Below, piece by piece: positions 1-64,000 of a stretch of 64,000 nucleotides of DNA. The position numbers and the translations under genes are program-made. The notes beneath the pieces are model-generated. The model saw only the letters and a list, made by a program, of their open reading frames with translations, had not been told where the DNA came from and did no database searches. Each line of letters opens with the position of its first letter. Within the stretch, counting starts at the first letter, position 1. The stretch comes from Cytophagales bacterium (GTDB lineage: Bacteria > Bacteroidota > Bacteroidia > Cytophagales > 172606-1), in contig JAUJMU010000003.1 of NCBI GenBank assembly GCA_030446715.1, forward strand, positions 1-64,000, in the 5' to 3' direction.

Positions 1-255
1 TATTGTTTTTGTAATGCCAAAGTAGTAAAAAGTACTTTGTAATTCAAAGTGAATGTGTAAAAATTTTCAGGACTGATTTTCCAGTGATATCCCGGCTGAG
101 GACAGACTGTCAGTGGCATGTGTACAATTGTGTATAATAAGAAGCAACAGAAGAGGAGCACTTGTGTCAGATGGCTGAAGAGGTAAATTTTAAGAAAGGC
201 CTGTCGTTGCGTTCAAATCTGTATTACCTGTCTGCCACATCCAGGCCGCCACCCG

Positions 256-325
256 GAACGGGCGTGTCCTTTCAGGGGAGGGCTCCCCGATAAAGGCCCG
301 TTCAAAGCCGGTGAACGGGTTGTTT
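256..325 (+). promoter_or_regulatory. Structured leader upstream of kdsA with alternative hairpins
   Basis: Three 7-base elements can pair in two exclusive ways: GAACGGG at 256-262, CCCGTTC at 297-303 and GAACGGG at 313-319. The first pairing encloses an inner GGGGAG/CTCCCC hairpin (275-288). The second makes a short stem followed by a T-rich stretch (320-325), like a weak intrinsic terminator. A 40-codon ORF (171-293) ends between the arms, so a translating ribosome could choose the fold. The layout resembles an attenuator for the kds operon, but no known riboswitch class is recognised. The remaining bases 1-255 show nothing else that can be supported. Confidence 0.35.
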
Positions 326-390
326 AATCCGACGGAAAAACGGAACTTCGCGCCAATCCGGGCTTGCCGGGCCGGTTTGTCATTCCTACT

Positions 391-1248
391 ATGAAAAAGC
401 AGATTGTAAAAGTTGGCAACATTTCATGCGGTGCCGGTCAGTTGTTTCTGATTTCGGGTCCCTGCGTGATCGAAGAAGAAAGCATCATGATGCGCACAGC
501 CGAGAAACTGAAAGAAGTTTCGGAGCGGCTGCAGATTCCGGTGATTTTCAAGTCTTCCTACCAGAAAGACAACCGCAGCGCCCTGGGTTACTACACTGGT
601 CCGGGTTTGGAAAAAGGCCTCCAGATACTTGCCAGAGTGAAGCGGGAGTTTGGTTTTCCGGTGCTGTCGGACGTGCATTATCCGTCGCAGGTAGATGCCG
701 CCGCCGGGGTGCTGGATGTGATTCAGATTCCGGCCTATCTTTGCATGCAGACCGACCTGCTGGTGGCTGCCGCCAGAACCGGCCGCGTAATCAACATCAA
801 GCATGGTCAGTTCCTGGCCCCCGAAAACATGGGCAAGCCCGCCCAGAAAGCCGTTGATGCCGGCAACGATCAAATCATTCTGACGGAACGCGGCTACACG
901 TTCGGCTACAACGACCTCATCGTTGACCCGCGCAGCTTTTACCACATGAATCAGACGGGTTATCCGGTGGTGTTTGACGTTACGCATTCCATCCGCAAGT
1001 ACGGCATCCCGAGTGCCGACCCGATGGGAGGCGCAAGGCAATTCCTGCCGGTGCTGTCGCGGGCTGCCGTTGCTGCCGGAGTAGACGGTCTTTTTGTAGA
1101 GGTACACCCCGATCCGGTCAGTGCCCTCTGCGACGCCGCTAGCCAACTGAACATGACCGCGCTGGAGGAATTTCTGAAGCCGCTGCTGGAGATCCACGCC
1201 ATCGAGGTGAAGTACCGCAACCAGACCGTAGACGCCGTCATGTGCTGA
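391..1248 (+). CDS. kdsA: 3-deoxy-8-phosphooctulonate synthase (Kdo-8-P synthase)
   Basis: Cytosolic enzyme that condenses phosphoenolpyruvate with D-arabinose 5-phosphate to give Kdo 8-phosphate, the committed step to the inner-core sugar of LPS. The 285-residue length is typical. Family motifs are visible: the N-terminal SGPCVIEE segment, the FKSSYQKDNR loop, DVHYP, the NIKHGQFLAP stretch and the FDVTHSIRKYG / GGARQFLP region near the C-terminus. The reading frame stays open to a TTG at 364, but the ATG at 391 starts the family's normal N-terminus and is preferred. It heads a cluster with an aldolase-CBS protein and a KdsC-like phosphatase, so substrate supply, condensation and dephosphorylation of the Kdo pathway appear to be encoded together. 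Confidence 0.97.
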   Translation: MKKQIVKVGNISCGAGQLFLISGPCVIEEESIMMRTAEKLKEVSERLQIPVIFKSSYQKDNRSALGYYTGPGLEKGLQILARVKREFGFPVLSDVHYPSQVDAAAGVLDVIQIPAYLCMQTDLLVAAARTGRVINIKHGQFLAPENMGKPAQKAVDAGNDQIILTERGYTFGYNDLIVDPRSFYHMNQTGYPVVFDVTHSIRKYGIPSADPMGGARQFLPVLSRAAVAAGVDGLFVEVHPDPVSALCDAASQLNMTALEEFLKPLLEIHAIEVKYRNQTVDAVMC

Positions 1249-1293
1249 TAAAGGAAGCCGGTTACGGGCGTGGACGCCTGAATAAGTCCTGGT

Positions 1294-1332
1294 ACCAATA
1301 ACGAATAACCAGCAACGAACAACGAATAACCC
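1294..1332 (+). repeat. Heptad repeat array, ACGAATA/ACCAATA type
   Basis: Five consecutive 7-bp units (ACCAATA, ACGAATA, ACCAGCA, ACGAACA, ACGAATA) lie in the 90-bp spacer between kdsA and the aldolase-CBS gene. Complementary TTATTGG units occur near 17.6 kb and a related array near 54.76 kb. Confidence 0.75.
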
Positions 1333-1338
1333 ATTCCA

Positions 1339-2361
1339 ATGGAATTATACCTCGATTCAGCTGACCTGAAAGAAATAAAGGAAGCTTTTGAGCCAGGCTT
1401 TCTGGCCGGACTTACGACTACTCCCACCTTTATGCACCGCCACGGGGTAACCGACATTGACTCGCTCATCCTGGAGCTGGCCAAAATCGTTCCCGTATTG
1501 CAGGTAGAAGCCCTCGGCGAAACTTTGGACGAAATTTATAAGGAGGCTCACCGGCTACTGGATCTTGGTCTGGACCGGCAGCAAACTGTATTCAAAATTC
1601 CCGTTTCCCTGGAAGGCGTAAAGGCGTGCAAGCGTCTTACCAACGAAGGTATCATGATCAACGTGCACCTGGTGTACACGCTGCAGCAGGCGTACATGGC
1701 CATGACGGCCGGGGCCACTTACGTTTGTCCGCTGGTGGGCCGCCTGCAGGACCAGGGCCACGATGCCCTGGATCTGGTGGAACAGGCCGTAAATGCCGTA
1801 AACTATTACGGGTACAAGAGCAAGATCATGTTCTCTTCAGTGCGTCATACGGAGCACGTGCGCAACGCCATCAATATCGGCGTTCATACAGTGACGGTGC
1901 CGTACAAGATCATTAAAATGCTTACGGAGAACAACTTTACCACATTGGGCACGCAGCAGTTCTTTGAGCATACCCGCCTGATGACAATGCGGGTGCAGGA
2001 AATTGTGCGGGAAGTAAACCCGGTGGTAAGGGTAGGGGACGAAGTTTCGGACGCCATCCTGCACATGACCCGTTCGGGATTCGGCGCGGTAAGTGTGGTG
2101 GACGAGAAGGGCTTGCTGGTGGGGGTGTTCACCGACGGTGACCTGCGGCGGCAGCTGACCAAAAACGGCAAGTCTACACTGAGCATGAAGATGGCTGATT
2201 TTGATTACAACCCGCCGGTAACCATTGCCGCCAATGCCCTGCTCAACGAGGCGCATCAGCTTTTCAAGGAGAAGAAAGTGGATAATCTTCTGGTACTGGA
2301 TGGCGGCCAGCCCGTTGGCATGCTTGATATTCAGGACCTGGCAAAACTGGATTTGATTTGA
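1339..2361 (+). CDS. Transaldolase/FSA-like aldolase fused to a KdsD-type CBS pair; candidate arabinose-5-phosphate-forming enzyme
   Basis: 340 residues in two parts. Residues 1-225 match the fructose-6-phosphate aldolase/small transaldolase barrel: N-terminal MELYLDSADL, the LTTTPTF loop, the Schiff-base lysine segment VFKIPVSLEGVKA (Lys86) and AGATYVCPLVGRLQDQG. Residues about 228-340 form a CBS-domain pair containing GVFTDGDLRR, nearly identical to the GIFTDGDLRR of arabinose-5-phosphate isomerase KdsD, which has the same pair behind a SIS domain. Here the SIS domain is absent and an aldolase takes its place, between kdsA and a kdsC-like gene. Known: FSA-type aldolases accept glycolaldehyde as donor. 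Inference: with glyceraldehyde 3-phosphate this would give D-arabinose 5-phosphate, the KdsA substrate. Alternatively it is a CBS-regulated transaldolase in central metabolism. Domain calls are firm; the role is a hypothesis. Confidence 0.85.
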   Translation: MELYLDSADLKEIKEAFEPGFLAGLTTTPTFMHRHGVTDIDSLILELAKIVPVLQVEALGETLDEIYKEAHRLLDLGLDRQQTVFKIPVSLEGVKACKRLTNEGIMINVHLVYTLQQAYMAMTAGATYVCPLVGRLQDQGHDALDLVEQAVNAVNYYGYKSKIMFSSVRHTEHVRNAINIGVHTVTVPYKIIKMLTENNFTTLGTQQFFEHTRLMTMRVQEIVREVNPVVRVGDEVSDAILHMTRSGFGAVSVVDEKGLLVGVFTDGDLRRQLTKNGKSTLSMKMADFDYNPPVTIAANALLNEAHQLFKEKKVDNLLVLDGGQPVGMLDIQDLAKLDLI

Positions 2362-2475
2362 AAGTCGCAAGTCGCCAGTCGTAAGGGGTTTGACAAGGCC
2401 GGATATTGACACCATCCCCTGCCTGCTGCCAACGTCTGCACTTACGACTTATGACTTACCACTTATGACTTCTTT
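2362..2475 (+). repeat. Opposed heptad repeat arrays, AGTCGNN ... ACTTANN
   Basis: The whole 114-bp spacer is made of degenerate 7-bp units. AAGTCGC, AAGTCGC and CAGTCGT come first; after a unique centre, ACTTACG, ACTTATG, ACTTACC and ACTTATG run up to the next start codon. The two arrays are roughly inverted relative to each other. The same family fills the spacers on both sides of the gene at 28.36-29.21 kb. Confidence 0.75.
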
Positions 2476-3177
2476 ATGGCTGACATCGAGAAAATATTTT
2501 CTGGTTTGGGGGGTGAGTTTCTCACCCCTTCTGCTTTGCTAGCTGGCAAAACCCGCACAATAAGAGCTTATTTATTCGATTGGGACGGGGTATTCAACGA
2601 CGGCATCAAGCATGACGAAGCCGGGAGCCCCTTCTCCGAAATCGAATCCATGGGGATTAACCTGCTGCGGTTCGGGCACTGGCTCCGCATGGGCAGCTTC
2701 CCGTTGACCGGCATTATCACCGGCGAAAACAACCGGGCCGCCCTGAAACTGGCGCAGCGGGAACATTTTGAAGCGGTTTATCTGAAGTTCAAGAATAAAA
2801 CTGAAGCCCTTAACCACCTCTCGGCCACGGCAGGGATCCGGCCGGCCGAGGTGGCTTTTGTGTTTGACGACGTGCTTGATCTGTCGGTGGCCAGCAAAGC
2901 CCAGCTCCGCTTTATGGTCCGGCGCACAGCAAGTCCATTGCTGATGCAGTACGTGAGAACCAACCGGCTGGCCGATTACATCACGGCACATTCGGGCAAT
3001 AACCACGCCGTGCGGGAGATCTGCGAGTTGCTGCTGGGCCTGTCGGGCATGTACGAGACAGTAGTGGGCAAGCGGTCTGCTTACGATGCCCAGTATACCC
3101 GCTACCTTGAAGCCCGTAACCAGATCCCCACAATGTTTTTTACCCGCGAGGCCGAAGGGATCATAGCCGGTGGCTAA
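2476..3177 (+). CDS. KdsC-like HAD phosphatase (putative Kdo-8-phosphate phosphatase)
   Basis: HAD-superfamily protein of the KdsC/C0 type, predicted to hydrolyse Kdo 8-phosphate to Kdo after KdsA. Motifs: nucleophile loop LFDWDGVFNDG (KdsC has DVDGVLTDG), ITGENN as motif II, a lysine in YLKFKNK as motif III, and VFDDVLDL as the acidic motif IV. At 233 residues it is longer than usual KdsC (about 170-190): it has about 35 extra N-terminal residues and a C-terminal tail of 50 or so residues without obvious similarity. It is the third gene of the kds cluster and separated from the aldolase-CBS gene only by a repeat array, so co-transcription is likely. The sugar-nucleotide-independent fold fits Kdo-8-P, but another phosphosugar cannot be excluded from sequence. 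Confidence 0.8.
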   Translation: MADIEKIFSGLGGEFLTPSALLAGKTRTIRAYLFDWDGVFNDGIKHDEAGSPFSEIESMGINLLRFGHWLRMGSFPLTGIITGENNRAALKLAQREHFEAVYLKFKNKTEALNHLSATAGIRPAEVAFVFDDVLDLSVASKAQLRFMVRRTASPLLMQYVRTNRLADYITAHSGNNHAVREICELLLGLSGMYETVVGKRSAYDAQYTRYLEARNQIPTMFFTREAEGIIAGG

Positions 3178-3211
3178 GTAGCTGCAATTCAATCCTCCAG
3201 TCCTTCTGAGG

Positions 3212-3928
3212 CTACAGCAGGTCAAAAAGATTCCTGACGCCGATGTTGCGTTCCCGGGTAAAGCCTTCGCCGTACCGGACGCCCACGGAATGCCCGTACT
3301 CCATGGCACGGGCCTCAATGAACTGCAGAAAATCAGGCCTGGAAATATGGGTTTCGGGCTCCGCACTTTGAGGATCATGGAATTGTGATTTGTAAGCCCG
3401 GATGGATTCAACTTTCTGATCCCAGACATCCGTAACGTCCACGATCAGGTCAGGCGCAATGAACTGGTCCTGAATAAAGTGGTACACAACCTTGGGCCGC
3501 CAGGCATCCTGTCTTTTTTCTCCATCAAAGGTTTCTATTTTGACCAGACCGGAAAGAAAGCAGCTTTCGGATACCAGGGTGGAGGCCCGGCCGTGGTCGG
3601 AGTGGCGGTCATGGATGGCATTGGTCAGAATAATGTCTGGCTGGTACCGGCGGATCGCCGCAATGAGTTTCAACTGATGCTCCCGGTTGTTCCGGAAAAA
3701 ACCATCCGCAAAACGCATATTCTCCCGGGCCGATAATCCGAGTATTTTGCCGGCTGCCGCTGCTTCCTGATCCCGCCGGTCGGCGCTGCCCCGGGTGCCG
3801 AGTTCGCCCCGGGTGAGGTCAATGATGCCAGCTTTGCGGCCGGCTCTCATATGTGTCAGCAGGGTGCCTGCGCAGCCAAGTTCCACATCGTCCGGATGGG
3901 CGGCAATTGCCAGAATATCGAGTTTCAT
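3212..3928 (-). CDS. bshB1: Bacillithiol biosynthesis deacetylase BshB1
   Basis: LmbE/PIG-L family zinc-dependent N-deacetylase. It removes the acetyl group from N-acetylglucosaminyl-malate, the second step of bacillithiol synthesis. Zinc-binding motif AAHPDDVELG is at residues 8-17, followed by DLTRGELGTRG, and HDRHSDHGRA supplies the second metal-site region. The 238-residue length and the C-terminal VGVRYGEGF stretch match BshB1 rather than the mycothiol enzymes. It converges on the kdsC-like gene and lies just downstream of an M23 peptidase and trxB on the same strand. The closeness of a low-molecular-weight thiol gene to thioredoxin reductase is suggestive of a redox neighbourhood but may be chance. 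Confidence 0.95.
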   Translation of the reverse strand: MKLDILAIAAHPDDVELGCAGTLLTHMRAGRKAGIIDLTRGELGTRGSADRRDQEAAAAGKILGLSARENMRFADGFFRNNREHQLKLIAAIRRYQPDIILTNAIHDRHSDHGRASTLVSESCFLSGLVKIETFDGEKRQDAWRPKVVYHFIQDQFIAPDLIVDVTDVWDQKVESIRAYKSQFHDPQSAEPETHISRPDFLQFIEARAMEYGHSVGVRYGEGFTRERNIGVRNLFDLL

Positions 3929-3962
3929 GAACGGTAAGGGTAAGTGGTGATGTTTCTGAACG

Positions 3963-4970
3963 CTACCGGACCCTCAGTCTCTGACCTACCCGCAGCATTG
4001 ATCGGGTCGATATGCGGTTCAGCCTGCTTAAGTTGCTGACGGAAGTCCGGTATTTTCTGGAGAGTGAACCCAGGGTTTCTCCGCGCCGGACCACGTGGTA
4101 AACTGTGCGCTTCACAATTGCCTGCTTCCGGTGGGCAAAGTAGGAGAAGTGCCCTGGAGTAAGGGTAAAGAGCCGGTCCAGCAGGTCGTCCTTATCAAAA
4201 TCGTAAATGGAACCTGCATTGAAGGCATTGCCCTGGTAGCGGACTTCGTAGTGCAGGTGCGGACCCGAACTGCGCCCCGTGTTGCCGCCCCAGCCGATCA
4301 GATCTCCGGCCTTCACCAGTTGCCCGACTTCCACGAGTTGTTTGCTCAGGTGGCCGTACAGGGTTTCCAGGCCATTGTAATGCCGCAGCAGGACGTAATA
4401 CCCGTAGCCATGCGGATCAAACCGCACGATCCGGACAATGCCGTCAAAGGCCGCCTTCACTGAGTCGCCGGTATCCAGTTCCAGATCCGTACCGTAGTGC
4501 CACCGGTAGCCGCGCATGCCAAACTGTGATGTAACCAGCAGGTGGTTAAGCGGCGATGACCACATCTGCTTTTTCTCGTTGTTGTATAATTCGATATCTA
4601 CGGTGTCTTCAAACTTGGTCGGGTCCATCCCGTAGGGGTTGATGTGCCTCGAATCCCAGATGGCAAAGTAATCGGCAATCTTAATCCATACGCTGTCTAC
4701 CTTCACTTCTTCCGAAATCTCCACCACCTCCAGTTCGCCTTCATCCAGACTCATTGTGTCTTCATTTACGATCGAAAGTTCGCGGTGCGGATCAAAGCCG
4801 GGATAGCGGGTATCGGTGGGAGGGGTCTTGTCTTTCCCGGGAGTGGTCTGAACCTCTTTCGGCGTAGCCGGCGCTTTTACATTAATGGGTTTCTTGAAGC
4901 GGCTCTTCTCCTGCGCGTAGATTCCGTTACAAAACAACAAGAGCAGGAGAACAGTCAGGAATAAACGCAT
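3963..4970 (-). CDS. M23 family peptidoglycan endopeptidase with C-terminal LysM domain
   Basis: Exported murein hydrolase of 335 residues. The start at 4970 (ATG) gives a clear signal peptide (MRLFLTVLLLLLF...YAQ); the longer open frame to 5099 lacks one and is not used. After a Pro/Thr/Lys-rich linker and an acidic stretch comes an M23 domain at about 190-285 with intact zinc ligands: HYGTDLE (HxxxD) and GPHLHYE (HxH). A C-terminal LysM (about 290-335, VRRGETLGSLSRKY...VGQRLRVR) would anchor it to peptidoglycan. Complete catalytic residues suggest an active D,D-endopeptidase in cell-wall growth or division rather than an EnvC/NlpD-like regulator. The exact bond cleaved is not determinable. 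Confidence 0.92.
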   Translation of the reverse strand: MRLFLTVLLLLLFCNGIYAQEKSRFKKPINVKAPATPKEVQTTPGKDKTPPTDTRYPGFDPHRELSIVNEDTMSLDEGELEVVEISEEVKVDSVWIKIADYFAIWDSRHINPYGMDPTKFEDTVDIELYNNEKKQMWSSPLNHLLVTSQFGMRGYRWHYGTDLELDTGDSVKAAFDGIVRIVRFDPHGYGYYVLLRHYNGLETLYGHLSKQLVEVGQLVKAGDLIGWGGNTGRSSGPHLHYEVRYQGNAFNAGSIYDFDKDDLLDRLFTLTPGHFSYFAHRKQAIVKRTVYHVVRRGETLGSLSRKYRTSVSNLSRLNRISTRSMLRVGQRLRVR

Positions 4971-5149
4971 TTTGAAGCTGGATGAAAATTGTATTTCCGG
5001 ACGGGCAGGGCAACCGGAAAGATTCGGGTGCCGGAAATACAATTTCCACTGGTTTAGAAATGTCAATGATTTACAATTGTCGGGGAAAGTCGCGGACACT
5101 GGTTGCAGGAAGCTATCTGTCCGGTATCTGAACGAACGTAATCCCCGGG

Positions 5150-6094
5150 TTAGTGTACACTTATGCCCGCAAGGTAACGTTCAGCGTCAAGGGCAGCCAT
5201 GCAGCCGGTGCCCGCCGCGGTAATGGCCTGACGGTAAACCTTATCCTGGGCGTCGCCGCAGGCAAATACTCCCTCCACGCTGGTGCGGGTGCTGCCCTTT
5301 TCTGTAACGATATAGCCTTGCTCATCCATTTTCAGCTGTCCGTCAAAAACGCTGGTATTCGGCTGATGACCAATGGCAACGAAAAAACCCTTTACGGGAA
5401 TATCCCGGACTTCCCCATTGCGGACATTGCGCAGCCGCACGCCTTCCACCCCGTGGTCACCCAAAACTTCCACCGTTTCGGAGTTCCAGAATATCTCGAT
5501 GTTGGGCAGTGACTTCACCCGCTCCTGCATGATGCGGGATGCCCGAAGTTCGTCGCGGCGGACGATCATATACACTTTGCGGCAAAGCTTGGCAAGGTAA
5601 CTGGCTTCTTCGCAGGCGGTATCACCACCACCCACAATGGCCACGTCCAGTCCGCGGTAAAAGAAACCGTCGCAAACGGCGCAGGCCGATACCCCGTGAC
5701 CGTTGAGCCGCTCCTCCGATTCGAGGCCCAGCCATTTGGCTGAGGCACCCGTTGAAATGATCACCGCGTCAGCTTCAAGGGTGTGGCTGCCATCTACTAC
5801 CACCTTGTGGGCACCGTGGGAGAAATCCACCGATGTAACCATGCCGAAGCGTACGTCGGTACCAAATCTTTCGGCCTGTTTCTGGAAGTCAGTCATCATC
5901 TGCGGACCCATTACTCCCTCGGGATAGCCGGGATAGTTCTCCACATCATTGGTAATGGTCAGCTGGCCGCCTGGTTGCAGACCCTGGTACAATACAGGTT
6001 TGAGGCCCGCCCGTGCTGCATATATCGCAGCTGTATAACCGGCAGGGCCGGAACCTATTATCAGGCAGTTTATTCTTTCAGTTTGCTTTTCCAT
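5150..6094 (-). CDS. trxB: Thioredoxin-disulfide reductase
   Basis: Cytosolic flavoprotein transferring electrons from NADPH through FAD and a redox disulfide to thioredoxin. 314 residues, the usual size. Visible: FAD-binding GSGPAGYTAAIYAARAG near the N-terminus, GGQL and ENYPG, the redox-active CAVCDG motif in the NADPH domain, NADPH Rossmann VGGGDTACEEA, and the C-terminal FACGDAQDKVYRQAITAAGTG. It has its own 200-bp upstream spacer. No unusual substitution was seen in the catalytic motifs. Confidence 0.97.
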   Translation of the reverse strand: MEKQTERINCLIIGSGPAGYTAAIYAARAGLKPVLYQGLQPGGQLTITNDVENYPGYPEGVMGPQMMTDFQKQAERFGTDVRFGMVTSVDFSHGAHKVVVDGSHTLEADAVIISTGASAKWLGLESEERLNGHGVSACAVCDGFFYRGLDVAIVGGGDTACEEASYLAKLCRKVYMIVRRDELRASRIMQERVKSLPNIEIFWNSETVEVLGDHGVEGVRLRNVRNGEVRDIPVKGFFVAIGHQPNTSVFDGQLKMDEQGYIVTEKGSTRTSVEGVFACGDAQDKVYRQAITAAGTGCMAALDAERYLAGISVH

Positions 6095-6341
6095 AAAGTG
6101 GATTTATTGGGTTTCAGGTGCTCTTGAAACGCGGCAAAATTGCACAAAATACCGGGGTTCACCAAGGTAAGTTCCATTTACCGGCCCGGCATCCATGTAA
6201 GTAGTGGCAGGGGAGAGCACCCTTTTTTAAACATTCCTCCTGCCGGATAAGTTTGCCGGCCTGATCACCAAATAGCCTCCTTACCCCAGGCGGCATAACC
6301 TTCCGGAAAGAAACTCACCACCCCTCGCGTGGGTATAAAGC

Positions 6342-6366
6342 AAAAAAAGCTTCCGGGGAAGCTTTT
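6342..6366 (-). terminator. Intrinsic terminator of rpoD
   Basis: A 10-bp perfect stem (6345-6354 with 6357-6366, AAAAGCTTCC/GGAAGCTTTT) has a run of seven T on the minus strand, 29 bases beyond the rpoD stop codon. Confidence 0.75.
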
Positions 6367-6394
6367 CGGGTATCAGTGTTATAAGGCCGAAGAA

Positions 6395-7258
6395 TTACCC
6401 GAGGTAAGGCTTGAGGGCTTTGCTGCGGGAGGTGTGCCGCAGCCGCCGGATGGCTTTTTCCTTGATCTGGCGTACCCGCTCACGGGTCAGGCTGAATTTC
6501 TCGCCGATTTCTTCGAGGGTCATGGAGTGCTCTCCGTTCAGGCCGAAGTAAAGCGTGATGACGTCCGCTTCCCGCAACGTAAGGGTGGACAGGGCGCGCT
6601 GCACTTCCCGGCGGAGCGAATCATTGATCAGCCCGGAGTCGGGAGTATCTTCACTGTTGTTTTCCAGCACATCGAGCAGGCTGTTTTCTTCACCCTGCAC
6701 AAACGGCGCGTCCATGGAAACGTGACGACCGGAAATCTTCAGCGTATCCACAATCTCGGAGGTGCTTACTTCCAGCACTTCGGCCAGTTCCTCGGGAGAC
6801 GGTTCGCGCTCATATTTCTGTTCCAGTTCGGAAAAGGTCTTCGATATTTTATTCAGAGAACCCACCCGGTTGAGGGGCAGGCGTACAATCCGGGATTGTT
6901 CGGCCAGGGCCTGCAGAATTGACTGCCGGATCCACCACACGGCGTAGGAAATAAATTTGAATCCCCGGGTCTCGTCGAAACGCTGGGCGGCTTTGATCAG
7001 ACCAAGGTTGCCTTCGTTGATCAGATCACCCAGCGACAATCCCTGGTTCTGGTACTGCTTGGCCACCGAAACAACGAAGCGAAGATTGGCTTTGGTAAGT
7101 TTTTCAAGGGCCAGCTGATCCCCTTCCCGGATGCGTTTGGCAAGTTCCACCTCCTCATCGGGAGTAAGCAAGTCCACTTTGCCGATTTCCTGGAGATACT
7201 TGTCCAGAGACTGGCTTTCGCGGTTGGTAATCTGCTTGCTGATTTTGAGCTGTCTCAT
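6395..7258 (-). CDS. rpoD: Primary RNA polymerase sigma factor (sigma-70 family)
   Basis: The 287-residue housekeeping sigma factor of the Bacteroidota type, which lacks region 1.1. It recruits core RNA polymerase to TTTG/TAnnTTTG promoters. Region 1.2 ([20 protein letters not shown]) is followed by region 2 with the [31 protein letters not shown] core-binding and -10 segment and [10 protein letters not shown]. Region 3 is RLPLNRVG..., and region 4 has the helix-turn-helix [29 protein letters not shown]. All determinants appear intact. It is flanked by a candidate promoter and a clear terminator, consistent with a monocistronic unit. Confidence 0.96.
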
Positions 7259-7330
7259 TGCGCGGTAGGCGGATTTAGTAGAGAATCTTGATCAATAATG
7301 ATATTGTGATGTTAAGGGAGTGGTATCAGT

Positions 7331-7363
7331 CAAAGTTGCCTTTTTTTGTATTACCTGCACAAA
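7331..7363 (-). promoter_or_regulatory. Candidate Bacteroidota promoter for rpoD
   Basis: On the minus strand TTTG (7360-7363) is separated by 21 bases from CAACTTTG (7331-7338), seven of eight matches to TAnnTTTG, about 70 bases before the rpoD start. Spacing fits the known TTTG-N19-21-TAnnTTTG pattern; no transcript evidence. Confidence 0.35.
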
Positions 7364-7632
7364 ATTTTGCTTTACCAGGGGAGAGCAGAATCTTTGAATA
7401 ATCGGGCAGCCTTGCTGAATGGAAATTTACCGGAAGTTTGGTAAAGGACCAAGTATTCTCAACCGCCAAATCTTTGGGCCGGAAGTACGAAAATAAGGCT
7501 TTATTAAAAAATTCCCGGCGGGAAGTTGAAGGACTTGATTTGGGGAATATCAGCGGCCGGGGGCAGCAGAGTCTTTTTTCCCGGAGACGGTCTTGCAGGA
7601 GGGCTAAAAAGGGAGGACAGATTAAAAAAGAA

Positions 7633-7658
7633 AGTGCCGGAAAAAAGATTCCGGCACT
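7633..7658 (-). terminator. Intrinsic terminator of pnp
   Basis: Stem AGTGCCGG/CCGGCACT (7633-7640 with 7651-7658) with a 10-base loop, followed on the minus strand by a T-rich tail, about 35 bases after the pnp stop. Confidence 0.75.
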
Positions 7659-7693
7659 CTGGTTATTTATGTCTTATGAAAGGAAAGTCGGGC

Positions 7694-9823
7694 TTATGCC
7701 GTTTTTTCCCCTGACTTTTGCAGCAATACTTTACGGGAAAGGCGATACTTGCCGGTTTTTTTGTCTACTTCCACCAGTTTCACGGTAATCTCTTCTCCCA
7801 CTTCCAGCACGCCTTCCATGGTCTCCAGCCGTTCCCATTTGATTTCGGAAATGTGCAGCAGGCCGTCTTTGCCCGGCATAAATTCCACGAAAGCACCAAA
7901 CGGCATGATGGATTTTACTTTTCCTTCGTATACATCGCCCACCGTCGGGATGGCTACAATATTCCGCACGCGGCGCAGCGCTTTTTCCAGCGCGTCTTTG
8001 TTGACGGCAAAAATGCTCACATAACCCGCGTTGTCCTTTTCTTCGATCACCACGGTTGCACCGGATTCCTTCTGGATGTCCTGCACCACTTTGCCGCCCG
8101 GCCCGATCACAGAGCCGATCTGGTCCTTGTCAATCTTAACCGTTACCGAACGCGGCGCACTCGGCTTCAGGTCGGCGCGGGGCTCGGCGATGGTCCGGGT
8201 CATCTTCTCCAGAATATGGAGACGACCCGCTTTGGCCTGCATCAGGGCTTCGTTGAGCACATCGTAGGAGAGGCCCTCTACTTTCATGTCCATCTGGCAG
8301 GCAGTGATGCCTTTGGTGGTGCCGGTAATCTTGAAGTCCATGTCGCCGAGGTGATCTTCGTCACCCAGAATGTCCGACAGAACAGCATACTTGCCGGTTT
8401 TGGCGTCAGAGATCAAACCCATGGCAATTCCCGAAACGGGAGCCTTGATCTTCATCCCGGCGTCCATCAGGGCCAGCGTACCGGCACAGACAGTCGCCAT
8501 TGAAGAAGAGCCGTTTGATTCCAGAATATCAGACACCACGCGGATGGTATAAGGATTGTCCTCCACGGGAGGCAGCATCCGCCTGAGGGCCCGCAGGGCA
8601 AGGTTGCCATGTCCGACTTCGCGGCGGCCGGGGCCCCGGTTTGGCTTCACTTCGCCGGTGGAAAATCCGGGGAAGTTGTAGTGCAGCATGAACTTGCTGT
8701 AGCCGCTCTGCATGGCACTGTCAATGATCTGCTCATCAAGCTTGGTGCCGAGGGTAACGGTGGTCAGGGACTGGGTTTCGCCCCGGGTAAAAACGGCTGA
8801 ACCATGCGCGGAAGGCAGATAATCAACCTCACACCAGATCGGCCGGATTTCGTCGGGTTTGCGGCCGTCCAGACGGATCCGGTCATTCAGGACCAGATTG
8901 CGGGAAGCCTCCCACTGAATGTCATGGTAGTATTTGCTCACCAGGCCAAGGTCTACGGTGTGGTCTTCGGGCAGAGAGTCAATGTACGCCTGCTTTATGG
9001 CCCTGAATGCCTGACTCCGCTCATTCTTATTGGTGATGGTAGCTTTGGCGACCGCATAAACTTTGTCGTACAGCAGTTCGCGCAGCCGGGCCTGCAGCTC
9101 AGAATCGTTTGTTTCGTGGGAGTAGGTCCGCTTTTCGGTCTTGCCTGCTGCCTGGGTGAGTTCTTTCTGGATGCGGCAGTGAACCTTGATGGCTTCGTGG
9201 GCAACTTTAAGGGCTTCCAGCACTTCGGATTCCTGAACTTCGCTAGCTTCTCCTTCCACCATCAGAATGTTGTCTTCGGAGGCGGCAACGATCAGTTCCA
9301 GCGTGGCCCGCTGAAGCGCTGAGGCTGGCGGGTTAATTACGTACTGGCCGTCGATTTTAGCAACCCGCACTTCGGAGATGGGGCCGAGAAAAGGAATGTC
9401 GGATACGGAAAGAGCCGCCGAAGCTGCCAGTCCCGCCAGGGCATCAGGCAATACTTCCTGATCCGCCGAAATCATGAAAATGTTGATTTGGGTATCCGCG
9501 TGGTAATCGTCCGGGAAGAGAGGACGGATGGCACGGTCCACCATCCGGCTGATCAGGACTTCGTGGTCAGACAGTCTGCCTTCCCGGCGTAGAAAGCCAC
9601 CGGGGATTTTACCGGCAGAGGCAAATTTTTCCTGATAATCAACCGAAAGTGGTAAAAAGTCTGTTCCGGCACGGGCTTCCTGGGTAGCTACCACCGTTGC
9701 CAGCAGCATGGTATCCCCCATCCGGACTACCACTGAGCCGTCTGCCTGCCGGGCTAACTTGCCAGTTTCGATGGTGATTTTTCTGCCATCGGGTAATTCA
9801 AAAGATTTAGTGATTACGTTCAT
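7694..9823 (-). CDS. pnp: Polyribonucleotide nucleotidyltransferase (PNPase)
   Basis: Phosphorolytic 3'-5' exoribonuclease that degrades mRNA to nucleoside diphosphates. 709 residues, full length. Order: first RNase PH-like core (about 5-140, [28 protein letters not shown]), all-alpha linker, second RNase PH core with the catalytic region ([55 protein letters not shown]), then a KH domain ([18 protein letters not shown]) and a C-terminal S1 domain ([20 protein letters not shown]...[11 protein letters not shown]). It follows rpsO on the same strand with a 270-bp gap. The rpsO-pnp order is widely conserved and often linked by autoregulated RNA processing. Confidence 0.98.
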
Positions 9824-10052
9824 CAGTCAATTTTGTAGAATATATAGTGGTTATAAAAGTTACCGGTCACCTGTAAGCCGGAATTGCTCCGGTTTGATTT
9901 GGTACGCTGATCAGGGGAGGGAAAATGCAGCCTTGTCCACATATGATCCTTCTGAAAGCCAAAGGGCTGTTACCCATCCGGGGAACAAGCTCTGGAAGCA
10001 GAACACTGTTCCAAAACAGCTTAAGCCGGCTTGGGGGGCCGGCCTGATAATA

Positions 10053-10087
10053 GAAAAAAGGGAACCCCTTTTGCGAAGCTCCCTTTC
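10053..10087 (-). terminator. Probable terminator downstream of rpsO
   Basis: AAAGGGA (10057-10063) pairs with TCCCTTT (10080-10086) and a T run follows on the minus strand. It lies a few bases after the rpsO stop and may attenuate readthrough into pnp. Confidence 0.6.
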
Positions 10088-10093
10088 ACATAT

Positions 10094-10369
10094 TTATTTT
10101 CTCAGATTCAGTTCCGCAATAATGGCGCGGTATCTTCCGATTTCAGTTTTCATCAGATAGTCAAGCAGCCTTCTTCTCTTGCCTACCAGTTTCAACAGAC
10201 CAAGGCGGGTGGAAAAGTCATGCTTGTGGGTTTTCAGGTGTTCCGTCAGGTGATTAATCCGGTACGTGAACAGGGCAATCTGCGCTTCGGGTGAGCCGGT
10301 GTCAGCTTTCTTTTTGCCATGTCCGTGTGCTTCGAACAGTTCCTGTTTTTTGTCAGTCGTCAGATACAT
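10094..10369 (-). CDS. rpsO: 30S ribosomal protein S15
   Basis: 91-residue primary 16S rRNA-binding protein of the small-subunit platform. Canonical features: [26 protein letters not shown]-type central helices, [22 protein letters not shown] and the [12 protein letters not shown] end. Start ATG at 10369. A hairpin terminator follows the stop and pnp comes next on the same strand, the usual rpsO-pnp arrangement. Confidence 0.98.
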
Positions 10370-10416
10370 TTTTGCAGCTTGTATTAGTTCTTTTTCTCTA
10401 TTTTATACACAGAGGG

Positions 10417-10448
10417 CAAAAGTAGCCAGTTTCGTACGGAATTGCAAG
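10417..10448 (-). promoter_or_regulatory. Candidate Bacteroidota promoter for rpsO
   Basis: Perfect TAnnTTTG (TACTTTTG, minus strand, 10417-10424) preceded after 20 bases by CTTG (10445-10448), one mismatch to TTTG. This places a start about 40 bases before the rpsO ATG. Confidence 0.45.
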
Positions 10449-10486
10449 GCTGTGGTCTTTTAAAATAGAATTATGCCTCCGTATAA

Positions 10487-11971
10487 TTACACTCCTGCCG
10501 GAATGGGAGTGCGTGTTTTCTCCCTTCTGAATTTTCTCTTCAACCGGTTGAATGCAATGCGGTAAGCATCGGCTTCGAGCAGGCGGGAATCATTGCGGGC
10601 CTGCCGCAGGAAAAACATTCCGACCCAGAACAGGATGAAATTACCTCCCCATACGCCGCCGGCAATGGGCACCAGTCCTTCCCGGGCCCACTTTTCGCCC
10701 AGCATGGAGAACACGTAGAATATGATGAAGAACATGATGGAAATCAGCACCGGCATGCCAAGCCCGCCTTTCTTGATAATGGAGCCCAGCGGAGCACCAA
10801 TCAGAAACATAATAAAACAAGCTACTGACTGGGTATAGCGGCGGTGCTTTTCGGCGGCATAGGTCCTCTGTTCGCTGAGCGTGGTAGCCATCTGCTGCTG
10901 GCTGCTCTCGGTGTAGGCCCTTACGCTTCTTGCCTGATTAGCCGCCCGGCTGTAAATATCCTTCTGGTGGTATGCGGGCTGCTTTGCCGATGCGAGAGAA
11001 TCTGTCCACGCACCGGCAGCAATGGCGGGAGGTTTAACCGTATCACGCGGCGAAACATTCACCGGCCGCAGATGGTAACTGTAGTATTGTGAAACACCAC
11101 GGTTCAGATTGGCCTGCATCCTGGTTACTTCCTTCTGCAGGGAATCAACTGCGTACCTGAGCTGGTCCACGTTCTTCATCCACCGGTGATTGGAAAACAG
11201 CTCTTTGGGCGTTTCACCCATATCAAAGGAAGACAGGTCGATTACTCTTTTGGATTTCTTGAACCGGTTGCGCATGAACTGGTCATTTGAATCGTTTCCG
11301 CGGCGGCTTCCGGCGGAATAGTCATCGAAGCTTTGTCCGTTGAAAAGTTCAAAAACAAGGTAGCGGCCGCTCATGATCGTGTACATCTGCGCCGAATCTG
11401 CCAGAATCACCCGGGTATTTCCATTGTGCTCCTGGTGATCGTAGATAATCACGTCCAGCAGTGTCTTCTCATCGGGGAGCTTCTTGTTTACCTTGATGCT
11501 CATGTCGGGAAGATCTTTGTAAAATATTCCTTCCCTGATGGACAGGGAAGGTTTTTTCTGCTTGACGTCCCAAAGCAGGCTGAACGCTTTCAGATTGGCT
11601 TTGGGCACTACGTGGTTATTGAACCAGAAGGCCGCAAGCGTGATCAGGACCGAAAAGATGAAAACCGGGAGAAGAACCCTGACCAGCGAAATTCCCGCGC
11701 TTTTTATCGCAGTCAGCTCGTAATGTTCCCCGAGGTTGCCGTAAGTCATCAGGGAGGAGAGCAGCACAGCCAGCGGCAGTGCCACCGGAACGGAATAAAG
11801 GCTGAAATTGAATAGTAATTCCACAAACACATTCACTCCCAGACCTTTACCCACCAGATACTCAAAATATTTGATGATGGTTTGAGTCAGAAAAATGAAT
11901 ACAAGGACGGCGAAGGTGAGAAAAAAAGGCCCGATAAAAGCCTTTATGATAAATTTATCAAGTTTTTTCAT
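10487..11971 (-). CDS. LptF/LptG family permease (LPS export)
   Basis: YjgP/YjgQ-family inner-membrane protein of 494 residues. The family forms the transmembrane half of the LptB2FG transporter that extracts LPS for the Lpt bridge. Membrane segments: an N-terminal helix after MKKLDKFIIKAF, further helices near residues 50-115, then a large periplasmic beta-jellyroll region (about 130-370, including SIREGIFYKDLPDMSIKVNK) and three C-terminal helices (SVACFIMFLIGAPLGSIIKKGG, LISIMFFIIFYVFSML, GNFILFWVGMFFL). The ATG at 11971 is chosen over the open extension to 12040 because it starts the family's N-terminus. The periplasmic part carries a long insertion rich in Gln and Ser. Whether it is LptF or LptG is not assigned. 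Confidence 0.88.
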   Translation of the reverse strand: MKKLDKFIIKAFIGPFFLTFAVLVFIFLTQTIIKYFEYLVGKGLGVNVFVELLFNFSLYSVPVALPLAVLLSSLMTYGNLGEHYELTAIKSAGISLVRVLLPVFIFSVLITLAAFWFNNHVVPKANLKAFSLLWDVKQKKPSLSIREGIFYKDLPDMSIKVNKKLPDEKTLLDVIIYDHQEHNGNTRVILADSAQMYTIMSGRYLVFELFNGQSFDDYSAGSRRGNDSNDQFMRNRFKKSKRVIDLSSFDMGETPKELFSNHRWMKNVDQLRYAVDSLQKEVTRMQANLNRGVSQYYSYHLRPVNVSPRDTVKPPAIAAGAWTDSLASAKQPAYHQKDIYSRAANQARSVRAYTESSQQQMATTLSEQRTYAAEKHRRYTQSVACFIMFLIGAPLGSIIKKGGLGMPVLISIMFFIIFYVFSMLGEKWAREGLVPIAGGVWGGNFILFWVGMFFLRQARNDSRLLEADAYRIAFNRLKRKFRREKTRTPIPAGV

Positions 11972-12081
11972 GCAGGAGCTTCCGGTTGACAATGCCTTTT
12001 CCGGAAAAGCTAAAGCAATAATAATGCCTTTTCCGGACACCTGCAGCCAGGAGTAATATTTGGCTGATTTAGCAATCTGCC

Positions 12082-12477
12082 TTAACCACCAACTGCCTCA
12101 CGGAGCGAACCAACCAACTGGGACCAAAGTTCCCGCAGGTCCTCTTCATTTTCAAGGTCGGAGAAGTCTGTCACTTTCAGAAAGGAGGATTGGGTGAGCT
12201 CATTCTGGTCGAGTCGGAATTCGAGAAAGGCGGTATCGGTAAGGACCCGGGCATTGGGGGGAATGAATTCAAATTTGACGTATTTGTTGGCTCGGAGGGC
12301 GGTAATCTTAGCGTAATGCGGGGTGTCGTCCCATACGAAATTGAATACTTTCTGGTCGTCAATCGTGACATCGTCAGCAAACCACTGGGCGAGTCCGGCC
12401 GGGCTGGAGAGATAGGGAAATAACATTTTGGGAGATGCTCTCAGCTCAAACTCAGCGGTATATATTTGATTATTCAT
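12082..12477 (-). CDS. START-like domain (SRPBCC superfamily) protein, AHSA1-like
   Basis: 131-residue small soluble protein beginning MNNQIYTAEFELRASPKMLFPYLSSP, followed by LAQWFADDV and WDDTPHYAKI. This is the helix-grip (SRPBCC/AHSA1) fold seen as a conserved single-domain protein in Bacteroidota. The acidic C-terminus ends in a long helix (LRELWSQLVGSLREAVGG) expected to close the hydrophobic cavity. The ligand is unknown. The ATG at 12477 is preferred to the upstream in-frame ATG at 12579, which would add 34 residues without similarity. It sits downstream of the divergent tRNA gene and before the LptF/G-like gene, with an opposing promoter region in between. Confidence 0.8.
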   Translation of the reverse strand: MNNQIYTAEFELRASPKMLFPYLSSPAGLAQWFADDVTIDDQKVFNFVWDDTPHYAKITALRANKYVKFEFIPPNARVLTDTAFLEFRLDQNELTQSSFLKVTDFSDLENEEDLRELWSQLVGSLREAVGG

Positions 12478-12573
12478 GCATGTCAGGTATTGAAATTTTA
12501 TTAAGGTCTCTTCTGCTAAATGTATTGCTTTTTTGAATTGAAAACAACTGTCCCAAATTATTTGGCGATTATT

Positions 12574-12603
12574 TTTCATTGATGTCGGGAATCTTTAGTT
12601 TTG
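12574..12603 (+). promoter_or_regulatory. Candidate promoter for tRNA-Met
   Basis: Perfect TAnnTTTG (TAGTTTTG, 12596-12603) about 55 bases before the tRNA, with TTTC (12574-12577) 18 bases upstream as a one-mismatch -33 element. Confidence 0.4.
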
Positions 12604-12658
12604 TGGCCCCTGAAAGCCGGCCGGCGCGTATTTTACCGGCGAACTGGTACAGGAACCC

Positions 12659-12732
12659 GGCGAGGTAGCTCAGATGGTTAGAGCATTGGATTCATAACCC
12701 AAAGGTCGGCAGTTCGATTCTGCTCCTCGCTA
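12659..12732 (+). tRNA. tRNA-Met (CAT anticodon), elongator type
   Basis: Cloverleaf folds cleanly: acceptor GGCGAGG/CCTCGCT (one G-T pair), D-arm GCTC...GAGC, anticodon loop TTCATAA with CAT at 12693-12695, T-arm GGCAG/CTGCT with loop TTCGATT, discriminator A. CCA is not encoded; the sequence continues CCC. The anticodon stem lacks the three G-C pairs of initiators and base pair 1-72 is formed, so it is not initiator. tRNA-Ile with lysidine-modified CAT remains possible. An A31-C39 mismatch closes the anticodon stem. Confidence 0.92.
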
Positions 12733-12791
12733 CCCGAAACCAAAAATCCCCTTGTAAATCAACTATTTACAAGGGGATTTTTGGTTTCGGG
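12733..12791. terminator. 27-bp perfect inverted repeat directly after tRNA-Met
   Basis: Bases 12733-12759 pair perfectly with 12765-12791 around a 5-base loop. The left arm begins immediately after the tRNA discriminator base. Each arm contains AAAAATCCCC/GGGGATTTTT, so it can act as a terminator in both directions. No other feature can be supported in the rest of the spacer, 12792-13059. Confidence 0.75.
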
Positions 12792-13059
12792 GAAATTATA
12801 ATGGTGAAGGGCAGGAATTGCCCGGGGATTCTTCATCCCCAAAACCTCTCCCTGCCGCCCATTTTGGCAGTAAGCCTGAAAATTTTTGCCGGCAATACGG
12901 AATTGTTTTTTACCAAATGCCGCGGGAGGACCAGAACTGCCAGACCGGTAACCTGACCACCCGCGGCGAAACTTCTCATTCACCAGTACACCAGCAGGAG
13001 AGCAAGCCCTGAGGCAGAGCATCAAGCCACTGACTGAACAAGGTGCAGTCAACAACCCG

Positions 13060-15528
13060 TTAATTATTTCCGCTGCCGGCCCGGTTCCGTTCTGCCTCCG
13101 TACCGGTGCTGCGCTGCCGGGCGGCCTTTACATTCTGGTTGCCGAAGTTATAGGTGAAAGTGACCCGGGCCACGCGGCTTTCCCAGCGGGACTGAATGTT
13201 GAAGTTAATGTCCTGAAAGCTGGTTCTGCCCCGGAACTGGTTTAACCATAAGGGATCGTTCACGTTCAGCTTCAGATTTCCCTTTTTGCTCAGTACCTGC
13301 TTCTGCACACCCAGACTGAAGGCACCCATCGGCTGGCTCTGGAAGAAACCGAAAAGTCCGGCGGAGTTGTACCAGCCGGCCAGTTCGCCGGTGAAGCCCT
13401 TGCCCAGTACAAAGTTGTTGGCTATGTAAGCATTCCAGGCCAGCACGTCCACATTGTACCGCTCCCCGAGATATTCAGTATCATACTGGTTGTAAAACAC
13501 AGTGAAATTGCTCTGGATGGTCCACCACTTGCGCACGGGCACCGGGAAACTTACTGTCAGGTTCAGGTTGTCCTGCGTGGCCAGATTGTTGGCCATGATG
13601 AAAGTCTTGTTTTCGGAAGCAATCTGACCGGGCACTTCCCGCACGATTACATCGCTGGTGCGGCTGTATTGAATGCTGGTTGAAAAAGCATTTTTGTACA
13701 CGTGCGTCAGCTGGAACGAATGGGTATACTGTGGCTTCAGGTAAGGGTTGCCCTGCTGATAAGTGTACGGATCGAGATAAAACACAAAAGGGTTCAGATC
13801 CTGATAATTGGGCCGGTCAATGCGGCGGCTGTAGGAGAGATTCAATACGTTATTCGTATCCAGCTGCCTCGACAGGAACAGGGTCGGAAAGAGATTTACG
13901 TATTCCCGGAATACACTTTTGGTGGGTTTGTCTACTGTTTCTGAAACACCGTCTGACCGGGTGTGCTCAAGCCGCAGACCCGCCTGCAGACTGGTTTTTT
14001 TATTCAGTTTGGTGCTATAGTTAGCGTAGACAGCGTTGATATTTTCATTGTACCGGAAGTGGTTCGAGTTGGAATCCACGCGCATCCAGGCACCGTCCAG
14101 CCGGTTGTCAAAAAGCAGGTTGTTGTCCGATAGTACGTAGCTGCTCTTTACGCCGCCTTCCAGTTTCCCTTTTTTGAGTGGATGGGTATAGTCGGCCTTA
14201 AACGCCCAGATGCCAATGGCCGAGGGCATACCGTTGCGTGTTTCCTCTGCCGGCCTGATTTCCTGATCACTGGCACCGGTAAAACTTGTAAAGAGTTGGT
14301 TAAAAGATTTTCCGTCGAAGCGGGAATAATCCATGTCGGCGGTAAATTCGCGGCCCTTGCCATTCAGATCGTACTTGTAATTCAGATTACCCGTTACGTT
14401 CGTCCATAGGTTATTAACCGTCACCGCCGTGGTAGGCCGGAGGGTAATTTCACCGGCGGCGTTTCGCATAACCGTATTAGTTAGTGCATTGTCCTGATTC
14501 CAGTCATTGGAAAAGCCGGTAACCAGCACGCCAAAGGTGCTCTTTTTGCTCAGGAAATAATCAAGGCCTGCCCGGTAGTTGTGGCCGTCAAACCAGTTGG
14601 GACGCCGGGAAGTCTGGTCAAAATAAGTAACGGAGCCATCTGGCTGGGGAATAACCCGGTTCAGTTCCATTTCCTGAAACGACTTCCGGTGGCTGTAGCT
14701 GTAGTTGCCGAATGCGTTGATTTTCCCTGCGCGGTGGTTGAGCCGCAGGCTGCCATTGGCCTTCTCGAAGCGGCCATAGCCAACCCCGGCAATCACGGTT
14801 CCGTTGGTGCCGGAGTTCTGGTTTTTCTTCATCCTGATATTGATGATGCCCGAATTGCCGGCTGCGTCGTATCTGGAGGAAGGGTTGGTGATGATCTCAA
14901 TTTTTTCGATGTTGTCGCTGGGCGTGTTCTTGAGCAGATTGGATACTTCCTGCGCAGAGAGGTAGGTCTGCTTGCCGTCGATCAGCACGATCACGCCCTG
15001 CTTGCCTTTGAGCTGAATCTGGTCGTTCTGGCGGTCAATGGTGACACCGGGGGCTTTTTCCAGCACTTCCAGCGCCGTATTCCCGCTGGCTACGATGCTG
15101 TTTTCCACATTGATTACGGTACGGTCAATCTGCTGCTCAATAAAAGGCTTTTTGGTCACTACCGTTACCTCCTTCAGCAGTTGCGTTTCTTCGTTCAGCT
15201 GCAGCGCCGGCAGGGTTACGGCCGGGCGGCTGGCATCCAGAATGAAGGCTTCGGAGTACGTTTTCCGGTAGCCCACCTGCGAAGCCATCACAAGATAGCG
15301 GCCTTCACCAGGCCCTTCAAACTCATACGCTCCGGCAGCATTGGTTACGGCCCCTTTTACAAGGGTGGAGTCGGCAGCTTTCAGGAGCATCATGGTTGCA
15401 AATTCGAGCGGTTTGGCTGAGGCGTTCAGAACGGTGCCATTCACTTTGCCTCTGAAGGCCGGGGTTTGGGCCATAGCGGCCGGGCAGGTGAGCAAACCAG
15501 CCATCAATAAGTGGAGTAATCGTTTCAC
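13060..15528 (-). CDS. TonB-dependent outer-membrane receptor (outer membrane beta-barrel family)
   Basis: 822 residues with a signal peptide (MKRLLHLLMAGLLTCPAAMAQ) and a GTG start. Domains: carboxypeptidase-regulatory-like fold (about 28-110, VNGTVLNASAKPLEFATMMLL), plug domain (about 125-225, VTVVTKKPFIEQQIDRTVINV, SDNIEKIEIITNPSSRYDAAGNSGIINIRMKK), then an OMP_b-brl_3-type barrel (about 370-800) ending FTYNFGNQNVKAARQ. Unlike SusC proteins it has no adjacent SusD. The substrate is unknown; relatives are often tied to iron complexes or peptides but nothing local identifies one. The protein ends in a short Arg/Ser-rich tail rather than the usual terminal aromatic residue. Confidence 0.9.
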   Translation of the reverse strand: MKRLLHLLMAGLLTCPAAMAQTPAFRGKVNGTVLNASAKPLEFATMMLLKAADSTLVKGAVTNAAGAYEFEGPGEGRYLVMASQVGYRKTYSEAFILDASRPAVTLPALQLNEETQLLKEVTVVTKKPFIEQQIDRTVINVENSIVASGNTALEVLEKAPGVTIDRQNDQIQLKGKQGVIVLIDGKQTYLSAQEVSNLLKNTPSDNIEKIEIITNPSSRYDAAGNSGIINIRMKKNQNSGTNGTVIAGVGYGRFEKANGSLRLNHRAGKINAFGNYSYSHRKSFQEMELNRVIPQPDGSVTYFDQTSRRPNWFDGHNYRAGLDYFLSKKSTFGVLVTGFSNDWNQDNALTNTVMRNAAGEITLRPTTAVTVNNLWTNVTGNLNYKYDLNGKGREFTADMDYSRFDGKSFNQLFTSFTGASDQEIRPAEETRNGMPSAIGIWAFKADYTHPLKKGKLEGGVKSSYVLSDNNLLFDNRLDGAWMRVDSNSNHFRYNENINAVYANYSTKLNKKTSLQAGLRLEHTRSDGVSETVDKPTKSVFREYVNLFPTLFLSRQLDTNNVLNLSYSRRIDRPNYQDLNPFVFYLDPYTYQQGNPYLKPQYTHSFQLTHVYKNAFSTSIQYSRTSDVIVREVPGQIASENKTFIMANNLATQDNLNLTVSFPVPVRKWWTIQSNFTVFYNQYDTEYLGERYNVDVLAWNAYIANNFVLGKGFTGELAGWYNSAGLFGFFQSQPMGAFSLGVQKQVLSKKGNLKLNVNDPLWLNQFRGRTSFQDINFNIQSRWESRVARVTFTYNFGNQNVKAARQRSTGTEAERNRAGSGNN

Positions 15529-15914
15529 GTGATTCGTAATGGTTAAAGATGTGAGTGTGCGGAGATAAAATTACTGTAATAGGTATTACACAGTACCCGG
15601 TTTATTACAAGTGGCAAGGGTGGTGGGGTAAGCGGCGGTAAAAGGAATATTTGGCAGTGGCATCATACAATTAACAGGACAAAAGGGGCAGGTGCGGACG
15701 AAAGAATTGGCACCGGCTGAATCGCTTTTCAGGAATGGTAGTGGAGGAAGGGTGTTGGAGGTTAGACTTTACGGAAAGTATTTTACCGGTTCCATGGGAA
15801 GCATTGACAGAGTATCAGTATTTCTTATAATTTCTTATAAAATTCAGTGAATTTTTATATCAACTCCCGGGGGTTGGCTACGTAAGATGACCTATTCAAC
15901 CAACAACAAACAGT
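15529..15914. other. Spacer between divergent TonB receptor and catalase genes
   Basis: 386 bases without a supported gene. The catalase side is AT-rich with a direct repeat ATTTCTTATA ATTTCTTATA (around 15822-15841) that could be part of the catalase promoter; no consensus match was confirmed. Confidence 0.4.
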
Positions 15915-17576
15915 ATGAGTGAGAACCAGAACGAAACTCCCGATCCGAAAGACGGCTTCGGCACTGGCGTTACCGGTGCGGGGAGTTCAGCCGACCCCAG
16001 AATGGCCCCGGGTGAATCTGCTGATACCATCACCACCCGGCAAGGACACCCGGTAACGGACAATCAGAATGTCCGCACGGTGGGCGACCGCGGACCAACT
16101 ACCCTGGAGAATTACCAGTTCCTTGAAAAGATCACCCACTTTGACCGCGAAAGAATTCCGGAGCGGGTGGTGCATGCCAGAGGTGCCGGTGCCCACGGCT
16201 ATTTTGAAGCCTGCGGCACGGCCGGAGACGAGCCGGTGTCCAGATACACGCGGGCTAAACTTTTTCAGGAAAAGGGAAAGCAGACGCCGGTATTTGTGCG
16301 TTTCTCCTCCGTGATTCACGGCGGTCACTCACCCGAAACCCTGCGCGATCCCCGCGGGTTTGCCGTGAAGTTCTACACCGAAGACGGTAACTGGGATCTG
16401 GTGGGAAACAACCTGAAGGTCTTTTTCATCCGCGACCCGCTGAAGTTTCCGGACCTGGTGCACGCTTTCAAGCCGGACCCGGTCACCAACCGCCAGGACG
16501 GGCAGCGTATTTTCGATTTCATCAGCAATACGCCCGAAGCCATGCACATGATTACATTTCTGTTTTCACCTTACGGCATTCCGGCCAACTACCGGCAGAT
16601 GCAGGGCTCAGGCGTGAATACCTACAAGTGGGTAAACCAGCAGGGCACCGGTGTGCTGGTGAAGTACCATTGGGAACCACTCAGCCAGGGCATAAAAAAT
16701 CTGATGCAGGCTGAAGCGGAGCAGATTCAGGGTAAGAACTTCAACCACGCCACCCAGGACCTGTACGAAGCCATTGAAAAAGGCAATTTCCCCGAATGGG
16801 AGCTCTGCGTGCAGATTATGGCCGACGGCTACCACGAAGAACTGGACTTTGATCCCCTGGACCCGACCAAGCTATGGCCCACGGATCAGTTTCCCTTCCT
16901 GAAAGTTGGTAAAATGGTACTGAACAAAAACCCCGGAAACTATTTTGCCGAGGTAGAACAGGTTGCTTTCGGCACCGGGGTACTGGTGGACGGTCTCGAC
17001 TTTTCGGACGATAAACTGCTGCAGGGGCGCACATTCTCCTATTCTGATACCCAGCGGTACCGGGTGGGTAGCAATTACCTGCAACTGCCGGTCAATGCCC
17101 CCAAAAAGCACGTAGCTACCAACCAGCGGGACGGTCAGATGACGTATCACGTGGACGCTGCACCGGGTCAGAACCCGCACGTCAACTACGAACCATCTTC
17201 GCTGGGTGGCCTGAAAGAGTCGCCAAAACCGGGACCTGACCACACCCCACACTACGACGCGAACCTTGTGCGTCAGAAAATAGACCGTACCAATGATTTC
17301 GGTCAGGCCGGTGAGCGGTACCGCACCTTTGAGGACTGGGAGCGCGATGACCTGATCCTGAATCTGGTCAATACGCTGAAACCGGTGGAAAAACACATAC
17401 AGGACCGTATGGTTGAACTGTTTACAAAGTGTGACCCGGATTACGGACGCCGGGTAGCCGAAGGCCTGAAAGCAGGAGACAGCATGAACGGCTCCGGCGG
17501 CCCGATCGGCTCAACCGGAGCAGACGCAGCCGTGAAGCAGGCTGAGGAAAATGCACATTCTGCAAGGCCGTATTAG
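15915..17576 (+). CDS. Heme catalase
   Basis: Monofunctional heme catalase (2 H2O2 to 2 H2O + O2), 553 residues. Key residues are present: distal His in [16 protein letters not shown], the Asn region in [21 protein letters not shown], and the proximal Tyr heme ligand in [15 protein letters not shown]. The core resembles small-subunit bacterial catalases. N-terminal 45 residues are Gly/Ser/Asp-rich with no signal peptide, so a cytosolic location is likely. The C-terminus ends in a Gly-rich linker and an Ala-rich tail. It is followed by opposed heptad repeats rather than a clear terminator. No OxyR-like regulator is adjacent. Confidence 0.96.
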
Positions 17577-17578
17577 AG

Positions 17579-17703
17579 TTATTGGTTATTGGTTATTAGT
17601 TATTGGTTATTCGTTGGTGGCTGAAGGTAATTCGTATGCAGCTCGTCACAGTTCAATGTTGGGGTTGCCGTACCGAAAAGCGGGTAACGAATAACCAATA
17701 ACT
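17579..17703 (+). repeat. Opposed heptad repeat arrays, TTATTGG ... AACGAATAACCAATAAC
   Basis: TTATTGG, TTATTGG, TTATTAG, TTATTGG and TTATTCG run from 17579 to 17613. The inverted counterpart (AACGAATAACCAATAAC) lies at 17686-17702 just before the end of the response-regulator gene. The arms can pair, so the spacer may double as a terminator. Confidence 0.75.
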
Positions 17704-17706
17704 TTT

Positions 17707-18171
17707 TTAAAACCCACCCTGTCCGGGTTTGGTGTAGTTGGGCAGGTCATTCACCAGCAGCCAGTAGTTGGCGATGTCGGCAATGATCAGCGAAAATTTG
17801 AGAAAATTCATGGGTTTGATCACGAAGCTGTTGGCCCCCAGTGTGTAGGCCTGCTGCATTTCTTCCTCACTCGTGGAAACAGTGACAATGATCACCGGTA
17901 TGCTTTTGGTCCGCGGATCGGATTTCATCACCTTCAGCACTTCAATGCCCCTGGTTTTGGGCAGGTCCAGGTCCAGAATCACCACCAGCGGAAGACTGTA
18001 AGACCGGTCACTGCAGGGTCCCTCCTTGAAAAGGTACTGCAATGCCTCTTCGCCGTTCCGGAGATGGTGGTAGCGGATAGCAGGCATTTTCGCTTTCAGG
18101 GCCTTGAAGGTCAGTTCGGCTTCGTATTCACTGTCCTCAATCAGCAGAATTTCCGGTTGGTTTATGATCAT
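17707..18171 (-). CDS. Single-domain response regulator (Rcp1-like receiver)
   Basis: 154 residues, receiver domain only. Acidic pocket at LLIEDSEYEAE, phosphoacceptor Asp in VVILDLDLPKTRGIEVL, conserved Thr/Ser in IIVTVSTSEEE and Lys in FVIKPMNF. There is no output domain; this type signals by protein contact, commonly with a CHASE/PAS kinase. It is divergent from the sensor kinase 71 bases away, and the pair is probably functional together. The C-terminal tail after the receiver (WLLVNDLPNYTKPGQGGF) is unique. Confidence 0.92.
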   Translation of the reverse strand: MIINQPEILLIEDSEYEAELTFKALKAKMPAIRYHHLRNGEEALQYLFKEGPCSDRSYSLPLVVILDLDLPKTRGIEVLKVMKSDPRTKSIPVIIVTVSTSEEEMQQAYTLGANSFVIKPMNFLKFSLIIADIANYWLLVNDLPNYTKPGQGGF

Positions 18172-18242
18172 ACGCGGTCAATCAGGTTGTCTTTTAAACG
18201 TAAAAACAAAGCCTGTCGTTTGCGTGGCAGCAAAAGAAATTT

Positions 18243-20545
18243 ATGCGGCTTACAATCAGACAAGAAATTTATCTCGGTTTTATGGCGGCGGCCTTGCTTG
18301 TTGGTACCTCGAGGTACTTCAATTATCATACTACCGTACGGTACATTGATACCATACTGGAAGTGGGGCAGGGGCAGAAAATTATCACTCAGGTCCAGAC
18401 GGTGCTCACCCTCCTGGTTGACGCCGAAACCGGGGAAAGAGGCTACGTAATCACCCGCCAGGAGAGGTTTCTGGACCCTTACCGGGAAGCCATCTCCCGG
18501 CTGAAGACCGAAACGGATAAGCTCGAAGCCCTGATCAGAAATTCACCTTTCCGCCGGCAGCATTTTTCCCGGCTCAGGGCAGGAATCCAATTACAAATTC
18601 GCTTTCTGGACGAAAACGTCAGCCTGGTGAGGCAGGGGAGCCACAATGAAGCTGTGCAGCGGGTCATTTCGGGCGAAGGAAAACGATCACTGGACGCCAA
18701 CCGGTTGCTGCTGAGCCAGCTCCGGCGGGCGGAGGAAAACGACCTTGCCCGCCAGCTACTGGAGGTAGAAAGCATGGAGGAGCGCAACAAACGTTTAAAC
18801 CTTGCAGGAGTCGTGATTCTGGCGCTGCTCTTTGCCGGCGGCCTGCTGACGATCATCTCCAACATCAACCAGCAGGACCGCCTGCGGGAACAGCTCCGGA
18901 AAGAAAACCAGATGAGCCAGGAGCTGAACCGGGAACTTCATATCCGTCTCAGGCAGTTGTACGATGCGCAGGAAATCGCGCAGGTAGGCAGCTTCCGGAC
19001 TGCACCGGGCAGTAATACATTTACCGGCACCCCGGAGTTATTCCGGATAGCTGGCTGGCCCACCGAGCTGGCCGGAAAACCGGCAGACACCGGTCTTTTT
19101 TACAATTCCCTCTCACCGGATGACGCCAGGCGGATTCTTTCTTATACCGGGGAAACCACCCCGGACCGGCAATCCCTTACCGCTACATTTCGCATGCGCA
19201 CCGGCGGAGGAGACCAGAAACAAATTCTCATCAAGGCCCGGATCCGGGCCGAAGGAGAGGCCGCACCGGTGATGGAAGGAACAGTTCTGGACATTACTGC
19301 CCGCAAGCGGTTTGAGGAAGAACTGCAGCAACTCAATGAAGAACTGAGGGCCACCAATGAGGAACTTTCTTCCACGGTGGAGGAACTGACCGCCGCCGGC
19401 GAAAAAATCCAGCAGTATAACCTCATACTGGAGGAGAAAAACCTTCAGTTGGAAAGACTAAACGCTGAGTACACTGATTTATACGAAAACGCTCCGGTCG
19501 GGTACCATTCCCTTGACGCTCAGGGGCGGATCGTGAAAGTAAACAATACCGAATTGCAGTGGCTGGGTTACACCCGGGAAGAAATGACTGATAAACCGGT
19601 GGCTCAGTTTCTCCCCGCGCACCAGGCCGAAGACTTAAAAAGATTAACCCCTGAATTGATTTCCAAAGGAATGGTGTCGGGTGTGGAGCGGGAGTTCAGG
19701 AGGAAGGACGGAACGGTAATGACGCTGCTTGTCAATGCACGGGCGGAATACGACGAGGAGGACAATTTTGTCAGAATCAGGTCCACGCTTACCAATTTTA
19801 CGGAACTGAAGGCCGCAAGGCAACTGCTGGCGGAGCGGACTGCGCAACTGGAACAGACCAACCGTGACCTGGAAGCTTTTGCCTTTACCATCTCCCACGA
19901 TCTGAAGGCTCCGTTACGGGTGGTGGTAGGATTCACCGGTATGCTGAAAGAAGAGTATGCCGGAAAGCTGGATGATGAAGCCATGCGGCTGATAAAAGTT
20001 ATCGAGAAGAACAGCATCCAGATGGGCCGCCTGGTGGATGATCTGCTCTCCTTCGCCCGGCTGGGCCGCACCACTGTGGCTAAAGCCACCGTTGACACGC
20101 AAAGCCTGGTGCAGGAAGTCTTGACGGAACAGTTGACCGGGCCCGGCAGTGAGAAGTACCAGGTGCAGGTGGGTTCCCTGCCGGTCGTAACGGCCGATCC
20201 GCGCCTGCTTCGTCAGGTCTGGAGTAATCTGATTGGCAATGCGGTCAAGTTTTCCGCTGCAGTAAATGCGCCCGCCATTGGGATAGAAGCCTCCCGGCAG
20301 GAACAGGAAGTGGTTTTCACCATCCGCGACAACGGCACGGCTACGACCCTGCCCACCGGGACAATCTGTTCCGGGTATTCAGGCGGCTTCATTCTGCCGA
20401 TGAATTTGAAGGCAGTGGTGTAGGACTGGCCATCGTGCACCGGATCATTTCGTGGCATCACGGAAGGATCTGGAGCGAATCGTCTCCCGGTGCCGGGGCG
20501 ACCTTCCATTTCTCCCTGCCCGGTCAGGCGGGGCTGTCTGCATAG
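18243..20545 (+). pseudogene. CHASE3-PAS-PAS sensor histidine kinase, frameshifted in the ATPase domain
   Basis: Membrane histidine kinase. TM1 at about 10-26, a CHASE3 sensor (ETGERGYVITRQERFLDPY) to about 175, TM2 at about 185-208, PAS-like region about 237-357, coiled coil, second PAS about 412-525, HisKA with SHDLKAPLR (His552), and HATPase_c. The frame breaks at 20337-20341: reading DNGT, it should continue GYDPAHRDNLFRVF... and end GVGLAIVHRII...FHFSLPGQAGLSA at 20545, but one G appears missing, giving an early stop at 20423. As written, the G2/G3 boxes of the ATP-binding domain are lost. Either true inactivation or a consensus error; otherwise the gene looks healthy. Its partner is the receiver encoded divergently. 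Confidence 0.85.
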
Positions 20546-20576
20546 GTGCTGCTCAGGTAATAAAATAAGTAGCTGC

Positions 20577-20640
20577 GCAATTTTAAATTGTGAATTTTTT
20601 CAGACATTTAAAATCCAAAACTCACACTTTAAAATTGCAC
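20577..20640. repeat. AT-rich heptad-like repeat between kinase and GH20 gene
   Basis: Units such as CAATTTT, AAATTGT, GAATTTT and, inverted, ATTTAAA, ATCCAAA, CTTTAAA follow a 7-base period. The ends (GCAATTTTAAATTG... and ...TTTAAAATTGC) can pair as a terminator between convergent genes. Confidence 0.55.
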
Positions 20641-20649
20641 GCCGGCGTG

Positions 20650-22563
20650 TTACTTCCTCACCCGCTTTGTCAGGTCTTCCGTTTTGAGGGAGATCAGTCT
20701 TCCGGCCGGCTTGCCACCGCGGTAGCTCACTACTCTGAACATATCCGCGCCTTCCGGCATGACCAGCGTTTCCCTGTACTTTGCGTAGTATGAATTGGGA
20801 ATGGTATTGTCGAAAGAGTAATACAGATCCAGCCCGTTTACTTCCGTGGAAAGGTCAATCACCAGCAGGCCGGCATCGTTTTTCTTCACCCTGATAATGG
20901 GGTCGTACATGCTGCGGGCATAATTGATTTTCGCCTCATCGAACCGCCCGAAGTGGGCTTCTACCTTCGTTACAAACCGGTTCCAGTTTTTCCTTCCCTT
21001 CGGCGACCAGTTTACTTCCGCGAGGGCAAAAGCGCGGGGCCAGATCATGTACTGGGCGTGGGGAACGGTTGGGATCTGCTCGGTCCAGAGGTTGCCCTGC
21101 CCGCCGAGAATAAACGTAGAGTCTGCGCCTTTGGGAATCGGGTCCCAGTTGTAGCTGTCCTTCAGCCGGACCGTACTGTAAACCGGTGCCTCCACGGCCG
21201 GGTCGCCCTGCATCAGATCAAGGTAGCAGTGGGGGGAAGGTGCCATCACAACCGGGGCTTTCTGGTGGGCCGCTTCGATTCCGCCTTTCAGGCCGCGCCA
21301 ACTCATCACTGCGGCCCCGGACGGCAAGCCCCCTTCCAGAATTTCGTCCCAGCCCATCGTCTTTTTGCCTTTTTCCTTCAGAATGGTGCTGACCCTGCCG
21401 GAGAAATAGCTCTGTAGTTCGTCGGTGTTCTTCATGTTCTTTTTCTTCATCAGCGCCTGGCAGCCGGGGTCTTTCTGCCAGTAGCCTTTGTAGCACTCAT
21501 CGCCGCCCATGTGGATGTACTCAAACGGAAACAGCTGCGCTACTTCCGTGAAAACCTTGTCCAGAAACTGGTAAACCTGTTCGTCGGAAGGGTTCAGCGT
21601 ATTGTCAATGTGCATGGTAAACGTGCCATTGCTGTGCCAGGTCGAAAACTTCGAGCCGGGATTTACCTTCGTATTGGGATCTTTGGTGCACGACAATCCG
21701 GGGTAGGCGGCAATGGCCGCCATGCTGTGTCCGGGAACGTCAATTTCGGGCATTATTTCGATGTTGCGGTCTTTGGCGTACTGCACGATTTCACGGATGT
21801 CGTCGTGGGTATAGAAGCCGCCGTAAGTTGGTTTTTCGCCGGGCCTGGGCGGATCGTTGGTGTTGAAAGTGCCTGCCCTCGGAACCCGCCAGGCACCCAC
21901 TTCAGTAAGCTTCGGCAAACTCTTGATCTGAATCCGCCAGCCGTTGTCGTCGGTGAGGTGCCAGTGGAAGCGGTTGTATTTGTAGCGGGCCATGTGGTCG
22001 AGGTGATCCTTTACCTGCTCCTTCGTGAAAAAATGGCGGCTGACGTCAAGCATCAGTCCGCGCCACGCAAAACGGGGATAATCAGTTACGGAGACGGCCG
22101 GAATTTCCCATTTTACGTTCCTGACCGGTGTCTTACTCTCGATTTCCTTCGGCAGCAGTTGCAGCAGCGTCTGCATGCCGTAAAAAAGACCCGCCGGGTT
22201 ATTGGCGGCAATGGTTACTTTGGTAGTTGTAGCTTCCAGCGTGTAGCCCTCCGCACCAAGCCGCGTATCGGGTTTGGCATTCAACAAAAGCTGGATGCCG
22301 CCATCGCCGCCGGACTGGGTGGTTTTGGGAGTGAAGCCAGTGGCCGGACTGATTTTCGAAGTCAGGTAAGTTGCCAGCCTTGCCACTTCCGGCTGACCGG
22401 AAGGTACCCCGATGGGAGTGGCCTCCGTCAGCACAAAGACGCCTTTTCCGGGCTGGACACTTACCGGCTCCGGGATCAGGGAAATGGGTCTTTCCTGGGC
22501 AGCGAGGGGCATCTGCCCGTGCATCAGCAGGAAGGTTACGATTAACAGGGTTACTCTTTTCAT
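20650..22563 (-). CDS. Beta-N-acetylhexosaminidase, glycoside hydrolase family 20
   Basis: Exported enzyme that removes terminal GlcNAc/GalNAc from glycans or chitin oligomers by substrate-assisted catalysis. 637 residues from the ATG at 22563 (signal MKRVTLLIVTFLLMHGQMPLAAQ); the open extension to 22647 is rejected. Order: GH20b N-terminal domain (about 30-150), catalytic barrel (about 155-500) with RGLMLDVSRHF, HWHLTDDNGWRI, and the catalytic Asp-Glu pair in HMGGDECY (Asp355-Glu356), GWDEILEGG and MSWRG. A C-terminal beta domain of about 100 residues follows. Periplasmic location is likely. The neighbouring lipoprotein gene on the same strand may be functionally linked. Confidence 0.95.
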   Translation of the reverse strand: MKRVTLLIVTFLLMHGQMPLAAQERPISLIPEPVSVQPGKGVFVLTEATPIGVPSGQPEVARLATYLTSKISPATGFTPKTTQSGGDGGIQLLLNAKPDTRLGAEGYTLEATTTKVTIAANNPAGLFYGMQTLLQLLPKEIESKTPVRNVKWEIPAVSVTDYPRFAWRGLMLDVSRHFFTKEQVKDHLDHMARYKYNRFHWHLTDDNGWRIQIKSLPKLTEVGAWRVPRAGTFNTNDPPRPGEKPTYGGFYTHDDIREIVQYAKDRNIEIMPEIDVPGHSMAAIAAYPGLSCTKDPNTKVNPGSKFSTWHSNGTFTMHIDNTLNPSDEQVYQFLDKVFTEVAQLFPFEYIHMGGDECYKGYWQKDPGCQALMKKKNMKNTDELQSYFSGRVSTILKEKGKKTMGWDEILEGGLPSGAAVMSWRGLKGGIEAAHQKAPVVMAPSPHCYLDLMQGDPAVEAPVYSTVRLKDSYNWDPIPKGADSTFILGGQGNLWTEQIPTVPHAQYMIWPRAFALAEVNWSPKGRKNWNRFVTKVEAHFGRFDEAKINYARSMYDPIIRVKKNDAGLLVIDLSTEVNGLDLYYSFDNTIPNSYYAKYRETLVMPEGADMFRVVSYRGGKPAGRLISLKTEDLTKRVRK

Positions 22564-22722
22564 GGATGAATTATGTTGCGGATAGCTAGAAAAAAATGCG
22601 GAAAGTAAATTTACAACACTTCCATTTTTCTGATGTAAGATATCCATTTACCTTATAGGACATTGCCCTTTTCCCGGCCCGGTGCCCTAAGGTAGAAGTA
22701 GGCCACAGGCACTTGGACCAAC

Positions 22723-22764
22723 AAAAAAGCAGGCATTTCTCCGGACCGAAGGAAATGCCTGCTT
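22723..22764 (-). terminator. Intrinsic terminator after the lipoprotein gene
   Basis: 13-bp perfect stem AAGCAGGCATTTC (22727-22739) with GAAATGCCTGCTT (22752-22764), with a T run on the minus strand, between the lipoprotein gene and the GH20 gene. The two genes are therefore probably separately transcribed. Confidence 0.75.
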
Positions 22765-22787
22765 CCATAACGCAATGGGACGGCAAT

Positions 22788-23840
22788 CTATTGGTACTGA
22801 ATGTAAATAGGCCGGGGCTTCAGCTTCAGCAGGGCTTCCGGCTGCATTTCTTCCTTCATGCCTACCTTGGCAACGTCGTTCTTGTAGAACATTTTGAAAC
22901 CGGTATACTGTACCGGCTCCGGGTAGATAAATGATTTATAAGTCGAGGTCTTCTTGGCAGGCGGTCCCCAGCCATCCATGTCCATCACGATCTGCACTTC
23001 GGGCCGCAGTTTGATGGCTTTGTAATTGGTTACCATCGGCCGCGTAAACCGGTGAATGACCAGCATCTTCGGGGGCAGGTTGTGCTTTTTCACCAGACCG
23101 GCAAGGTATTCGGTCACGTAGTTGATGTCAGCCGCGTCGTAAGAACCGATCTGCGTGCCCGGCCGGGCTCCGGTTTTCATGGAAAACTCCGGATCGATGC
23201 CGAGGTGTACCTGCGGCATGGAAAGGTATTTCTCGAATTGAACTACTTCCTCCTGAATTGAACCTGTGCCCACCTGAATATCCACAAATACCAGCGCATC
23301 AATTTCCTGTGCCCATTTGATTACGGTATCAATCTGATGAAATGGCATCCGGAGGCGGTATTTGCCAGCCTTGCCCGGCTCCACCTGGGCCGTTACGGCA
23401 ATGTAGTGCAGCGCCGGAATGGCCGGGGTCACACTGTCGGCTTTGGTCCACTTGGCTATCTCACCCTGCAGTTTTTTCAGCATTTCCTTTTTGGGCAGTT
23501 CACCCAGAATGCCCATCTGTTTGGAGTAAAGGTTTCCATAATAGGATACTACCCGCTTGAAGGGCAGAACGGCTCCGGGCCGCGGATACTCGTGTTTTAC
23601 CGGCCAGCGTCCCGAAGAATCACCGTTGGCAAGATACAGTTGCAGCCGGTTGTAGGCCGCCGTATCCAGGGAAGCGACTGGTGCCGGTGCCGGCAAGGTT
23701 GTCCCGGTTGAAGCAGTATCACTTACGGGGGGGGTTACGAATTCAGCCGGTGTATCACCGGACTCCTGTACCTTGGCAGTACAACCGAACAACAAGCCGG
23801 CAGCCAACAATAAAGCGTTACCTTTTAATAAAAAATTCAT
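22788..23840 (-). CDS. Uncharacterised lipoprotein with barrel-like domain
   Basis: 350 residues. Signal peptide with lipobox LLFGC (Cys20), then a Thr/Pro-rich linker to about residue 60, then a single domain to the end. The domain contains alternating hydrophobic strands such as KRVVSYYGNLY, HYIAVTAQV, DALVFVDIQVG, VHLGIDPEFSM, MLVIHRFTRPMV and VQIVMDMDGWG, a pattern consistent with a TIM barrel. Acidic residues sit at strand ends (D in VFVDIQ, D and E in GIDPEF, D in VMDMDGWG), as in hydrolases. No named family is recognised. Position next to a GH20 gene and a lipoprotein anchor suggest a role in glycan or envelope processing. That is inference only. Confidence 0.7.
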   Translation of the reverse strand: MNFLLKGNALLLAAGLLFGCTAKVQESGDTPAEFVTPPVSDTASTGTTLPAPAPVASLDTAAYNRLQLYLANGDSSGRWPVKHEYPRPGAVLPFKRVVSYYGNLYSKQMGILGELPKKEMLKKLQGEIAKWTKADSVTPAIPALHYIAVTAQVEPGKAGKYRLRMPFHQIDTVIKWAQEIDALVFVDIQVGTGSIQEEVVQFEKYLSMPQVHLGIDPEFSMKTGARPGTQIGSYDAADINYVTEYLAGLVKKHNLPPKMLVIHRFTRPMVTNYKAIKLRPEVQIVMDMDGWGPPAKKTSTYKSFIYPEPVQYTGFKMFYKNDVAKVGMKEEMQPEALLKLKPRPIYIQYQ

Positions 23841-24240
23841 ACGTATTTAGTGAAAATGTGCCTGCTTTTAAGAATTTTTTAAACTGAGGATAAAAATTTC
23901 TCTAAGTTCCGCATTTCCCGGAATTGAACGGCACCTGGCAGGGGAGGGGGAGGTGTAATAAATTAACAAAATTACCCCAGGCAACCCGGACAAAGCAAAC
24001 AGCCGGTGCAAAAAGCATGGATTGCTGCTTTAATATAAAGAGTGAAATACGCATAGCCGGGTTACCTTTTTCCTCTTTCAGGGATCACCCGCCCTGTGTT
24101 TTTCCTTCTTCGCCAACAGGCATTTAAATGCTTATCTTTGAAAGAACCAAACACCAGAATTTACTTGTACCCGGCGGAGCCAACCCGTACCAACCAATCA
24201 ATATCTGATCAGTCAGGACCACCCGTACCAATCCCCTTCC
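23841..24240. other. Spacer; possible promoter for the DCC remnant
   Basis: 400 bases with no supported gene. A perfect TAnnTTTG match (TATCTTTG) lies at 24133-24140, about 100 bases before the DCC-family start, without a clear TTTG partner at the right spacing. Confidence 0.4.
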
Positions 24241-24456
24241 ATGCATAGTGCAACTGAACAAACCGCCGGCCGCATTGTCCTTTTTGACGGGGTATGCAAC
24301 CTGTGCAACGGGGCAGTGCAGTTCATTGTACGGCGTGACCGGAGGGGGCAGTTCCGGTTTGCTTCGCTGTAGTCGGAAAGTGGTCTGGCAAGGCTCCGGC
24401 AGATCCCTGGTAAGCTGACACCTATGGAGCTGAGCCTTACGGCAGCGGATGGCTGA
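24241..24456 (+). pseudogene. DCC-family (YuxK, DUF393) thiol-oxidoreductase remnant with premature stop
   Basis: Translation from the ATG at 24241 gives [20 protein letters not shown], then [23 protein letters not shown]: the classic N-terminus of this family with its DGVCxLC thiol motif. A TAG at 24370-24372 stands where CAG (Gln) is expected (FASLQSE... in relatives). The same frame resumes SESGLARLRQIPGKLTP and then ends at 24456, before the rest of the usual 130-residue domain. So there is both an in-frame stop and a missing C-terminal half, abutting the end of the metal ATPase gene on the other strand by 3 bases. Confidence 0.75.
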
Positions 24457-24459
24457 ACC

Positions 24460-26481
24460 TCAGAACCGGCTGTACTGAATCCGGATGGCGTTGAGAATCG
24501 CCAGAAAAGCCACGCCCACATCGGCAAATACTGCCTCCCACAAGGAGGCTACACCGAATGACCCCAGCAGCAGCACCAGCACCTTCACCCCGAAAGCAAA
24601 GCCGATGTTTTGCCACACAATCTGACGGGTTTTGCGGCCGATCCGGATGGCAGTTGTAATTTTTGAGAGCTGGTCCGTCTGGATCACTACGTCCGCCGAT
24701 TCAATGGCCGCATCGGCACCAAGGCCGCCCATGGCAATGCCAACGTCGGCAAGGGACAGGACCGGCGCATCGTTGATCCCGTCGCCGGCAAAGGCTACAG
24801 TGCGCCCACTGGCCTGCAACCGCCGGAGGTGCTCCACTTTACCGGCTGGCAGCAGATCGCCGAAAGCCTCCGTGATCCCGACCTGCCGGGCTACTTCCTG
24901 CACAGTTTCCTCCCGGTCGCCGGACAGCACCAGGATCCGGCTGATTCCGGCAGCTTTCAGACTTTTCACCGTCTCCGTGGCATCTTCGCGCAACCGGTCG
25001 CCCACCACAAAGTGGCCGGCGTAGGCTCCGTCGATCCCCACAAGTACCACGGTCTGTGTAAATTCCGCCGCAAAGGCCGGTACAGGAATTCCTTCCCGCT
25101 GAAAAAAACGGGCATTTCCGGCCAGGACCTCCTGCCCTCCGACGACCCCTCTGATGCCGTGCCCCGGTACCTCTTCCACGCCGGTTACGGAAGGCAAGGC
25201 CTCCCCACCTGAAGAGAGCGAGGCAATGGCCTGCGCCACCGGATGATTCGATCTGCGTTCAAGGGCCGAAACCAGAAACAGCAGTTTTTCGCGGCTGATC
25301 CCGTGCGGCACCACCTCCTGCACCCGGAACTCTCCCGCGGTAAGGGTACCGGTTTTGTCAAGCACCACCGTATCCACTTTGGTGATGACATCAAGGTAGC
25401 TGGCTCCCTTGAACAGGATTCCGTTGCGCGAGGCCGCACCGATGCCTCCGAAATAGCCCAGGGGAATGGACACCATCAGGGCGCACGGACAGGAGATGAC
25501 CAGAAACACCAGTGCCCGGTACAGCCAGTCCTCAAATACATAACCGGTGACGAAGAAAAGCGGCAAAAACGTAATTCCCAGCGCCAGATAAACGACCACT
25601 GGCGTGTATACCCTGGCAAATCTGGACAGGAACAGCTGGGTTCTGGCTTTGCGTCCGGCCGCCTGCTCCACCATTTGCAGAATCCGGGCAAGGGTACTGT
25701 TTTCAAAGGGAGCCGTTACCCGGATCTCAACCGGGTGCGTCAGGTTGATGGTGCCGGCCAGCACGGCTTCACCCTGCCGCCGGGCTTGTGGCCGTGATTC
25801 TCCGGTGAGGGCTACCGTATTGAAGGTGGAATATTCGCCCAGCATTTCGCCGTCAAGCCCCACTTTTTCACCGGCTTTTACCTGGATCACATCACCGGGT
25901 ATTACCAGCCGGGGGTCGATGGTCACCACCTGACCGTGCCGGACCAGACTCACCAGCCGGGGCCGGTTGTCCATCATTTCCCGGATGGAGCGGCGGGATC
26001 GCTTCACGGCAGCTTCCTGAAAATGCTCCCCGACCACGTAAAACAGCATTACGGCCACTCCCTCGGCATATTCTCCGATATAGAAAGCTCCCAGCGTCGC
26101 CAGCGACATCAGGAAAAATTCATTGAAAAGCTGCCCCTTCCGCAGGTTCTTCCAGGCATAGCCCAAAACTTTGGTACCCACCAGCAGGTAAGCTGCTCCG
26201 TAAACAACCAATGGCACCCATCCGCTGAACCACGCGGTCTTATTCCACTCCAGCGCCAGTCCGGCGGCCAGCAGCAGGAAGCTCAAAAGGGCAGGCAGGT
26301 AAGTAGCAGCCCACTGATCCTTTTCCTGCGCCGGCGCTGATGCAGGTGCCTTGCCGGACGGCTGGGGCTGGCAACATTCGCCGCATCCTGCCTGGTCAGG
26401 CACCGCGTACACCGGAGCATTGCGGAGTGCCGGATCAGTAGGAGGGGAGCCGGTATGGAGCTGGTCAGAAGGGGTTGGCAT
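24460..26481 (-). CDS. P1B-type heavy-metal translocating ATPase (Zn/Cd/Co class likely)
   Basis: 673-residue inner-membrane ATPase that exports soft metal cations. No folded HMA domain; instead a short N-terminus with a CGECC cysteine cluster (about residues 34-38). Membrane helices about 55-150 and 300-345 include the metal-selectivity motif SCPCALMVS. Actuator region contains TGES; phosphorylation site DKTGTLT; nucleotide domain HP-type locus SNHPVAQAIA; hinge GDGINDAPVLSLADVGIAMG. All catalytic motifs appear intact. CPC with the flanking residues is typical of Zn/Cd/Pb and also Cu exporters, so the metal is not fixed. A 16-bp palindrome lies 38 bases upstream, a plausible site for a metal sensor. 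Confidence 0.92.
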   Translation of the reverse strand: MPTPSDQLHTGSPPTDPALRNAPVYAVPDQAGCGECCQPQPSGKAPASAPAQEKDQWAATYLPALLSFLLLAAGLALEWNKTAWFSGWVPLVVYGAAYLLVGTKVLGYAWKNLRKGQLFNEFFLMSLATLGAFYIGEYAEGVAVMLFYVVGEHFQEAAVKRSRRSIREMMDNRPRLVSLVRHGQVVTIDPRLVIPGDVIQVKAGEKVGLDGEMLGEYSTFNTVALTGESRPQARRQGEAVLAGTINLTHPVEIRVTAPFENSTLARILQMVEQAAGRKARTQLFLSRFARVYTPVVVYLALGITFLPLFFVTGYVFEDWLYRALVFLVISCPCALMVSIPLGYFGGIGAASRNGILFKGASYLDVITKVDTVVLDKTGTLTAGEFRVQEVVPHGISREKLLFLVSALERRSNHPVAQAIASLSSGGEALPSVTGVEEVPGHGIRGVVGGQEVLAGNARFFQREGIPVPAFAAEFTQTVVLVGIDGAYAGHFVVGDRLREDATETVKSLKAAGISRILVLSGDREETVQEVARQVGITEAFGDLLPAGKVEHLRRLQASGRTVAFAGDGINDAPVLSLADVGIAMGGLGADAAIESADVVIQTDQLSKITTAIRIGRKTRQIVWQNIGFAFGVKVLVLLLGSFGVASLWEAVFADVGVAFLAILNAIRIQYSRF

Positions 26482-26518
26482 GTAAAAATTTTGAAAGGTG
26501 AATTGCAGGGAAAGTACA

Positions 26519-26534
26519 AATTATTCGAATAATT
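26519..26534. promoter_or_regulatory. 16-bp perfect palindrome upstream of the metal ATPase (candidate operator)
   Basis: AATTATTCGAATAATT is fully self-complementary and ends 38 bases before the ATPase start codon (26481). Its AT-rich dyad symmetry resembles sites of ArsR/SmtB or Fur-family repressors in general form; no specific regulator is encoded next to it. Confidence 0.45.
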
Positions 26535-26860
26535 ATAAATAAAGTCCCGGTCCTTAAATATTGCCCCCGGGAGTGATCCAATAGTGCCAATCAGGCAGAC
26601 CTCAGCCTCACATTTGTAGAATGAAGGAGTGATCAATTTAGTTCGTTTTCCTAAATTGCCGGCATAAACCTGACACCACAGATTAGAGCCTTTTTGCCCC
26701 GGAAGTGGAAAAAGCAGGTATCCCAAAAATAATATTTATTTTATTGGATATCAGCTTTTTACCCCTTTATTTAAAAATCAGCTGTTTTAAAAAAAGACAT
26801 TTTCTTGTGTCGTTTTGAAACAAAAATTACATTTAAGGATCTCAACCATCGTTGCAGCCC

Positions 26861-28249
26861 ATGTATCTTAAACTGGACGGAAAAATACTCGTCGTAGACG
26901 ACGACCAACATATATTATTCACCACCAAGCTTGCCCTAAAAGACCGTTTCACCACCTTTCGCACCGAAAGTACACCACAGGGACTTAGAGAAATACTAAA
27001 AGAAGAACATTTTGACGTACTTCTGCTGGATATGAATTTCACCCCCGGGATGTCAAGTGGCAAGGAAGGTCTGCAGTGGCTGAAGGTTGTAAAGGAGGTT
27101 TCCCCTGATACTCAGGTGGTGATGCTTGCCTCTTACGGTGACAGTGATGCCGCCTTGCTGGCTATCCGCGAAGGTGCCACTGATTTTATGAACAAGCCCC
27201 TTGACCGCGAAAAGCTGGTCTCGGCCGTAACCACGGTGTACTGGCTCAGCCAGTCCAACAAGCGGGTACGGTACCTGCAGGCCCGGCAGCGGGCCCTGCA
27301 GCTGGAACTGAGTATTCAGCCCGAGGAGATCATTGCCCAGTCACCGGCCATGCGCAGCGTGATGCAGGCAGTAAAAGAGGCTGCTGCTTCTGAAGCCAAT
27401 GTGCTGATTCATGGCGAAAACGGCACCGGAAAGGACATCATTGCCCGTGCCATTCACCGCTTGTCGGCAAGGTCCCACGAGGTTTTCGTGAAGGTGGAGG
27501 TGAACCAAACGCCCATTGCGGTGCTGGAACCCGCCCTTTTCGGCCTCGTGATTGACCCGGTAATCACCGACCCTGCCGACCGGCCCGGAAAGCTTGAAAT
27601 CGCCTCCGGTGGCACCCTGTACCTCGACGAAGTGGGCAGTCTGCCTCTGCCCCTGCAAAACAAACTGCTCGCCGCTATGGAAAGTCAGGAGGTGACCCGG
27701 ATCGGGGCACGCATTCCCGTATCCGTGGATGTGCGCCTTGTCAGCGCGGCCAATCCGCAGCGGCCCGGCAGTGGCCCGGAATCCGGCTCCGGGAGCGACG
27801 TTTTCCGCAAACTGGGCGCCGTGGAGATTCACCTGCCACCCCTGCGGGAGCGGAAGGAAGATATTCCCTACCTGGTCGAGCATTTCTTAACCCAGTTTTC
27901 CCGCAAATACCGGAAGGATGGCATGCAGCTGGCCGCCGGCACCAACCGGCTGCTGCAGCAATACGGCTGGCCGGGCAATGTACGGGAACTGAAGCAGTCC
28001 ATCGAACGGGCTGTACTGGTCTGTGATGGATTCATCCTGTCTGCCGGTGATATTCTGGGCACTCCCGCTGCACCGGCTAAAGTCAGCCGGCCCGTTACTT
28101 CTTTTCACCTTGAGGATATTGAACGGAAAACGATCAGTGAGGCCATTAAACGCTACGAAGGAAATTTGTCGAGGGCAGCCGTTGAGCTTGGCCTCGGACG
28201 CAGTACCCTCTACCGCAAAATGGAGAAGTACGGGATAGGGCAGGAGTAG
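26861..28249 (+). CDS. NtrC-family response regulator with AAA+ and Fis-type HTH domains, GAFTGA loop not recognisable
   Basis: Receiver domain (about 7-120; KILVVDDDQHI, phospho-Asp in VLLLDMNF, Lys in FMNKPLD), AAA+ domain (about 160-385) and a C-terminal Fis-like helix-turn-helix (LEDIERKTISEAIKRYEGNLSRAAVELGLGRSTLYRKMEKY). Walker A is GENGTGKD and Walker B GGTLYLDEVGSL, with the sensor region YGWPGNVRELKQSIE. Between ALFG and GKLEIASGGTL, where sigma-54 activators carry GAFTGA, the sequence is LVIDPVITDPADRP. The loop that contacts sigma-54 is therefore missing. Family precedent (TyrR, HupR) suggests action with another sigma factor or as a repressor. The ATG at 26861 is preferred to an in-frame TTG at 26852. 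No kinase is adjacent. Confidence 0.9.
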   Translation: MYLKLDGKILVVDDDQHILFTTKLALKDRFTTFRTESTPQGLREILKEEHFDVLLLDMNFTPGMSSGKEGLQWLKVVKEVSPDTQVVMLASYGDSDAALLAIREGATDFMNKPLDREKLVSAVTTVYWLSQSNKRVRYLQARQRALQLELSIQPEEIIAQSPAMRSVMQAVKEAAASEANVLIHGENGTGKDIIARAIHRLSARSHEVFVKVEVNQTPIAVLEPALFGLVIDPVITDPADRPGKLEIASGGTLYLDEVGSLPLPLQNKLLAAMESQEVTRIGARIPVSVDVRLVSAANPQRPGSGPESGSGSDVFRKLGAVEIHLPPLRERKEDIPYLVEHFLTQFSRKYRKDGMQLAAGTNRLLQQYGWPGNVRELKQSIERAVLVCDGFILSAGDILGTPAAPAKVSRPVTSFHLEDIERKTISEAIKRYEGNLSRAAVELGLGRSTLYRKMEKYGIGQE

Positions 28250-28361
28250 TAAGTCTGGAGTGATAAGTGGTAAGTGCAGAGTGGGCAGTAGGCAGTGGCC
28301 ATTAGGATCGGTTCCTCAGGTCTTACTACTTACCACTTGCGTCTTGCCACTTACGACTAAA
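28250..28361 (+). repeat. Opposed heptad repeat arrays, NNNNAGT ... NNNACTT
   Basis: From 28257 units ending in AGT recur every 7 bases (GATAAGT, GGTAAGT, GCAGAGT, GGGCAGT, AGGCAGT). After a short centre, ACTACTT, ACCACTT, GCGTCTT, GCCACTT, ACGACTA run back. The arms are mutually complementary in part (AGTGGTAAGT with ACTTACCACT), giving a hairpin between two convergent genes. Confidence 0.75.
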
Positions 28362-29210
28362 TCAGGGATTACACTGGTCGCAGAAGGCCGGGTCGCTTTT
28401 GGTGGCACCGGAAGGGAACTTATTTTCCTGTACGTAGCCGCACTTGTCGCACCGGGTAACTACTGCCAGCGGCAGGGAGGTAGGGGTGCCGCACCAGCCG
28501 CACGGCAGGCCGGGTATTTTCTCTTTGGGTGTGAAACCAGGCCAGTGGCAGGCCGGGCAGAGGCTGGTCAGCTTTTGCAGCAGGGCTTCCGTGGCTTTGG
28601 CAATTACCGCCATGCGGGTAGGATTGAGATGGGCACGCATGTCCGTTTCTACGATAACCTCTCCGTGCCGCTCCAGCACGGCAGCCGCCGCATGTCTGAG
28701 TTGATGAAAATCAGTAATCCCCCTGGTCACCAGATCTTTCCGGGAGGGCGAGCCGCCGTAAACGATCAAGGCATGGGAAGGGAAAAGAACCTGCCGGGCG
28801 AATGTTTCGGTTTCTTCAGGGGAGTAGCAGACTTTGTGGCCGTAATTGGTGTCGGTGGAAATTTCCTGCGCAGCAATCTCCAGACCATTTTCCCGGTCTG
28901 TCAGCAGCAGTAATTCCGTATCAGCCGCAACAAAAGGAATAGCCGGGTGAGGTCCAAAACTGCCCTCACTGGCTATTCCGAGACTGGCACCGGTCTTTTC
29001 AAGTGCTGCCATGACTTTTTGCCGTGCTGTTTCAAGCGGATTTCCGGCGCGGGGAATTTCCCCGGTAAAGGTTCCGAAAAGGTCGGTATTCAGTCCGGCT
29101 GGCACCTGACAGCGTACGCCAAGCCTCTTTTCCACAGCTGGTAATATCACTTTCTCCTTGCCATGCATGGTGGCAATCACGAGGCTCCGGCCGGTAAAGG
29201 GAGTGGTCAT
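28362..29210 (-). CDS. DUF6671-like protein with C-terminal zinc-ribbon cysteines
   Basis: 282 residues, soluble, no signal peptide. The N-terminal domain starts GRSLVIATMHGKEKVILPAVEK and contains GIASEGSFGPHPAIPFVAADTEL and GHKVCYSPEE. The C-terminal 65 residues hold four CxxC pairs (CPAC, CGWC, CDKC, CDQC), enough for two zinc ribbons. The layout matches the uncharacterised Bacteroidota/Proteobacteria family annotated as DUF6671. The GSFGPHP motif and the set of charged residues suggest an enzyme acting on a phosphorylated or nucleotide ligand, but no function is known. The gene is boxed on both sides by spacers of the same heptad-repeat family, so it might have moved as a unit. Confidence 0.7.
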   Translation of the reverse strand: MTTPFTGRSLVIATMHGKEKVILPAVEKRLGVRCQVPAGLNTDLFGTFTGEIPRAGNPLETARQKVMAALEKTGASLGIASEGSFGPHPAIPFVAADTELLLLTDRENGLEIAAQEISTDTNYGHKVCYSPEETETFARQVLFPSHALIVYGGSPSRKDLVTRGITDFHQLRHAAAAVLERHGEVIVETDMRAHLNPTRMAVIAKATEALLQKLTSLCPACHWPGFTPKEKIPGLPCGWCGTPTSLPLAVVTRCDKCGYVQENKFPSGATKSDPAFCDQCNP

Positions 29211-29339
29211 TATTTAGTTGTAAGTTGTAAGTCGCCAGTCGTAAGTGGGTTGACTTGAGAAGCCAGTTCTGTTCGTCAATGCCCACCGCCAATCCTGCCA
29301 CTTACCACTTATGACTCTGTACTGGCGACTTACCACTTC
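29211..29339 (-). repeat. Opposed heptad repeat arrays, AGTCGTA ... CCACTTA
   Basis: AGTTGTA, AGTTGTA, AGTCGCC and AGTCGTA begin at 29215. CCACTTA, CCACTTA, TGACTCT, GTACTGG, CGACTTA and CCACTT end at 29338, next to the icd stop codon. Same family and opposed arrangement as at 2.4 and 28.3 kb. Confidence 0.75.
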
Positions 29340-30827
29340 TTACTGTCCCTGCGCCAGGGAGTAACCCTGTTTGCCGCCGTAATTCATGAGCATTTCAAGG
29401 GAACAAATCTTCAGGTCAGGGGCAATCTTTGTGGCATAATTCAGGCAGGTATGCTGAGTGAGCGGCGCAAGGTCGCGTGACTCCACGCGCACCCGGTACT
29501 GGTTGATGCAATCCGTGAACACTGATTTGGTTGGCCACACCTGAGTGCCCCGGTTGGAGATGGTGACCAGCCGCAAAGTTGCCGGGAGGTGTTTCTGGAA
29601 AATTTCGGCTAATCCTTCAGGCGATCCCTCGCTCTCGACAAAGAAATCCACCCCTGCAATAGACTCAGCGCCGCCCTTGGGGCTGACCAGAATCCGGTTG
29701 CTGGCCGGTTTTTCGGGTTGCCGGAAGGAGCGCGTTTGCGGCTCGCCGGATACGGACTTGCCATTTTCAGGGGTTCGGCCGAGGTTGCTGATGATGGCTT
29801 CCGTGAATTTATCCGTAGCGACTGCGCTGGCCGGACTGGCACCGAAATCACGGGTGTGCACCCCTTGCTCCAGCGTATATAACAAGGCATTTTCGATCAG
29901 CATGGCCTTTTCTGACAGGCCAAGGTGGCGCAACATCATAATGCCACTGAGCAGTAGCGCTGTTGGGTTGGCCATATTCTTACCGGCAATGTCAGGAGCC
30001 GTGCCGTGAACCGCCTCGAAAATCGAAACGAAATCACCGATGTTGGCAGAGGGCGCAAACCCAAGACCGCCAACCAGGCCGGCGCACAGGTCAGAAATGA
30101 TGTCGCCCTGCAAATTTGGCAGTACCACTACTTCAAAATTGTCGGGCCGGGTCACCAGCTTCATGGCAAGGTCATCCACGATGATGTCGCTGGCCTGCAG
30201 GTCGGGGTACTCTCTGGCTACCTCGTAGAAGCACTCCAGAAACAGGCCGTCGGTCAGCTTCATGATGTTGGCTTTGTGGCCGCAGCTGATCTTTGCGGCA
30301 CCTTTCCGCCGCGCCATTTCAAAAGCGTAACGGTGAACCTGCAGCGAGCCCGGCCGGGTAATAAAACGGCGGCACAAGGCTACGTCGTGGGTGAGCAGGT
30401 GCTCAATTCCTCCATACGTATCTTCGATGTTTTCGCGTACAATGGTGATATCCACTGGTATACCCGCCCGGGAGTGCAGGGTGTCCACTCCGCTCAGGGT
30501 CTTGAACACCCGCTTGTTGGCGTAGGTGTTCCATACTTTACGGGCGGTAACGTTTATACTTTTAACCCCCTTCCCCTTGGGAGTTTCCATCGGGCCTTTA
30601 AACAGGATTCCGGTTTCTTCAATGATCTCCTTGGCCTCCGGGGTCATGCCGGTGGAGAAGCCCTGCTCAAAAATGGCTTTACCCATGTCGGCCATCCGGT
30701 AAGTGAGTCCGGTGCCGGCTCTGTCAAAGATGTGCAAGACCGCATCCATAATTTCAGAACCGATGCCGTCGCCCCGGGCAACGGCAATTTCTACTTTAAC
30801 CGGATTCCCTGCATTGATATCTGGCAT
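29340..30827 (-). CDS. icd: Isocitrate dehydrogenase, extended type
   Basis: TCA-cycle enzyme converting isocitrate to 2-oxoglutarate and CO2. 495 residues from the ATG at 30827; the frame stays open to a TTG at 30854, which is not preferred. The core (about 10-340) has the beta-decarboxylating dehydrogenase motifs: ARGDGIGSEIM, RENIEDTYGGIEHL, ISCGHKANIMKLTDGLF, VDDLAMKLV, LPNLQGDIISDLCAGLVGG and HGTAPDIAGKNMANPTA. A C-terminal extension of about 140 residues (SPKGGAESIAGVDFF onward) matches the long isocitrate dehydrogenases typified by the Thermus enzyme. Coenzyme preference (NADP likely) was not resolved. It diverges from the ABC export operon. Confidence 0.93.
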   Translation of the reverse strand: MPDINAGNPVKVEIAVARGDGIGSEIMDAVLHIFDRAGTGLTYRMADMGKAIFEQGFSTGMTPEAKEIIEETGILFKGPMETPKGKGVKSINVTARKVWNTYANKRVFKTLSGVDTLHSRAGIPVDITIVRENIEDTYGGIEHLLTHDVALCRRFITRPGSLQVHRYAFEMARRKGAAKISCGHKANIMKLTDGLFLECFYEVAREYPDLQASDIIVDDLAMKLVTRPDNFEVVVLPNLQGDIISDLCAGLVGGLGFAPSANIGDFVSIFEAVHGTAPDIAGKNMANPTALLLSGIMMLRHLGLSEKAMLIENALLYTLEQGVHTRDFGASPASAVATDKFTEAIISNLGRTPENGKSVSGEPQTRSFRQPEKPASNRILVSPKGGAESIAGVDFFVESEGSPEGLAEIFQKHLPATLRLVTISNRGTQVWPTKSVFTDCINQYRVRVESRDLAPLTQHTCLNYATKIAPDLKICSLEMLMNYGGKQGYSLAQGQ

Positions 30828-30874
30828 AGTGACTGTGTGGTTAGGCAGTGGCAAAAGTAGTTAAAGTATTTTAA

Positions 30875-30893
30875 ATAATAGTAATACTATTAT
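30875..30893. promoter_or_regulatory. 19-bp palindrome between icd and the export operon (candidate TetR operator)
   Basis: ATAATAGTA-A-TACTATTAT is a perfect 9-1-9 inverted repeat. The left half (ATAATAGTA) and part of the right recur in the same order upstream of sbtA at 38508-38526. The TetR-family gene between these two targets is the obvious candidate binder; this is inference. Confidence 0.5.
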
Positions 30894-30908
30894 ACTATAT
30901 TTTTTTAC

Positions 30909-30916
30909 TATCTTTG
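30909..30916 (+). promoter_or_regulatory. Candidate -7 element of the ABC export operon
   Basis: TATCTTTG is a perfect TAnnTTTG match, 83 bases before the ABC transporter start and 16 bases after the palindrome. No TTTG partner is seen at -33, where the sequence is AT-only; such a promoter could depend on, or be blocked by, a regulator at the palindrome. Confidence 0.45.
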
Positions 30917-30998
30917 AGGCAAGTAAGGTATAAGACTGCTTTTGTAAGAACTTTACGGAAAGTCAGTGGTTTCTTTATAAAATCTCTCCCGGGCGTTT

Positions 30999-33206
30999 AT
31001 GACAAGCATCCATATCCAACAGGTAATAGAACAACTATCCCAGCTAACCGGGCTGAAAGAGACTACTTATTCCTTTCAGTACGCCAACCTGCCTAAAGAA
31101 GATCTTTCGATCTCCGGGTTCATCCATGAGCTGACCATTCAGGGGCAGAAAGGCGGCTTTACCTGCATAAAGAATTACCTTCCGGTAAATGATGCGGCGG
31201 CTTTCATAAGTCAGATATCCTTTCCGGTTCTTTTTTTCCGGGAGGTGGCTCCGGGAAGTATTGCACCGGTGTTCATTTTTCCGGATGAATCAGACGCGGT
31301 GAAAGGCCTTGATCTGTCTCAGTCAGCGGTGGTTGACCTCGGCCAGCTGCGGGAGTGGCTGCCCGCTTATTGCCGGGAAACCAATCAGGCCCTTAAAGAG
31401 CCCCGGACGCAGATTGTTTTCGTTTCCTTTTTCATCATGGAATCGATTGCTGAAGATGGCGCACAGGACGGGGAGGGAAACCAAACCTACCCCAAACCCA
31501 TAGACCGGCTTTTCCGGCTCCTGGCAGCTGAGAAAAAGTCAATTTATTATATATACATCTATGCCGTTATTGTGGGCCTGATCACGCTGGTCATTCCACT
31601 GGGCATGCAGGCCATCATCGGTCTGATTTCGGGTGGTATGGTGTTCAGTTCGGTGGTCGTCCTGATCGCAGTGGTGATCTGCGCGGTGCTGGCCTCAGGG
31701 GGGCTTCAGATCATGCAGATCAGTCTGGTGGAAATTCTGCAACAGCGGATCTTTGCCAAGGCGGCTTATGAGCTTGCCTACCGGGTACCCAAGATCAAAA
31801 CCGAATCCCTGTACGGCTACCACCCGCCCGAACTGATGAACCGTTTTTTTGACGTAGTCAACATTCAGAAGTCGCTGCCCAAGTTGCTGGTGGACCTGAC
31901 GGGTGCCGTGCTGCAGATTCTGTTCGGGATGATCCTGCTGTCTTTTTACCATCCCTTTTTTATGGTTTTCAGCGTGCTTCTGGTGAGCGTGATTCTGATC
32001 ATTATGCGGATCACAGGACCTAAAGGTTTGAAAACCAGCATTTACGAGTCGAAATACAAATACAAAATCGCCTACTGGCTGGAAGAAGTAGCCCGCACCG
32101 TTCACACCTTCAAAGGTACCGGCGACTCCAGCCTGCACGTGCAGCGGATGGATGAGTACGTAAACCAGTACCTTTACTACCGCAAGAGCCACTTCAGCAT
32201 CCTGCGGATGCAGTTCTCGTACATCGTGCTGTTCAAAACCTTCATCATCGGCGGACTGCTCATTCTGGGTACGCTCCTGGTGGTAGACCGGCAAATCTCT
32301 CTGGGGCAGTTTGTGGCCGCAGAGGTAGTGATCGTACTGGTGATCGGTGCCGTGGAGAAAATTATTTTTACCATGGAAACGATTTATGACATTCTGACCT
32401 CCGTGGATAAAATCGGTCAGATTACTGACCTTCCCCTGGAAAAAGACAAAGGTTTGAAAATAAGCCTGAATCAGTATCCCAACGGGTTGCAGGTAACGGT
32501 GAAAGACCTGCATTACACGTCCGCGCAGAACAACCAGGTGACCTTGCAGGGAATCAGCTTTTCAATGCAGCCGGGCGAGAAGGTAGCCTTTGCGGGTCCG
32601 CGGCAGTCGGGGAAAGTGACGCTGGCAAGGATGCTTTCCGGATTGATCGAGACATTTGAAGGGAGCATTCAGTTCAATGGCATTTCCCGCCGCGACCTGC
32701 ACAAGACTTCGGTGCGGACATCGGTGGGCACCAACATGCTGAGTCATGATCTTTTTGAAGGAACCTTATTGGATAATATTTCGGTTGGGCGGTTGCAGGT
32801 GGATTACGATGATATCTGGTGGTCAATCCGGATGGCGGGTCTGAGCGACTACGTAAATGCATTGCCCGATGGGCTCCAGACTTGGTTCGGAGCCGAAGGC
32901 GTACGGCCTGCCCCCGATATCCGTCATCAGATTATTCTGGCGCGGAGCATTGCTGCCAGACCACGTTTGCTGGTGCTGTATGACGACTGGGGTGACTGGC
33001 CGAAGGACGACCGGGAGCAGGTTATTTCCGGACTGATGGCACCGGAAATGCCATGGACGCTGATTGTGGTTTCCAATGACGCCCAGTTTCTCGAAAAGTG
33101 CAACCGGGTACTGATCATCCACGACGGAAAAATAATTGCAGAAGGCAAGTTCAGTGAACTGACCAACCATCCCGAGCTTCGCGATAAAGTCATTCAGAGC
33201 TACTGA
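30999..33206 (+). CDS. Type I secretion-like ABC permease-ATPase with degenerate ATP-binding motifs
   Basis: 735 residues. N-terminal cytosolic domain (1-175) at the place of a C39 peptidase-like region but without a recognisable catalytic Cys motif. A six-helix exporter domain follows (about 185-455). The nucleotide-binding domain (about 495-735) departs from consensus at every key position: Walker A is GPRQSGKVT (Ser/Thr to Val), the LSGGQ signature is replaced by PAPDI before RHQIILARSIA, Walker B ends YDDWGD with Asp for the catalytic Glu, and the H-loop His is Asn (VVSNDAQF). Surrounding strands are well kept, so it is a folded domain under selection rather than a decaying one. It heads an operon with HlyD- and TolC-type genes (27-bp gap, then 4-bp overlap). 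Substrate unknown. Confidence 0.9.
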   Translation: MTSIHIQQVIEQLSQLTGLKETTYSFQYANLPKEDLSISGFIHELTIQGQKGGFTCIKNYLPVNDAAAFISQISFPVLFFREVAPGSIAPVFIFPDESDAVKGLDLSQSAVVDLGQLREWLPAYCRETNQALKEPRTQIVFVSFFIMESIAEDGAQDGEGNQTYPKPIDRLFRLLAAEKKSIYYIYIYAVIVGLITLVIPLGMQAIIGLISGGMVFSSVVVLIAVVICAVLASGGLQIMQISLVEILQQRIFAKAAYELAYRVPKIKTESLYGYHPPELMNRFFDVVNIQKSLPKLLVDLTGAVLQILFGMILLSFYHPFFMVFSVLLVSVILIIMRITGPKGLKTSIYESKYKYKIAYWLEEVARTVHTFKGTGDSSLHVQRMDEYVNQYLYYRKSHFSILRMQFSYIVLFKTFIIGGLLILGTLLVVDRQISLGQFVAAEVVIVLVIGAVEKIIFTMETIYDILTSVDKIGQITDLPLEKDKGLKISLNQYPNGLQVTVKDLHYTSAQNNQVTLQGISFSMQPGEKVAFAGPRQSGKVTLARMLSGLIETFEGSIQFNGISRRDLHKTSVRTSVGTNMLSHDLFEGTLLDNISVGRLQVDYDDIWWSIRMAGLSDYVNALPDGLQTWFGAEGVRPAPDIRHQIILARSIAARPRLLVLYDDWGDWPKDDREQVISGLMAPEMPWTLIVVSNDAQFLEKCNRVLIIHDGKIIAEGKFSELTNHPELRDKVIQSY

Positions 33207-33233
33207 TCCTTACCTAAATTACACAGAAGTATC

Positions 33234-34586
33234 ATGCTGAAAATATCTCAGGAAACCATTCAGGACCAGGAACTGGAGCATAAGCTTAAGGCACTGCAGA
33301 CGCTGCATCCGCCCAAGTCGGCCAAAACATTAGCCCGTGTACTGGTTGGAATGGGAGTCTTCTTGTTTATCTGCCTGTTTCTGCCCTGGCAGCAGAACAT
33401 TCAGGGCACGGGCACGGTCACGGCCCTTACGCCCCAGGACCGGCCGCAGACTGTGCAGACGGCCATTGCCGGCCGGATCATCAGCTGGAATGTGCAGGAA
33501 GGCCAGTTTGTGAAAGCTAAAGATACCATCCTGACCCTGTCTGAAATCAAGGATGAATATTTTGATCCGCAACTGCTGACCCGGCTCTCCGAACAGGTGC
33601 AGGCCAAGGAAGAAGTCATTGCGGCCAACCGGAACAAAGTGACCGCCCTTGCCCAGAATATCGTGGCTCTCGGGGAAGGTCTGCAGCTGAAATTGCAGCA
33701 GGCTCAGAACAAACTCCGGCAGGCCCGCTATAAGCTGGTAATGGACAGCACCGACTATGAGGCTGAAAAAATTAATTTTCAGATTGCCAACCGCCAGTTT
33801 ACGGGTGGCGAAAATATGTACCGCAACGGACTGGTATCGCTGGTAGAATACGAAAAACGCAAACTGAAGCTTCAGGAAACCAATGCCAAGCTGGTTTCGA
33901 TGGAAAACAAAGTGCTGGCTGCCAAAGCCGAAGTAATCAACGCCCGCATTGAACTGAACTCCATCGCGGCAGAATACGCCAAAGAAATTGCCAAGGCCAA
34001 CTCTGACCGCAGCTCGGCGCTATCGTACCTGTCGGATGCGGAGGGGGAGCTTTCCAAGCTGAGAAATAAACTTTCCAGCGTAGAAGTACGCGTGCAGCAG
34101 CGGGCCATCCTGGCCCCGCAGGACGGCTACGTGGTCCGGGCCCTGAAGGCCGGTATCGGTGAAACCATCAAGGAAGGCGAAGCCGTCGTTACGGTGCAGC
34201 CGGCTACGCCGCAGAAAGCCGTTGAACTATACATCAACGCGATGGACGTACCGCTGATTTCCAAGGGCCGGCACGTGCGGCTCGAGTTTGACGGCTGGCC
34301 CGCCCTGCAGTTTTCCGGCTGGCCCAGTGTGTCGGTAGGTACATTCGCCGGCCGGGTGGCGGTGATAGATTACGTCAACAGCAAAGCCGGCAAGTACCGG
34401 ATACTGGTTACGCCCGACCACAACCAGGAGCCCTGGCCGGAGCAGTTGCGGCTGGGTTCGGGGGTGTACGGCTGGACCATGCTCAACGATGTACCGATCT
34501 GGTACGAAATCTGGCGGCAGCTCAATGGGTTCCCGCCCAGCCTGAACGAAGAACCCTCTGACGGGGAAGGAGGCCCGAAAAAATGA
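33234..34586 (+). CDS. HlyD-family periplasmic adaptor (membrane fusion protein)
   Basis: 450 residues. Short cytosolic tail, one membrane helix (about 37-55, LVGMGVFLFICLFLPW), a half-lipoyl segment (AIAGRIISWNVQEGQFVKAKDTIL), a long coiled coil (about 120-290), the second half-lipoyl segment (ILAPQDGYVVRALKAGIGETIKEGEAVV) and a beta-barrel domain to the C-terminus. It links the inner-membrane ABC protein to the TolC-like channel. Its stop overlaps the next start (ATGA at 34583-34586), showing translational coupling. The coiled-coil length suits a type I secretion adaptor rather than a short RND adaptor. Confidence 0.92.
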   Translation: MLKISQETIQDQELEHKLKALQTLHPPKSAKTLARVLVGMGVFLFICLFLPWQQNIQGTGTVTALTPQDRPQTVQTAIAGRIISWNVQEGQFVKAKDTILTLSEIKDEYFDPQLLTRLSEQVQAKEEVIAANRNKVTALAQNIVALGEGLQLKLQQAQNKLRQARYKLVMDSTDYEAEKINFQIANRQFTGGENMYRNGLVSLVEYEKRKLKLQETNAKLVSMENKVLAAKAEVINARIELNSIAAEYAKEIAKANSDRSSALSYLSDAEGELSKLRNKLSSVEVRVQQRAILAPQDGYVVRALKAGIGETIKEGEAVVTVQPATPQKAVELYINAMDVPLISKGRHVRLEFDGWPALQFSGWPSVSVGTFAGRVAVIDYVNSKAGKYRILVTPDHNQEPWPEQLRLGSGVYGWTMLNDVPIWYEIWRQLNGFPPSLNEEPSDGEGGPKK

Positions 34587-36169
34587 CTACCAACCGCTGG
34601 ATCAATTGTTTTGCGGGGCAGTTACTGCCGCTGGGGCTGCTGTACCGGTTTAAAGTAGTCCTGCTTTCGGCATCATTTCTTGGGGTACTGGGCGAAAGCT
34701 TCGGGCAGGGAAATGACAACAGCCCCGGAAGTGGAAAGCAGGGGGTACCGGGGTTCGCCGGAATGACCGGCCCGGGCAGAAAAGAAAACCAGAAAAAGCT
34801 GGATGCCGGGCAGGTAAAGGTGTTTACCGGCCGGGATTTTTTTGCCCAGGTACTCCAGTACCACCCGGTTGCCCGGCAGGCGGCATTGCTGTCGGATTTT
34901 GCGCGGCAGGAACTCCGCATTGCCCGGGGCGATTTTGACCCTAAACTGTTTTCTGATTTTGCCCTCAAGGAGTACAAACAGTCGCTGTATTACCGCAACT
35001 GGACTACCGAACTGAAAGTACCCGTCTGGATCGGCGAACTGAAAGGGGGCTACGAACGCAACGTCGGTGCCCGCGTCAACCCGGATGCTTATACGCCTGA
35101 TGCCGGTCTCGCCTACGCAGGCGTTTCCGTACCGCTTCCCATCAGCCAGGGCTTTTTCATCGACGCCCGCCGGGCTACCCTGCGTCAGGCGCAGATCTTC
35201 CGCGACATTGCCGAAGCCGACCGGGTGAAGGAAATCAATAAGCTGTTGCTGAGTGCGGCCAAGGATTACTGGTATTGGTACTACGCCCGCAACGAATACG
35301 AACTGATGACGGAGGCCTACCAGTTGGCGGATGTCCGGTTTCAGGCCGTCAAAGGGAGGCTGGTGCAGGGAGATGTGGCTCCCATCGATTCCATAGAAGC
35401 CCAGACCATTCTGCAGGACCGGTACGTGCAGCTGAAGCAGGCTCAGGTGGGGCTGACCAACGCCCGGCTGATCCTGTCGAACTACATGTGGGGCGAAGAT
35501 GATACGCCACTCGAAATACCTCAGGACTTTGTTCCGGCGGATTTCGACACAAATCAGGCGCTGCTCGGTGAAACCTCTCTCAATGCGCTGCTCGAACGGG
35601 CCCGCCTGATGCACCCTGAATTGCGAAAACTGAATTTTAAGATCAACCAGCTGGAGGTGGAGCAGCGTTTCCGCCGGGATTTGCTCAAGCCCAACATTCG
35701 GGTGGACTACAATCTGCTCAGTGCCGCGCCAGTGCAGGCGAGTAACGTGGATATGGCCTTCCTGCGCAACAATTACAAGGTGGGTGCTAATTTCAGCTTT
35801 CCGCTTTTTCTCCGGAAGGAACGGGGCAAACTGCAGCAGACCATCATCAAACTGGAGCAGAATACCTTTGAGCGGTCCCAGGCTGGACGCGAAATTGAAA
35901 ACGGGATAAGGGCCGTATACAATGAGCTGAAAACTACCGAAGAGCTTCTGCGGGTGCAGCAAACCATGGTGGAAAACTACCTGCGCCTGCGGGACGGGGA
36001 ACTGCAGAAATTTGAAAACGGCGAGAGCTCACTTTTCCTGATCAACTCCCGCGAGACCAGGTACATTGAGGCTCAGATCAAGCTGATCTCACTGCGCAGC
36101 AAATACGAGCAGCAGAAGGCAGAACTTCTCTGGTCTGCCGGCCTCTCTGACTGGGAAGGCGTGAATTAA
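34583..36169 (+). CDS. TolC-family outer-membrane channel protein
   Basis: 528 residues. The N-terminus (1-42) holds a hydrophobic stretch FKVVLLSASFLGVLGESFGQ that could be a late signal peptide, followed by a low-complexity Gly-rich segment to about residue 75. Then come the paired outer-membrane efflux domains: HPVARQAALLSDFARQELRIARGDFDPKLF, RATLRQAQIFRDIAEADRVKEINKLLLSAAKDYWYWYYARNEYEL, and a second repeat with FERSQAGREIENGIRAVYNEL and FENGESSLFLINSRETRYIEAQ. Long amphipathic helices fit the trimeric tunnel. It completes the ABC-HlyD-TolC trio. The Gly-rich insert near the start encodes VPGFAGMTGPG, unlike the rest of the protein. Confidence 0.9.
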   Translation: MTTNRWINCFAGQLLPLGLLYRFKVVLLSASFLGVLGESFGQGNDNSPGSGKQGVPGFAGMTGPGRKENQKKLDAGQVKVFTGRDFFAQVLQYHPVARQAALLSDFARQELRIARGDFDPKLFSDFALKEYKQSLYYRNWTTELKVPVWIGELKGGYERNVGARVNPDAYTPDAGLAYAGVSVPLPISQGFFIDARRATLRQAQIFRDIAEADRVKEINKLLLSAAKDYWYWYYARNEYELMTEAYQLADVRFQAVKGRLVQGDVAPIDSIEAQTILQDRYVQLKQAQVGLTNARLILSNYMWGEDDTPLEIPQDFVPADFDTNQALLGETSLNALLERARLMHPELRKLNFKINQLEVEQRFRRDLLKPNIRVDYNLLSAAPVQASNVDMAFLRNNYKVGANFSFPLFLRKERGKLQQTIIKLEQNTFERSQAGREIENGIRAVYNELKTTEELLRVQQTMVENYLRLRDGELQKFENGESSLFLINSRETRYIEAQIKLISLRSKYEQQKAELLWSAGLSDWEGVN

Positions 36170-36653
36170 ATGGCAGCGGAATTTCATTCCCTGAATTCCT
36201 GATCTGGAATGATTTCTCAGCCCTTTGATCCGTAGCTGTTATCCTTCAAAACAGGTAACCTGACAGTCTGCCTTCAGAGGCTTTAGTAAATACTTGCAGG
36301 TTTTCTTTTCCACCTATGTTGTTTCATGAAAGGTCTGAAACCTGTTCAATCATCTCTCAGGTGATCCCTGCCCGTTTCGGGCCTGCTGGTTGTTTCCTGC
36401 TCCCGGACATCCAACAACCTGTATCTATTCCTTTTAAAAAATATTAAGGGGCGCAGCGGACGGGTGAGGCATACTCCCTTTCCCGGTAGTGCAACTTCCA
36501 CTCCGCGAAGTCAGGGTTTAAGTCAGGGTTTATAGCTGCCTCCCGGCTTTCGATTGTATTTGCGTAAGCAACCAGCCTGTCGGGCGGTAGCAAACCCGGA
36601 GTAAATGCAGGATAATTTTTTGCCTGCCGGTAAGGATTGAGGCCCCTGCCCGC
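36170..36653. other. Spacer between convergent export operon and tetR
   Basis: 484 bases. No coding region is supported. A small perfect hairpin GCCCG-TTT-CGGGC sits at 36370-36382 without a T run after it on either strand. Nothing else stands out. Confidence 0.4.
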
Positions 36654-37331
36654 TTAAGTGCGGGAGTCAATTGCAGAAAAAACCAGGTGCTCAATAAAGG
36701 AGACCAGGGTATGCAGGTCGTTGTTTTTCACCTCCGTCAGTGAGGGCAGATGCTGGGCAAAGAACAGGTGCTTGCGGGTACCCTCAAACATCGTACTGAC
36801 AAGGGCGTGCGGGTAGGGGTACTCCGGATTGATCTGTAGGACAATTCCCGCAATCCGCCGGCACAGCATCTTGTAGTCGCGGAAGAGGCCTACCCGGTTG
36901 TCTTCATCTACTTCCTTGGTCAGGTATGCCTTTGAGGCCTCGGATACTGCAATCCGAAAGAGAGCCGCTTCGTCCACTGAGGAGCTGATGCTCACGGTGC
37001 GGTTCAGTTCAGATATAACCCGGATGGTGATTTTTAGTTTCTCCCGCGGATCGTGGATGTTATTGGTGTGAAAACTGACTTGGTAATCCAGCCAGGCCCA
37101 GTACCACGAAATCAGATAAATCAGGAGCTTGTGCTTGTTTTCGAAGTACCGGTAAATGGACGCTTCAGTGGATTCAATGGCCGTAGCCAGCTTTTTGAAG
37201 GTGAAATGCTCAAAACCCAACTCATCAATAAGGCGGATGGCTTCGGAAATGATCTTCCGGCCTAAATCCGTGCTTTCCGGGTCCCTCAGGTAAATATTCT
37301 CGTTCAGCTCAACCTTGATGATCGCACTCAT
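36654..37331 (-). CDS. TetR/AcrR-family transcriptional regulator
   Basis: 225 residues. N-terminal helix-turn-helix at about 25-70 (GRKIISEAIRLIDELGFEHF, TFKKLATAIESTEASIYRYFENKHKLLIYL), the normal TetR DNA-binding pattern with the tyrosine-phenylalanine closing segment YRYFENK. The rest is an all-helical ligand domain without a recognised subfamily. It lies between the export operon and sbtA; both have a shared ATAATAGTA-centred dyad in their upstream regions, so it may control both. A pump next to a TetR gene commonly indicates regulation by the pump's substrate. The spacer just upstream carries AATTGAT heptads. Confidence 0.9.
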   Translation of the reverse strand: MSAIIKVELNENIYLRDPESTDLGRKIISEAIRLIDELGFEHFTFKKLATAIESTEASIYRYFENKHKLLIYLISWYWAWLDYQVSFHTNNIHDPREKLKITIRVISELNRTVSISSSVDEAALFRIAVSEASKAYLTKEVDEDNRVGLFRDYKMLCRRIAGIVLQINPEYPYPHALVSTMFEGTRKHLFFAQHLPSLTEVKNNDLHTLVSFIEHLVFSAIDSRT

Positions 37332-37334
37332 TTT

Positions 37335-37372
37335 TTTAATTGATAATTGATACTTGAAAATTGACAGTTAAC
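37335..37372 (-). repeat. Heptad repeat, AATTGAT type
   Basis: AATTGAT, AATTGAT, ACTTGAA, AATTGAC and AGTTAAC follow one another with a 7-base period immediately upstream of the tetR start codon. Related AATTGAA units occur at 41.41 and 42.09 kb. Confidence 0.65.
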
Positions 37373-37507
37373 CGCGGGCCTCACTGCCGGAATATTCTCC
37401 TGTACTTTTCCGGCCGGGTAATTTATTTCTATTCCTTATGCCTGATCCGTACCCTGTGTTCCTTCAATCCACTCGCCAGCTCAAACTAGTTAAACCATCC
37501 GGCTCCC

Positions 37508-38470
37508 TCATACCGCCTGGTACACGTAGGTGGCCATATACTGGTAAAGTGGTATTCCGAGCACCACATTGAAGGGAAAAGTGATCCCCAGGGAGGCAGT
37601 CAGGTACCAGGTTACATTTGCGTTTGGCAGCGTCATGCGGGCGACGGCCGGCGCGGCAATGTAAGAAGCGCTGGCCGACATGGTCGCCAGCACAATAGCC
37701 CCGCCCACCGACATCCCCGTCGCCATGGCGACACCAATTCCAAGCAACGCACCCATGATAGGCATCCCAATGCCAAAAACCACCAGAAAAGGCCCTACCT
37801 TCCGGAAAGCCGACAACTGCTGGATGGTCAGAACACCCATTTCCAGCATGAAAAGGGCCAGAAAGCCTTTGAACAGGTCAACGAAAAAGAACTGCATCGG
37901 AACGTTGTGGGTAAAGCCGGTCAGAAAACCGATCACCATCCCACCCAGCAGCAGCAGCACGCTCTTGCCAAGGAATACCTCCCGGCACACCGTCGTGAAA
38001 GGCAACTTCCGTCGTATGCGGCCTGCGTTGGCCAGTGTAATTCCCACCAGCAGAGCCGGAATTTCAAACAGCACCAGTAATACAGCACAGTACTTTTCGA
38101 AACCAATCCGCTGGTTCTGCAAAAAACTGGTTACGACGGCATACGTAACCATGCTCACTGAGCCGTAATGCATGGCAATGGCAATGGCGTCTTCGCGCTC
38201 GAACCGGCCCAGCTTCAGCAAAATGCCAAAGGCCAGCAGGGTCAGCGTGATGCCAAGAACCACGGTGCCCAGTGCCGGGAGGAATAATTGATCCAGGCTG
38301 TTGTGGTACAGTTCAATACCGCCCTTGATACCAATGGCCAGCAGCAGGTAGATGCTCAACGTATGGTACATTGCATCCGGAACCCGCAGGTTGGACCGCG
38401 CCGCAGTGGCAATGGCCCCCAGCAGAAAGAACAGAATCACCGGATCAAAGGACTGTAGAGAAAAATGCAT
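37508..38470 (-). CDS. sbtA: Sodium-dependent bicarbonate transporter family protein (SbtA)
   Basis: 320-residue integral membrane protein of the SbtA/DUF897 family, which in cyanobacteria imports bicarbonate with Na+. Start ATG at 38470 gives MHFSLQSFDPVILFFLLGAIA; an in-frame TTG at 38476 is two codons upstream. About ten helices arranged as two similar halves. Typical family segments are present: VPDAMYHTLSIYLLLAIGIKGG, HYGSVSMVTYAV and ATMSASASYIAAPAVARMTLPNANVTWYL. No SbtB-like PII partner is adjacent. In a heterotroph its role may be supply of bicarbonate for carboxylases or pH balance. The upstream region shares a dyad with the export operon. Confidence 0.92.
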   Translation of the reverse strand: MHFSLQSFDPVILFFLLGAIATAARSNLRVPDAMYHTLSIYLLLAIGIKGGIELYHNSLDQLFLPALGTVVLGITLTLLAFGILLKLGRFEREDAIAIAMHYGSVSMVTYAVVTSFLQNQRIGFEKYCAVLLVLFEIPALLVGITLANAGRIRRKLPFTTVCREVFLGKSVLLLLGGMVIGFLTGFTHNVPMQFFFVDLFKGFLALFMLEMGVLTIQQLSAFRKVGPFLVVFGIGMPIMGALLGIGVAMATGMSVGGAIVLATMSASASYIAAPAVARMTLPNANVTWYLTASLGITFPFNVVLGIPLYQYMATYVYQAV

Positions 38471-38507
38471 AGGCAACGTTTGTGCAATGTTACTAAATAT
38501 ATTATAA

Positions 38508-38526
38508 ATAATAGTAATGCTATCTT
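38508..38526. promoter_or_regulatory. Second copy of the ATAATAGTA dyad, upstream of sbtA
   Basis: ATAATAGTA-A-TGCTATCTT: the left half is identical to the palindrome at 30875 and the right half matches 6 of 9. It ends 37 bases before the sbtA start codon, a suitable operator position. Confidence 0.4.
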
Positions 38527-38768
38527 TTGTAATAATTACATTATAATGTGTGTCAGAGATATAATCAGGCAGCAGAAAAATCTGAACAGGTGGATCACGG
38601 ATATTTTAATATTACTGGCCTTTAATTGAGCCGGTTAGGGTAGCCGTAGCTGTTATGCTGCTTTTCAGCAGAAAACCGCATTCTGTACCCCTCAGAGCAG
38701 TATTCAATGAAACGGAAAAGCTGGTATGGCACCGGTCAGGGGTAGTCAAACCACAAAAAATACAATGA

Positions 38769-38819
38769 CAAAAAATCCGGCGTGCGGGAGAACCTGTTCA
38801 GTTCTCCCGTACGCCGGAT
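38769..38819 (-). terminator. Intrinsic terminator after the small lipoprotein gene
   Basis: 19-bp stem (38775-38793 with 38801-38819, one wobble pair) with a 7-base loop and a run of T on the minus strand, 23 bases beyond the stop codon. The remaining spacer up to sbtA (38527-38768) holds nothing supported. Confidence 0.8.
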
Positions 38820-38842
38820 CCGGTTACCTCAATAGCTATTGA

Positions 38843-39327
38843 TTATTTCTTCTCCAGCAGCAGGATAATGTCCCGTATCCTTTCATTTTCCTTCGGCCAA
38901 CTGTCCAGAGAGTTTACCTTTTTGAGGCGAAGTACATATTGTCCATTGCCTGAACTGAATTCCCGCAGGCCACCATTCCTGTAAGGGGAAGCCGGTGACC
39001 AATAGTCGCAGTCGCCGAGGCAGAGGTACAGCGTTTCGCTGGACGATACTCCCTGCGAAACCTTCACCGTTACTTTCGCTTCGCCAAACCGCACACACTG
39101 AACGGTTTTCGGACAACGTCCGTCAGTAGCTTCCAGAATCCGGACCGTGAGCGGGTGGGGATCGGGAGAATCCGGACCGTCAGAAGGTTGATTAAACAAA
39201 ACTGTCTGTCCGGGCCGAACCGAAACCTCTTCGTTGAAGTTGCCTTCAATCTGCCGGGGGAAATGATCAGTTTCCGAACACTGGCTGAACGCGGATAAAA
39301 GGACAGAGCCAAAAAAAGTTTTTTCAT
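38843..39327 (-). pseudogene. Small uncharacterised lipoprotein, frameshifted in the signal peptide
   Basis: The 118-residue open frame begins in mid-protein. Upstream in another frame is a good secretion start, MKKLFLALSF at 39327. Adding one base to the T4 run (39297-39300 on the plus strand) joins them as MKKLFLALSFLSAFSQCSE, a lipoprotein signal with Cys17, followed by TDHFPRQIEGNFNEEVSVRP and the rest. The mature part is about 145 residues, beta-rich with four cysteines (CPKTVQC, CLGDC) that may form disulfides. It resembles no family I can name. The slip in a homopolymer is either a consensus error or an on/off switch. A strong terminator follows. Confidence 0.65.
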
Positions 39328-39525
39328 AAAGGTGAACAAAACAGGTAATCCCCGTTGAGGGAACATGAACAGGACACTCCAGGAGGCCGAAGGGTGGCAG
39401 CCACCCTGAAATAATGGCTTACAAAGGCATCTGATTTCTGTGCGTGGTGGAAAAGTCACTCCAGGGAAGATGACCGGAGGGAGAAGGGATGCCAAAGGCA
39501 TTATTTACTGCGGAATAGCGTGTAT

Positions 39526-39558
39526 TTTGTAAAATAATTGAATAAATTGGTACTTTTC
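39526..39558 (+). promoter_or_regulatory. Candidate promoter of the GMC oxidoreductase operon
   Basis: TTTG (39526-39529), 21 bases, then TACTTTTC (39551-39558), seven of eight matches to TAnnTTTG. A transcript would have a leader of about 95 bases before the ATG at 39662. The rest of 39328-39661 shows nothing further. Confidence 0.45.
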
Positions 39559-39661
39559 AGCGCAAACGGAACAGTGGCCCGGTTCAGGTCAGGGTAAGGC
39601 CTGAAAAATCCCCTGAAGCTTTTTCTCTCTGTCATACAATACTTACTTCTTATCTCTTTAC

Positions 39662-41407
39662 ATGAACGATTTTCAATTCAAAAAAGCCGCTAAAGTATAT
39701 GATGTCGCCATAGTCGGCTCCGGTGCCGGGGGAGGAATGGCCGCCTACACGCTGTCCAAAGCCGGCGCAAACGTGGTTCTGCTCGAAGCCGGCGGCTACT
39801 ACGACCCCGCCGACCCCAAATACATCACCCAGCTCAAATGGCCCTACGAATCGCCCCGCCGCGGTGCCGGCACCACCCGTCCCTTCGGAGATTTTGACGC
39901 CGCCTGGGGCGGCTGGGAAATAGAAGGGGAGCCTTACACCACCAAAGCCGGCACGGAATTTCACTGGTTCCGTTCGCGGATGCTGGGCGGCCGCACCAAC
40001 CACTGGGGCCGCATCTCCCTGCGGTTCGGGCCGGACGACTTCAAGCGGAAAAGCCTGACCGGCGTAGGGGAGGACTGGCCCATTGGCTACGACGATATTT
40101 CGCCCTTCTACGACCGGTTAGACCGGCTGATCGGCGTATTCGGATCAAAGGAAAACATGCGCAGCGAACCAGACGGCATCTTCCTGCCGCCGCCCAGGCC
40201 GCGTCTCCACGAACTGATGATCAAAAAAGCCGCCACCAGCATCGGGATTCCCGTAATTCCTTCCCGGCTTTCCATCCTGACCAAACCAATCAACGAGGAG
40301 CGGGGTTCCTGCTTTTACTGCAACCAGTGCGGCCGGGGCTGCCAGGTGTACGCCGATTTTTCCTCGTCTTCAGTGCTGGTAAAACCGGCCATGAAAACAG
40401 GGAAGGTAACCCTGATCAACCACGCGATGGTGCGCGAAGTGCTCACCGACGCAAAGACCGGCAAGGCCAGCGGCGTATCGTACGTGGATACGCAGAGCTT
40501 ACAGGAAGTGGCCGTACAGGCTAAAGTGGTCGTGCTGGCTCCCAGTGCCTGTGAATCAGCCCGTATCCTGCTCAACTCCAAATCAGAGCGTTTCCCCGAT
40601 GGCCTCGCCAACAGCAGCGGTGTGGTCGGCAAATACCTCAATGACTCCACCGGCGCCTCCCGCAGCGCTTTTATACCATCCCTGATGGACCGCAAACGGT
40701 ACAACGAAGACGGGGTCGGGGGCATGCACGTGTTTACGCCCTGGTGGCTCGACAACTCCAAACTGGATTTTCCCCGCGGCTACCACATAGAGTACTGGGG
40801 AGGCATGGGAATGCCCGCCTACGGATTCGGCTGGGGCATTGAAGGCATGAACGGCAAGATTCCCGGCCGCGACGGCAAGGTGAAACCCGCCGGTGGGTAC
40901 GGAGCGGGTCTGAAAGACGATTTCCGTCGGTTTTACGGGGCCTACGTGGGCATGGCCGGCCGCGGCGAACCCGTGCCGCTGGAGAGCAACTACTGCGAAA
41001 TTGATCCCGGCACTGTGGATAAGTACGGCATTCCGGTGCTGCGCTTCCACTACAAATGGTCGGATTACGAGATCAGGCAGGCGAAGCACATGCAGGATAC
41101 TTTTGAAGAAATTATCCACAACATGGGTGGTGTTGCCCTGGGCAGCAAACCCGGTCCGGAGAACAATTATGGCCTGGAAGCACCCGGCAAGATTATCCAC
41201 GAAATCGGGACGGTGAGGATGGGCAATGACCCCAAAACATCAGTATTGAACAAGTTCCAGCAGGCCCACGATGTGAAAAACCTGTTTGTAGTAGACGCCG
41301 GAGCATTCCCTTCGCAGGGCGACAAAAACGTAACCTGGACCATTCTGGCCTGCTCCATGCGGACCTCCGAATTCATTACGGATCAGGTAAAACAGAATAA
41401 TCTGTAG
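39662..41407 (+). CDS. GMC-family FAD oxidoreductase (gluconate/choline dehydrogenase-like large subunit)
   Basis: 581 residues. FAD-binding Rossmann motif VGSGAGGGMAAYTLSKAGANVVLLEAGG at 14-41, GMC signatures GGRTNHWG and APSACESARILLNS, and the C-terminal catalytic region with IIHEIGTVRMG (active-site His) and NVTWTILACSMR (Asn). A Cys cluster CFYCNQCGRGCQVYA near residue 218 is typical of the membrane-associated, multi-subunit GMC dehydrogenases. It has no signal peptide; export would be with the Tat-targeted partner encoded next. Probable reaction is oxidation of a sugar, sugar acid or polyol with electrons passed to a cytochrome or quinone; the substrate is unknown. It is followed after 43 bases by the subunit-3 gene. 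Confidence 0.92.
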   Translation: MNDFQFKKAAKVYDVAIVGSGAGGGMAAYTLSKAGANVVLLEAGGYYDPADPKYITQLKWPYESPRRGAGTTRPFGDFDAAWGGWEIEGEPYTTKAGTEFHWFRSRMLGGRTNHWGRISLRFGPDDFKRKSLTGVGEDWPIGYDDISPFYDRLDRLIGVFGSKENMRSEPDGIFLPPPRPRLHELMIKKAATSIGIPVIPSRLSILTKPINEERGSCFYCNQCGRGCQVYADFSSSSVLVKPAMKTGKVTLINHAMVREVLTDAKTGKASGVSYVDTQSLQEVAVQAKVVVLAPSACESARILLNSKSERFPDGLANSSGVVGKYLNDSTGASRSAFIPSLMDRKRYNEDGVGGMHVFTPWWLDNSKLDFPRGYHIEYWGGMGMPAYGFGWGIEGMNGKIPGRDGKVKPAGGYGAGLKDDFRRFYGAYVGMAGRGEPVPLESNYCEIDPGTVDKYGIPVLRFHYKWSDYEIRQAKHMQDTFEEIIHNMGGVALGSKPGPENNYGLEAPGKIIHEIGTVRMGNDPKTSVLNKFQQAHDVKNLFVVDAGAFPSQGDKNVTWTILACSMRTSEFITDQVKQNNL

Positions 41408-41408
41408 C

Positions 41409-41446
41409 ACAATTGAAAATTGATAACGGACAATTGAAAATTTAAA
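41409..41446 (+). repeat. Heptad repeat, AATTGAA type
   Basis: AATTGAA, AATTGAT, AACGGAC, AATTGAA, AATTTAA fill the 43-base gap between the GMC oxidoreductase and its small subunit. Confidence 0.65.
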
Positions 41447-41450
41447 AAGG

Positions 41451-42083
41451 ATGAAGCGCAGAGATACATTGAAAAGCCTGACCCTCAGTTCGCTGGGGCT
41501 GGTGGGGCTGAGTCCGCAGGTGACGGCGGCCGAAAATATGGTGCCAGCCGATGTGCCGGTAAAGGTGCCCGGTGGCCGGCAGAAGTTCGAGGCGGTACGG
41601 GACGCAAAGCTGATGTCGGAAAAGTTTTTTACGCCCCACGAACTGCAGACCGTAACCGTACTGGCTGACATCATCATCCCCGCCGACGAAAGGTCGGGCA
41701 GCGCCTCCCAGGCCGGTGTACCGGCATTCATTGAGTTTATGATGAAAGACATGCCCCGGTACCAGACCCCGATGCGCGGCGGCCTCCGGTGGCTCGACAA
41801 CAAGTGCACCAGGCTTTTCGGCAAACCCTTCGCCCAGTGCACCAAAGCGCAGCAGATACAGATGGCAGATCAGATTGCCTATCCAGAACAGGCCAAACCG
41901 GAAATGGCGCAGGGTGTATCGTTTTTCAGCATGATGCGGGGTTTTACCGCAACCGGTTTTTACACCAGCAAGATGGGCATTGCCGACATCGGGTATATGG
42001 GCAATACGCCCAATAACTGGGAAGGCGTGCCTGAGGAAGTGCTGAAGCAGCACGGTTTGAGTTACGAAGGAGGAAATAATTAA
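41451..42083 (+). CDS. Gluconate 2-dehydrogenase subunit 3 family protein
   Basis: 210 residues. N-terminal MKRRDTLKSLTLSSLGLVGL is a twin-arginine-type signal with the short Bacteroidota RRDTLK form. The body carries the family's FFTPHELQTVTVLADIIIPADERSGSASQAGVPAFIEFMM and the C-terminal helical part with KMGIADIGYMGN. In characterised dehydrogenases this small subunit helps export and stabilises the FAD subunit by hitchhiking through Tat. Directly downstream of its GMC partner, so a two-subunit periplasmic dehydrogenase is likely. No cytochrome c subunit is seen in the window. Confidence 0.93.
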   Translation: MKRRDTLKSLTLSSLGLVGLSPQVTAAENMVPADVPVKVPGGRQKFEAVRDAKLMSEKFFTPHELQTVTVLADIIIPADERSGSASQAGVPAFIEFMMKDMPRYQTPMRGGLRWLDNKCTRLFGKPFAQCTKAQQIQMADQIAYPEQAKPEMAQGVSFFSMMRGFTATGFYTSKMGIADIGYMGNTPNNWEGVPEEVLKQHGLSYEGGNN

Positions 42084-42108
42084 CGATTGTCAATTGAAAA
42101 TCAGGGCG
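42084..42108 (+). repeat. Short AATTGAA-type heptad remnant
   Basis: CGATTGT, CAATTGA, AAATCAG repeat the 7-base pattern seen upstream of the subunit-3 gene. The following 265 bases up to the sigma factor hold no supported feature. Confidence 0.4.
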
Positions 42109-42373
42109 GTGCGAAATTTTCCGCAGTCGCCCGGCTCCGGCCGGATGACGATTTTTTGCAGGGCCTCGCCCAATTCACTCAACTGGTCCAGGCGTCCACG
42201 CTTGGACCCACCTCCCCGAAGCATCACCTCCTGAGCGGAAAGAGTGCGGCAGGCGTCCACACCCGGACCAGTCTGGCCTCCAGACCGCAGCGTTGCCCCA
42301 ACAAAGCCTCTTCTCCTTATATGCGGTTTGCTGCTGAATCCTTACCTTTAGTCCGGCGTATAAGCATCTGAAG

Positions 42374-42973
42374 ATGGAACAGGATTTTATTGGTAAGACG
42401 GAAGGCCAGGTATGGCAGGAATTCAGGGACGGGAGCCGTGCGGCCTACACGCATATCTACGTCACCTACGCACCGGTGCTGTACAATTACGGGTACAAAA
42501 TCGTGCCCGACCGGACGCTTGTTGAAGATTGCATTCAGGACCTTTTTGAGCATCTGCTGAGGAACCGCAGCAACCTGAGCCCTACGGATTCTATCAAATT
42601 TTACCTGTTCAAGGCCATGCGCCGGCAGATTATCGGCAAGGTGAACGGCTCTCACAGAATCCCGTTTGCCTCCAATATGGACCCGGAGACCGGCTTTCAG
42701 GTGGAGTTTTCCTTTGAAGCCGGACTGGTGGCCGAGGAGTTAATCCGCGAACGGCAGGAAAGCCTCGTAAAGGCCCTCAATGAGCTACCGGCCCGGCAGA
42801 AGGAAGCTGTTTACCTTCGCTTCTACGATAACCTCACCTACGAACAGGTAGCGGCCATTATGGGGATTGATACTCATTCGGTGTACAAAACCATCTACAA
42901 GGCCATCAATTCCCTGCAAAAAAATCTGGCTTATCCCTACAGCATTGGTCTGGTAGTGGTCGGCCTGCTGTAA
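42374..42973 (+). CDS. ECF sigma factor (RNA polymerase sigma-70 family)
   Basis: 199 residues. Region 2 (YIYVTYAPVLYNYGYKIVPD, VEDCIQDLFEHLL) and region 4 (ALNELPARQKEAVYLRFYDNLTYEQVAAIMGIDTHSVYKTIYKAINSLQK) are both present, matching the Bacteroidota FecI-like expansion that works with FecR anti-sigma factors and STN-bearing SusC proteins. Such a pair, FecR and SusC, follows 2.7 kb downstream. The normal neighbour would be FecR directly; here a stretch with a hairpin element and two broken genes intervenes. It probably controlled the polysaccharide locus. Confidence 0.93.
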   Translation: MEQDFIGKTEGQVWQEFRDGSRAAYTHIYVTYAPVLYNYGYKIVPDRTLVEDCIQDLFEHLLRNRSNLSPTDSIKFYLFKAMRRQIIGKVNGSHRIPFASNMDPETGFQVEFSFEAGLVAEELIRERQESLVKALNELPARQKEAVYLRFYDNLTYEQVAAIMGIDTHSVYKTIYKAINSLQKNLAYPYSIGLVVVGLL

Positions 42974-43134
42974 GCTAGGCTCACGTCTCCCAAACCCTTC
43001 TAATACCGGGAGAGCAGGGGAGGGCCTGCCCTCTTTCCTTTTTACTCATGAAGTGTCACATAAAAGGGTGGTTTAGGAGAGAATAAAAACGAATAACCCT
43101 TCCTGAACTGTGTTGTACACTTAACAATAAAAGA

Positions 43135-43238
43135 ACTTTCTCAAAAGTGGTCAGTGTAACACTGACCACGGTCACGTATAGGGTAGGGACCGCCGTTTGT
43201 GTCTCACAAACGGCAACCCGGAAGCGTTTTGAGAAAGT
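43135..43238. other. Cloverleaf-like nested inverted-repeat element
   Basis: A 12-bp outer stem (ACTTTCTCAAAA, 43135-43146, with 43227-43238) encloses three hairpins: an 11-1-11 dyad (43147-43169), a weak CGGTC/GACCG stem (43169-43173 with 43188-43192) and a perfect 10-bp stem with a 3-base loop (43192-43201 with 43205-43214). Together it folds into a four-way junction of 104 bases. No protein-coding sense, no match to a known RNA family that I recognise, and no obvious target-site duplication. The rest of 42974-43443 contains nothing else supported. It could be a structured RNA, a small non-autonomous mobile element, or a protein-binding site. Confidence 0.55.
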
Positions 43239-43443
43239 CCTGAATGAATAAATCAACTCCTGCTACCAATACGGTTAAAGGTGAAAAAGACGTACTGACC
43301 TGAACCTGTATCACTTCCGGACAAGTCTGTTCCATAATGAAACAGATTGACAGGAAGGCAGCGGGCAAACTACTGGCTGATTGCTTTTTATAAAAGCGGC
43401 ATTTGGTTTGAGCTTACCTTTGCCAAACCTCACCTCACCGGCT

Positions 43444-44254
43444 ATGCATCGCAACTATCTCCTGATTGCCTGGCGCATTCTGCTCAAATACAAAACCTTC
43501 TCAGTAGTTAACGTAGCAGGTTTGGCATTAGGAATGGCAGCCTGCCTGTTGATCCTGGAATTCGTTCACTATGAGCGCAGCTATGATCAGTTTCACCTCC
43601 AACAGGAGCGCATCTACCGGGTAGAGCTGGATAGTTATCAGAACGGCAAGCTGGAATACAAAAGTGCAGTGAACTACCCGGCGGCAGGACCGGCCATGCA
43701 AGCGGAATTTTCCGAAGTAGAAGCCTTTGTCCGGCTCAATACGACCACGGGACTGCTTTCCAGGCAAGCCGAAAAAGATGTTTCTGTCTTGCTGGAGCCC
43801 AATCAGGTGTACTACACGGAGGAGTCCTTTTTCTCAGTATTTTCTTTTCCTCTGGTTTCCGGCACCAGGACTGCCCTGCGGGACCCTAATACCCTGTTGC
43901 TCTCCAGCTCACTGTCCCGTACGCTTTTTGGTAACGAGAACCCGATAGGTAAAACCCTGCATTTTAAAAGAGGGGCACATCCGGAAAGTGCTGGGAGCTT
44001 CAGCAGGGCAGATTATTTCTTTGCTCAGCAATACCCTGTTGCGGCTTCTGCTCCTGGCCATGGTGCTGGCCTGGCCTTTGGCTTACTATGCTATCAGGCT
44101 GTGGTTAGAAAACTATCCCTTCCGGATGGAGATATACCCAGGCCTGTTTTTGCTGCCGGCTGTACTGGTAACGGGCATTTCCCTGGTAGCCGTAAGCAGA
44201 CTGACCTTAAAAGCAGCAGGGGCTGATCTGGTAGATAGTCTCCGCTATGAGTAG
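43444..44254 (+). pseudogene. FtsX/MacB-type ABC transporter permease with internal deletion
   Basis: The first 175 residues are the N-terminus of the large Bacteroidota ABC permeases (MHRNYLLIAWRILLKYKTFS, VVNVAGLALGMAACLLILEF, then GKTLHFKRG). Sequence then jumps, one frame over, to the extreme C-terminus: HIRKVLGASAGQIISLLS, three-helix end, LTLKAAGADLVDSLRYE at 44254. These proteins normally have about 780-800 residues, so roughly 500 in the middle are gone. The junction lies near 43970-43985. It is a real deletion, not a sequencing slip. The remnant sits between the sigma factor and the rest of the polysaccharide locus. Confidence 0.85.
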
Positions 44255-44277
44255 ATTTAAGCGTAAATCACAAAGCC

Positions 44278-45372
44278 ATGAGAATACTCATCATACTGCT
44301 GCTACTGGCCGGGGGTGCCCTCATCAGTTGGACCGGGAGCGAAGTTGCCTCTTCTCCCTACCGGTTTTCAGGTAGCATTAAACAAGCATTTGCCAGCGAT
44401 ACTTCCCGCGGCAGGACCGATCTGGCGGCGTATGCCTTCTCCTACATCGGGGAGTATGAGCAGGCGCTGACCTACTTTGACAAAGGCAATCCTGCTCAGG
44501 GGAGCCTTTCGGGTAAGGATAGCTTGTACGTTCTCGCTTTGAAACCTTTGTCTGCCCGGAAATACATCCTGCAGCAGGCCAGAAAAGAGCGGATCATCAT
44601 GATCAACGAAGCCCACCATAACCCCCTTCACCGGGTGTTTACGGCTTCTTTGCTTGCAGATTTATACCGGTTGGGCTTCCGCTACTTTGGGGCCGAGACG
44701 CTTAGTCACTACGACTCCACCCTCAATGAACGGAAATACCCGGTGCTGGAATCCGGCTATTACTCGAAAGAACCTCAGTACGGTAACTTGCTGCGGGAAG
44801 CCTTAACCCTGGGCTTCAGGGTATTTCCGTATGATGTCCATGTCACCAATCCGAAGGAAAGGGAAATCGGGCAAGCCCGCAATATTCAAAAGCTACTCCG
44901 GCAGGATCCCAGCGCCAGGATACTCATCCACTGTGGCTATGCCCACGTGTACGAAGCCCCACTGCGCGGAAATTGGGAAAAAGCCATGGCCGGCAGAGTG
45001 AAAGAGTTTACCGGTATAGATCCCTTTACCATTGATCAGGAACGCTGGACGGAAAAAAGCGACCCTGCCAGGGAGAACCCGGCCTACGGGCTGCTACAGA
45101 TTAAGCAGGCATCCGTGTTTACCACTCCAAAGGAAGAAGTCTTCTCTGCCTTTCCGGGTACAGAGGCGCTTACTGATATCCGGGTGGCTCATCCGAGAAC
45201 GATCTACCGCTATGGCCGTCCCACCTGGCTGCTCCGGGAGGGAAAGTGTACCCCTTATTTTCTCAAAAAGAACAACTTACGTCAGGCTTTCCTTGCCTGG
45301 TACTTGCTTATAAAGCCAGTGAGCCGGCTGAGGGATTGTCTCCCTTACCCGCGGCTATACCAGTGGATGTAA
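44278..45372 (+). CDS. ChaN/Tiki-like uncharacterised exported protein, frameshifted near the end
   Basis: 364-residue frame with an N-terminal hydrophobic signal (MRILIILLLLAGGALISW). The central motif MINEAHHNPLHRVFTASLL, with FRYFGAETL and ARILIHCGYAHVYEA, resembles the ChaN/Tiki haem-binding and esterase-like fold (conserved Glu-His-His and HxGYxH), so it may bind haem or a metal, or act as a hydrolase. The reading frame ends at 45372, but the plus-one frame continues smoothly (PCLVLAYKASEPAEG ... QYQLVVKNEQGQSHTFRVFH) to a stop at 45485. One base is apparently missing at 45291-45292. The intact protein would have about 402 residues. Family call is tentative. Confidence 0.6.
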   Translation: MRILIILLLLAGGALISWTGSEVASSPYRFSGSIKQAFASDTSRGRTDLAAYAFSYIGEYEQALTYFDKGNPAQGSLSGKDSLYVLALKPLSARKYILQQARKERIIMINEAHHNPLHRVFTASLLADLYRLGFRYFGAETLSHYDSTLNERKYPVLESGYYSKEPQYGNLLREALTLGFRVFPYDVHVTNPKEREIGQARNIQKLLRQDPSARILIHCGYAHVYEAPLRGNWEKAMAGRVKEFTGIDPFTIDQERWTEKSDPARENPAYGLLQIKQASVFTTPKEEVFSAFPGTEALTDIRVAHPRTIYRYGRPTWLLREGKCTPYFLKKNNLRQAFLAWYLLIKPVSRLRDCLPYPRLYQWM

Positions 45373-45623
45373 TTGAACTACAAGAAGCCAGAGAACAAAA
45401 AGCTCTGATTCTGCCTCCCGGCCAATACCAGCTTGTCGTGAAAAATGAGCAAGGCCAATCGCACACCTTTCGCGTTTTCCACTAAGCCCGGCAATACCTG
45501 CCGGCAGGTGATTTCTCATCAAAAAAATTATCGCAAATTTTTTGGGTGAATGCAGGGATAAAAAGTCCGCATTGCTCATTTAGGTACTAAAAAGAGATCA
45601 GTTAGCACTTTTTACAGACCTGC

Positions 45624-46698
45624 ATGAGCCAGAAAGATTACTCCCATTTTGAACCGGCAGATTTTCTGCTGGATGATGCGTTCCTGCAGTGGGTAAAAAC
45701 CCCGATTCCCGGTTGGATGCCTTTTGGGAAAACTGGAAAAGGCCCATCCGGCCCGGGTGAGTGTGCTGGAGGAAGCCCGGCAGCTGGTATTGCGCCTGCA
45801 CGCAAGTGAGGAAATGTTGCCGCCGGCCAGTTTCCGGCGGATTGGGATGCACCTCGATCACGTTTTTGATTCCCTGGAAGGTGGTGCGGTGAAGTCCATG
45901 CCGGTTGGCCAGACTGGCGGATTTTCCACCAGAAACCTGTACCGGATAGCTGCCGCCGTTGCCCTGCTGCTGGCCGCTGGATTTATCCTGTACAATGCTG
46001 TTTTCCGTCCGGGTGAAGCTGCCCGGTATCGGACTACCTATGGCGAATCCCGGGAAATAAGCCTGCCTGATGGTACGGTGGTAGTCCTGAATGCCAATTC
46101 CAAACTCACCACGTCAGCCTGGTCGGCGGACAAGGCCCGCGAAGTATGGCTGGAAGGGAGGCCTTCTTCCGGGTCAGTAAGAAACCGGCCTCCCGCTCCG
46201 GAGGCAGTGCCGGTGAGGCCCGTTTTGTGGTGCATACCGGCAATGTAGACGTGGAGGTGCTGGGTACGCAGTTCAACGTGAATCACCGCCGGGGCCAGAC
46301 CACGGTTATCCTCAACGAAGGGCAGGTCCGCCTGGGAGAAGGCGCGGCACCGGATGGAGAGGCGCTGATGATGGTACCCGGTGACCTGGTCAGGCTGGCA
46401 GGTAAGGGGGGTGAAGTGTACCGCCGGCGGGTGGACCCCGGACAGTACTCTTCTCGACCCGGAATCTGTACGTTTTTGACGACACGCCCCTGAAGGAAGT
46501 TGCCCTGCTGCTCGAAGACCATTTCAACATGCGGGTAATTTTAAGGACCCGGCACTGGCAGGACGTACTTTTTCGGCAACCATTCCCACGCGAAATCCTG
46601 AGGTGCTGCTGCTGGCACTGTCCGAATCATTCGGTATCTCTATCAACAGAAAAGGCAATCAACTGGAGTTTTCCGCTCAACAGACAACAGTAAAATAA
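45624..46698 (+). pseudogene. FecR-family anti-sigma factor with five frameshifts
   Basis: Reconstruction by adding one base at each of five places (45700-45703, 45737-45740, 46156-46158, 46449-46456, 46539-46542) gives a normal 355-360-residue FecR: cytosolic anti-sigma head (FLLDDAFLQWVKTP ... VLEEARQLVLRLHASEE), membrane helix (IAAAVALLLAAGFILYNAVF), FecR domain (YGESREISLPDGTVVVLNAN, VHTGNVDVEVLGTQFNV) and the C-terminal STN-interacting part (LYVFDDTPLKEVALLLEDHF ... ISINRKGNQLEF). Four of the five slips are in homopolymers, all are deletions. Many independent deletions in 1.1 kb point to decay or locally poor consensus. The spacer before it has its own AT-rich promoter-like region. Confidence 0.8.
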
Positions 46699-46800
46699 TG
46701 GTTATGAGCCGGCACCTGAAAGAAGAATACAATCAATTCCTTTAAATACTTTTCACTATCAACCAAAGCTTATGAAAAATTCGTTACGAATCGGAAGCGG

Positions 46801-49800
46801 GTGCTGCTTGCAGTGGCGTTGAACTGCTTCCATCAACCTTTGCCGGCGCAGGACCTGGCAATGGGAGAAGCACTGACACTGCAGGATGGGAATACCCGTG
46901 ATGGACGTCTGACACCGCTGAAAAAGTGCTTGCCGGTCTCGAAAACCCGCTACAAGGTTCATTTTGCCTTTGAGAAAAAAATAGTGGACGGCAAATACGT
47001 CAACACGGAAGAACTGGTCATTACCGGTCTGGAGAAAACCCTTGAGGAAGTACTCACTCCCCTGCAGCTTCGTTACCGGAAGCTGGACGACAAGCTGATT
47101 GTGATCCAGCCTGCTCCGGAAGCCACCAACCGGGAGGCCCTGCCGCTCCGGGCGGAAAACCAGCCTGTGCTGCCCGGGAACGATTCCGGATTTACGGCTT
47201 CTTCCCTAAGCCCACTGTCCCTGCAGATGATGCGGAACACGGTGAAGCGGCTGGATATCACAGTGACCGGCCGCGTGACCAGTGAGAGCGGTGAAACCCT
47301 GCCCGGCGTAACGGTTCTGGTAAAAGGTACCACCACCGGCACGGCCACCGATGCAGAAGGTAACTTCACCATCACCTCTCCTGATCCCAATGGAACGCTG
47401 ATCTTTTCCTACATAGGTTTTGTGACGCAGGAGGTACCCATCAATAACCAGACAAGCATCAATGCGAGGCTGGTGCCTGACGTGCAGGCGCTGAGCGAAG
47501 TGGTAGTGATCGGATACCAGACCGTGCGCAAGCAGGATCTGACCGGCGCCGTGTCGGTGATCAACCCGGCTACTGCCAACCGCGTCGCCTCCAACTCCGT
47601 GGTGGAATCCCTCCAGGGTCTGGCCCCCGGGGTAACGGTACGCAGCGGCGGGGCCCCCGGGCAAATGTCGCGCGTGGAAATCCGGGGCGCGGCCAGCTTC
47701 ACCAACACCGACCCGCTGTACGTGATTGACGGGATGATTGCCGACGCCAACACCACCATCAACAACAACGACATCGAGTCCATCCAGGTGCTCAAGGATG
47801 CCTCGGCCGCCGCCATCTACGGTTCACGGGCCGCCAACGGGGTCATCATCATCACCACCAAGCAGGGCAAGGAAGGCCCGGCCCGCGTGGGCTTTTCGGC
47901 CCGTTACGGCGTGCAGAACATCCCCAAGCGCTGGGACGTGATGAACTCGACCGAATTTGCGGCCTTGCAGCGTACGCAGTACGAAAACTCCGGCCAGGCC
48001 CCGCCTGCCAGCATCAGCGGCGCGAATGCCAACCCCGCCGTAAATACGGACTGGCAGGATGAGGTCATGCAGACGGGCAACATCCAGGACTATAACCTTT
48101 CACTGTCGGGCGGTTCCAAAACGGCTACTTACCTGATCTCGGGCAGTTATTTCACCAACAAAGGCGTAGTCATCGGCAACGATTTCAAGCGGGGCAGCCT
48201 GCGCGTGAACACCCGCAGCACCAAAGGCCGCGTCACCTTCGGCGAAAACATCGTGCTCACCAACTCCGACGGACTGGGCCTGCCGCCCAACTACATCAGC
48301 CAGGACGAAACCAACGCGTTCTACAACGCCCCCATCATGTTGCCGATCATCCCGGTACGGGGTTCCCAGTACGTGTCGGCCACCAACCCGGAAGGCTGGG
48401 GAATCGGTACGACCGATGCCGTTACCTACACCTCCAATCCCGTAGCCGTAACCAACCTGAGCAGCCGGCGCTACAATTACGCCAAGCTGGTGGGCAACGC
48501 TTACCTGGAGGTGAAAATTCTGGACTGGCTTTCCTACCGGTTCAACGCCGGCGCCGAAGTGAGCTTCGACCTCCTCAGGGACCTGCGCCGGCTGGGGGTC
48601 TGGGAATTCAACGCCGCGCCCCGCGCCAGCTCCATTGAGGAAGAACGTTCGCGGTTTTTAAATTTGCTGTTTGACAACACGCTGAATTTCAACAAGACGC
48701 TGGGCGTACACGCCATCAACGGGGTGGTGGGGATTTCGCAGCAGTCAGTCAACCGGGAAACCACCTTCGGCGGCCGGGCCGACCTTGCCAATTACGCCGG
48801 AAGCGATCTCACAACCGTCGGCTCCGCCACAGGCACGGCCACGGCCAGGGGCGGCAGGCCGGTGGATTACCGCATTTACGGGTACCTGGGCCGGATCAAT
48901 TATACCTACAATGACAAGTACCTGCTGACCCTGACGGGCCGCGTGGACCAGGATTCCCGCTTCAGCGAAAGATTCCGGACGGGTTTCTTCCCGTCAATAG
49001 CCCTGGGATGGCGCATCAGCCGGGAAGACTTTTTCAACACGGATTGGGTATCCGACCTGAAGCTGCACGCTTCCTACGGCCAATTGGGCATCGTGCCGCT
49101 GGATTCCTGGGAGTATACTGCTTTCATCAACACCAGCCCCCGGGCCATATTCGGACCCCAACAGATTCCCTTCATTGGCAGTACCCAGGCCCGGCTCGCC
49201 AATCCCAACCTGAAATGGGAAGAGCGGATCGTGAGCAACATTGGCCTGGATGCCAGCTTCTTCAACAATGCCGTCACGTTGTCGCTGGAAGCTTACAATT
49301 CGCTTTCGAAAGACAACCTGCTGCGCCTGCCCGTAGCCGGTTACCTGGGCAACCTCCAGGGGAACCCGGCCATCAACGCCGGTTCCATCCGCAACTCGGG
49401 GATCGAATTTGCGGCCACTTACCGCAACAATGCCCGTGCATTCAAATGGGACGTGTCGGCCAACTTCACCACCATCCGCAACAGAGTAGTGGGCGTGGGC
49501 AACCAGGGCGAAGGCATCAACTACATCCAGTCGGGCAACACCCGCACGCAGGTAGGCCGCTCGCTGGGTGAGTGGTTCCTGCTGGAAACCGACGGCCTGT
49601 TTCAGAGTGATTCGGAAGCACGGGAATACGTAAGCAGCAACGGCACGGTGATTCAACCTAACGCCAGGGGCGGCGACGTGAAATACATTGACCGCAACGG
49701 TGACGGACAGATCAACGCCGACGACCGGACCTTCCGGGGATCGCCTTGGCCCAGGCTGCAAACGGGCGGGCAATTCAACGCCTCTTACGGGCCGCTGAGC

Positions 49801-50280
49801 CTGAACATGCAACTGGTCGGCGTATTCGGCTACCAGATTTACAACGACGTCCGGCGCACGCTGGATTCCTACCAGCAGACCAACTTCCGCCGCGATATCA
49901 GCCCCTGGTCGCTCACCAACACCGGTACCGAAGACCCCCGCATCGGCCTGGCTACCGATCCCGGCATTGACTTCAACAACCGGGGGGACAGCGACCGCTG
50001 GCTGGAAAACGCTTCGTACGTGCGGATGCGTAACCTGGAACTGGGCTACAACCTGCCGGCTGGTCTGCTCACGCGGGTAGGCTTCCAGACGGCCCGGGTG
50101 TACGTGAGTGGCCAGAACCTGTTCACTATTACGGGTTACAAAGGTTTAGACCCCGACGTGGTGGGTAATACCAATCCTGATCCCAACTCGCCGCAGACCC
50201 GGATTCTGGAAAGAGGCGTGGATTTGGGCAACTGGCCGGCCAGCCGGGTGTTTTCAGTAGGCGTACAGTGTGAATTCTAA
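46801..50280 (+). CDS. SusC/RagA-family TonB-linked outer-membrane transporter with STN domain
   Basis: About 1,159 residues as an open frame. The natural start is probably ATG 46772 (MKNSLR...), out of frame by one missing base near 46788-46800. Domains: signal peptide, STN signalling domain (about 40-100, YKVHFAFEKKIVDGKYV), carboxypeptidase-like domain (about 150-230, GRVTSESGETLPGVTVLV), plug with the SusC mark NNNDIESIQVLKDASAAAIYGSRAANGVI, then the barrel to VFSVGVQCEF. Within the STN domain, one base lost at 46921-46925 and one gained at 46942-46947 garble only eight residues. It imports oligosaccharides with the SusD partner and, via STN, should signal to FecR and the ECF sigma factor. 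Confidence 0.93.
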   Translation: MLLAVALNCFHQPLPAQDLAMGEALTLQDGNTRDGRLTPLKKCLPVSKTRYKVHFAFEKKIVDGKYVNTEELVITGLEKTLEEVLTPLQLRYRKLDDKLIVIQPAPEATNREALPLRAENQPVLPGNDSGFTASSLSPLSLQMMRNTVKRLDITVTGRVTSESGETLPGVTVLVKGTTTGTATDAEGNFTITSPDPNGTLIFSYIGFVTQEVPINNQTSINARLVPDVQALSEVVVIGYQTVRKQDLTGAVSVINPATANRVASNSVVESLQGLAPGVTVRSGGAPGQMSRVEIRGAASFTNTDPLYVIDGMIADANTTINNNDIESIQVLKDASAAAIYGSRAANGVIIITTKQGKEGPARVGFSARYGVQNIPKRWDVMNSTEFAALQRTQYENSGQAPPASISGANANPAVNTDWQDEVMQTGNIQDYNLSLSGGSKTATYLISGSYFTNKGVVIGNDFKRGSLRVNTRSTKGRVTFGENIVLTNSDGLGLPPNYISQDETNAFYNAPIMLPIIPVRGSQYVSATNPEGWGIGTTDAVTYTSNPVAVTNLSSRRYNYAKLVGNAYLEVKILDWLSYRFNAGAEVSFDLLRDLRRLGVWEFNAAPRASSIEEERSRFLNLLFDNTLNFNKTLGVHAINGVVGISQQSVNRETTFGGRADLANYAGSDLTTVGSATGTATARGGRPVDYRIYGYLGRINYTYNDKYLLTLTGRVDQDSRFSERFRTGFFPSIALGWRISREDFFNTDWVSDLKLHASYGQLGIVPLDSWEYTAFINTSPRAIFGPQQIPFIGSTQARLANPNLKWEERIVSNIGLDASFFNNAVTLSLEAYNSLSKDNLLRLPVAGYLGNLQGNPAINAGSIRNSGIEFAATYRNNARAFKWDVSANFTTIRNRVVGVGNQGEGINYIQSGNTRTQVGRSLGEWFLLETDGLFQSDSEAREYVSSNGTVIQPNARGGDVKYIDRNGDGQINADDRTFRGSPWPRLQTGGQFNASYGPLSLNMQLVGVFGYQIYNDVRRTLDSYQQTNFRRDISPWSLTNTGTEDPRIGLATDPGIDFNNRGDSDRWLENASYVRMRNLELGYNLPAGLLTRVGFQTARVYVSGQNLFTITGYKGLDPDVVGNTNPDPNSPQTRILERGVDLGNWPASRVFSVGVQCEF

Positions 50281-50303
50281 CCATCCTTCTAAGCAAAAAA
50301 TTC

Positions 50304-51848
50304 ATGAAAAAGATCATCATATACGGAGCTTTGGCCAGCACTATGTTGCTGGGAAGCTGCAAAAAAGAGTTGGAAATCTTGAACCCCAACCAACCCACGG
50401 TGGAAGTGTACTGGAAAACACCGCAGGATGCCGAAAGAGGGGTAAATGCCATCTACAGCACCCTGCACCGCGGCGGCATTTCCCGCTGGATGCCGTTCTA
50501 CTTCATCATCCGCTCCGACGAAGGCCGCAGCCAGAGCCCGGCCACCGAAATTGTCAACAACATGGACCAGTTCCGGATCACGGATTTCAATTTCTGGGGC
50601 GCGTATGACGTCTGGCGGGACAACTACGTGGGCATCTTCCGGGCCAACCAGGTGCTGGACAACGTGCCCAACATTGAGATGGACGAAACGCGGAAGCGGC
50701 GGCTGATCGGCCAGGCCCAATTCATGCGGGGCATGTTCTACTACCACCTGGTAACGCTTTGGGGAAGCGTGCCGCTGATGCTAAAAACGTCGCTGCCCCA
50801 GGACCGGCCGGCGATTTCCCCGCAGAGCGAAGTGTGGGCCCAGATCGAGCGGGACCTGTCGGAGGCCGCCGCCGCTCTTCCCCCCCGGTACGAAAGTGCG
50901 GCCGACCTGGGGCGGGCCACCCAAGGCGCCGCGTACGCCCTGCTGGCCCGGGCGTACATGCAGCAGCGCAAGTACACGGAAGCCCTTACCCCGCTCCAGT
51001 GGCTGGTAACCGGTGAAGGCCGGACGGTATACGACCTGATGCCCAACTACCGCGACAATTTTCTGATTACCACTGAAAATAACAAGGAGTCGGTGTTCGA
51101 ATGGCAGTTTGCATTCAACCCTACCGAAAACCACGACGACGACACCGATCCCCGGGCCGATAACCTCAACTACGGTACCTCGGTTGCCCAGTTTTTTGCC
51201 CCACCTGGCATTGGCTGGTCCGACGGGGAAGCGCACCAGTGGCTGGTGACTGAGTTCCTGAAGGAGAGGACGGCTGCCGGAGCGCGGGACCCACGCATGG
51301 AAGCGGCCCTGTTGTTCGATTCTACCGACGTGCGCGGGCCAAACTTCACGCAGATCTACGGCAGAACCTTCACCCAGCGCTACGGCAACAACAACACCAA
51401 CCGGGTGTGGTTCCGTAAGTTCCTCAATGACCACTGGAAGAACGAGGAGGGGTACGCTTCTCCCAACAACTGGCGGTACATCCGTTACGCCGACGTGCTG
51501 CTGATGTACGCCGAAGCGTTGAACCAGACGAACAACACGGCCGCGGCGTACCAGTACGTGGACCGGGTACGGGCAAGAGCCGGCCTGCGCCCCTTGTCGG
51601 CGATAATGCCCAACATGACGCCCGGCCAGTTCCTGGAGCAGTTGAAGCACGAAAGGGTGACGGAACTGTCCGGGGAGGGACACCGCTGGCAGGACTTGCT
51701 CCGCTGGGGCGACCTCGGAAAGCCGGAAGTGGCCCGCCGGGACCCTGCCTTCAATACCTTTATGGTGGGGCGCAACGAGTACCTGCCCATTCCGCAGCAG
51801 GAAATAGACATCAATCCGAACCTGCAGCAGTCGGACGGGTGGCGCTAA
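50304..51848 (+). CDS. SusD/RagB-family surface glycan-binding lipoprotein
   Basis: 514 residues. Lipoprotein signal MKKIIIYGALASTMLLGSC (Cys19), then the SusD fold: PNQPTVEVYWKTPQDAERGVNAIYSTLH, tetratricopeptide-like helices, RYADVLLMYAEALNQTNNTAAAYQYVDRVRARAGL, and the C-terminal ELSGEGHRWQDLLRWGDL with the closing YLPIPQQEIDINPNLQQ. It caps the SusC barrel and captures glycans at the surface. It begins 23 bases after SusC and ends at a clear terminator, so the two form the core transport pair of this locus. Confidence 0.96.
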   Translation: MKKIIIYGALASTMLLGSCKKELEILNPNQPTVEVYWKTPQDAERGVNAIYSTLHRGGISRWMPFYFIIRSDEGRSQSPATEIVNNMDQFRITDFNFWGAYDVWRDNYVGIFRANQVLDNVPNIEMDETRKRRLIGQAQFMRGMFYYHLVTLWGSVPLMLKTSLPQDRPAISPQSEVWAQIERDLSEAAAALPPRYESAADLGRATQGAAYALLARAYMQQRKYTEALTPLQWLVTGEGRTVYDLMPNYRDNFLITTENNKESVFEWQFAFNPTENHDDDTDPRADNLNYGTSVAQFFAPPGIGWSDGEAHQWLVTEFLKERTAAGARDPRMEAALLFDSTDVRGPNFTQIYGRTFTQRYGNNNTNRVWFRKFLNDHWKNEEGYASPNNWRYIRYADVLLMYAEALNQTNNTAAAYQYVDRVRARAGLRPLSAIMPNMTPGQFLEQLKHERVTELSGEGHRWQDLLRWGDLGKPEVARRDPAFNTFMVGRNEYLPIPQQEIDINPNLQQSDGWR

Positions 51849-51857
51849 ATCGGCCGG

Positions 51858-51885
51858 AAAAGGGCGTCCGGAGACGCCCTTTTTT
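51858..51885 (+). terminator. Intrinsic terminator of the susCD unit
   Basis: Stem AAAAGGGCGTC (51858-51868) with GACGCCCTTTT (51873-51883), 4-base loop, then a T run. It lies 10 bases after the SusD stop, so the GH43 genes likely rely on readthrough or their own promoter. Confidence 0.8.
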
Positions 51886-51954
51886 ATTCAGCCAAGTGAT
51901 CAGATAACCAGCCAGAGCGGCAACAATAGCCCATCCGGCGATTTACCATCCAAG

Positions 51955-53049
51955 ATGATACAACCCAACAAGGGAGCTTTGGCAAGTCCCTATTTGATTT
52001 TATTGCTTTTTCTTCCTTTGCTGACCACCTTTTGCAAAAGGAACGTTGTAAAACCGGTTACCACAGTTGACACCACTTTCACTACCAGGTTCACCAATCC
52101 GGTAATGGATGGGGCCGATCCGTGGGTAGTGAAGAAAGACAGCTTTTATTACTACTGCAAATCAGAGGGCGGCGGCATTTCCGTTTCCAAAACAAAAAGG
52201 CTGACCAGGCCCGGCATGTTTATCCAGGTATGGAGCCCTCCCGCGCAGGGCTGGAACCGCACCAACCTCTGGGCACCGGAGCTGCAATTCCTCGACGGCA
52301 AGTGGTACATCTATTACGCTGCCGGTCAGTCAGGGCCGCCGTTCATTTACCAGCGGTCCGGGGTGCTGGAGTCCGTGACCGCTGATCCGCAGGGTGCCTA
52401 TGTGGACAAGGGAATGTTGTACACCGGCGACGACATCGGCAACCCCGCCACGGCTAAATGGGCCATTGACCTGCATCCCTTCCGCATGAACGGTCAACTG
52501 TACGCCGTGTGGTCGGGCTGGGAAGAAAACGCCGCCACGGACCGTACGCCGCAGCACCTGTACATTGCCCGCATGAGCAATCCCTGGACGATCAGCAGCA
52601 ACCGGGTGAGAATCTCCTCGCCCACCGAAGCGTGGGAGGATGGGGTTGAGCTGGACCTGAACGAAGGACCGGACCTGCTGAAAAGGAATGAAAAAGCCTT
52701 CATTATCTACTCAGCCCGGGAGTCGTGGCTGCCTGCCTACCAGCTGGGGCAACTCACCCTCAGCGATACCCTCAAAGACCCGACGCTTGCTGCTAACTGG
52801 ACCAAAAAAGGACCGGTGTTTTCGGGAACCAGCGAAGTTTTCGGAGTCGGCCACGCCAGCTTTACAGTGTCACCCGACGGCACCGAAAACTGGATTTTAT
52901 ACCACGCCAAAAAAGACCGGGCACCCGGTTGGACCCGCGACGTGCGCATGCAGAAATTTACCTGGAATGCCGATGGAAGTCCGGACTTTGGCGTTCCGGT
53001 TCCCCGCGGCGTGCTGTTGCCCCTGCCTTCCGGAGAACGGGACCAGTAG
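51955..53049 (+). CDS. Family 43 glycoside hydrolase (arabinanase/arabinofuranosidase/xylosidase type)
   Basis: 364 residues, exported. The N-terminus has a hydrophobic segment followed by LTTFC (possible lipobox). Five-bladed propeller: first blade with the catalytic base in NPVMDGADPWVVKKDSFYYYC; NLWAPELQFLDGKWYIYYAA; transition-state Asp in WAIDLHPFRMNGQLYAVWSG; catalytic acid Glu in DLNEGPDLLKR; and a GHASFTVSPDGTENWILYHA closing blade. These proteins release arabinose or xylose from hemicellulose or pectin side chains. Next to susCD and another GH43, it indicates that the locus targets an arabinose- or xylose-containing polymer. The subfamily is not assigned. Confidence 0.92.
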   Translation: MIQPNKGALASPYLILLLFLPLLTTFCKRNVVKPVTTVDTTFTTRFTNPVMDGADPWVVKKDSFYYYCKSEGGGISVSKTKRLTRPGMFIQVWSPPAQGWNRTNLWAPELQFLDGKWYIYYAAGQSGPPFIYQRSGVLESVTADPQGAYVDKGMLYTGDDIGNPATAKWAIDLHPFRMNGQLYAVWSGWEENAATDRTPQHLYIARMSNPWTISSNRVRISSPTEAWEDGVELDLNEGPDLLKRNEKAFIIYSARESWLPAYQLGQLTLSDTLKDPTLAANWTKKGPVFSGTSEVFGVGHASFTVSPDGTENWILYHAKKDRAPGWTRDVRMQKFTWNADGSPDFGVPVPRGVLLPLPSGERDQ

Positions 53050-53128
53050 CCGTTGCGGAATCCCTCCGCCAACCCCTTGCCACACTTACCCGTATTTTCG
53101 TTTTCCGATCACCCTTACCCCATCATCC

Positions 53129-54751
53129 ATGCTGAAAAGATTTTTCCTTTTTTCCGCCTGCATTACCGTACTGAGCGCCGGTTGCCGCACGGACAATAAA
53201 AACCAGGCCGCTGCTGCCGGCGATACAACCACCACCGCCAGCGGAACCAGCAAAGCTGCAGATTCCTTCACCAATCCGGTGCTGCCCGGCGACTACCCTG
53301 ACCCGTCGGTTACCAAAGTGGGCAACACCTACTGGGCCACGGCTACTTCCTCGGAGTGGGCTCCGCTTTTCCCGCTGCTCCGGTCGACGGATATGGTCAA
53401 CTGGGAAACCGTAGGCCACGTTTTCCCGGATGGTATGCCCCAATGGGCCGATGCCAACTTCTGGGCGCCTGAAATTTCCTACGAAAACGGCCGGATTTAT
53501 ATTTACTACACTGCCCATAAAAAAGGCGGCAACCTGTGCGTTGGCGTCGCCAGTGCTGACCGTCCTGAAGGGCCCTACAAGGACCACGGACCGTTGGTTT
53601 GCCAGGAGGTTGGTTCCATTGATGGTTTTCCGGTCCGGGACGAAAGCGGGAAACTCCACCTGGTCTGGAAGGAAGATGGCAACAGCCGCAACCTGCCCAC
53701 CCCGATCTGGGCCCAGCCGATGAACGAAGAACGGACCGCCCTGACCGGGGAGAAATTTGAGCTTTTCCGCAATGACCCCAGTACCTGGGAAGGCCGGCTG
53801 GTGGAAGGTCCGGCCATGGTGCGCCGTGGTGACTACTTCTACGTATTCTACGCCGGGGATGCCTGCTGCGGCAAGGAATGCACCTACGGGCAGGGCGTGG
53901 CCCGGGCAAAGACGTTGCGGGGGCCCTGGGAGAAGTATTCCGGCAATCCGATCCTGAAAGGACAAGCGGGCTGGAAATGCCCGGGGCATGGCACGGTCAT
54001 TACCGGGCCGGGTGAAAAAGATTACTTTCTTTATCACGCCTACAGCACCAACAGCTTTGTGTACGCCGGCCGGCAGGGAATTCTCACCAGCTTTACCTGG
54101 AACGGCCAGGGGTGGCCTGTATTTCCGGAAAATACCCTGGACAAAGCAGAGGGCAGCCAGATCAGCCAGCTCGATGTGACCGAAGAGTTCAACGGTAATG
54201 CGCTGGCCGCATCGTGGCAGTGGCCGGTGGGTCAGCAGCCCGACTTCACCGTCCAGAATGACAACAACGGCCGGATTACCCTGACGGCGCGCCCCGCAAA
54301 AATTGGTTCCGTACTGGGGCAGCGCACCAAAGCGGCGGCTTATACGGCCTCGGCAGCAGTGGGCAGAAACAGTCTTGGTGCCGGTGAGGCCGCCGGACTC
54401 GCCGCGGTAGGCGACCAGAGCAATGCCCTTGGCGTTTGGATCACGAAAAACAAAATCAGCCTTTGGCAGTTGAAGGGCGACAAAACCCAGACCATAACCG
54501 AGCAGAACCTGCCGCAGGAAGAAACCATTCAGGTCCGCATGGTGGCCGAAGGTGGGGACCAGTTCCGCTTTGCCTGGAGCACCAACGGCCAGACCTGGAA
54601 TGAACTCAACGCCAACCGGCCGCTGGACGGCTCTTACCTGCCGCCGTGGGACCGGGGCATCCGGGCCGCACTGCTGGCCAGAGGACCCGCAAAGTCTGAC
54701 GTGCAGTTTGACTGGTTCCGGCTCACGCACCAGCAGAACAAGCAGTTGTAG
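53129..54751 (+). CDS. Family 43 glycoside hydrolase lipoprotein with C-terminal beta-sandwich
   Basis: 540 residues from the ATG at 53129 (MLKRFFLFSACITVLSAGC, lipobox LSAGC, Cys19). The frame is open upstream to 52688, but that part lies inside the preceding gene and is not coding. Propeller domain: NPVLPGDYPDPSVTKVGNTYW (catalytic Asp), WAPEISYENGRIYIYYTAHK, GSIDGFPVRDESGKLHLVWKED, and EGPAMVRRGDYFYVFYAG (catalytic Glu). A C-terminal jelly-roll (about 365-535, LDVTEEFNGNALAASWQWP) is the beta-xylosidase-type accessory module. Starts 79 bases after the first GH43. Likely periplasmic or outer-surface enzyme that finishes hydrolysis of imported or bound oligosaccharides. Confidence 0.92.
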   Translation: MLKRFFLFSACITVLSAGCRTDNKNQAAAAGDTTTTASGTSKAADSFTNPVLPGDYPDPSVTKVGNTYWATATSSEWAPLFPLLRSTDMVNWETVGHVFPDGMPQWADANFWAPEISYENGRIYIYYTAHKKGGNLCVGVASADRPEGPYKDHGPLVCQEVGSIDGFPVRDESGKLHLVWKEDGNSRNLPTPIWAQPMNEERTALTGEKFELFRNDPSTWEGRLVEGPAMVRRGDYFYVFYAGDACCGKECTYGQGVARAKTLRGPWEKYSGNPILKGQAGWKCPGHGTVITGPGEKDYFLYHAYSTNSFVYAGRQGILTSFTWNGQGWPVFPENTLDKAEGSQISQLDVTEEFNGNALAASWQWPVGQQPDFTVQNDNNGRITLTARPAKIGSVLGQRTKAAAYTASAAVGRNSLGAGEAAGLAAVGDQSNALGVWITKNKISLWQLKGDKTQTITEQNLPQEETIQVRMVAEGGDQFRFAWSTNGQTWNELNANRPLDGSYLPPWDRGIRAALLARGPAKSDVQFDWFRLTHQQNKQL

Positions 54752-54779
54752 GGGGTTATTGGTTATGAGTTGATAGTTA
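54752..54779 (+). repeat. Short heptad array, GGTTATT/AGTTATC type
   Basis: GGTTATT, GGTTATG, AGTTGAT and AGTTATC directly follow the GH43 stop codon with a 7-base period, the same family as at 17.6 kb. Confidence 0.55.
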
Positions 54780-54825
54780 TCAGGAGAGTAAAAAAGCCCC
54801 CGTCACCCTTATAAACCCTTTGAAT

Positions 54826-54860
54826 AAAAAAGAGGCTCCACATGATGGAGCCTCTTTTTT
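54826..54860. terminator. Bidirectional terminator between GH43 and sterol-desaturase-like genes
   Basis: 15-bp perfect stem AAAAAAGAGGCTCCA (54826-54840) with TGGAGCCTCTTTTTT (54846-54860) around a 5-base loop. T run on both strands. Serves the two converging genes and overlaps the stop codon of the minus-strand one. Confidence 0.85.
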
Positions 54861-55578
54861 ATTGCCTGTGAACATCTTTGAAACGGAGCATGTCCAGCAG
54901 GCGCTGCTCTTTTTCCGCATCGAACCCACAGGAAGCGGTAAACTCTTTCGGATTGCTGTAGGTGCCAAAAAGCATATCCCACCATACGATATCGCCGTAG
55001 TTGCTGGTGTGCTTGTTGTATTCGTGGTGAATGCGGTGCATCTCGGGACGTTGAAAAATGTAGCCGATCCACTTGGGCGTCTTCACGTTGGTATGGTAGA
55101 AAAATTCGCCCAGTGCGGTGCAAAGGGTGTAAACGGCTCCCGCCTCCAGACTCAAACCAAGCAGCACATAAACAAGGCCGCTGCCGATCAGGGAGTTTAC
55201 CGTCATCTCCAGCGGATGTTTGTAGAAGGAAGTAATGACTTCAAGCCGCTGCGGACTGTGGTGGATCTGGTGGAAATGCCTCCAGAGAAAATCATGCTGA
55301 TGCCGCCAGCGGTGCCACCAGTAAAAGACAAAGGTGGCAATAAAGTACGCGATAAGCCCGCCGGCTACCGTTCCTGCGTGGTCAGATAACTGAAAAAGGC
55401 TTTTTCCGGTAAGCCACCTTTCCCACGACACTCCGGCCAGCAGCACTACGCACAATTGCACGAAGTTTACGGCCAAAACCCTCACAGACCAGTTGGGAAC
55501 TTCTGGTAGTTTCCAGCCGGGAATCAGCCTTTCAACCAGAAAGCACAAGGCAAAAACAACAAAGATTGTAATCAACAT
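54859..55578 (-). CDS. Sterol desaturase/fatty-acid hydroxylase family protein
   Basis: 239-residue integral membrane di-iron enzyme. Histidine boxes are clear: FYWWHRWRHQHDFLWRHFHQIHHSPQ and MHRIHHEYNKHTSNYGDIVWWDMLFGTY (HxxHH plus downstream His). Three or four membrane helices. The family hydroxylates or desaturates lipids or carotenoids; this one resembles the short bacterial group of unknown substrate. It is the first of a same-strand series with a DUF2238 membrane protein and YiaAB downstream in gene order (upstream here). It ends in a terminator. Confidence 0.9.
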   Translation of the reverse strand: MLITIFVVFALCFLVERLIPGWKLPEVPNWSVRVLAVNFVQLCVVLLAGVSWERWLTGKSLFQLSDHAGTVAGGLIAYFIATFVFYWWHRWRHQHDFLWRHFHQIHHSPQRLEVITSFYKHPLEMTVNSLIGSGLVYVLLGLSLEAGAVYTLCTALGEFFYHTNVKTPKWIGYIFQRPEMHRIHHEYNKHTSNYGDIVWWDMLFGTYSNPKEFTASCGFDAEKEQRLLDMLRFKDVHRQ

Positions 55579-55644
55579 GAAAAGAAAGGATTGAAGGTGG
55601 AGAATCAGGCAGGAGTTCTGGAAGCCCTGCCCATTATTTGATTC

Positions 55645-56400
55645 TTAACAAACCGCCGGTATCTGCTGCTTTTCTTTTCCTGAGGCAATTTTCCAGACCG
55701 AAAAACAAATCAGCATGGCGAGGATGGCCCCGCTGAAGGCAAGGCCCATGTCTTTCTGGGCATCCCAGATATCGCCCTGCGTGCCCAGGTAAGCTACTCC
55801 CTGAGCCGGGAAAAAAACATCCGCCACGGCCCATTCGATCAGCTCGTATATGCCACTGAAGGACAGGGTAATTTCTGCCGGTAATACCCGGCAGACCCAT
55901 CCCGGCCAGCCAAACCAGTTCCGGAAGAAGTCGCGCATGGGGTAAGCCAGCATGAATCCGAAACTGAAATGCACGATCCGGTCGTAGTGATTTCGGCCAA
56001 GACTGAAAACATCCTTCAGCCAGTAACCAAAAGGATTTTCGGCGTAGGTGTACTGGGCACCATAAATGTGGAGCAGCAGGTACCCAAAAATCAGACTGTA
56101 GCTGAGGTCACTTAGCTGGAATTTCCGGAAAGTGGCGGTCAGCGTGACCAGAAAAAGTGCCGTCAGGGTGTTTTCGGTAAACCAGTTGGCCTTATCCGTG
56201 GTAAAAAGATAAGTCATTGTCCAGCAGGCGGTGAAGGCACACAGGTAAAATTGCAACAGTACATTCCGGCTCAGAGGGGCGCGGTGCGGGGAACCGGCAG
56301 TTGTGAATCGCATCAGTATGTCGTTGAAGTTCAGGGACAAGTTATCATCCGCCCGGAAACCGGTTTTTGTTTTACCTGCTCCGACATTACACTGACTCAT
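55645..56400 (-). CDS. DUF2238 (YjdF-like) membrane protein
   Basis: 251-residue protein with about six predicted helices (NVLLQFYLCAFTACWTM, LTALFLVTLTATF, LIFGYLLLHIYGAQYTY, IVHFSFGFMLAYPMRDF, ITLSFSGIYELIEWAVADVFF, MGLAFSGAILAMLICFSVW). Contains HYDRIVHFSFGF and YELIEWAVA with QGDIWDAQKDM, diagnostic of DUF2238; function unknown. The start at 56400 (ATG) is preceded by an AAGGA-like site and overlaps the previous gene by 14 bases. An internal ATG at 56313 is an alternative, adding doubt about the first 29 residues. Downstream gene is the desaturase-like protein 66 bases away. Confidence 0.85.
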   Translation of the reverse strand: MSQCNVGAGKTKTGFRADDNLSLNFNDILMRFTTAGSPHRAPLSRNVLLQFYLCAFTACWTMTYLFTTDKANWFTENTLTALFLVTLTATFRKFQLSDLSYSLIFGYLLLHIYGAQYTYAENPFGYWLKDVFSLGRNHYDRIVHFSFGFMLAYPMRDFFRNWFGWPGWVCRVLPAEITLSFSGIYELIEWAVADVFFPAQGVAYLGTQGDIWDAQKDMGLAFSGAILAMLICFSVWKIASGKEKQQIPAVC

Positions 56401-56662
56401 ATTCCTTCAGTATTTTCTCGGTTTTGGCCCCGGTAATCCGGTTGATCAGCTTACCGGCTTCGTGGTCGTCGCGCAGGGTTTTGGCAAGTGTGAAACAGGA
56501 GGCCACTGTGAATACAATGCCCATCATCAGATAACCTTTGATCCAGAGATTCACCGGCAGAAAAAGAATTCCGGTCAGCATCAGGCCGGAGGAAAGGATG
56601 AATGATGCCCATACCTGATAGCGGAAGGCGGCAGTAGTCTGATTGATGATCGGATTTTCCAT
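56387..56662 (-). CDS. YiaA/YiaB two-helix domain membrane protein
   Basis: 91 residues from the ATG at 56662; the open frame to 56722 is not needed. Two membrane helices, FRYQVWASFILSSGLMLTGILFLP and GYLMMGIVFTVASCFTLAKTLRD, match the YiaAB domain, with a charged C-terminal tail. Its role is unknown; in enterobacteria related proteins are linked to envelope stress. Overlaps the DUF2238 gene by 14 bases, so the two are probably translated together. Confidence 0.88.
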   Translation of the reverse strand: MENPIINQTTAAFRYQVWASFILSSGLMLTGILFLPVNLWIKGYLMMGIVFTVASCFTLAKTLRDDHEAGKLINRITGAKTEKILKEYESV

Positions 56663-56861
56663 TCGTGAAAATTGTTTTGGCAGGATGCTCCAAAGGTAAA
56701 GGTGCAACCGACCCGAAGACAAACCATAAATTTTAAAATCTGACTTTACAGAAGCGTATACATCTTCGTCAAATTGCTGACAAACAATATATTGTCTTTA
56801 TAAAAACTGGCTTTATATTTCTATGGTAGTCCGCTAACTTCCGGTTTTCAAAAACAAGATA

Positions 56862-58373
56862 TTGGATAACCTGAAAGAAATTCTGCACACGCTTTCGCCT
56901 GAGGAGCAAAAAGAACTGGCAACGTTTATCGGGCGGCTGAAGGACAAAAAGCATCGCAAAGACCTGCAGCTTTACAAGTTGCTGCTGCAAAAACGGACTA
57001 CCGGAACGGCGGACATGCTGAAGGAACTATATCCGGCGGAAGAAAACCCGGCGGCATACCATGCGTTGCGCAAACGGCTGTTCGGATATCTGACGGATTT
57101 CATTCTCCTTAAACGTCAGGAAAGCGACCCCACTGCGGCAGCGGCCATCCGGGGAATGATCTCGCTTGCCGGATACTTGTTTGAAAAAGGAGCCGCCCGG
57201 AACGGATGGAAAGTGCTGCGGAAGGCGGAAAAATCAGCCCTTGCAGGTGAGCACTATGACCTGCTCAACTCCGTTTACGTACTCCAGATCGAACAGGCGC
57301 ATCACCCGGAGGCCGGCCCCCTGCCGGAAATAGTTCAAAAATACCAACTGAACAAAAGCAGGGCGGAGGAGGAAGAACGCGCAACCATTGCCAGCAGCTG
57401 GATGAATCATTACCTGCAGGAAGCCAAAGTACGGGGCAGGGACCTGCCATTTGAAGCCATTACCCGGCAGGTGCTCGAAGAATACCGGCTGGCAGAAGTT
57501 GTGGCCGACCGTCCCAGACTTTTTTATCAGCTGATGTCCATTGCGAGAAGTGCCGTGCTGGTGAAGAAAGATTACCATGCATTTGAGTCGTACCTGATCG
57601 GGCAATACTCCCGAATGGAAGAAAGGGGGGCATTTTTGCCGCTGCACCTGCCTTACCAGACCGGTCTGCTCTACATGATTGCCCAGACGCTGTACCGCAA
57701 CCGGAAGTTTGGCGGTTCGCTTCAATGGCTGGCCAGACTGGATGATTTACTGCGGCTTTCCGCCAAAAGAGATCAGCAGCAGTGGACGAGCCGGTACACG
57801 CTGCTGCTGGCCATGAATTACGTTTACACGGGCGAAAGCGACAAAGCCACGGCGATTCTCGAAAAGATCATAGACCACCCTCCGGAATATTTTCAGCCAG
57901 CACAGTTGATGAATGCCCGGATCAACCTTGCCTTTTGTTATTTCCAGCGGGGTGACTTTGGCAAAGCCGGTCGTCTGTTGCTTTCAGCCGGACATTCCGA
58001 TCTCTGGTGCGGGAAGAAGCTTGGCCGGGAATGGGTGCTGAAGAAAAATCTGAGCGAATTGATTATTCACTACGAGACCGGAAATCCGGACCTGGCAGTC
58101 AACAGAATCCGCAGCATCGAAAGGAGTTTTGGGGATTTGCTCCGGAGCCACGGCTACCGCAATGTAAAGGTCTACCTGCATTTTCTCCGGCAACTGCTCG
58201 AAAATCCCGGCTCCCTTTCCGGCGATGCTTTTTCGGCCGAAGCCGATAAACAGTTTCACTTTCTGCCGGTTGAGCAGGAAGATTTGCAGGCCATCAGTTT
58301 TTATGCCTGGCTCAAAGCAAAAACGACCAGAAGGGATTACTACCCTGTGCTGCTGGAACTGGTGAAAATCTAA
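56862..58373 (+). CDS. Uncharacterised helical-repeat (TPR-like) protein
   Basis: 503-residue soluble protein, no signal peptide, TTG start (56862) because no in-frame ATG is near the N-terminus. N-terminal 90 residues are Leu/Lys-rich helices (DNLKEILHTLSPEEQKELATFI ... YHALRKRLFGYLTDFILLKRQ). From about 100 a series of helix pairs with tetratricopeptide-like spacing runs to the end (FLPLHLPYQTGLLYMIAQTLYRNR; SLQWLARLDDLL; YTLLLAMNYVYTGESDKATAILEKII; ARINLAFCYFQRGDFGKAGRLLL). No catalytic motif. The family is unknown to me; such proteins are common and function as scaffolds or regulators in Cytophagales. Divergent from the YiaAB gene across 199 bases. Confidence 0.75.
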   Translation: MDNLKEILHTLSPEEQKELATFIGRLKDKKHRKDLQLYKLLLQKRTTGTADMLKELYPAEENPAAYHALRKRLFGYLTDFILLKRQESDPTAAAAIRGMISLAGYLFEKGAARNGWKVLRKAEKSALAGEHYDLLNSVYVLQIEQAHHPEAGPLPEIVQKYQLNKSRAEEEERATIASSWMNHYLQEAKVRGRDLPFEAITRQVLEEYRLAEVVADRPRLFYQLMSIARSAVLVKKDYHAFESYLIGQYSRMEERGAFLPLHLPYQTGLLYMIAQTLYRNRKFGGSLQWLARLDDLLRLSAKRDQQQWTSRYTLLLAMNYVYTGESDKATAILEKIIDHPPEYFQPAQLMNARINLAFCYFQRGDFGKAGRLLLSAGHSDLWCGKKLGREWVLKKNLSELIIHYETGNPDLAVNRIRSIERSFGDLLRSHGYRNVKVYLHFLRQLLENPGSLSGDAFSAEADKQFHFLPVEQEDLQAISFYAWLKAKTTRRDYYPVLLELVKI

Positions 58374-58482
58374 ACGCTCCCCGCTGAGAACAGGAGTATG
58401 CGGTTTGAAAGTGTAACTGGTCACACTTACCACCAACCTGATTTTTTATCCGGCAAGTTGTGTCTCCTTCTACCTGTAAGAC

Positions 58483-58506
58483 AAGAAAGCCCGTCAGGTG
58501 ACGGGC
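58483..58506 (-). terminator. Intrinsic terminator of the beta-helix protein gene
   Basis: Stem GCCCGTCA (58489-58496) with TGACGGGC (58499-58506) and a TTTCTT tail on the minus strand, 25 bases after the stop codon of the C-terminal segment. Confidence 0.7.
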
Positions 58507-58531
58507 CCTCTCCTGTGCTTCTGATAAAAGT

Positions 58532-58884
58532 CTACTTCTTCGTTACTTTTATCATTTGCACCCTGTTACCGTGTTCGGCGTAAATCATATAGAGGCCGGA
58601 TGGCAGGCTGGGATCAGGGAGTAACTCAATCACATTCTGACCTTTCTGGATTTTTGTGTTCCGGCGGAACAATTCCTTGCCGTAAATATCAGTGATGGAT
58701 ACTTTCACGTTTTTTTCGGCGGCTGAATTGATCTCCATCAGGATTCTCTCCGAGAACGGATTAGGATGCGCCGCAATCACCAGTGATTCCGGTTCAAAAT
58801 GGACGGCGACTACGCCCGAATACAGAACCGTGCCATCCATATTGGTTTGCCGGAGGCGGTAGTAGCGGGTCCCTTTTTTGCCTT
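58532..58884 (-). other. Detached C-terminal segment with type IX secretion sorting domain
   Basis: In the frame one base away from the long beta-helix gene this stretch reads [20 protein letters not shown], then [29 protein letters not shown]..., and ends GLYMIYAEHGNRVQMIKVTKK. The PNPF motif, the beta-sandwich pattern and the basic end are those of the type A Por secretion C-terminal domain. It should be continuous with the upstream gene; the change of frame falls in two A6 runs (plus-strand T6 at 58874-58879 and 58883-58888). One base too many in one run would explain it. Without it, the long protein would lack its secretion signal. Confidence 0.8.
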
Positions 58885-61800
58885 TTTTCTGAATCCAGAA
58901 ACCTGTACTGTTGCACCTGCGTTGAATTTTGGTTTCTGCTGCCGGTGTATCCCAAGGGCCGGAATTTATCATCCTTCACTGACACTTCCACATAGAAGCC
59001 TTTGATACTGGGATTTGCCGGCGTTTCCCAACTCACCAGGGCATCAGGTCCGTTTTTCTCTACCGTAATCTTCAGAAAGCTGTCCTGAAGGGTGCCCGTT
59101 CCGGTGCCCGTTCCGGTGCCTGTTCCGGTGCCCGTTCCGGTGCCTGTTCCGGTGCCCGTTCCGGTGCCCGTTCCGGTGCCTGTTCCGGTGCCCGTTCCGG
59201 TGCCCGTTCCGGTGCCTGTTCCGGTGCCCGTTCCGGTGCCTGTTCCGGTGCCCGTTCCGGTGCCTGTTCCGGTGCCCGTTCCGGTGCCTGTTCCGGTGCC
59301 TGTTCCGGTGCCCGTTCCGGTGCCCGTTCCGGTGCCCGTTCCGGTGCCCGTTCCGGTGCCCGTTCCGGTAATGACTGATAAGGCAGAGAGGTCTGAAATG
59401 TTTTCAATGCTCAGGCTGTATGACCCGTTGATGCTGCCGTTTAGCGGTTGAGGCAGGGTTAAATCAGGTTTGGTCCAGAGGCCGTTCCCGAATGTGCTGA
59501 TGTAGCTGTTCGGTCTGAGAAAAAGCTCCTGTTCATCGGCAGTGTTCCATTGCAGGGAAACAGTCAGATTGGAATTGCCATTTACTTTTTCCTCCAGAAG
59601 CCAGGTACTGTTTACCCTTTCCTTAAGAATGGGCGTGCCGGTTGTACCTCCCGATAAAACTCCTTCTCTGACCTGTACACTGAAGTCATCCGTTTCCCCG
59701 GCGTTTCCGATCCGGACTGGCAGATAGCTTCCTGCCGTACCCACCGGAAATACCCCCTGACGTCCCTGGCCAACGGATGAGCAGGTCAGTTTACCACTGC
59801 CATCCGTTACAATGTAGCTCCCGCCGCTGGCCCCGGTCACCGTCGCAGAGGCACCCATGGTCAGCTGGTGGTTACCCAGAAAAAGTTTCCCCTGTCCTAT
59901 TACCAGTTCCTGACTGATCGTGGCTGGTCCGGCCAGAACTTTCCGGTCCGGCCCCTGCAACACCAGACGGCCAAAGCTGCCGGAGGCGATGACTTGTTCA
60001 CCGTTGCCCTTGAAGATGGCAGCAGAAGTATGGTCGCCCCGGATCCCTTCACCGGAGTAAGCGCCATTTATTTCAAGGATGGTATTGGCCTGAAGTACCA
60101 GGGGAGAAGCAGCATTCAGATTTTTGGATTGCGCCATTCCTCCCGTTTTGACTACCGGCACCGGGCTGGCCGTGACAGGGATGTTTGCATCAATCAGCGG
60201 GGTGGGCACGCAGTTACTCCAGTTGCCGGCGTTGAACCAATCATTGGATCCGTTACCTCCCGTCCATTCAGTTGTTGCTGAATTGACCACATTAATACTG
60301 TGCGGGATTGTCTGCACCCGGCCATTGCCATCGGTATAGGTAAACCGGAGCGAATGATTACCCAACCCGGCAACCGCCGGATTGAAGAACTTGCCTCCGG
60401 TGACGCCGGGACCGCTGTAGGTGCCATTTGGTTGATTTCCGAACGTCAGGGGAATGGTGCCCCCGTAAAAACAAACCCGGCTGCCGGCAGTGGGCTGGTG
60501 GGCACCGATGCAGAGATCGGCCCGTTGCTCAATTGTATTGCCCCAGAAATCCCGCCTCCCCGGATTAATGCCCAGCGCCCCCGCAAGATCAATGGCCTTG
60601 CCCACGAGGGGGGAAGTGCCGGGTAACTGATAACTTCTGAGCGTATGCAGCTTGCGGGGGTCAGAAATTGTGCCTCCGTTGCCGGGTTCGCTGAACTGAG
60701 GATCTGTGAAATAGCCGGCGGGGGAGCCGGCAAATATTTCCTGACTGGTGCCGGTTCTCCATTCCTGCATAGAATTAAAAATGGTGCCAGCCCAGTTTAC
60801 CCTGAAGGGAGCACCCGTAGTCCAGTAGTTGTTTCCTTCAAACTTGAGATCAGTAAGCCGGTCTACCAATACCAATTCCTGACCGCTGGTGGTCTGAAAA
60901 ATATTGTTCCGGATTTTAATATTGCTCATTCCGCCGCTCTGCGCAAAAAAAGCTTTGGGTGTTCCTTTGGCGGAAGGAGTGAGGTAAACAGTATTATTAT
61001 AAATTTCGGCATCCTGAATTCCCCCGCTGGAACCTGAGGACCAAAGGTGAATGGCTCCGTAATTGCCGTTCCGGGCATCATTCTCACTGATGTTGTAGCG
61101 AATCACCAGGCCTTTCATGGTCGTAGCACCCGGGTACTGGGCAACCAGATAGCCCGGACCATCATTATCGTGCGAGTAGTTATACTGTATGGTACTGTTG
61201 GTGCAGCCACCATCAATATCAAAGCCTCCGCCGTCTTTTTGAGTGCCTGTCCGGTTGTGATGCGATTCGCAATACTGGATAGTGATGTTATTGCAGCTGT
61301 AGGCCCAGATTCCTACTGGTCCGCCTCCCGTCCAGGCGTTAAGCCAGCCATTGTTATAAGTTTCGCAGTATTCAACCAGCCCCCCATCCACTCCACCTAA
61401 CACAATTCCACTACCGGAATGATGGTTGGTGATCTCGGCTATACCGGAAATGTTGAAAACTTTGGTGTTGCCTAAGTAAAAATTCCGGTGGCCGGTCACT
61501 GCCTCTGAATAAGAGGAAATTCCGCCCGCGGCAATGTCATGCACTGAGCAGTTGTTGATTATGATATTGTCATACCCGCTGCTTCCATTCCAACTGCCTG
61601 CCTGAATGCCACCTTCCTTGTATCCGTACACTTCAACATTTTCAATTTCTATGTAGGCAAGTCTGCGGCCGGGCAGATCCATAAAAAAACTTATACCAGT
61701 TTCGGTGTTGACTGTTCTGCCCGAACCGGCGAATATCAGATTACTTATTTTGATACCTGCTCCGTTGTAGACCGACATGCCCTCTTTTGTTCCACTGTTG

Positions 61801-62093
61801 ATTGTAGCCCGGCCGGTACCAAATGAGCGGAGAGTAATGGGCCTTTCCGGCGTGCCATTCACTTCCGGCCCAAAATAGATGCTCCCGTTGAACGTACTTC
61901 CTCCTTCAAAAAGAATTTCGTCGCCAGGCAGAAAGCGGGTTGAGTTGACCTTGGATAAGGTTGCCCATGCCAGGTTGACGGCAGTACCGGAGTTTGAGTC
62001 ATTTCCCCGGGAGCTGATGTAATAGGTGACTGCCTGAAGCGGACCTGCCAGCAGGGCAATCAACAGGCAGGCAAGTGTAGATTTCAATTTCAT
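58794..62093 (-). CDS. Large secreted right-handed beta-helix protein with GTGT-repeat linker, frameshifted before its secretion domain
   Basis: About 1,099 residues in the main frame. Signal peptide [21 protein letters not shown] (ATG at 62093). Then a parallel beta-helix (about 25-430) with repeating turns such as [30 protein letters not shown] and [19 protein letters not shown], as in polysaccharide lyases and their relatives. A PKD-like or Ig-like region follows (about 520-615), then further beta domains with [13 protein letters not shown], then a 92-residue Gly-Thr repeat, and a FN3-like domain. The frame then runs off at 58794 instead of entering the type IX sorting domain (58532-58884). 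A catalytic role on polysaccharide is possible but no lyase residues were assigned. Confidence 0.85.
59091..59366. repeat. Tandem array of 23 units of 12 bp encoding Gly-Thr repeats
   Basis: GGTGCCCGTTCC repeats exactly 23 times over 276 bases with the only variation at the sixth or nearby base (C or T). It encodes GTGT in the minus-strand gene (92 residues, flexible linker). It is open in other frames as well, giving Pro-Val repeats on the plus strand and Arg-Ala-Pro-Glu repeats on the minus strand. Copy-number change would alter linker length by 4 residues without shifting frame. Confidence 0.97.
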
Positions 62094-63239
62094 AGCTGGT
62101 TCTTGGAAGATCACAAATCAGTAAATGCCTGATCTTCTAAAAATAGCCCCGGCGTCAGGCATTCACTCCTGAAAACGGCCGGGCTTATTACACCGGAAAG
62201 CAGCGGACAGAAGTTGCTGCGTCTGAATTTTCACCTGATGAGCGATTAAGTGAGGGTAACCACAACGAGCCATGGGAAAGTATTTTAAAAATTACGCTGT
62301 ACGCCGGAGCGGGCAACCCTCCTGTTTTTTATAAATCAAATCAAAACCTCAGGTGCCTCCGGCGCAGCAGCGGGTTGGAGCCAGAATAGGGCAGGCTGGT
62401 TGATTACCGCAGAAAATGAAATAAAATAACATCCCTAAACCGTGACCAATGTTTTTTTTAAACCTCCCCGGATCAGGCATGTTATAGTCAAAACGGCTTC
62501 CTTTTCGAAATTAGCCCATGCCAAAAAAGTATGAGGCGGAGGCGGAAAACAATCTGGCTGAAATTTCATCCGGAAGCCGGTAAACCCCTGACCAGCCGGA
62601 TCAGACAAGGGGACAGATAACCGGGAGCCATGTGAGCGACCTCCCATAAGGTTGTACCAATTACAAATCAATAAACCGGAAAGAACCCTGAGAATCAGTT
62701 TTCAGGGGATCCGCAGGCAGTTGAAGTGTTAACTCCGTTATCAGATAATAAAAGTAAAAAGGTAAAGGCGCGTCCAGTGGGGTGTGGGCGTTGCCCGGAC
62801 TGTACCTCCCGCAGAAAGCACCCTTTTTGAATGGGCCCGCGGGATAAACCATTCAAGACCGGATACCATAACTCCCCCGTGTTGGGCTTTTGTGCGCTTA
62901 ATTTCTCCGCGCATCCCCCGGGATTGGTTCCGGAGCGCTTTGTCCTGACTGATCTTCGCCGGATATAAACGCTTATGCCATGAAGCGTCCGGAAGGAGGT
63001 AAACCTTCAGATTCAGGAAATGACCGTTGCGTCGGACTGGTTTATGATGACAATTTTTCAGGTTCTGAAGGAGATATAAAATCAGGAAGGGATTGAATCA
63101 GAAGAGGTGTTCTGCTGATTTCGGATCAGAAAACCGGCGGGTTAAGCATGTCCGCCGCCTTATTTTGGTGCAGCCTTGTTTGCTTGCCAACAATGCGGTT
63201 GGAATTGCAGTTAAGGTTCAAAACCAGGACTCTCAACAA
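62094..63239. other. Long spacer without supported genes
   Basis: 1,146 bases. Short open frames (62435-62671, 62661-62852, 63093 onward on the plus strand upstream of the NmrA start) have no family features. The stretch just before 63240 is AT-poor and lacks a promoter match. Given the broken gene that follows, it may be decayed former coding sequence, but nothing recognisable remains. Confidence 0.4.
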
Positions 63240-63905
63240 ATGGCACCAGACAAAGGGACTGAGCATGGCAAAAAGACGATTATTTTGGCTGGTGCCACTG
63301 GTGATCTGGGCGGACGCATTGCAAGGTCGCTTCCGGGCCGGGGAGCGAGGGTGAGGGCGATCATCCGGCCGGGAAGTGCGGGTGATAAAACAGCAGCTTT
63401 GCAAAGGGAGGGCGTTTCAGTAGTTGAAGTTGATTTCACCAATGGATCGGCCCTGACTGAAGCTTGCGCCGGCGGTCATTGCGTCGTATCGGCGTTGTCA
63501 GGGCTCAGGGACGTGATTGTGGATGGACAGACTTTGCTGCTTGATGCGGCTGTTATGGCTGGAGTTCCTCGTTTTATCCCTTCTGATTACCCGATTGATT
63601 TTACCAGACTCCCTGACGGCGGCAACTTCCATTCTCAATGGCATGTTTACCGGTTCGTTGACTGGTCAGGCCCCGGTGGTCCTGTTCCCGCTCAACCGGG
63701 TTATTTACTGGAGTGACGCCGACCAACCCCTTGATTTAAAGTTGTACCCGAAAGCGATGAAGTCTTTCCGCCGTGGCAGGGCATGCAGTACCTGCGCAAT
63801 ATGTTCAGCGGGATGGCCAAACTGGAGCCGCCCGACAACCACCGCTACCCGGATATCCGCTGGACGCCCGTACGCGATTTACTCGCATCCCGCTGGTCCC
63901 GGTAA
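63240..63905 (+). pseudogene. NmrA-family NAD(P)-binding protein with two internal deletions
   Basis: Three collinear pieces in shifting frames. Piece 1 (63240-63629) is the Rossmann N-terminus: TIILAGATGDLGGRIARSL, then VSALSGLRDVIVDGQTLLLDAA, ending IDFTRLPDGGN. Piece 2, shifted by one frame, reads AATSILNGMFTGSLTGQAPV and VIYWSDADQPLD (about 63628-63745). Piece 3, back in the first frame, begins DEVFPPWQGMQYLRNMFSGM and ends DIRWTPVRDLLASRWSR at 63905. Compared with full-length relatives of about 300 residues, one short and one long segment (about 20 and 100 residues) are missing. The deletions with a frame change make it non-functional. No mobile element adjoins it. Confidence 0.75.
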
Positions 63906-64000
63906 CAGATAAGGAGCTGAAAGCGTATGATCAATGCTTCATGGGCATATTGGTTTTGCCTTGTCCTAACTGGTCAAGGGCTGCCCGGAAGCCGGCTGCA

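What the first reader, a model, noticed from the sequence alone, without database searches (positions are those of the whole stretch)
1339..2361. Aldolase domain carrying a KdsD-type CBS pair inside the Kdo operon: possible alternative arabinose-5-phosphate source
Kdo synthesis needs arabinose 5-phosphate, normally from KdsD (SIS + CBS pair). Here kdsA is followed by a protein with an FSA/transaldolase barrel (Schiff-base Lys86 retained) fused to a CBS pair with the KdsD hallmark GVFTDGDLRR, then by a KdsC-like phosphatase. A domain swap that keeps the regulatory module but replaces the isomerase fold suggests an aldol route, glycolaldehyde + glyceraldehyde 3-phosphate to arabinose 5-phosphate, or cleavage of a larger sugar phosphate. 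FSA-type enzymes are known to accept glycolaldehyde; the stereochemistry at C2 and C3 would be right. The link to Kdo is inference from position and CBS similarity.
Basis: partly seen in the sequence, partly recalled or inferred. Interest (0 to 1): 0.85.

Follow-up and report, generated by a model that had tools for sequence, protein, structure and literature searches.

The report
Stand-in enzyme for Kdo sugar precursor
Many Bacteroidota that lack the usual enzyme for making arabinose 5-phosphate, the starting sugar of the endotoxin component Kdo, carry in its place a rebuilt aldolase joined to that enzyme's regulatory domain and often sitting in the Kdo operon, which points to an undescribed route to a core outer-membrane sugar.

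Summary
Window 1339-2361 encodes one 340-aa protein: a transaldolase/FSA barrel with the Schiff-base lysine (K86) joined to a KdsD-type CBS pair, between kdsA and a variant KdsC-like phosphatase. It belongs to a large family (at least 546 genome-collection hits) in Bacteroidota and some Desulfobacterota, often in the operon kdsA-fusion-HAD, in several lineages with kdsB.

The key new evidence is distribution. In 59 genomes of the order, all 45 with a full kdsA have either the fusion or SIS-CBS KdsD: 19 fusion only, 24 KdsD only, 2 both, 0 neither. All 10 genomes with neither lack kdsA. Fusion genomes keep kdsB and nearly all keep waaA, so they should need arabinose 5-phosphate (A5P). One relative (G034) pairs a fusion-type kdsA with ordinary KdsD, so that KdsA should take A5P. 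The window's genome has both enzymes, but its KdsD lies beside a second kdsA and a KdsC in a polysaccharide-export locus.

Role as KdsD replacement: about 0.82. The chemistry is open: glycolaldehyde + G3P aldol (about 0.45), ribose-5-phosphate 2-epimerisation (about 0.3), or other. The active site is neither FSA nor transaldolase: N28T, T109H and Y/F131L in 97 of 97. Nothing was assayed. I found no published description.

The parts
391..1248 (+). kdsA, Kdo8P synthase, 'KDNRS' subtype with the metal-dependent type GPC motif (an alternative TTG start at 364 is possible)
   Evidence: (NF003543 351 bits, TIGR01362 337 bits, both over cut-off)
1339..2361 (+). Transaldolase/FSA-fold + CBS-pair fusion, the proposed A5P-forming enzyme (KdsD replacement)
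1339..1974 (+). Catalytic barrel, residues 1-212; D6, E57, K86, N108, R135, S167, R169 kept; T28, H110, C130, L132, S166 rebuilt
   Evidence: model; best Z 29.4 to transaldolase 3s0c
1594..1596 (+). Schiff-base lysine K86 codon
   Evidence: alignment to FsaA K85 and TAL, 97 of 97
1666..1668 (+). H110 codon, in place of FSA/TAL Thr109; candidate acid/base residue (inference)
   Evidence: 97 of 97 His in the family
1975..2358 (+). KdsD-type CBS pair, residues 213-340, motif FTDGDLRR
2476..3177 (+). Variant KdsC-like HAD phosphatase, presumed Kdo8P phosphatase
   Evidence: D35, D37, K108, D131, D132, D135 conserved in 68 of 68

Best explanation
The protein is the arabinose 5-phosphate-supplying enzyme of a Kdo operon and replaces the SIS-CBS isomerase KdsD. 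Its transaldolase-fold domain forms a Schiff base on Lys86, holds a sugar-5-phosphate through the kept phosphate site (R135, S167, R169), and delivers A5P to the adjacent KdsA. Kdo8P is then dephosphorylated by the variant HAD and activated by KdsB. The CBS pair, of the kind on KdsD, is proposed to sense a pathway end product (probably CMP-Kdo) and throttle the step. The most likely chemistry is aldol addition of glycolaldehyde (bound as Lys enamine) to D-glyceraldehyde 3-phosphate, whose FSA-type 2S,3R outcome is D-arabinose 5-phosphate. Shown: fusion, operon, complementary distribution, retained and changed residues. Inferred: A5P as product, donor substrate, CBS ligand. The confidence below is for the role; the aldol chemistry alone is about 0.45.
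For: 1) Complementarity in 59 genomes of the order: fusion in 24, KdsD over the TIGR00393 cut-off in 27, kdsA over cut-off in 45. The 45 split 19 fusion only, 24 KdsD only, 2 both, 0 neither; the 10 genomes with neither all lack kdsA. In 158 genomes of the phylum, the only three kdsA genomes without KdsD are G200 and G146 (both with the fusion) and G081. Fisher p 8.6e-11 for the order sample, 8.7e-23 for the 157 kdsA genomes combined (not corrected for descent, but at least seven families hold both states). 2) Operon: of 59 loci with full kdsA on the same strand, 54 have it within 135 bp upstream; 65 of 66 downstream HADs lie within 250 bp; kdsB-kdsA-fusion-HAD in Desulfobacterales, Crocinitomicaceae and others. 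3) Fusion genomes keep kdsB and waaA (missing only in G023). 4) G034 has fusion-type kdsA with KdsD and no fusion, so that KdsA type should use A5P. 5) The KdsD-type CBS pair is kept. 6) Chemistry precedent: FsaA makes A5P from glycolaldehyde + G3P (PMC9947464); transaldolase 3upb is a covalent A5P complex (title). 7) An ordinary transaldolase is also present in most of the fusion genomes, including this one, so the fusion is not the housekeeping one.
Against: No activity was measured. Free glycolaldehyde is normally scarce (own knowledge), and no dedicated source was found beside the gene. FSA's proton shuttle Tyr131 and donor residue Asn28 are replaced by Leu and Thr in all members, so the FSA mechanism cannot be transferred directly. 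The window's genome and a few others (6 found) hold both enzymes. The complementarity statistics ignore shared descent.
Confidence: 0.82

Rival explanations
1. Same role (A5P supply, KdsD replacement) but different chemistry: the Lys86 Schiff base forms on ribose 5-phosphate, and C2 is epimerised through an enamine or by retro-aldol/aldol without releasing glycolaldehyde, giving A5P. H110 and E57 would be the acid/base pair.
For: It removes the need for free glycolaldehyde. TalB F178Y gives both A5P and ribose 5-phosphate (PMC9947464), so both C2 epimers can be made on this scaffold. The water/proton relay Q59-T109-Y131 of FSA (PMC13259622) is replaced by E57-H110-L132 in 97 of 97, as expected if proton handling changed.
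Against: No known transaldolase-fold epimerase (own knowledge). D6, the usual aldol acid/base position, is invariant, which also fits plain aldol chemistry.
Confidence: 0.3
2. The fusion makes another aldose phosphate, and the co-evolved KdsA subtype builds a Kdo analogue from it.
For: Fusion-linked KdsA is a distinct subtype (KDNRS instead of KANR; mostly 327-345 vs 359-416 bits to TIGR01362).
Against: G034 pairs the same KdsA subtype with KdsD and no fusion. kdsB and waaA are present, and kdsA passes the Kdo8P-synthase equivalog cut-offs.
Confidence: 0.07
3. The protein is an auxiliary regulator or sugar-phosphate scavenger in the Kdo operon, and A5P comes from an unrecognised isomerase.
For: The catalytic pocket differs from every FSA/TAL compared here, and function is not shown.
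Against: Invariant K86, D6, E57 and phosphate site; presence of the fusion tracks absence of KdsD across families. No SIS-domain match to KpsF at E<=1e-10 in fusion-only genomes.
Confidence: 0.08
4. It is an ordinary transaldolase or F6P aldolase that happens to lie by kdsA.
For: The fold is clearly transaldolase (Z 29.4, 1.4 A over 194 residues).
Against: A separate ordinary transaldolase is in the same genome; the FSA equivalog cut-off is not met (160.7 vs 245.95); signature residues are replaced; linkage and complementarity with Kdo genes are conserved.
Confidence: 0.03

Closest known systems
KdsD/KpsF/GutQ D-arabinose 5-phosphate isomerase (SIS + CBS pair)
   Same: CBS pair with FTDGDLRR, place in the Kdo gene set, proposed product A5P, similar total length
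   Different: Catalytic SIS domain absent; replaced by a Schiff-base transaldolase-fold barrel
Fructose-6-phosphate aldolase FsaA (E. coli), which makes A5P from glycolaldehyde + G3P in vitro
   Same: Fold, Schiff-base Lys, Asp6, Arg134 and Ser166 of the phosphate site
   Different: N28T, Q59E, L107N, T109H, A129C, Y131L; CBS pair fused; a native role in Kdo supply is not known for FsaA
Small transaldolases (TM0295, T. acidophilum TAL, B. subtilis TAL)
   Same: Closest fold and sequence (about 35% identity), Glu57, Asn108, R135, S167, R169
   Different: N28T, T109H, S129C, F131L, A165S in the family; no CBS in those enzymes
Francisella tularensis transaldolase in covalent complex with A5P (PDB 3upb)
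   Same: Shows A5P can sit on the Schiff-base Lys of this fold
   Different: There A5P is a bound ligand in a stand-alone transaldolase without CBS
Dihydroneopterin aldolase/epimerase FolB (own knowledge, analogy only)
   Same: Retro-aldol/aldol epimerisation with a glycolaldehyde unit, as in the rival mechanism
   Different: Unrelated fold and pathway

Membership tests
TAL/FSA (class I aldolase) superfamily | TAL_FSA barrel over Pfam cut-off | tested here: met
   129.1 vs 27 bits; fold Z 29.4 to 3s0c
TAL/FSA (class I aldolase) superfamily | Schiff-base lysine | tested here: met
   K86, 97 of 97
Fructose-6-phosphate aldolase (TIGR00875) | Equivalog score cut-off | tested here: not met
   160.7 vs 245.95 bits
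Fructose-6-phosphate aldolase (TIGR00875) | Catalytic-water triad Q59-T109-Y131 | tested here: not met
   E57-H110-L132 in 97 of 97; triad described in PMC13259622
Transaldolase (small type) | Asn28, Thr109, Phe131 (FsaA numbering), as in the six transaldolases from related genomes | tested here: not met
   T28, H110, L132 in 97 of 97
KdsD/KpsF A5P isomerase | SIS isomerase domain | tested here: not met
   KpsF model matched only at 153-265 of 268, 65.2 vs 203.7 bits
KdsD/KpsF A5P isomerase | C-terminal CBS pair of KdsD type | tested here: met
   Best CBS matches are KpsF, GutQ, KdsD and 4o9k by sequence
KdsD/KpsF A5P isomerase | Supplies A5P | not testable with these tools
   Needs an enzyme assay; genomic evidence only

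The most novel reading that the evidence does not exclude
A native D-arabinose-5-phosphate aldolase: Kdo is built from glycolaldehyde and triose phosphate, not from ribulose 5-phosphate, by a dedicated, CBS-regulated transaldolase-fold enzyme that has repeatedly displaced KdsD in Bacteroidota and spread to Desulfobacterota.
Probability: 0.42. Interest if true: 0.9.

Novelty: new variant of a known kind. Interest (0 to 1): 0.78.

Why it matters
A5P formation is the entry to Kdo and so to lipopolysaccharide. The known solution is an SIS isomerase. This family would be an unrelated enzyme for that step, keeping only the regulatory module of the enzyme it replaced. It fills an apparent pathway gap in many genomes, may reveal native glycolaldehyde or epimerase chemistry on the transaldolase fold, and could give a naturally evolved A5P enzyme for synthetic carbon-conserving pathways that now use FsaA. 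The hypothesis is directly testable with one purified protein and one complementation.

Tried and rejected
Literature searches for A5P with transaldolase and CBS, kdsA/kdsD/transaldolase/Desulfobacter, a missing A5P isomerase, and transaldolase + CBS + kdsA gave no description; the library is open access only. A single-domain SIS isomerase as hidden KdsD was considered: the KpsF search at 1e-10 showed no SIS-part match in fusion-only genomes, only CBS-part matches, so it was rejected at that sensitivity. Retro-aldol release of A5P from a heptose or octulose phosphate was considered: an octulose source is not evident, and D-glycero-D-manno-heptose 7-phosphate would give ribose 5-phosphate (own stereochemical reasoning). 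Aldose-ketose isomerisation of Ru5P through a C2 imine was judged unlikely because it would leave an amino sugar (own reasoning). KdsD in four named fusion genomes has no kdsA beside it, and why those genomes hold both enzymes is unexplained.

Full report
Observation. The ORF at 1339-2361 is real, uninterrupted and has two parts: a TAL_FSA barrel (2.7e-37) and a CBS pair (8.5e-17). The CBS part is closest to the KpsF/GutQ/KdsD isomerases among 18,950 NCBIfam models, and to the A5P isomerase CBS pair 4o9k among PDB sequences. The structural comparison of the CBS pair alone gives many tied CBS domains (Z 13-16), with 4o9k, 3k2v and 3fna among them at the highest identities of the list, 28-30%, so the link rests on sequence. 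Upstream kdsA passes Kdo8P-synthase cut-offs. The downstream HAD is a divergent KdsC relative with a complete HAD catalytic set in 68 of 68 sequences.

Family and operon. Titles include Bacteroidota of several orders and some Desulfobacterota/Deltaproteobacteria; isolates include Raineya orbicola, Thermonema rossianum, Thermoflexibacter ruber and Xanthocytophaga flavus. The 80 kept loci are the most similar, so they are a biased sample. Of 59 with full-length kdsA on the same strand, 54 have it within 135 bp upstream; of 66 downstream HADs, 65 lie within 250 bp. Full kdsB-kdsA-fusion-HAD clusters occur, for example in L106, L143, L150, L157 and L177, and in G053 and G039. In Desulfobacterales the gene is sporadic (4 of 96), which fits lateral transfer. 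Some genomes have the fusion away from kdsA (for example Raineya and Thermoflexibacter).

Complementarity. This was the decisive test available. In 59 genomes of the order the fusion occurs in 24 and KdsD over cut-off in 27. Of the 45 genomes with kdsA over cut-off, 19 have the fusion only, 24 KdsD only, 2 both (G000 and G001) and 0 neither. All 10 genomes without either enzyme lack kdsA over cut-off. In a phylum-wide draw of 158 genomes the fusion is rare (3), KdsD common (115), and the only kdsA genomes without KdsD are G200 and G146, which have the fusion, and G081, which has neither. Families f1, f8, f10, f18, f19, f20 and f24 each hold both states. Fisher tests are far below chance but treat genomes as independent. 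Of 22 named fusion genomes, partly overlapping the first sample, 18 lack KdsD and 4 have both. The KpsF search should also show a single-domain SIS isomerase; none appeared in fusion-only genomes.

The window's own genome. G000 has KdsD at C10:148917-149738, next to a second kdsA (150221-150985), a KdsC over cut-off (151438-151890), a Wzt/Wzm-like ABC exporter and nucleotide-sugar enzymes. This looks like an acquired surface-polysaccharide locus with its own Kdo genes (inference). G001 is similar in having KdsD and the second kdsA within 6 kb. So KdsD being present here does not argue against the role of the fusion at the window's locus.

Same substrate. Fusion-linked kdsA is a subtype (KDNRS motif). 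G034 has this subtype in a kdsB-HAD-kdsA cluster (sequence) with KdsD elsewhere and no fusion. The simplest reading is that both KdsA subtypes take A5P. Fusion genomes keep kdsB and waaA (missing in G023 only), so Kdo is very probably made and used.

Active site. Against FsaA and six transaldolases, 97 of 97 fusions keep D6, E (Q59 position; E in transaldolases), K86, N108, R135, S167 and R169; and 97 of 97 have T for N28, H for T109, L for Y/F131 and S for A165, while 91 have C at 129 (6 T). In FsaA, D6 and N28 recognise the donor, Q59-T109-Y131 hold the catalytic water, and Y131 is the main proton shuttle (PMC13259622). So the phosphate and Schiff-base machinery is kept, while the donor end and proton relay are rebuilt in one conserved way. 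That fits a dedicated new substrate or donor. An aldose such as A5P lacks the ketose C1 hydroxymethyl group, so changes at that end are expected (inference).

Chemistry. E. coli FsaA adds glycolaldehyde to G3P to give A5P, and TalB F178Y gives A5P plus ribose 5-phosphate (PMC9947464). PDB entry 3upb is titled as a transaldolase in covalent complex with A5P. The fold can therefore hold and make A5P. Glycolaldehyde supply is the weak point of the aldol route; epimerisation of ribose 5-phosphate on the same lysine avoids it. I put aldol addition first because it has direct precedent, and keep epimerisation as a close rival. The CBS ligand being CMP-Kdo is from memory of the KdsD CBS structures (the 4o9k title is cut) and was not tested.

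Novelty. No paper in the searched open-access library describes the fusion or an alternative A5P source for Kdo. Subscription papers were not searched.

Noticed in passing
G013, G015, G019, G031, G046 (for example G015:C1:343422-344623); G033:C58 and G048:C3: The first five genomes have no kdsA, KdsD or fusion but still have kdsB, waaA and a KdsC-type HAD next to a ~334-aa DAHP/Kdo8P-synthase-like protein (about 106-132 bits to TIGR01362). In G048 and G033 (G033 does have the fusion) a similar protein lies beside kdsB. Possibly a second, DAHP-synthase-derived ulosonate route.
   Followed up: no
window 2476-3177: The variant KdsC-like HAD stands in for canonical KdsC in most fusion genomes and also occurs in some KdsD genomes (G026, G034), so this pathway has a second non-standard enzyme.
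   Followed up: partly
G000:C10:140000-158000 (L180): Second kdsA + KdsD + KdsC in an ABC-export polysaccharide locus with GDP-mannose dehydratase-like genes.
   Followed up: partly
window 1285-1335 and 2362-2475: Intergenic gaps hold short near-repeats (AACGAATAACC-like; CTTATGACTT-like), separating the operon genes by about 90 and 114 bases.
   Followed up: no
L012 (G002:C138) fusion: One fusion copy is frame-broken (1 TGA; split match) in a 75% complete genome, probably an assembly error or decay.
   Followed up: no
G081:C1:171431-172189 (L187): KdsA with the KANR motif in a genome with neither KdsD nor fusion; its A5P source is unexplained.
   Followed up: no
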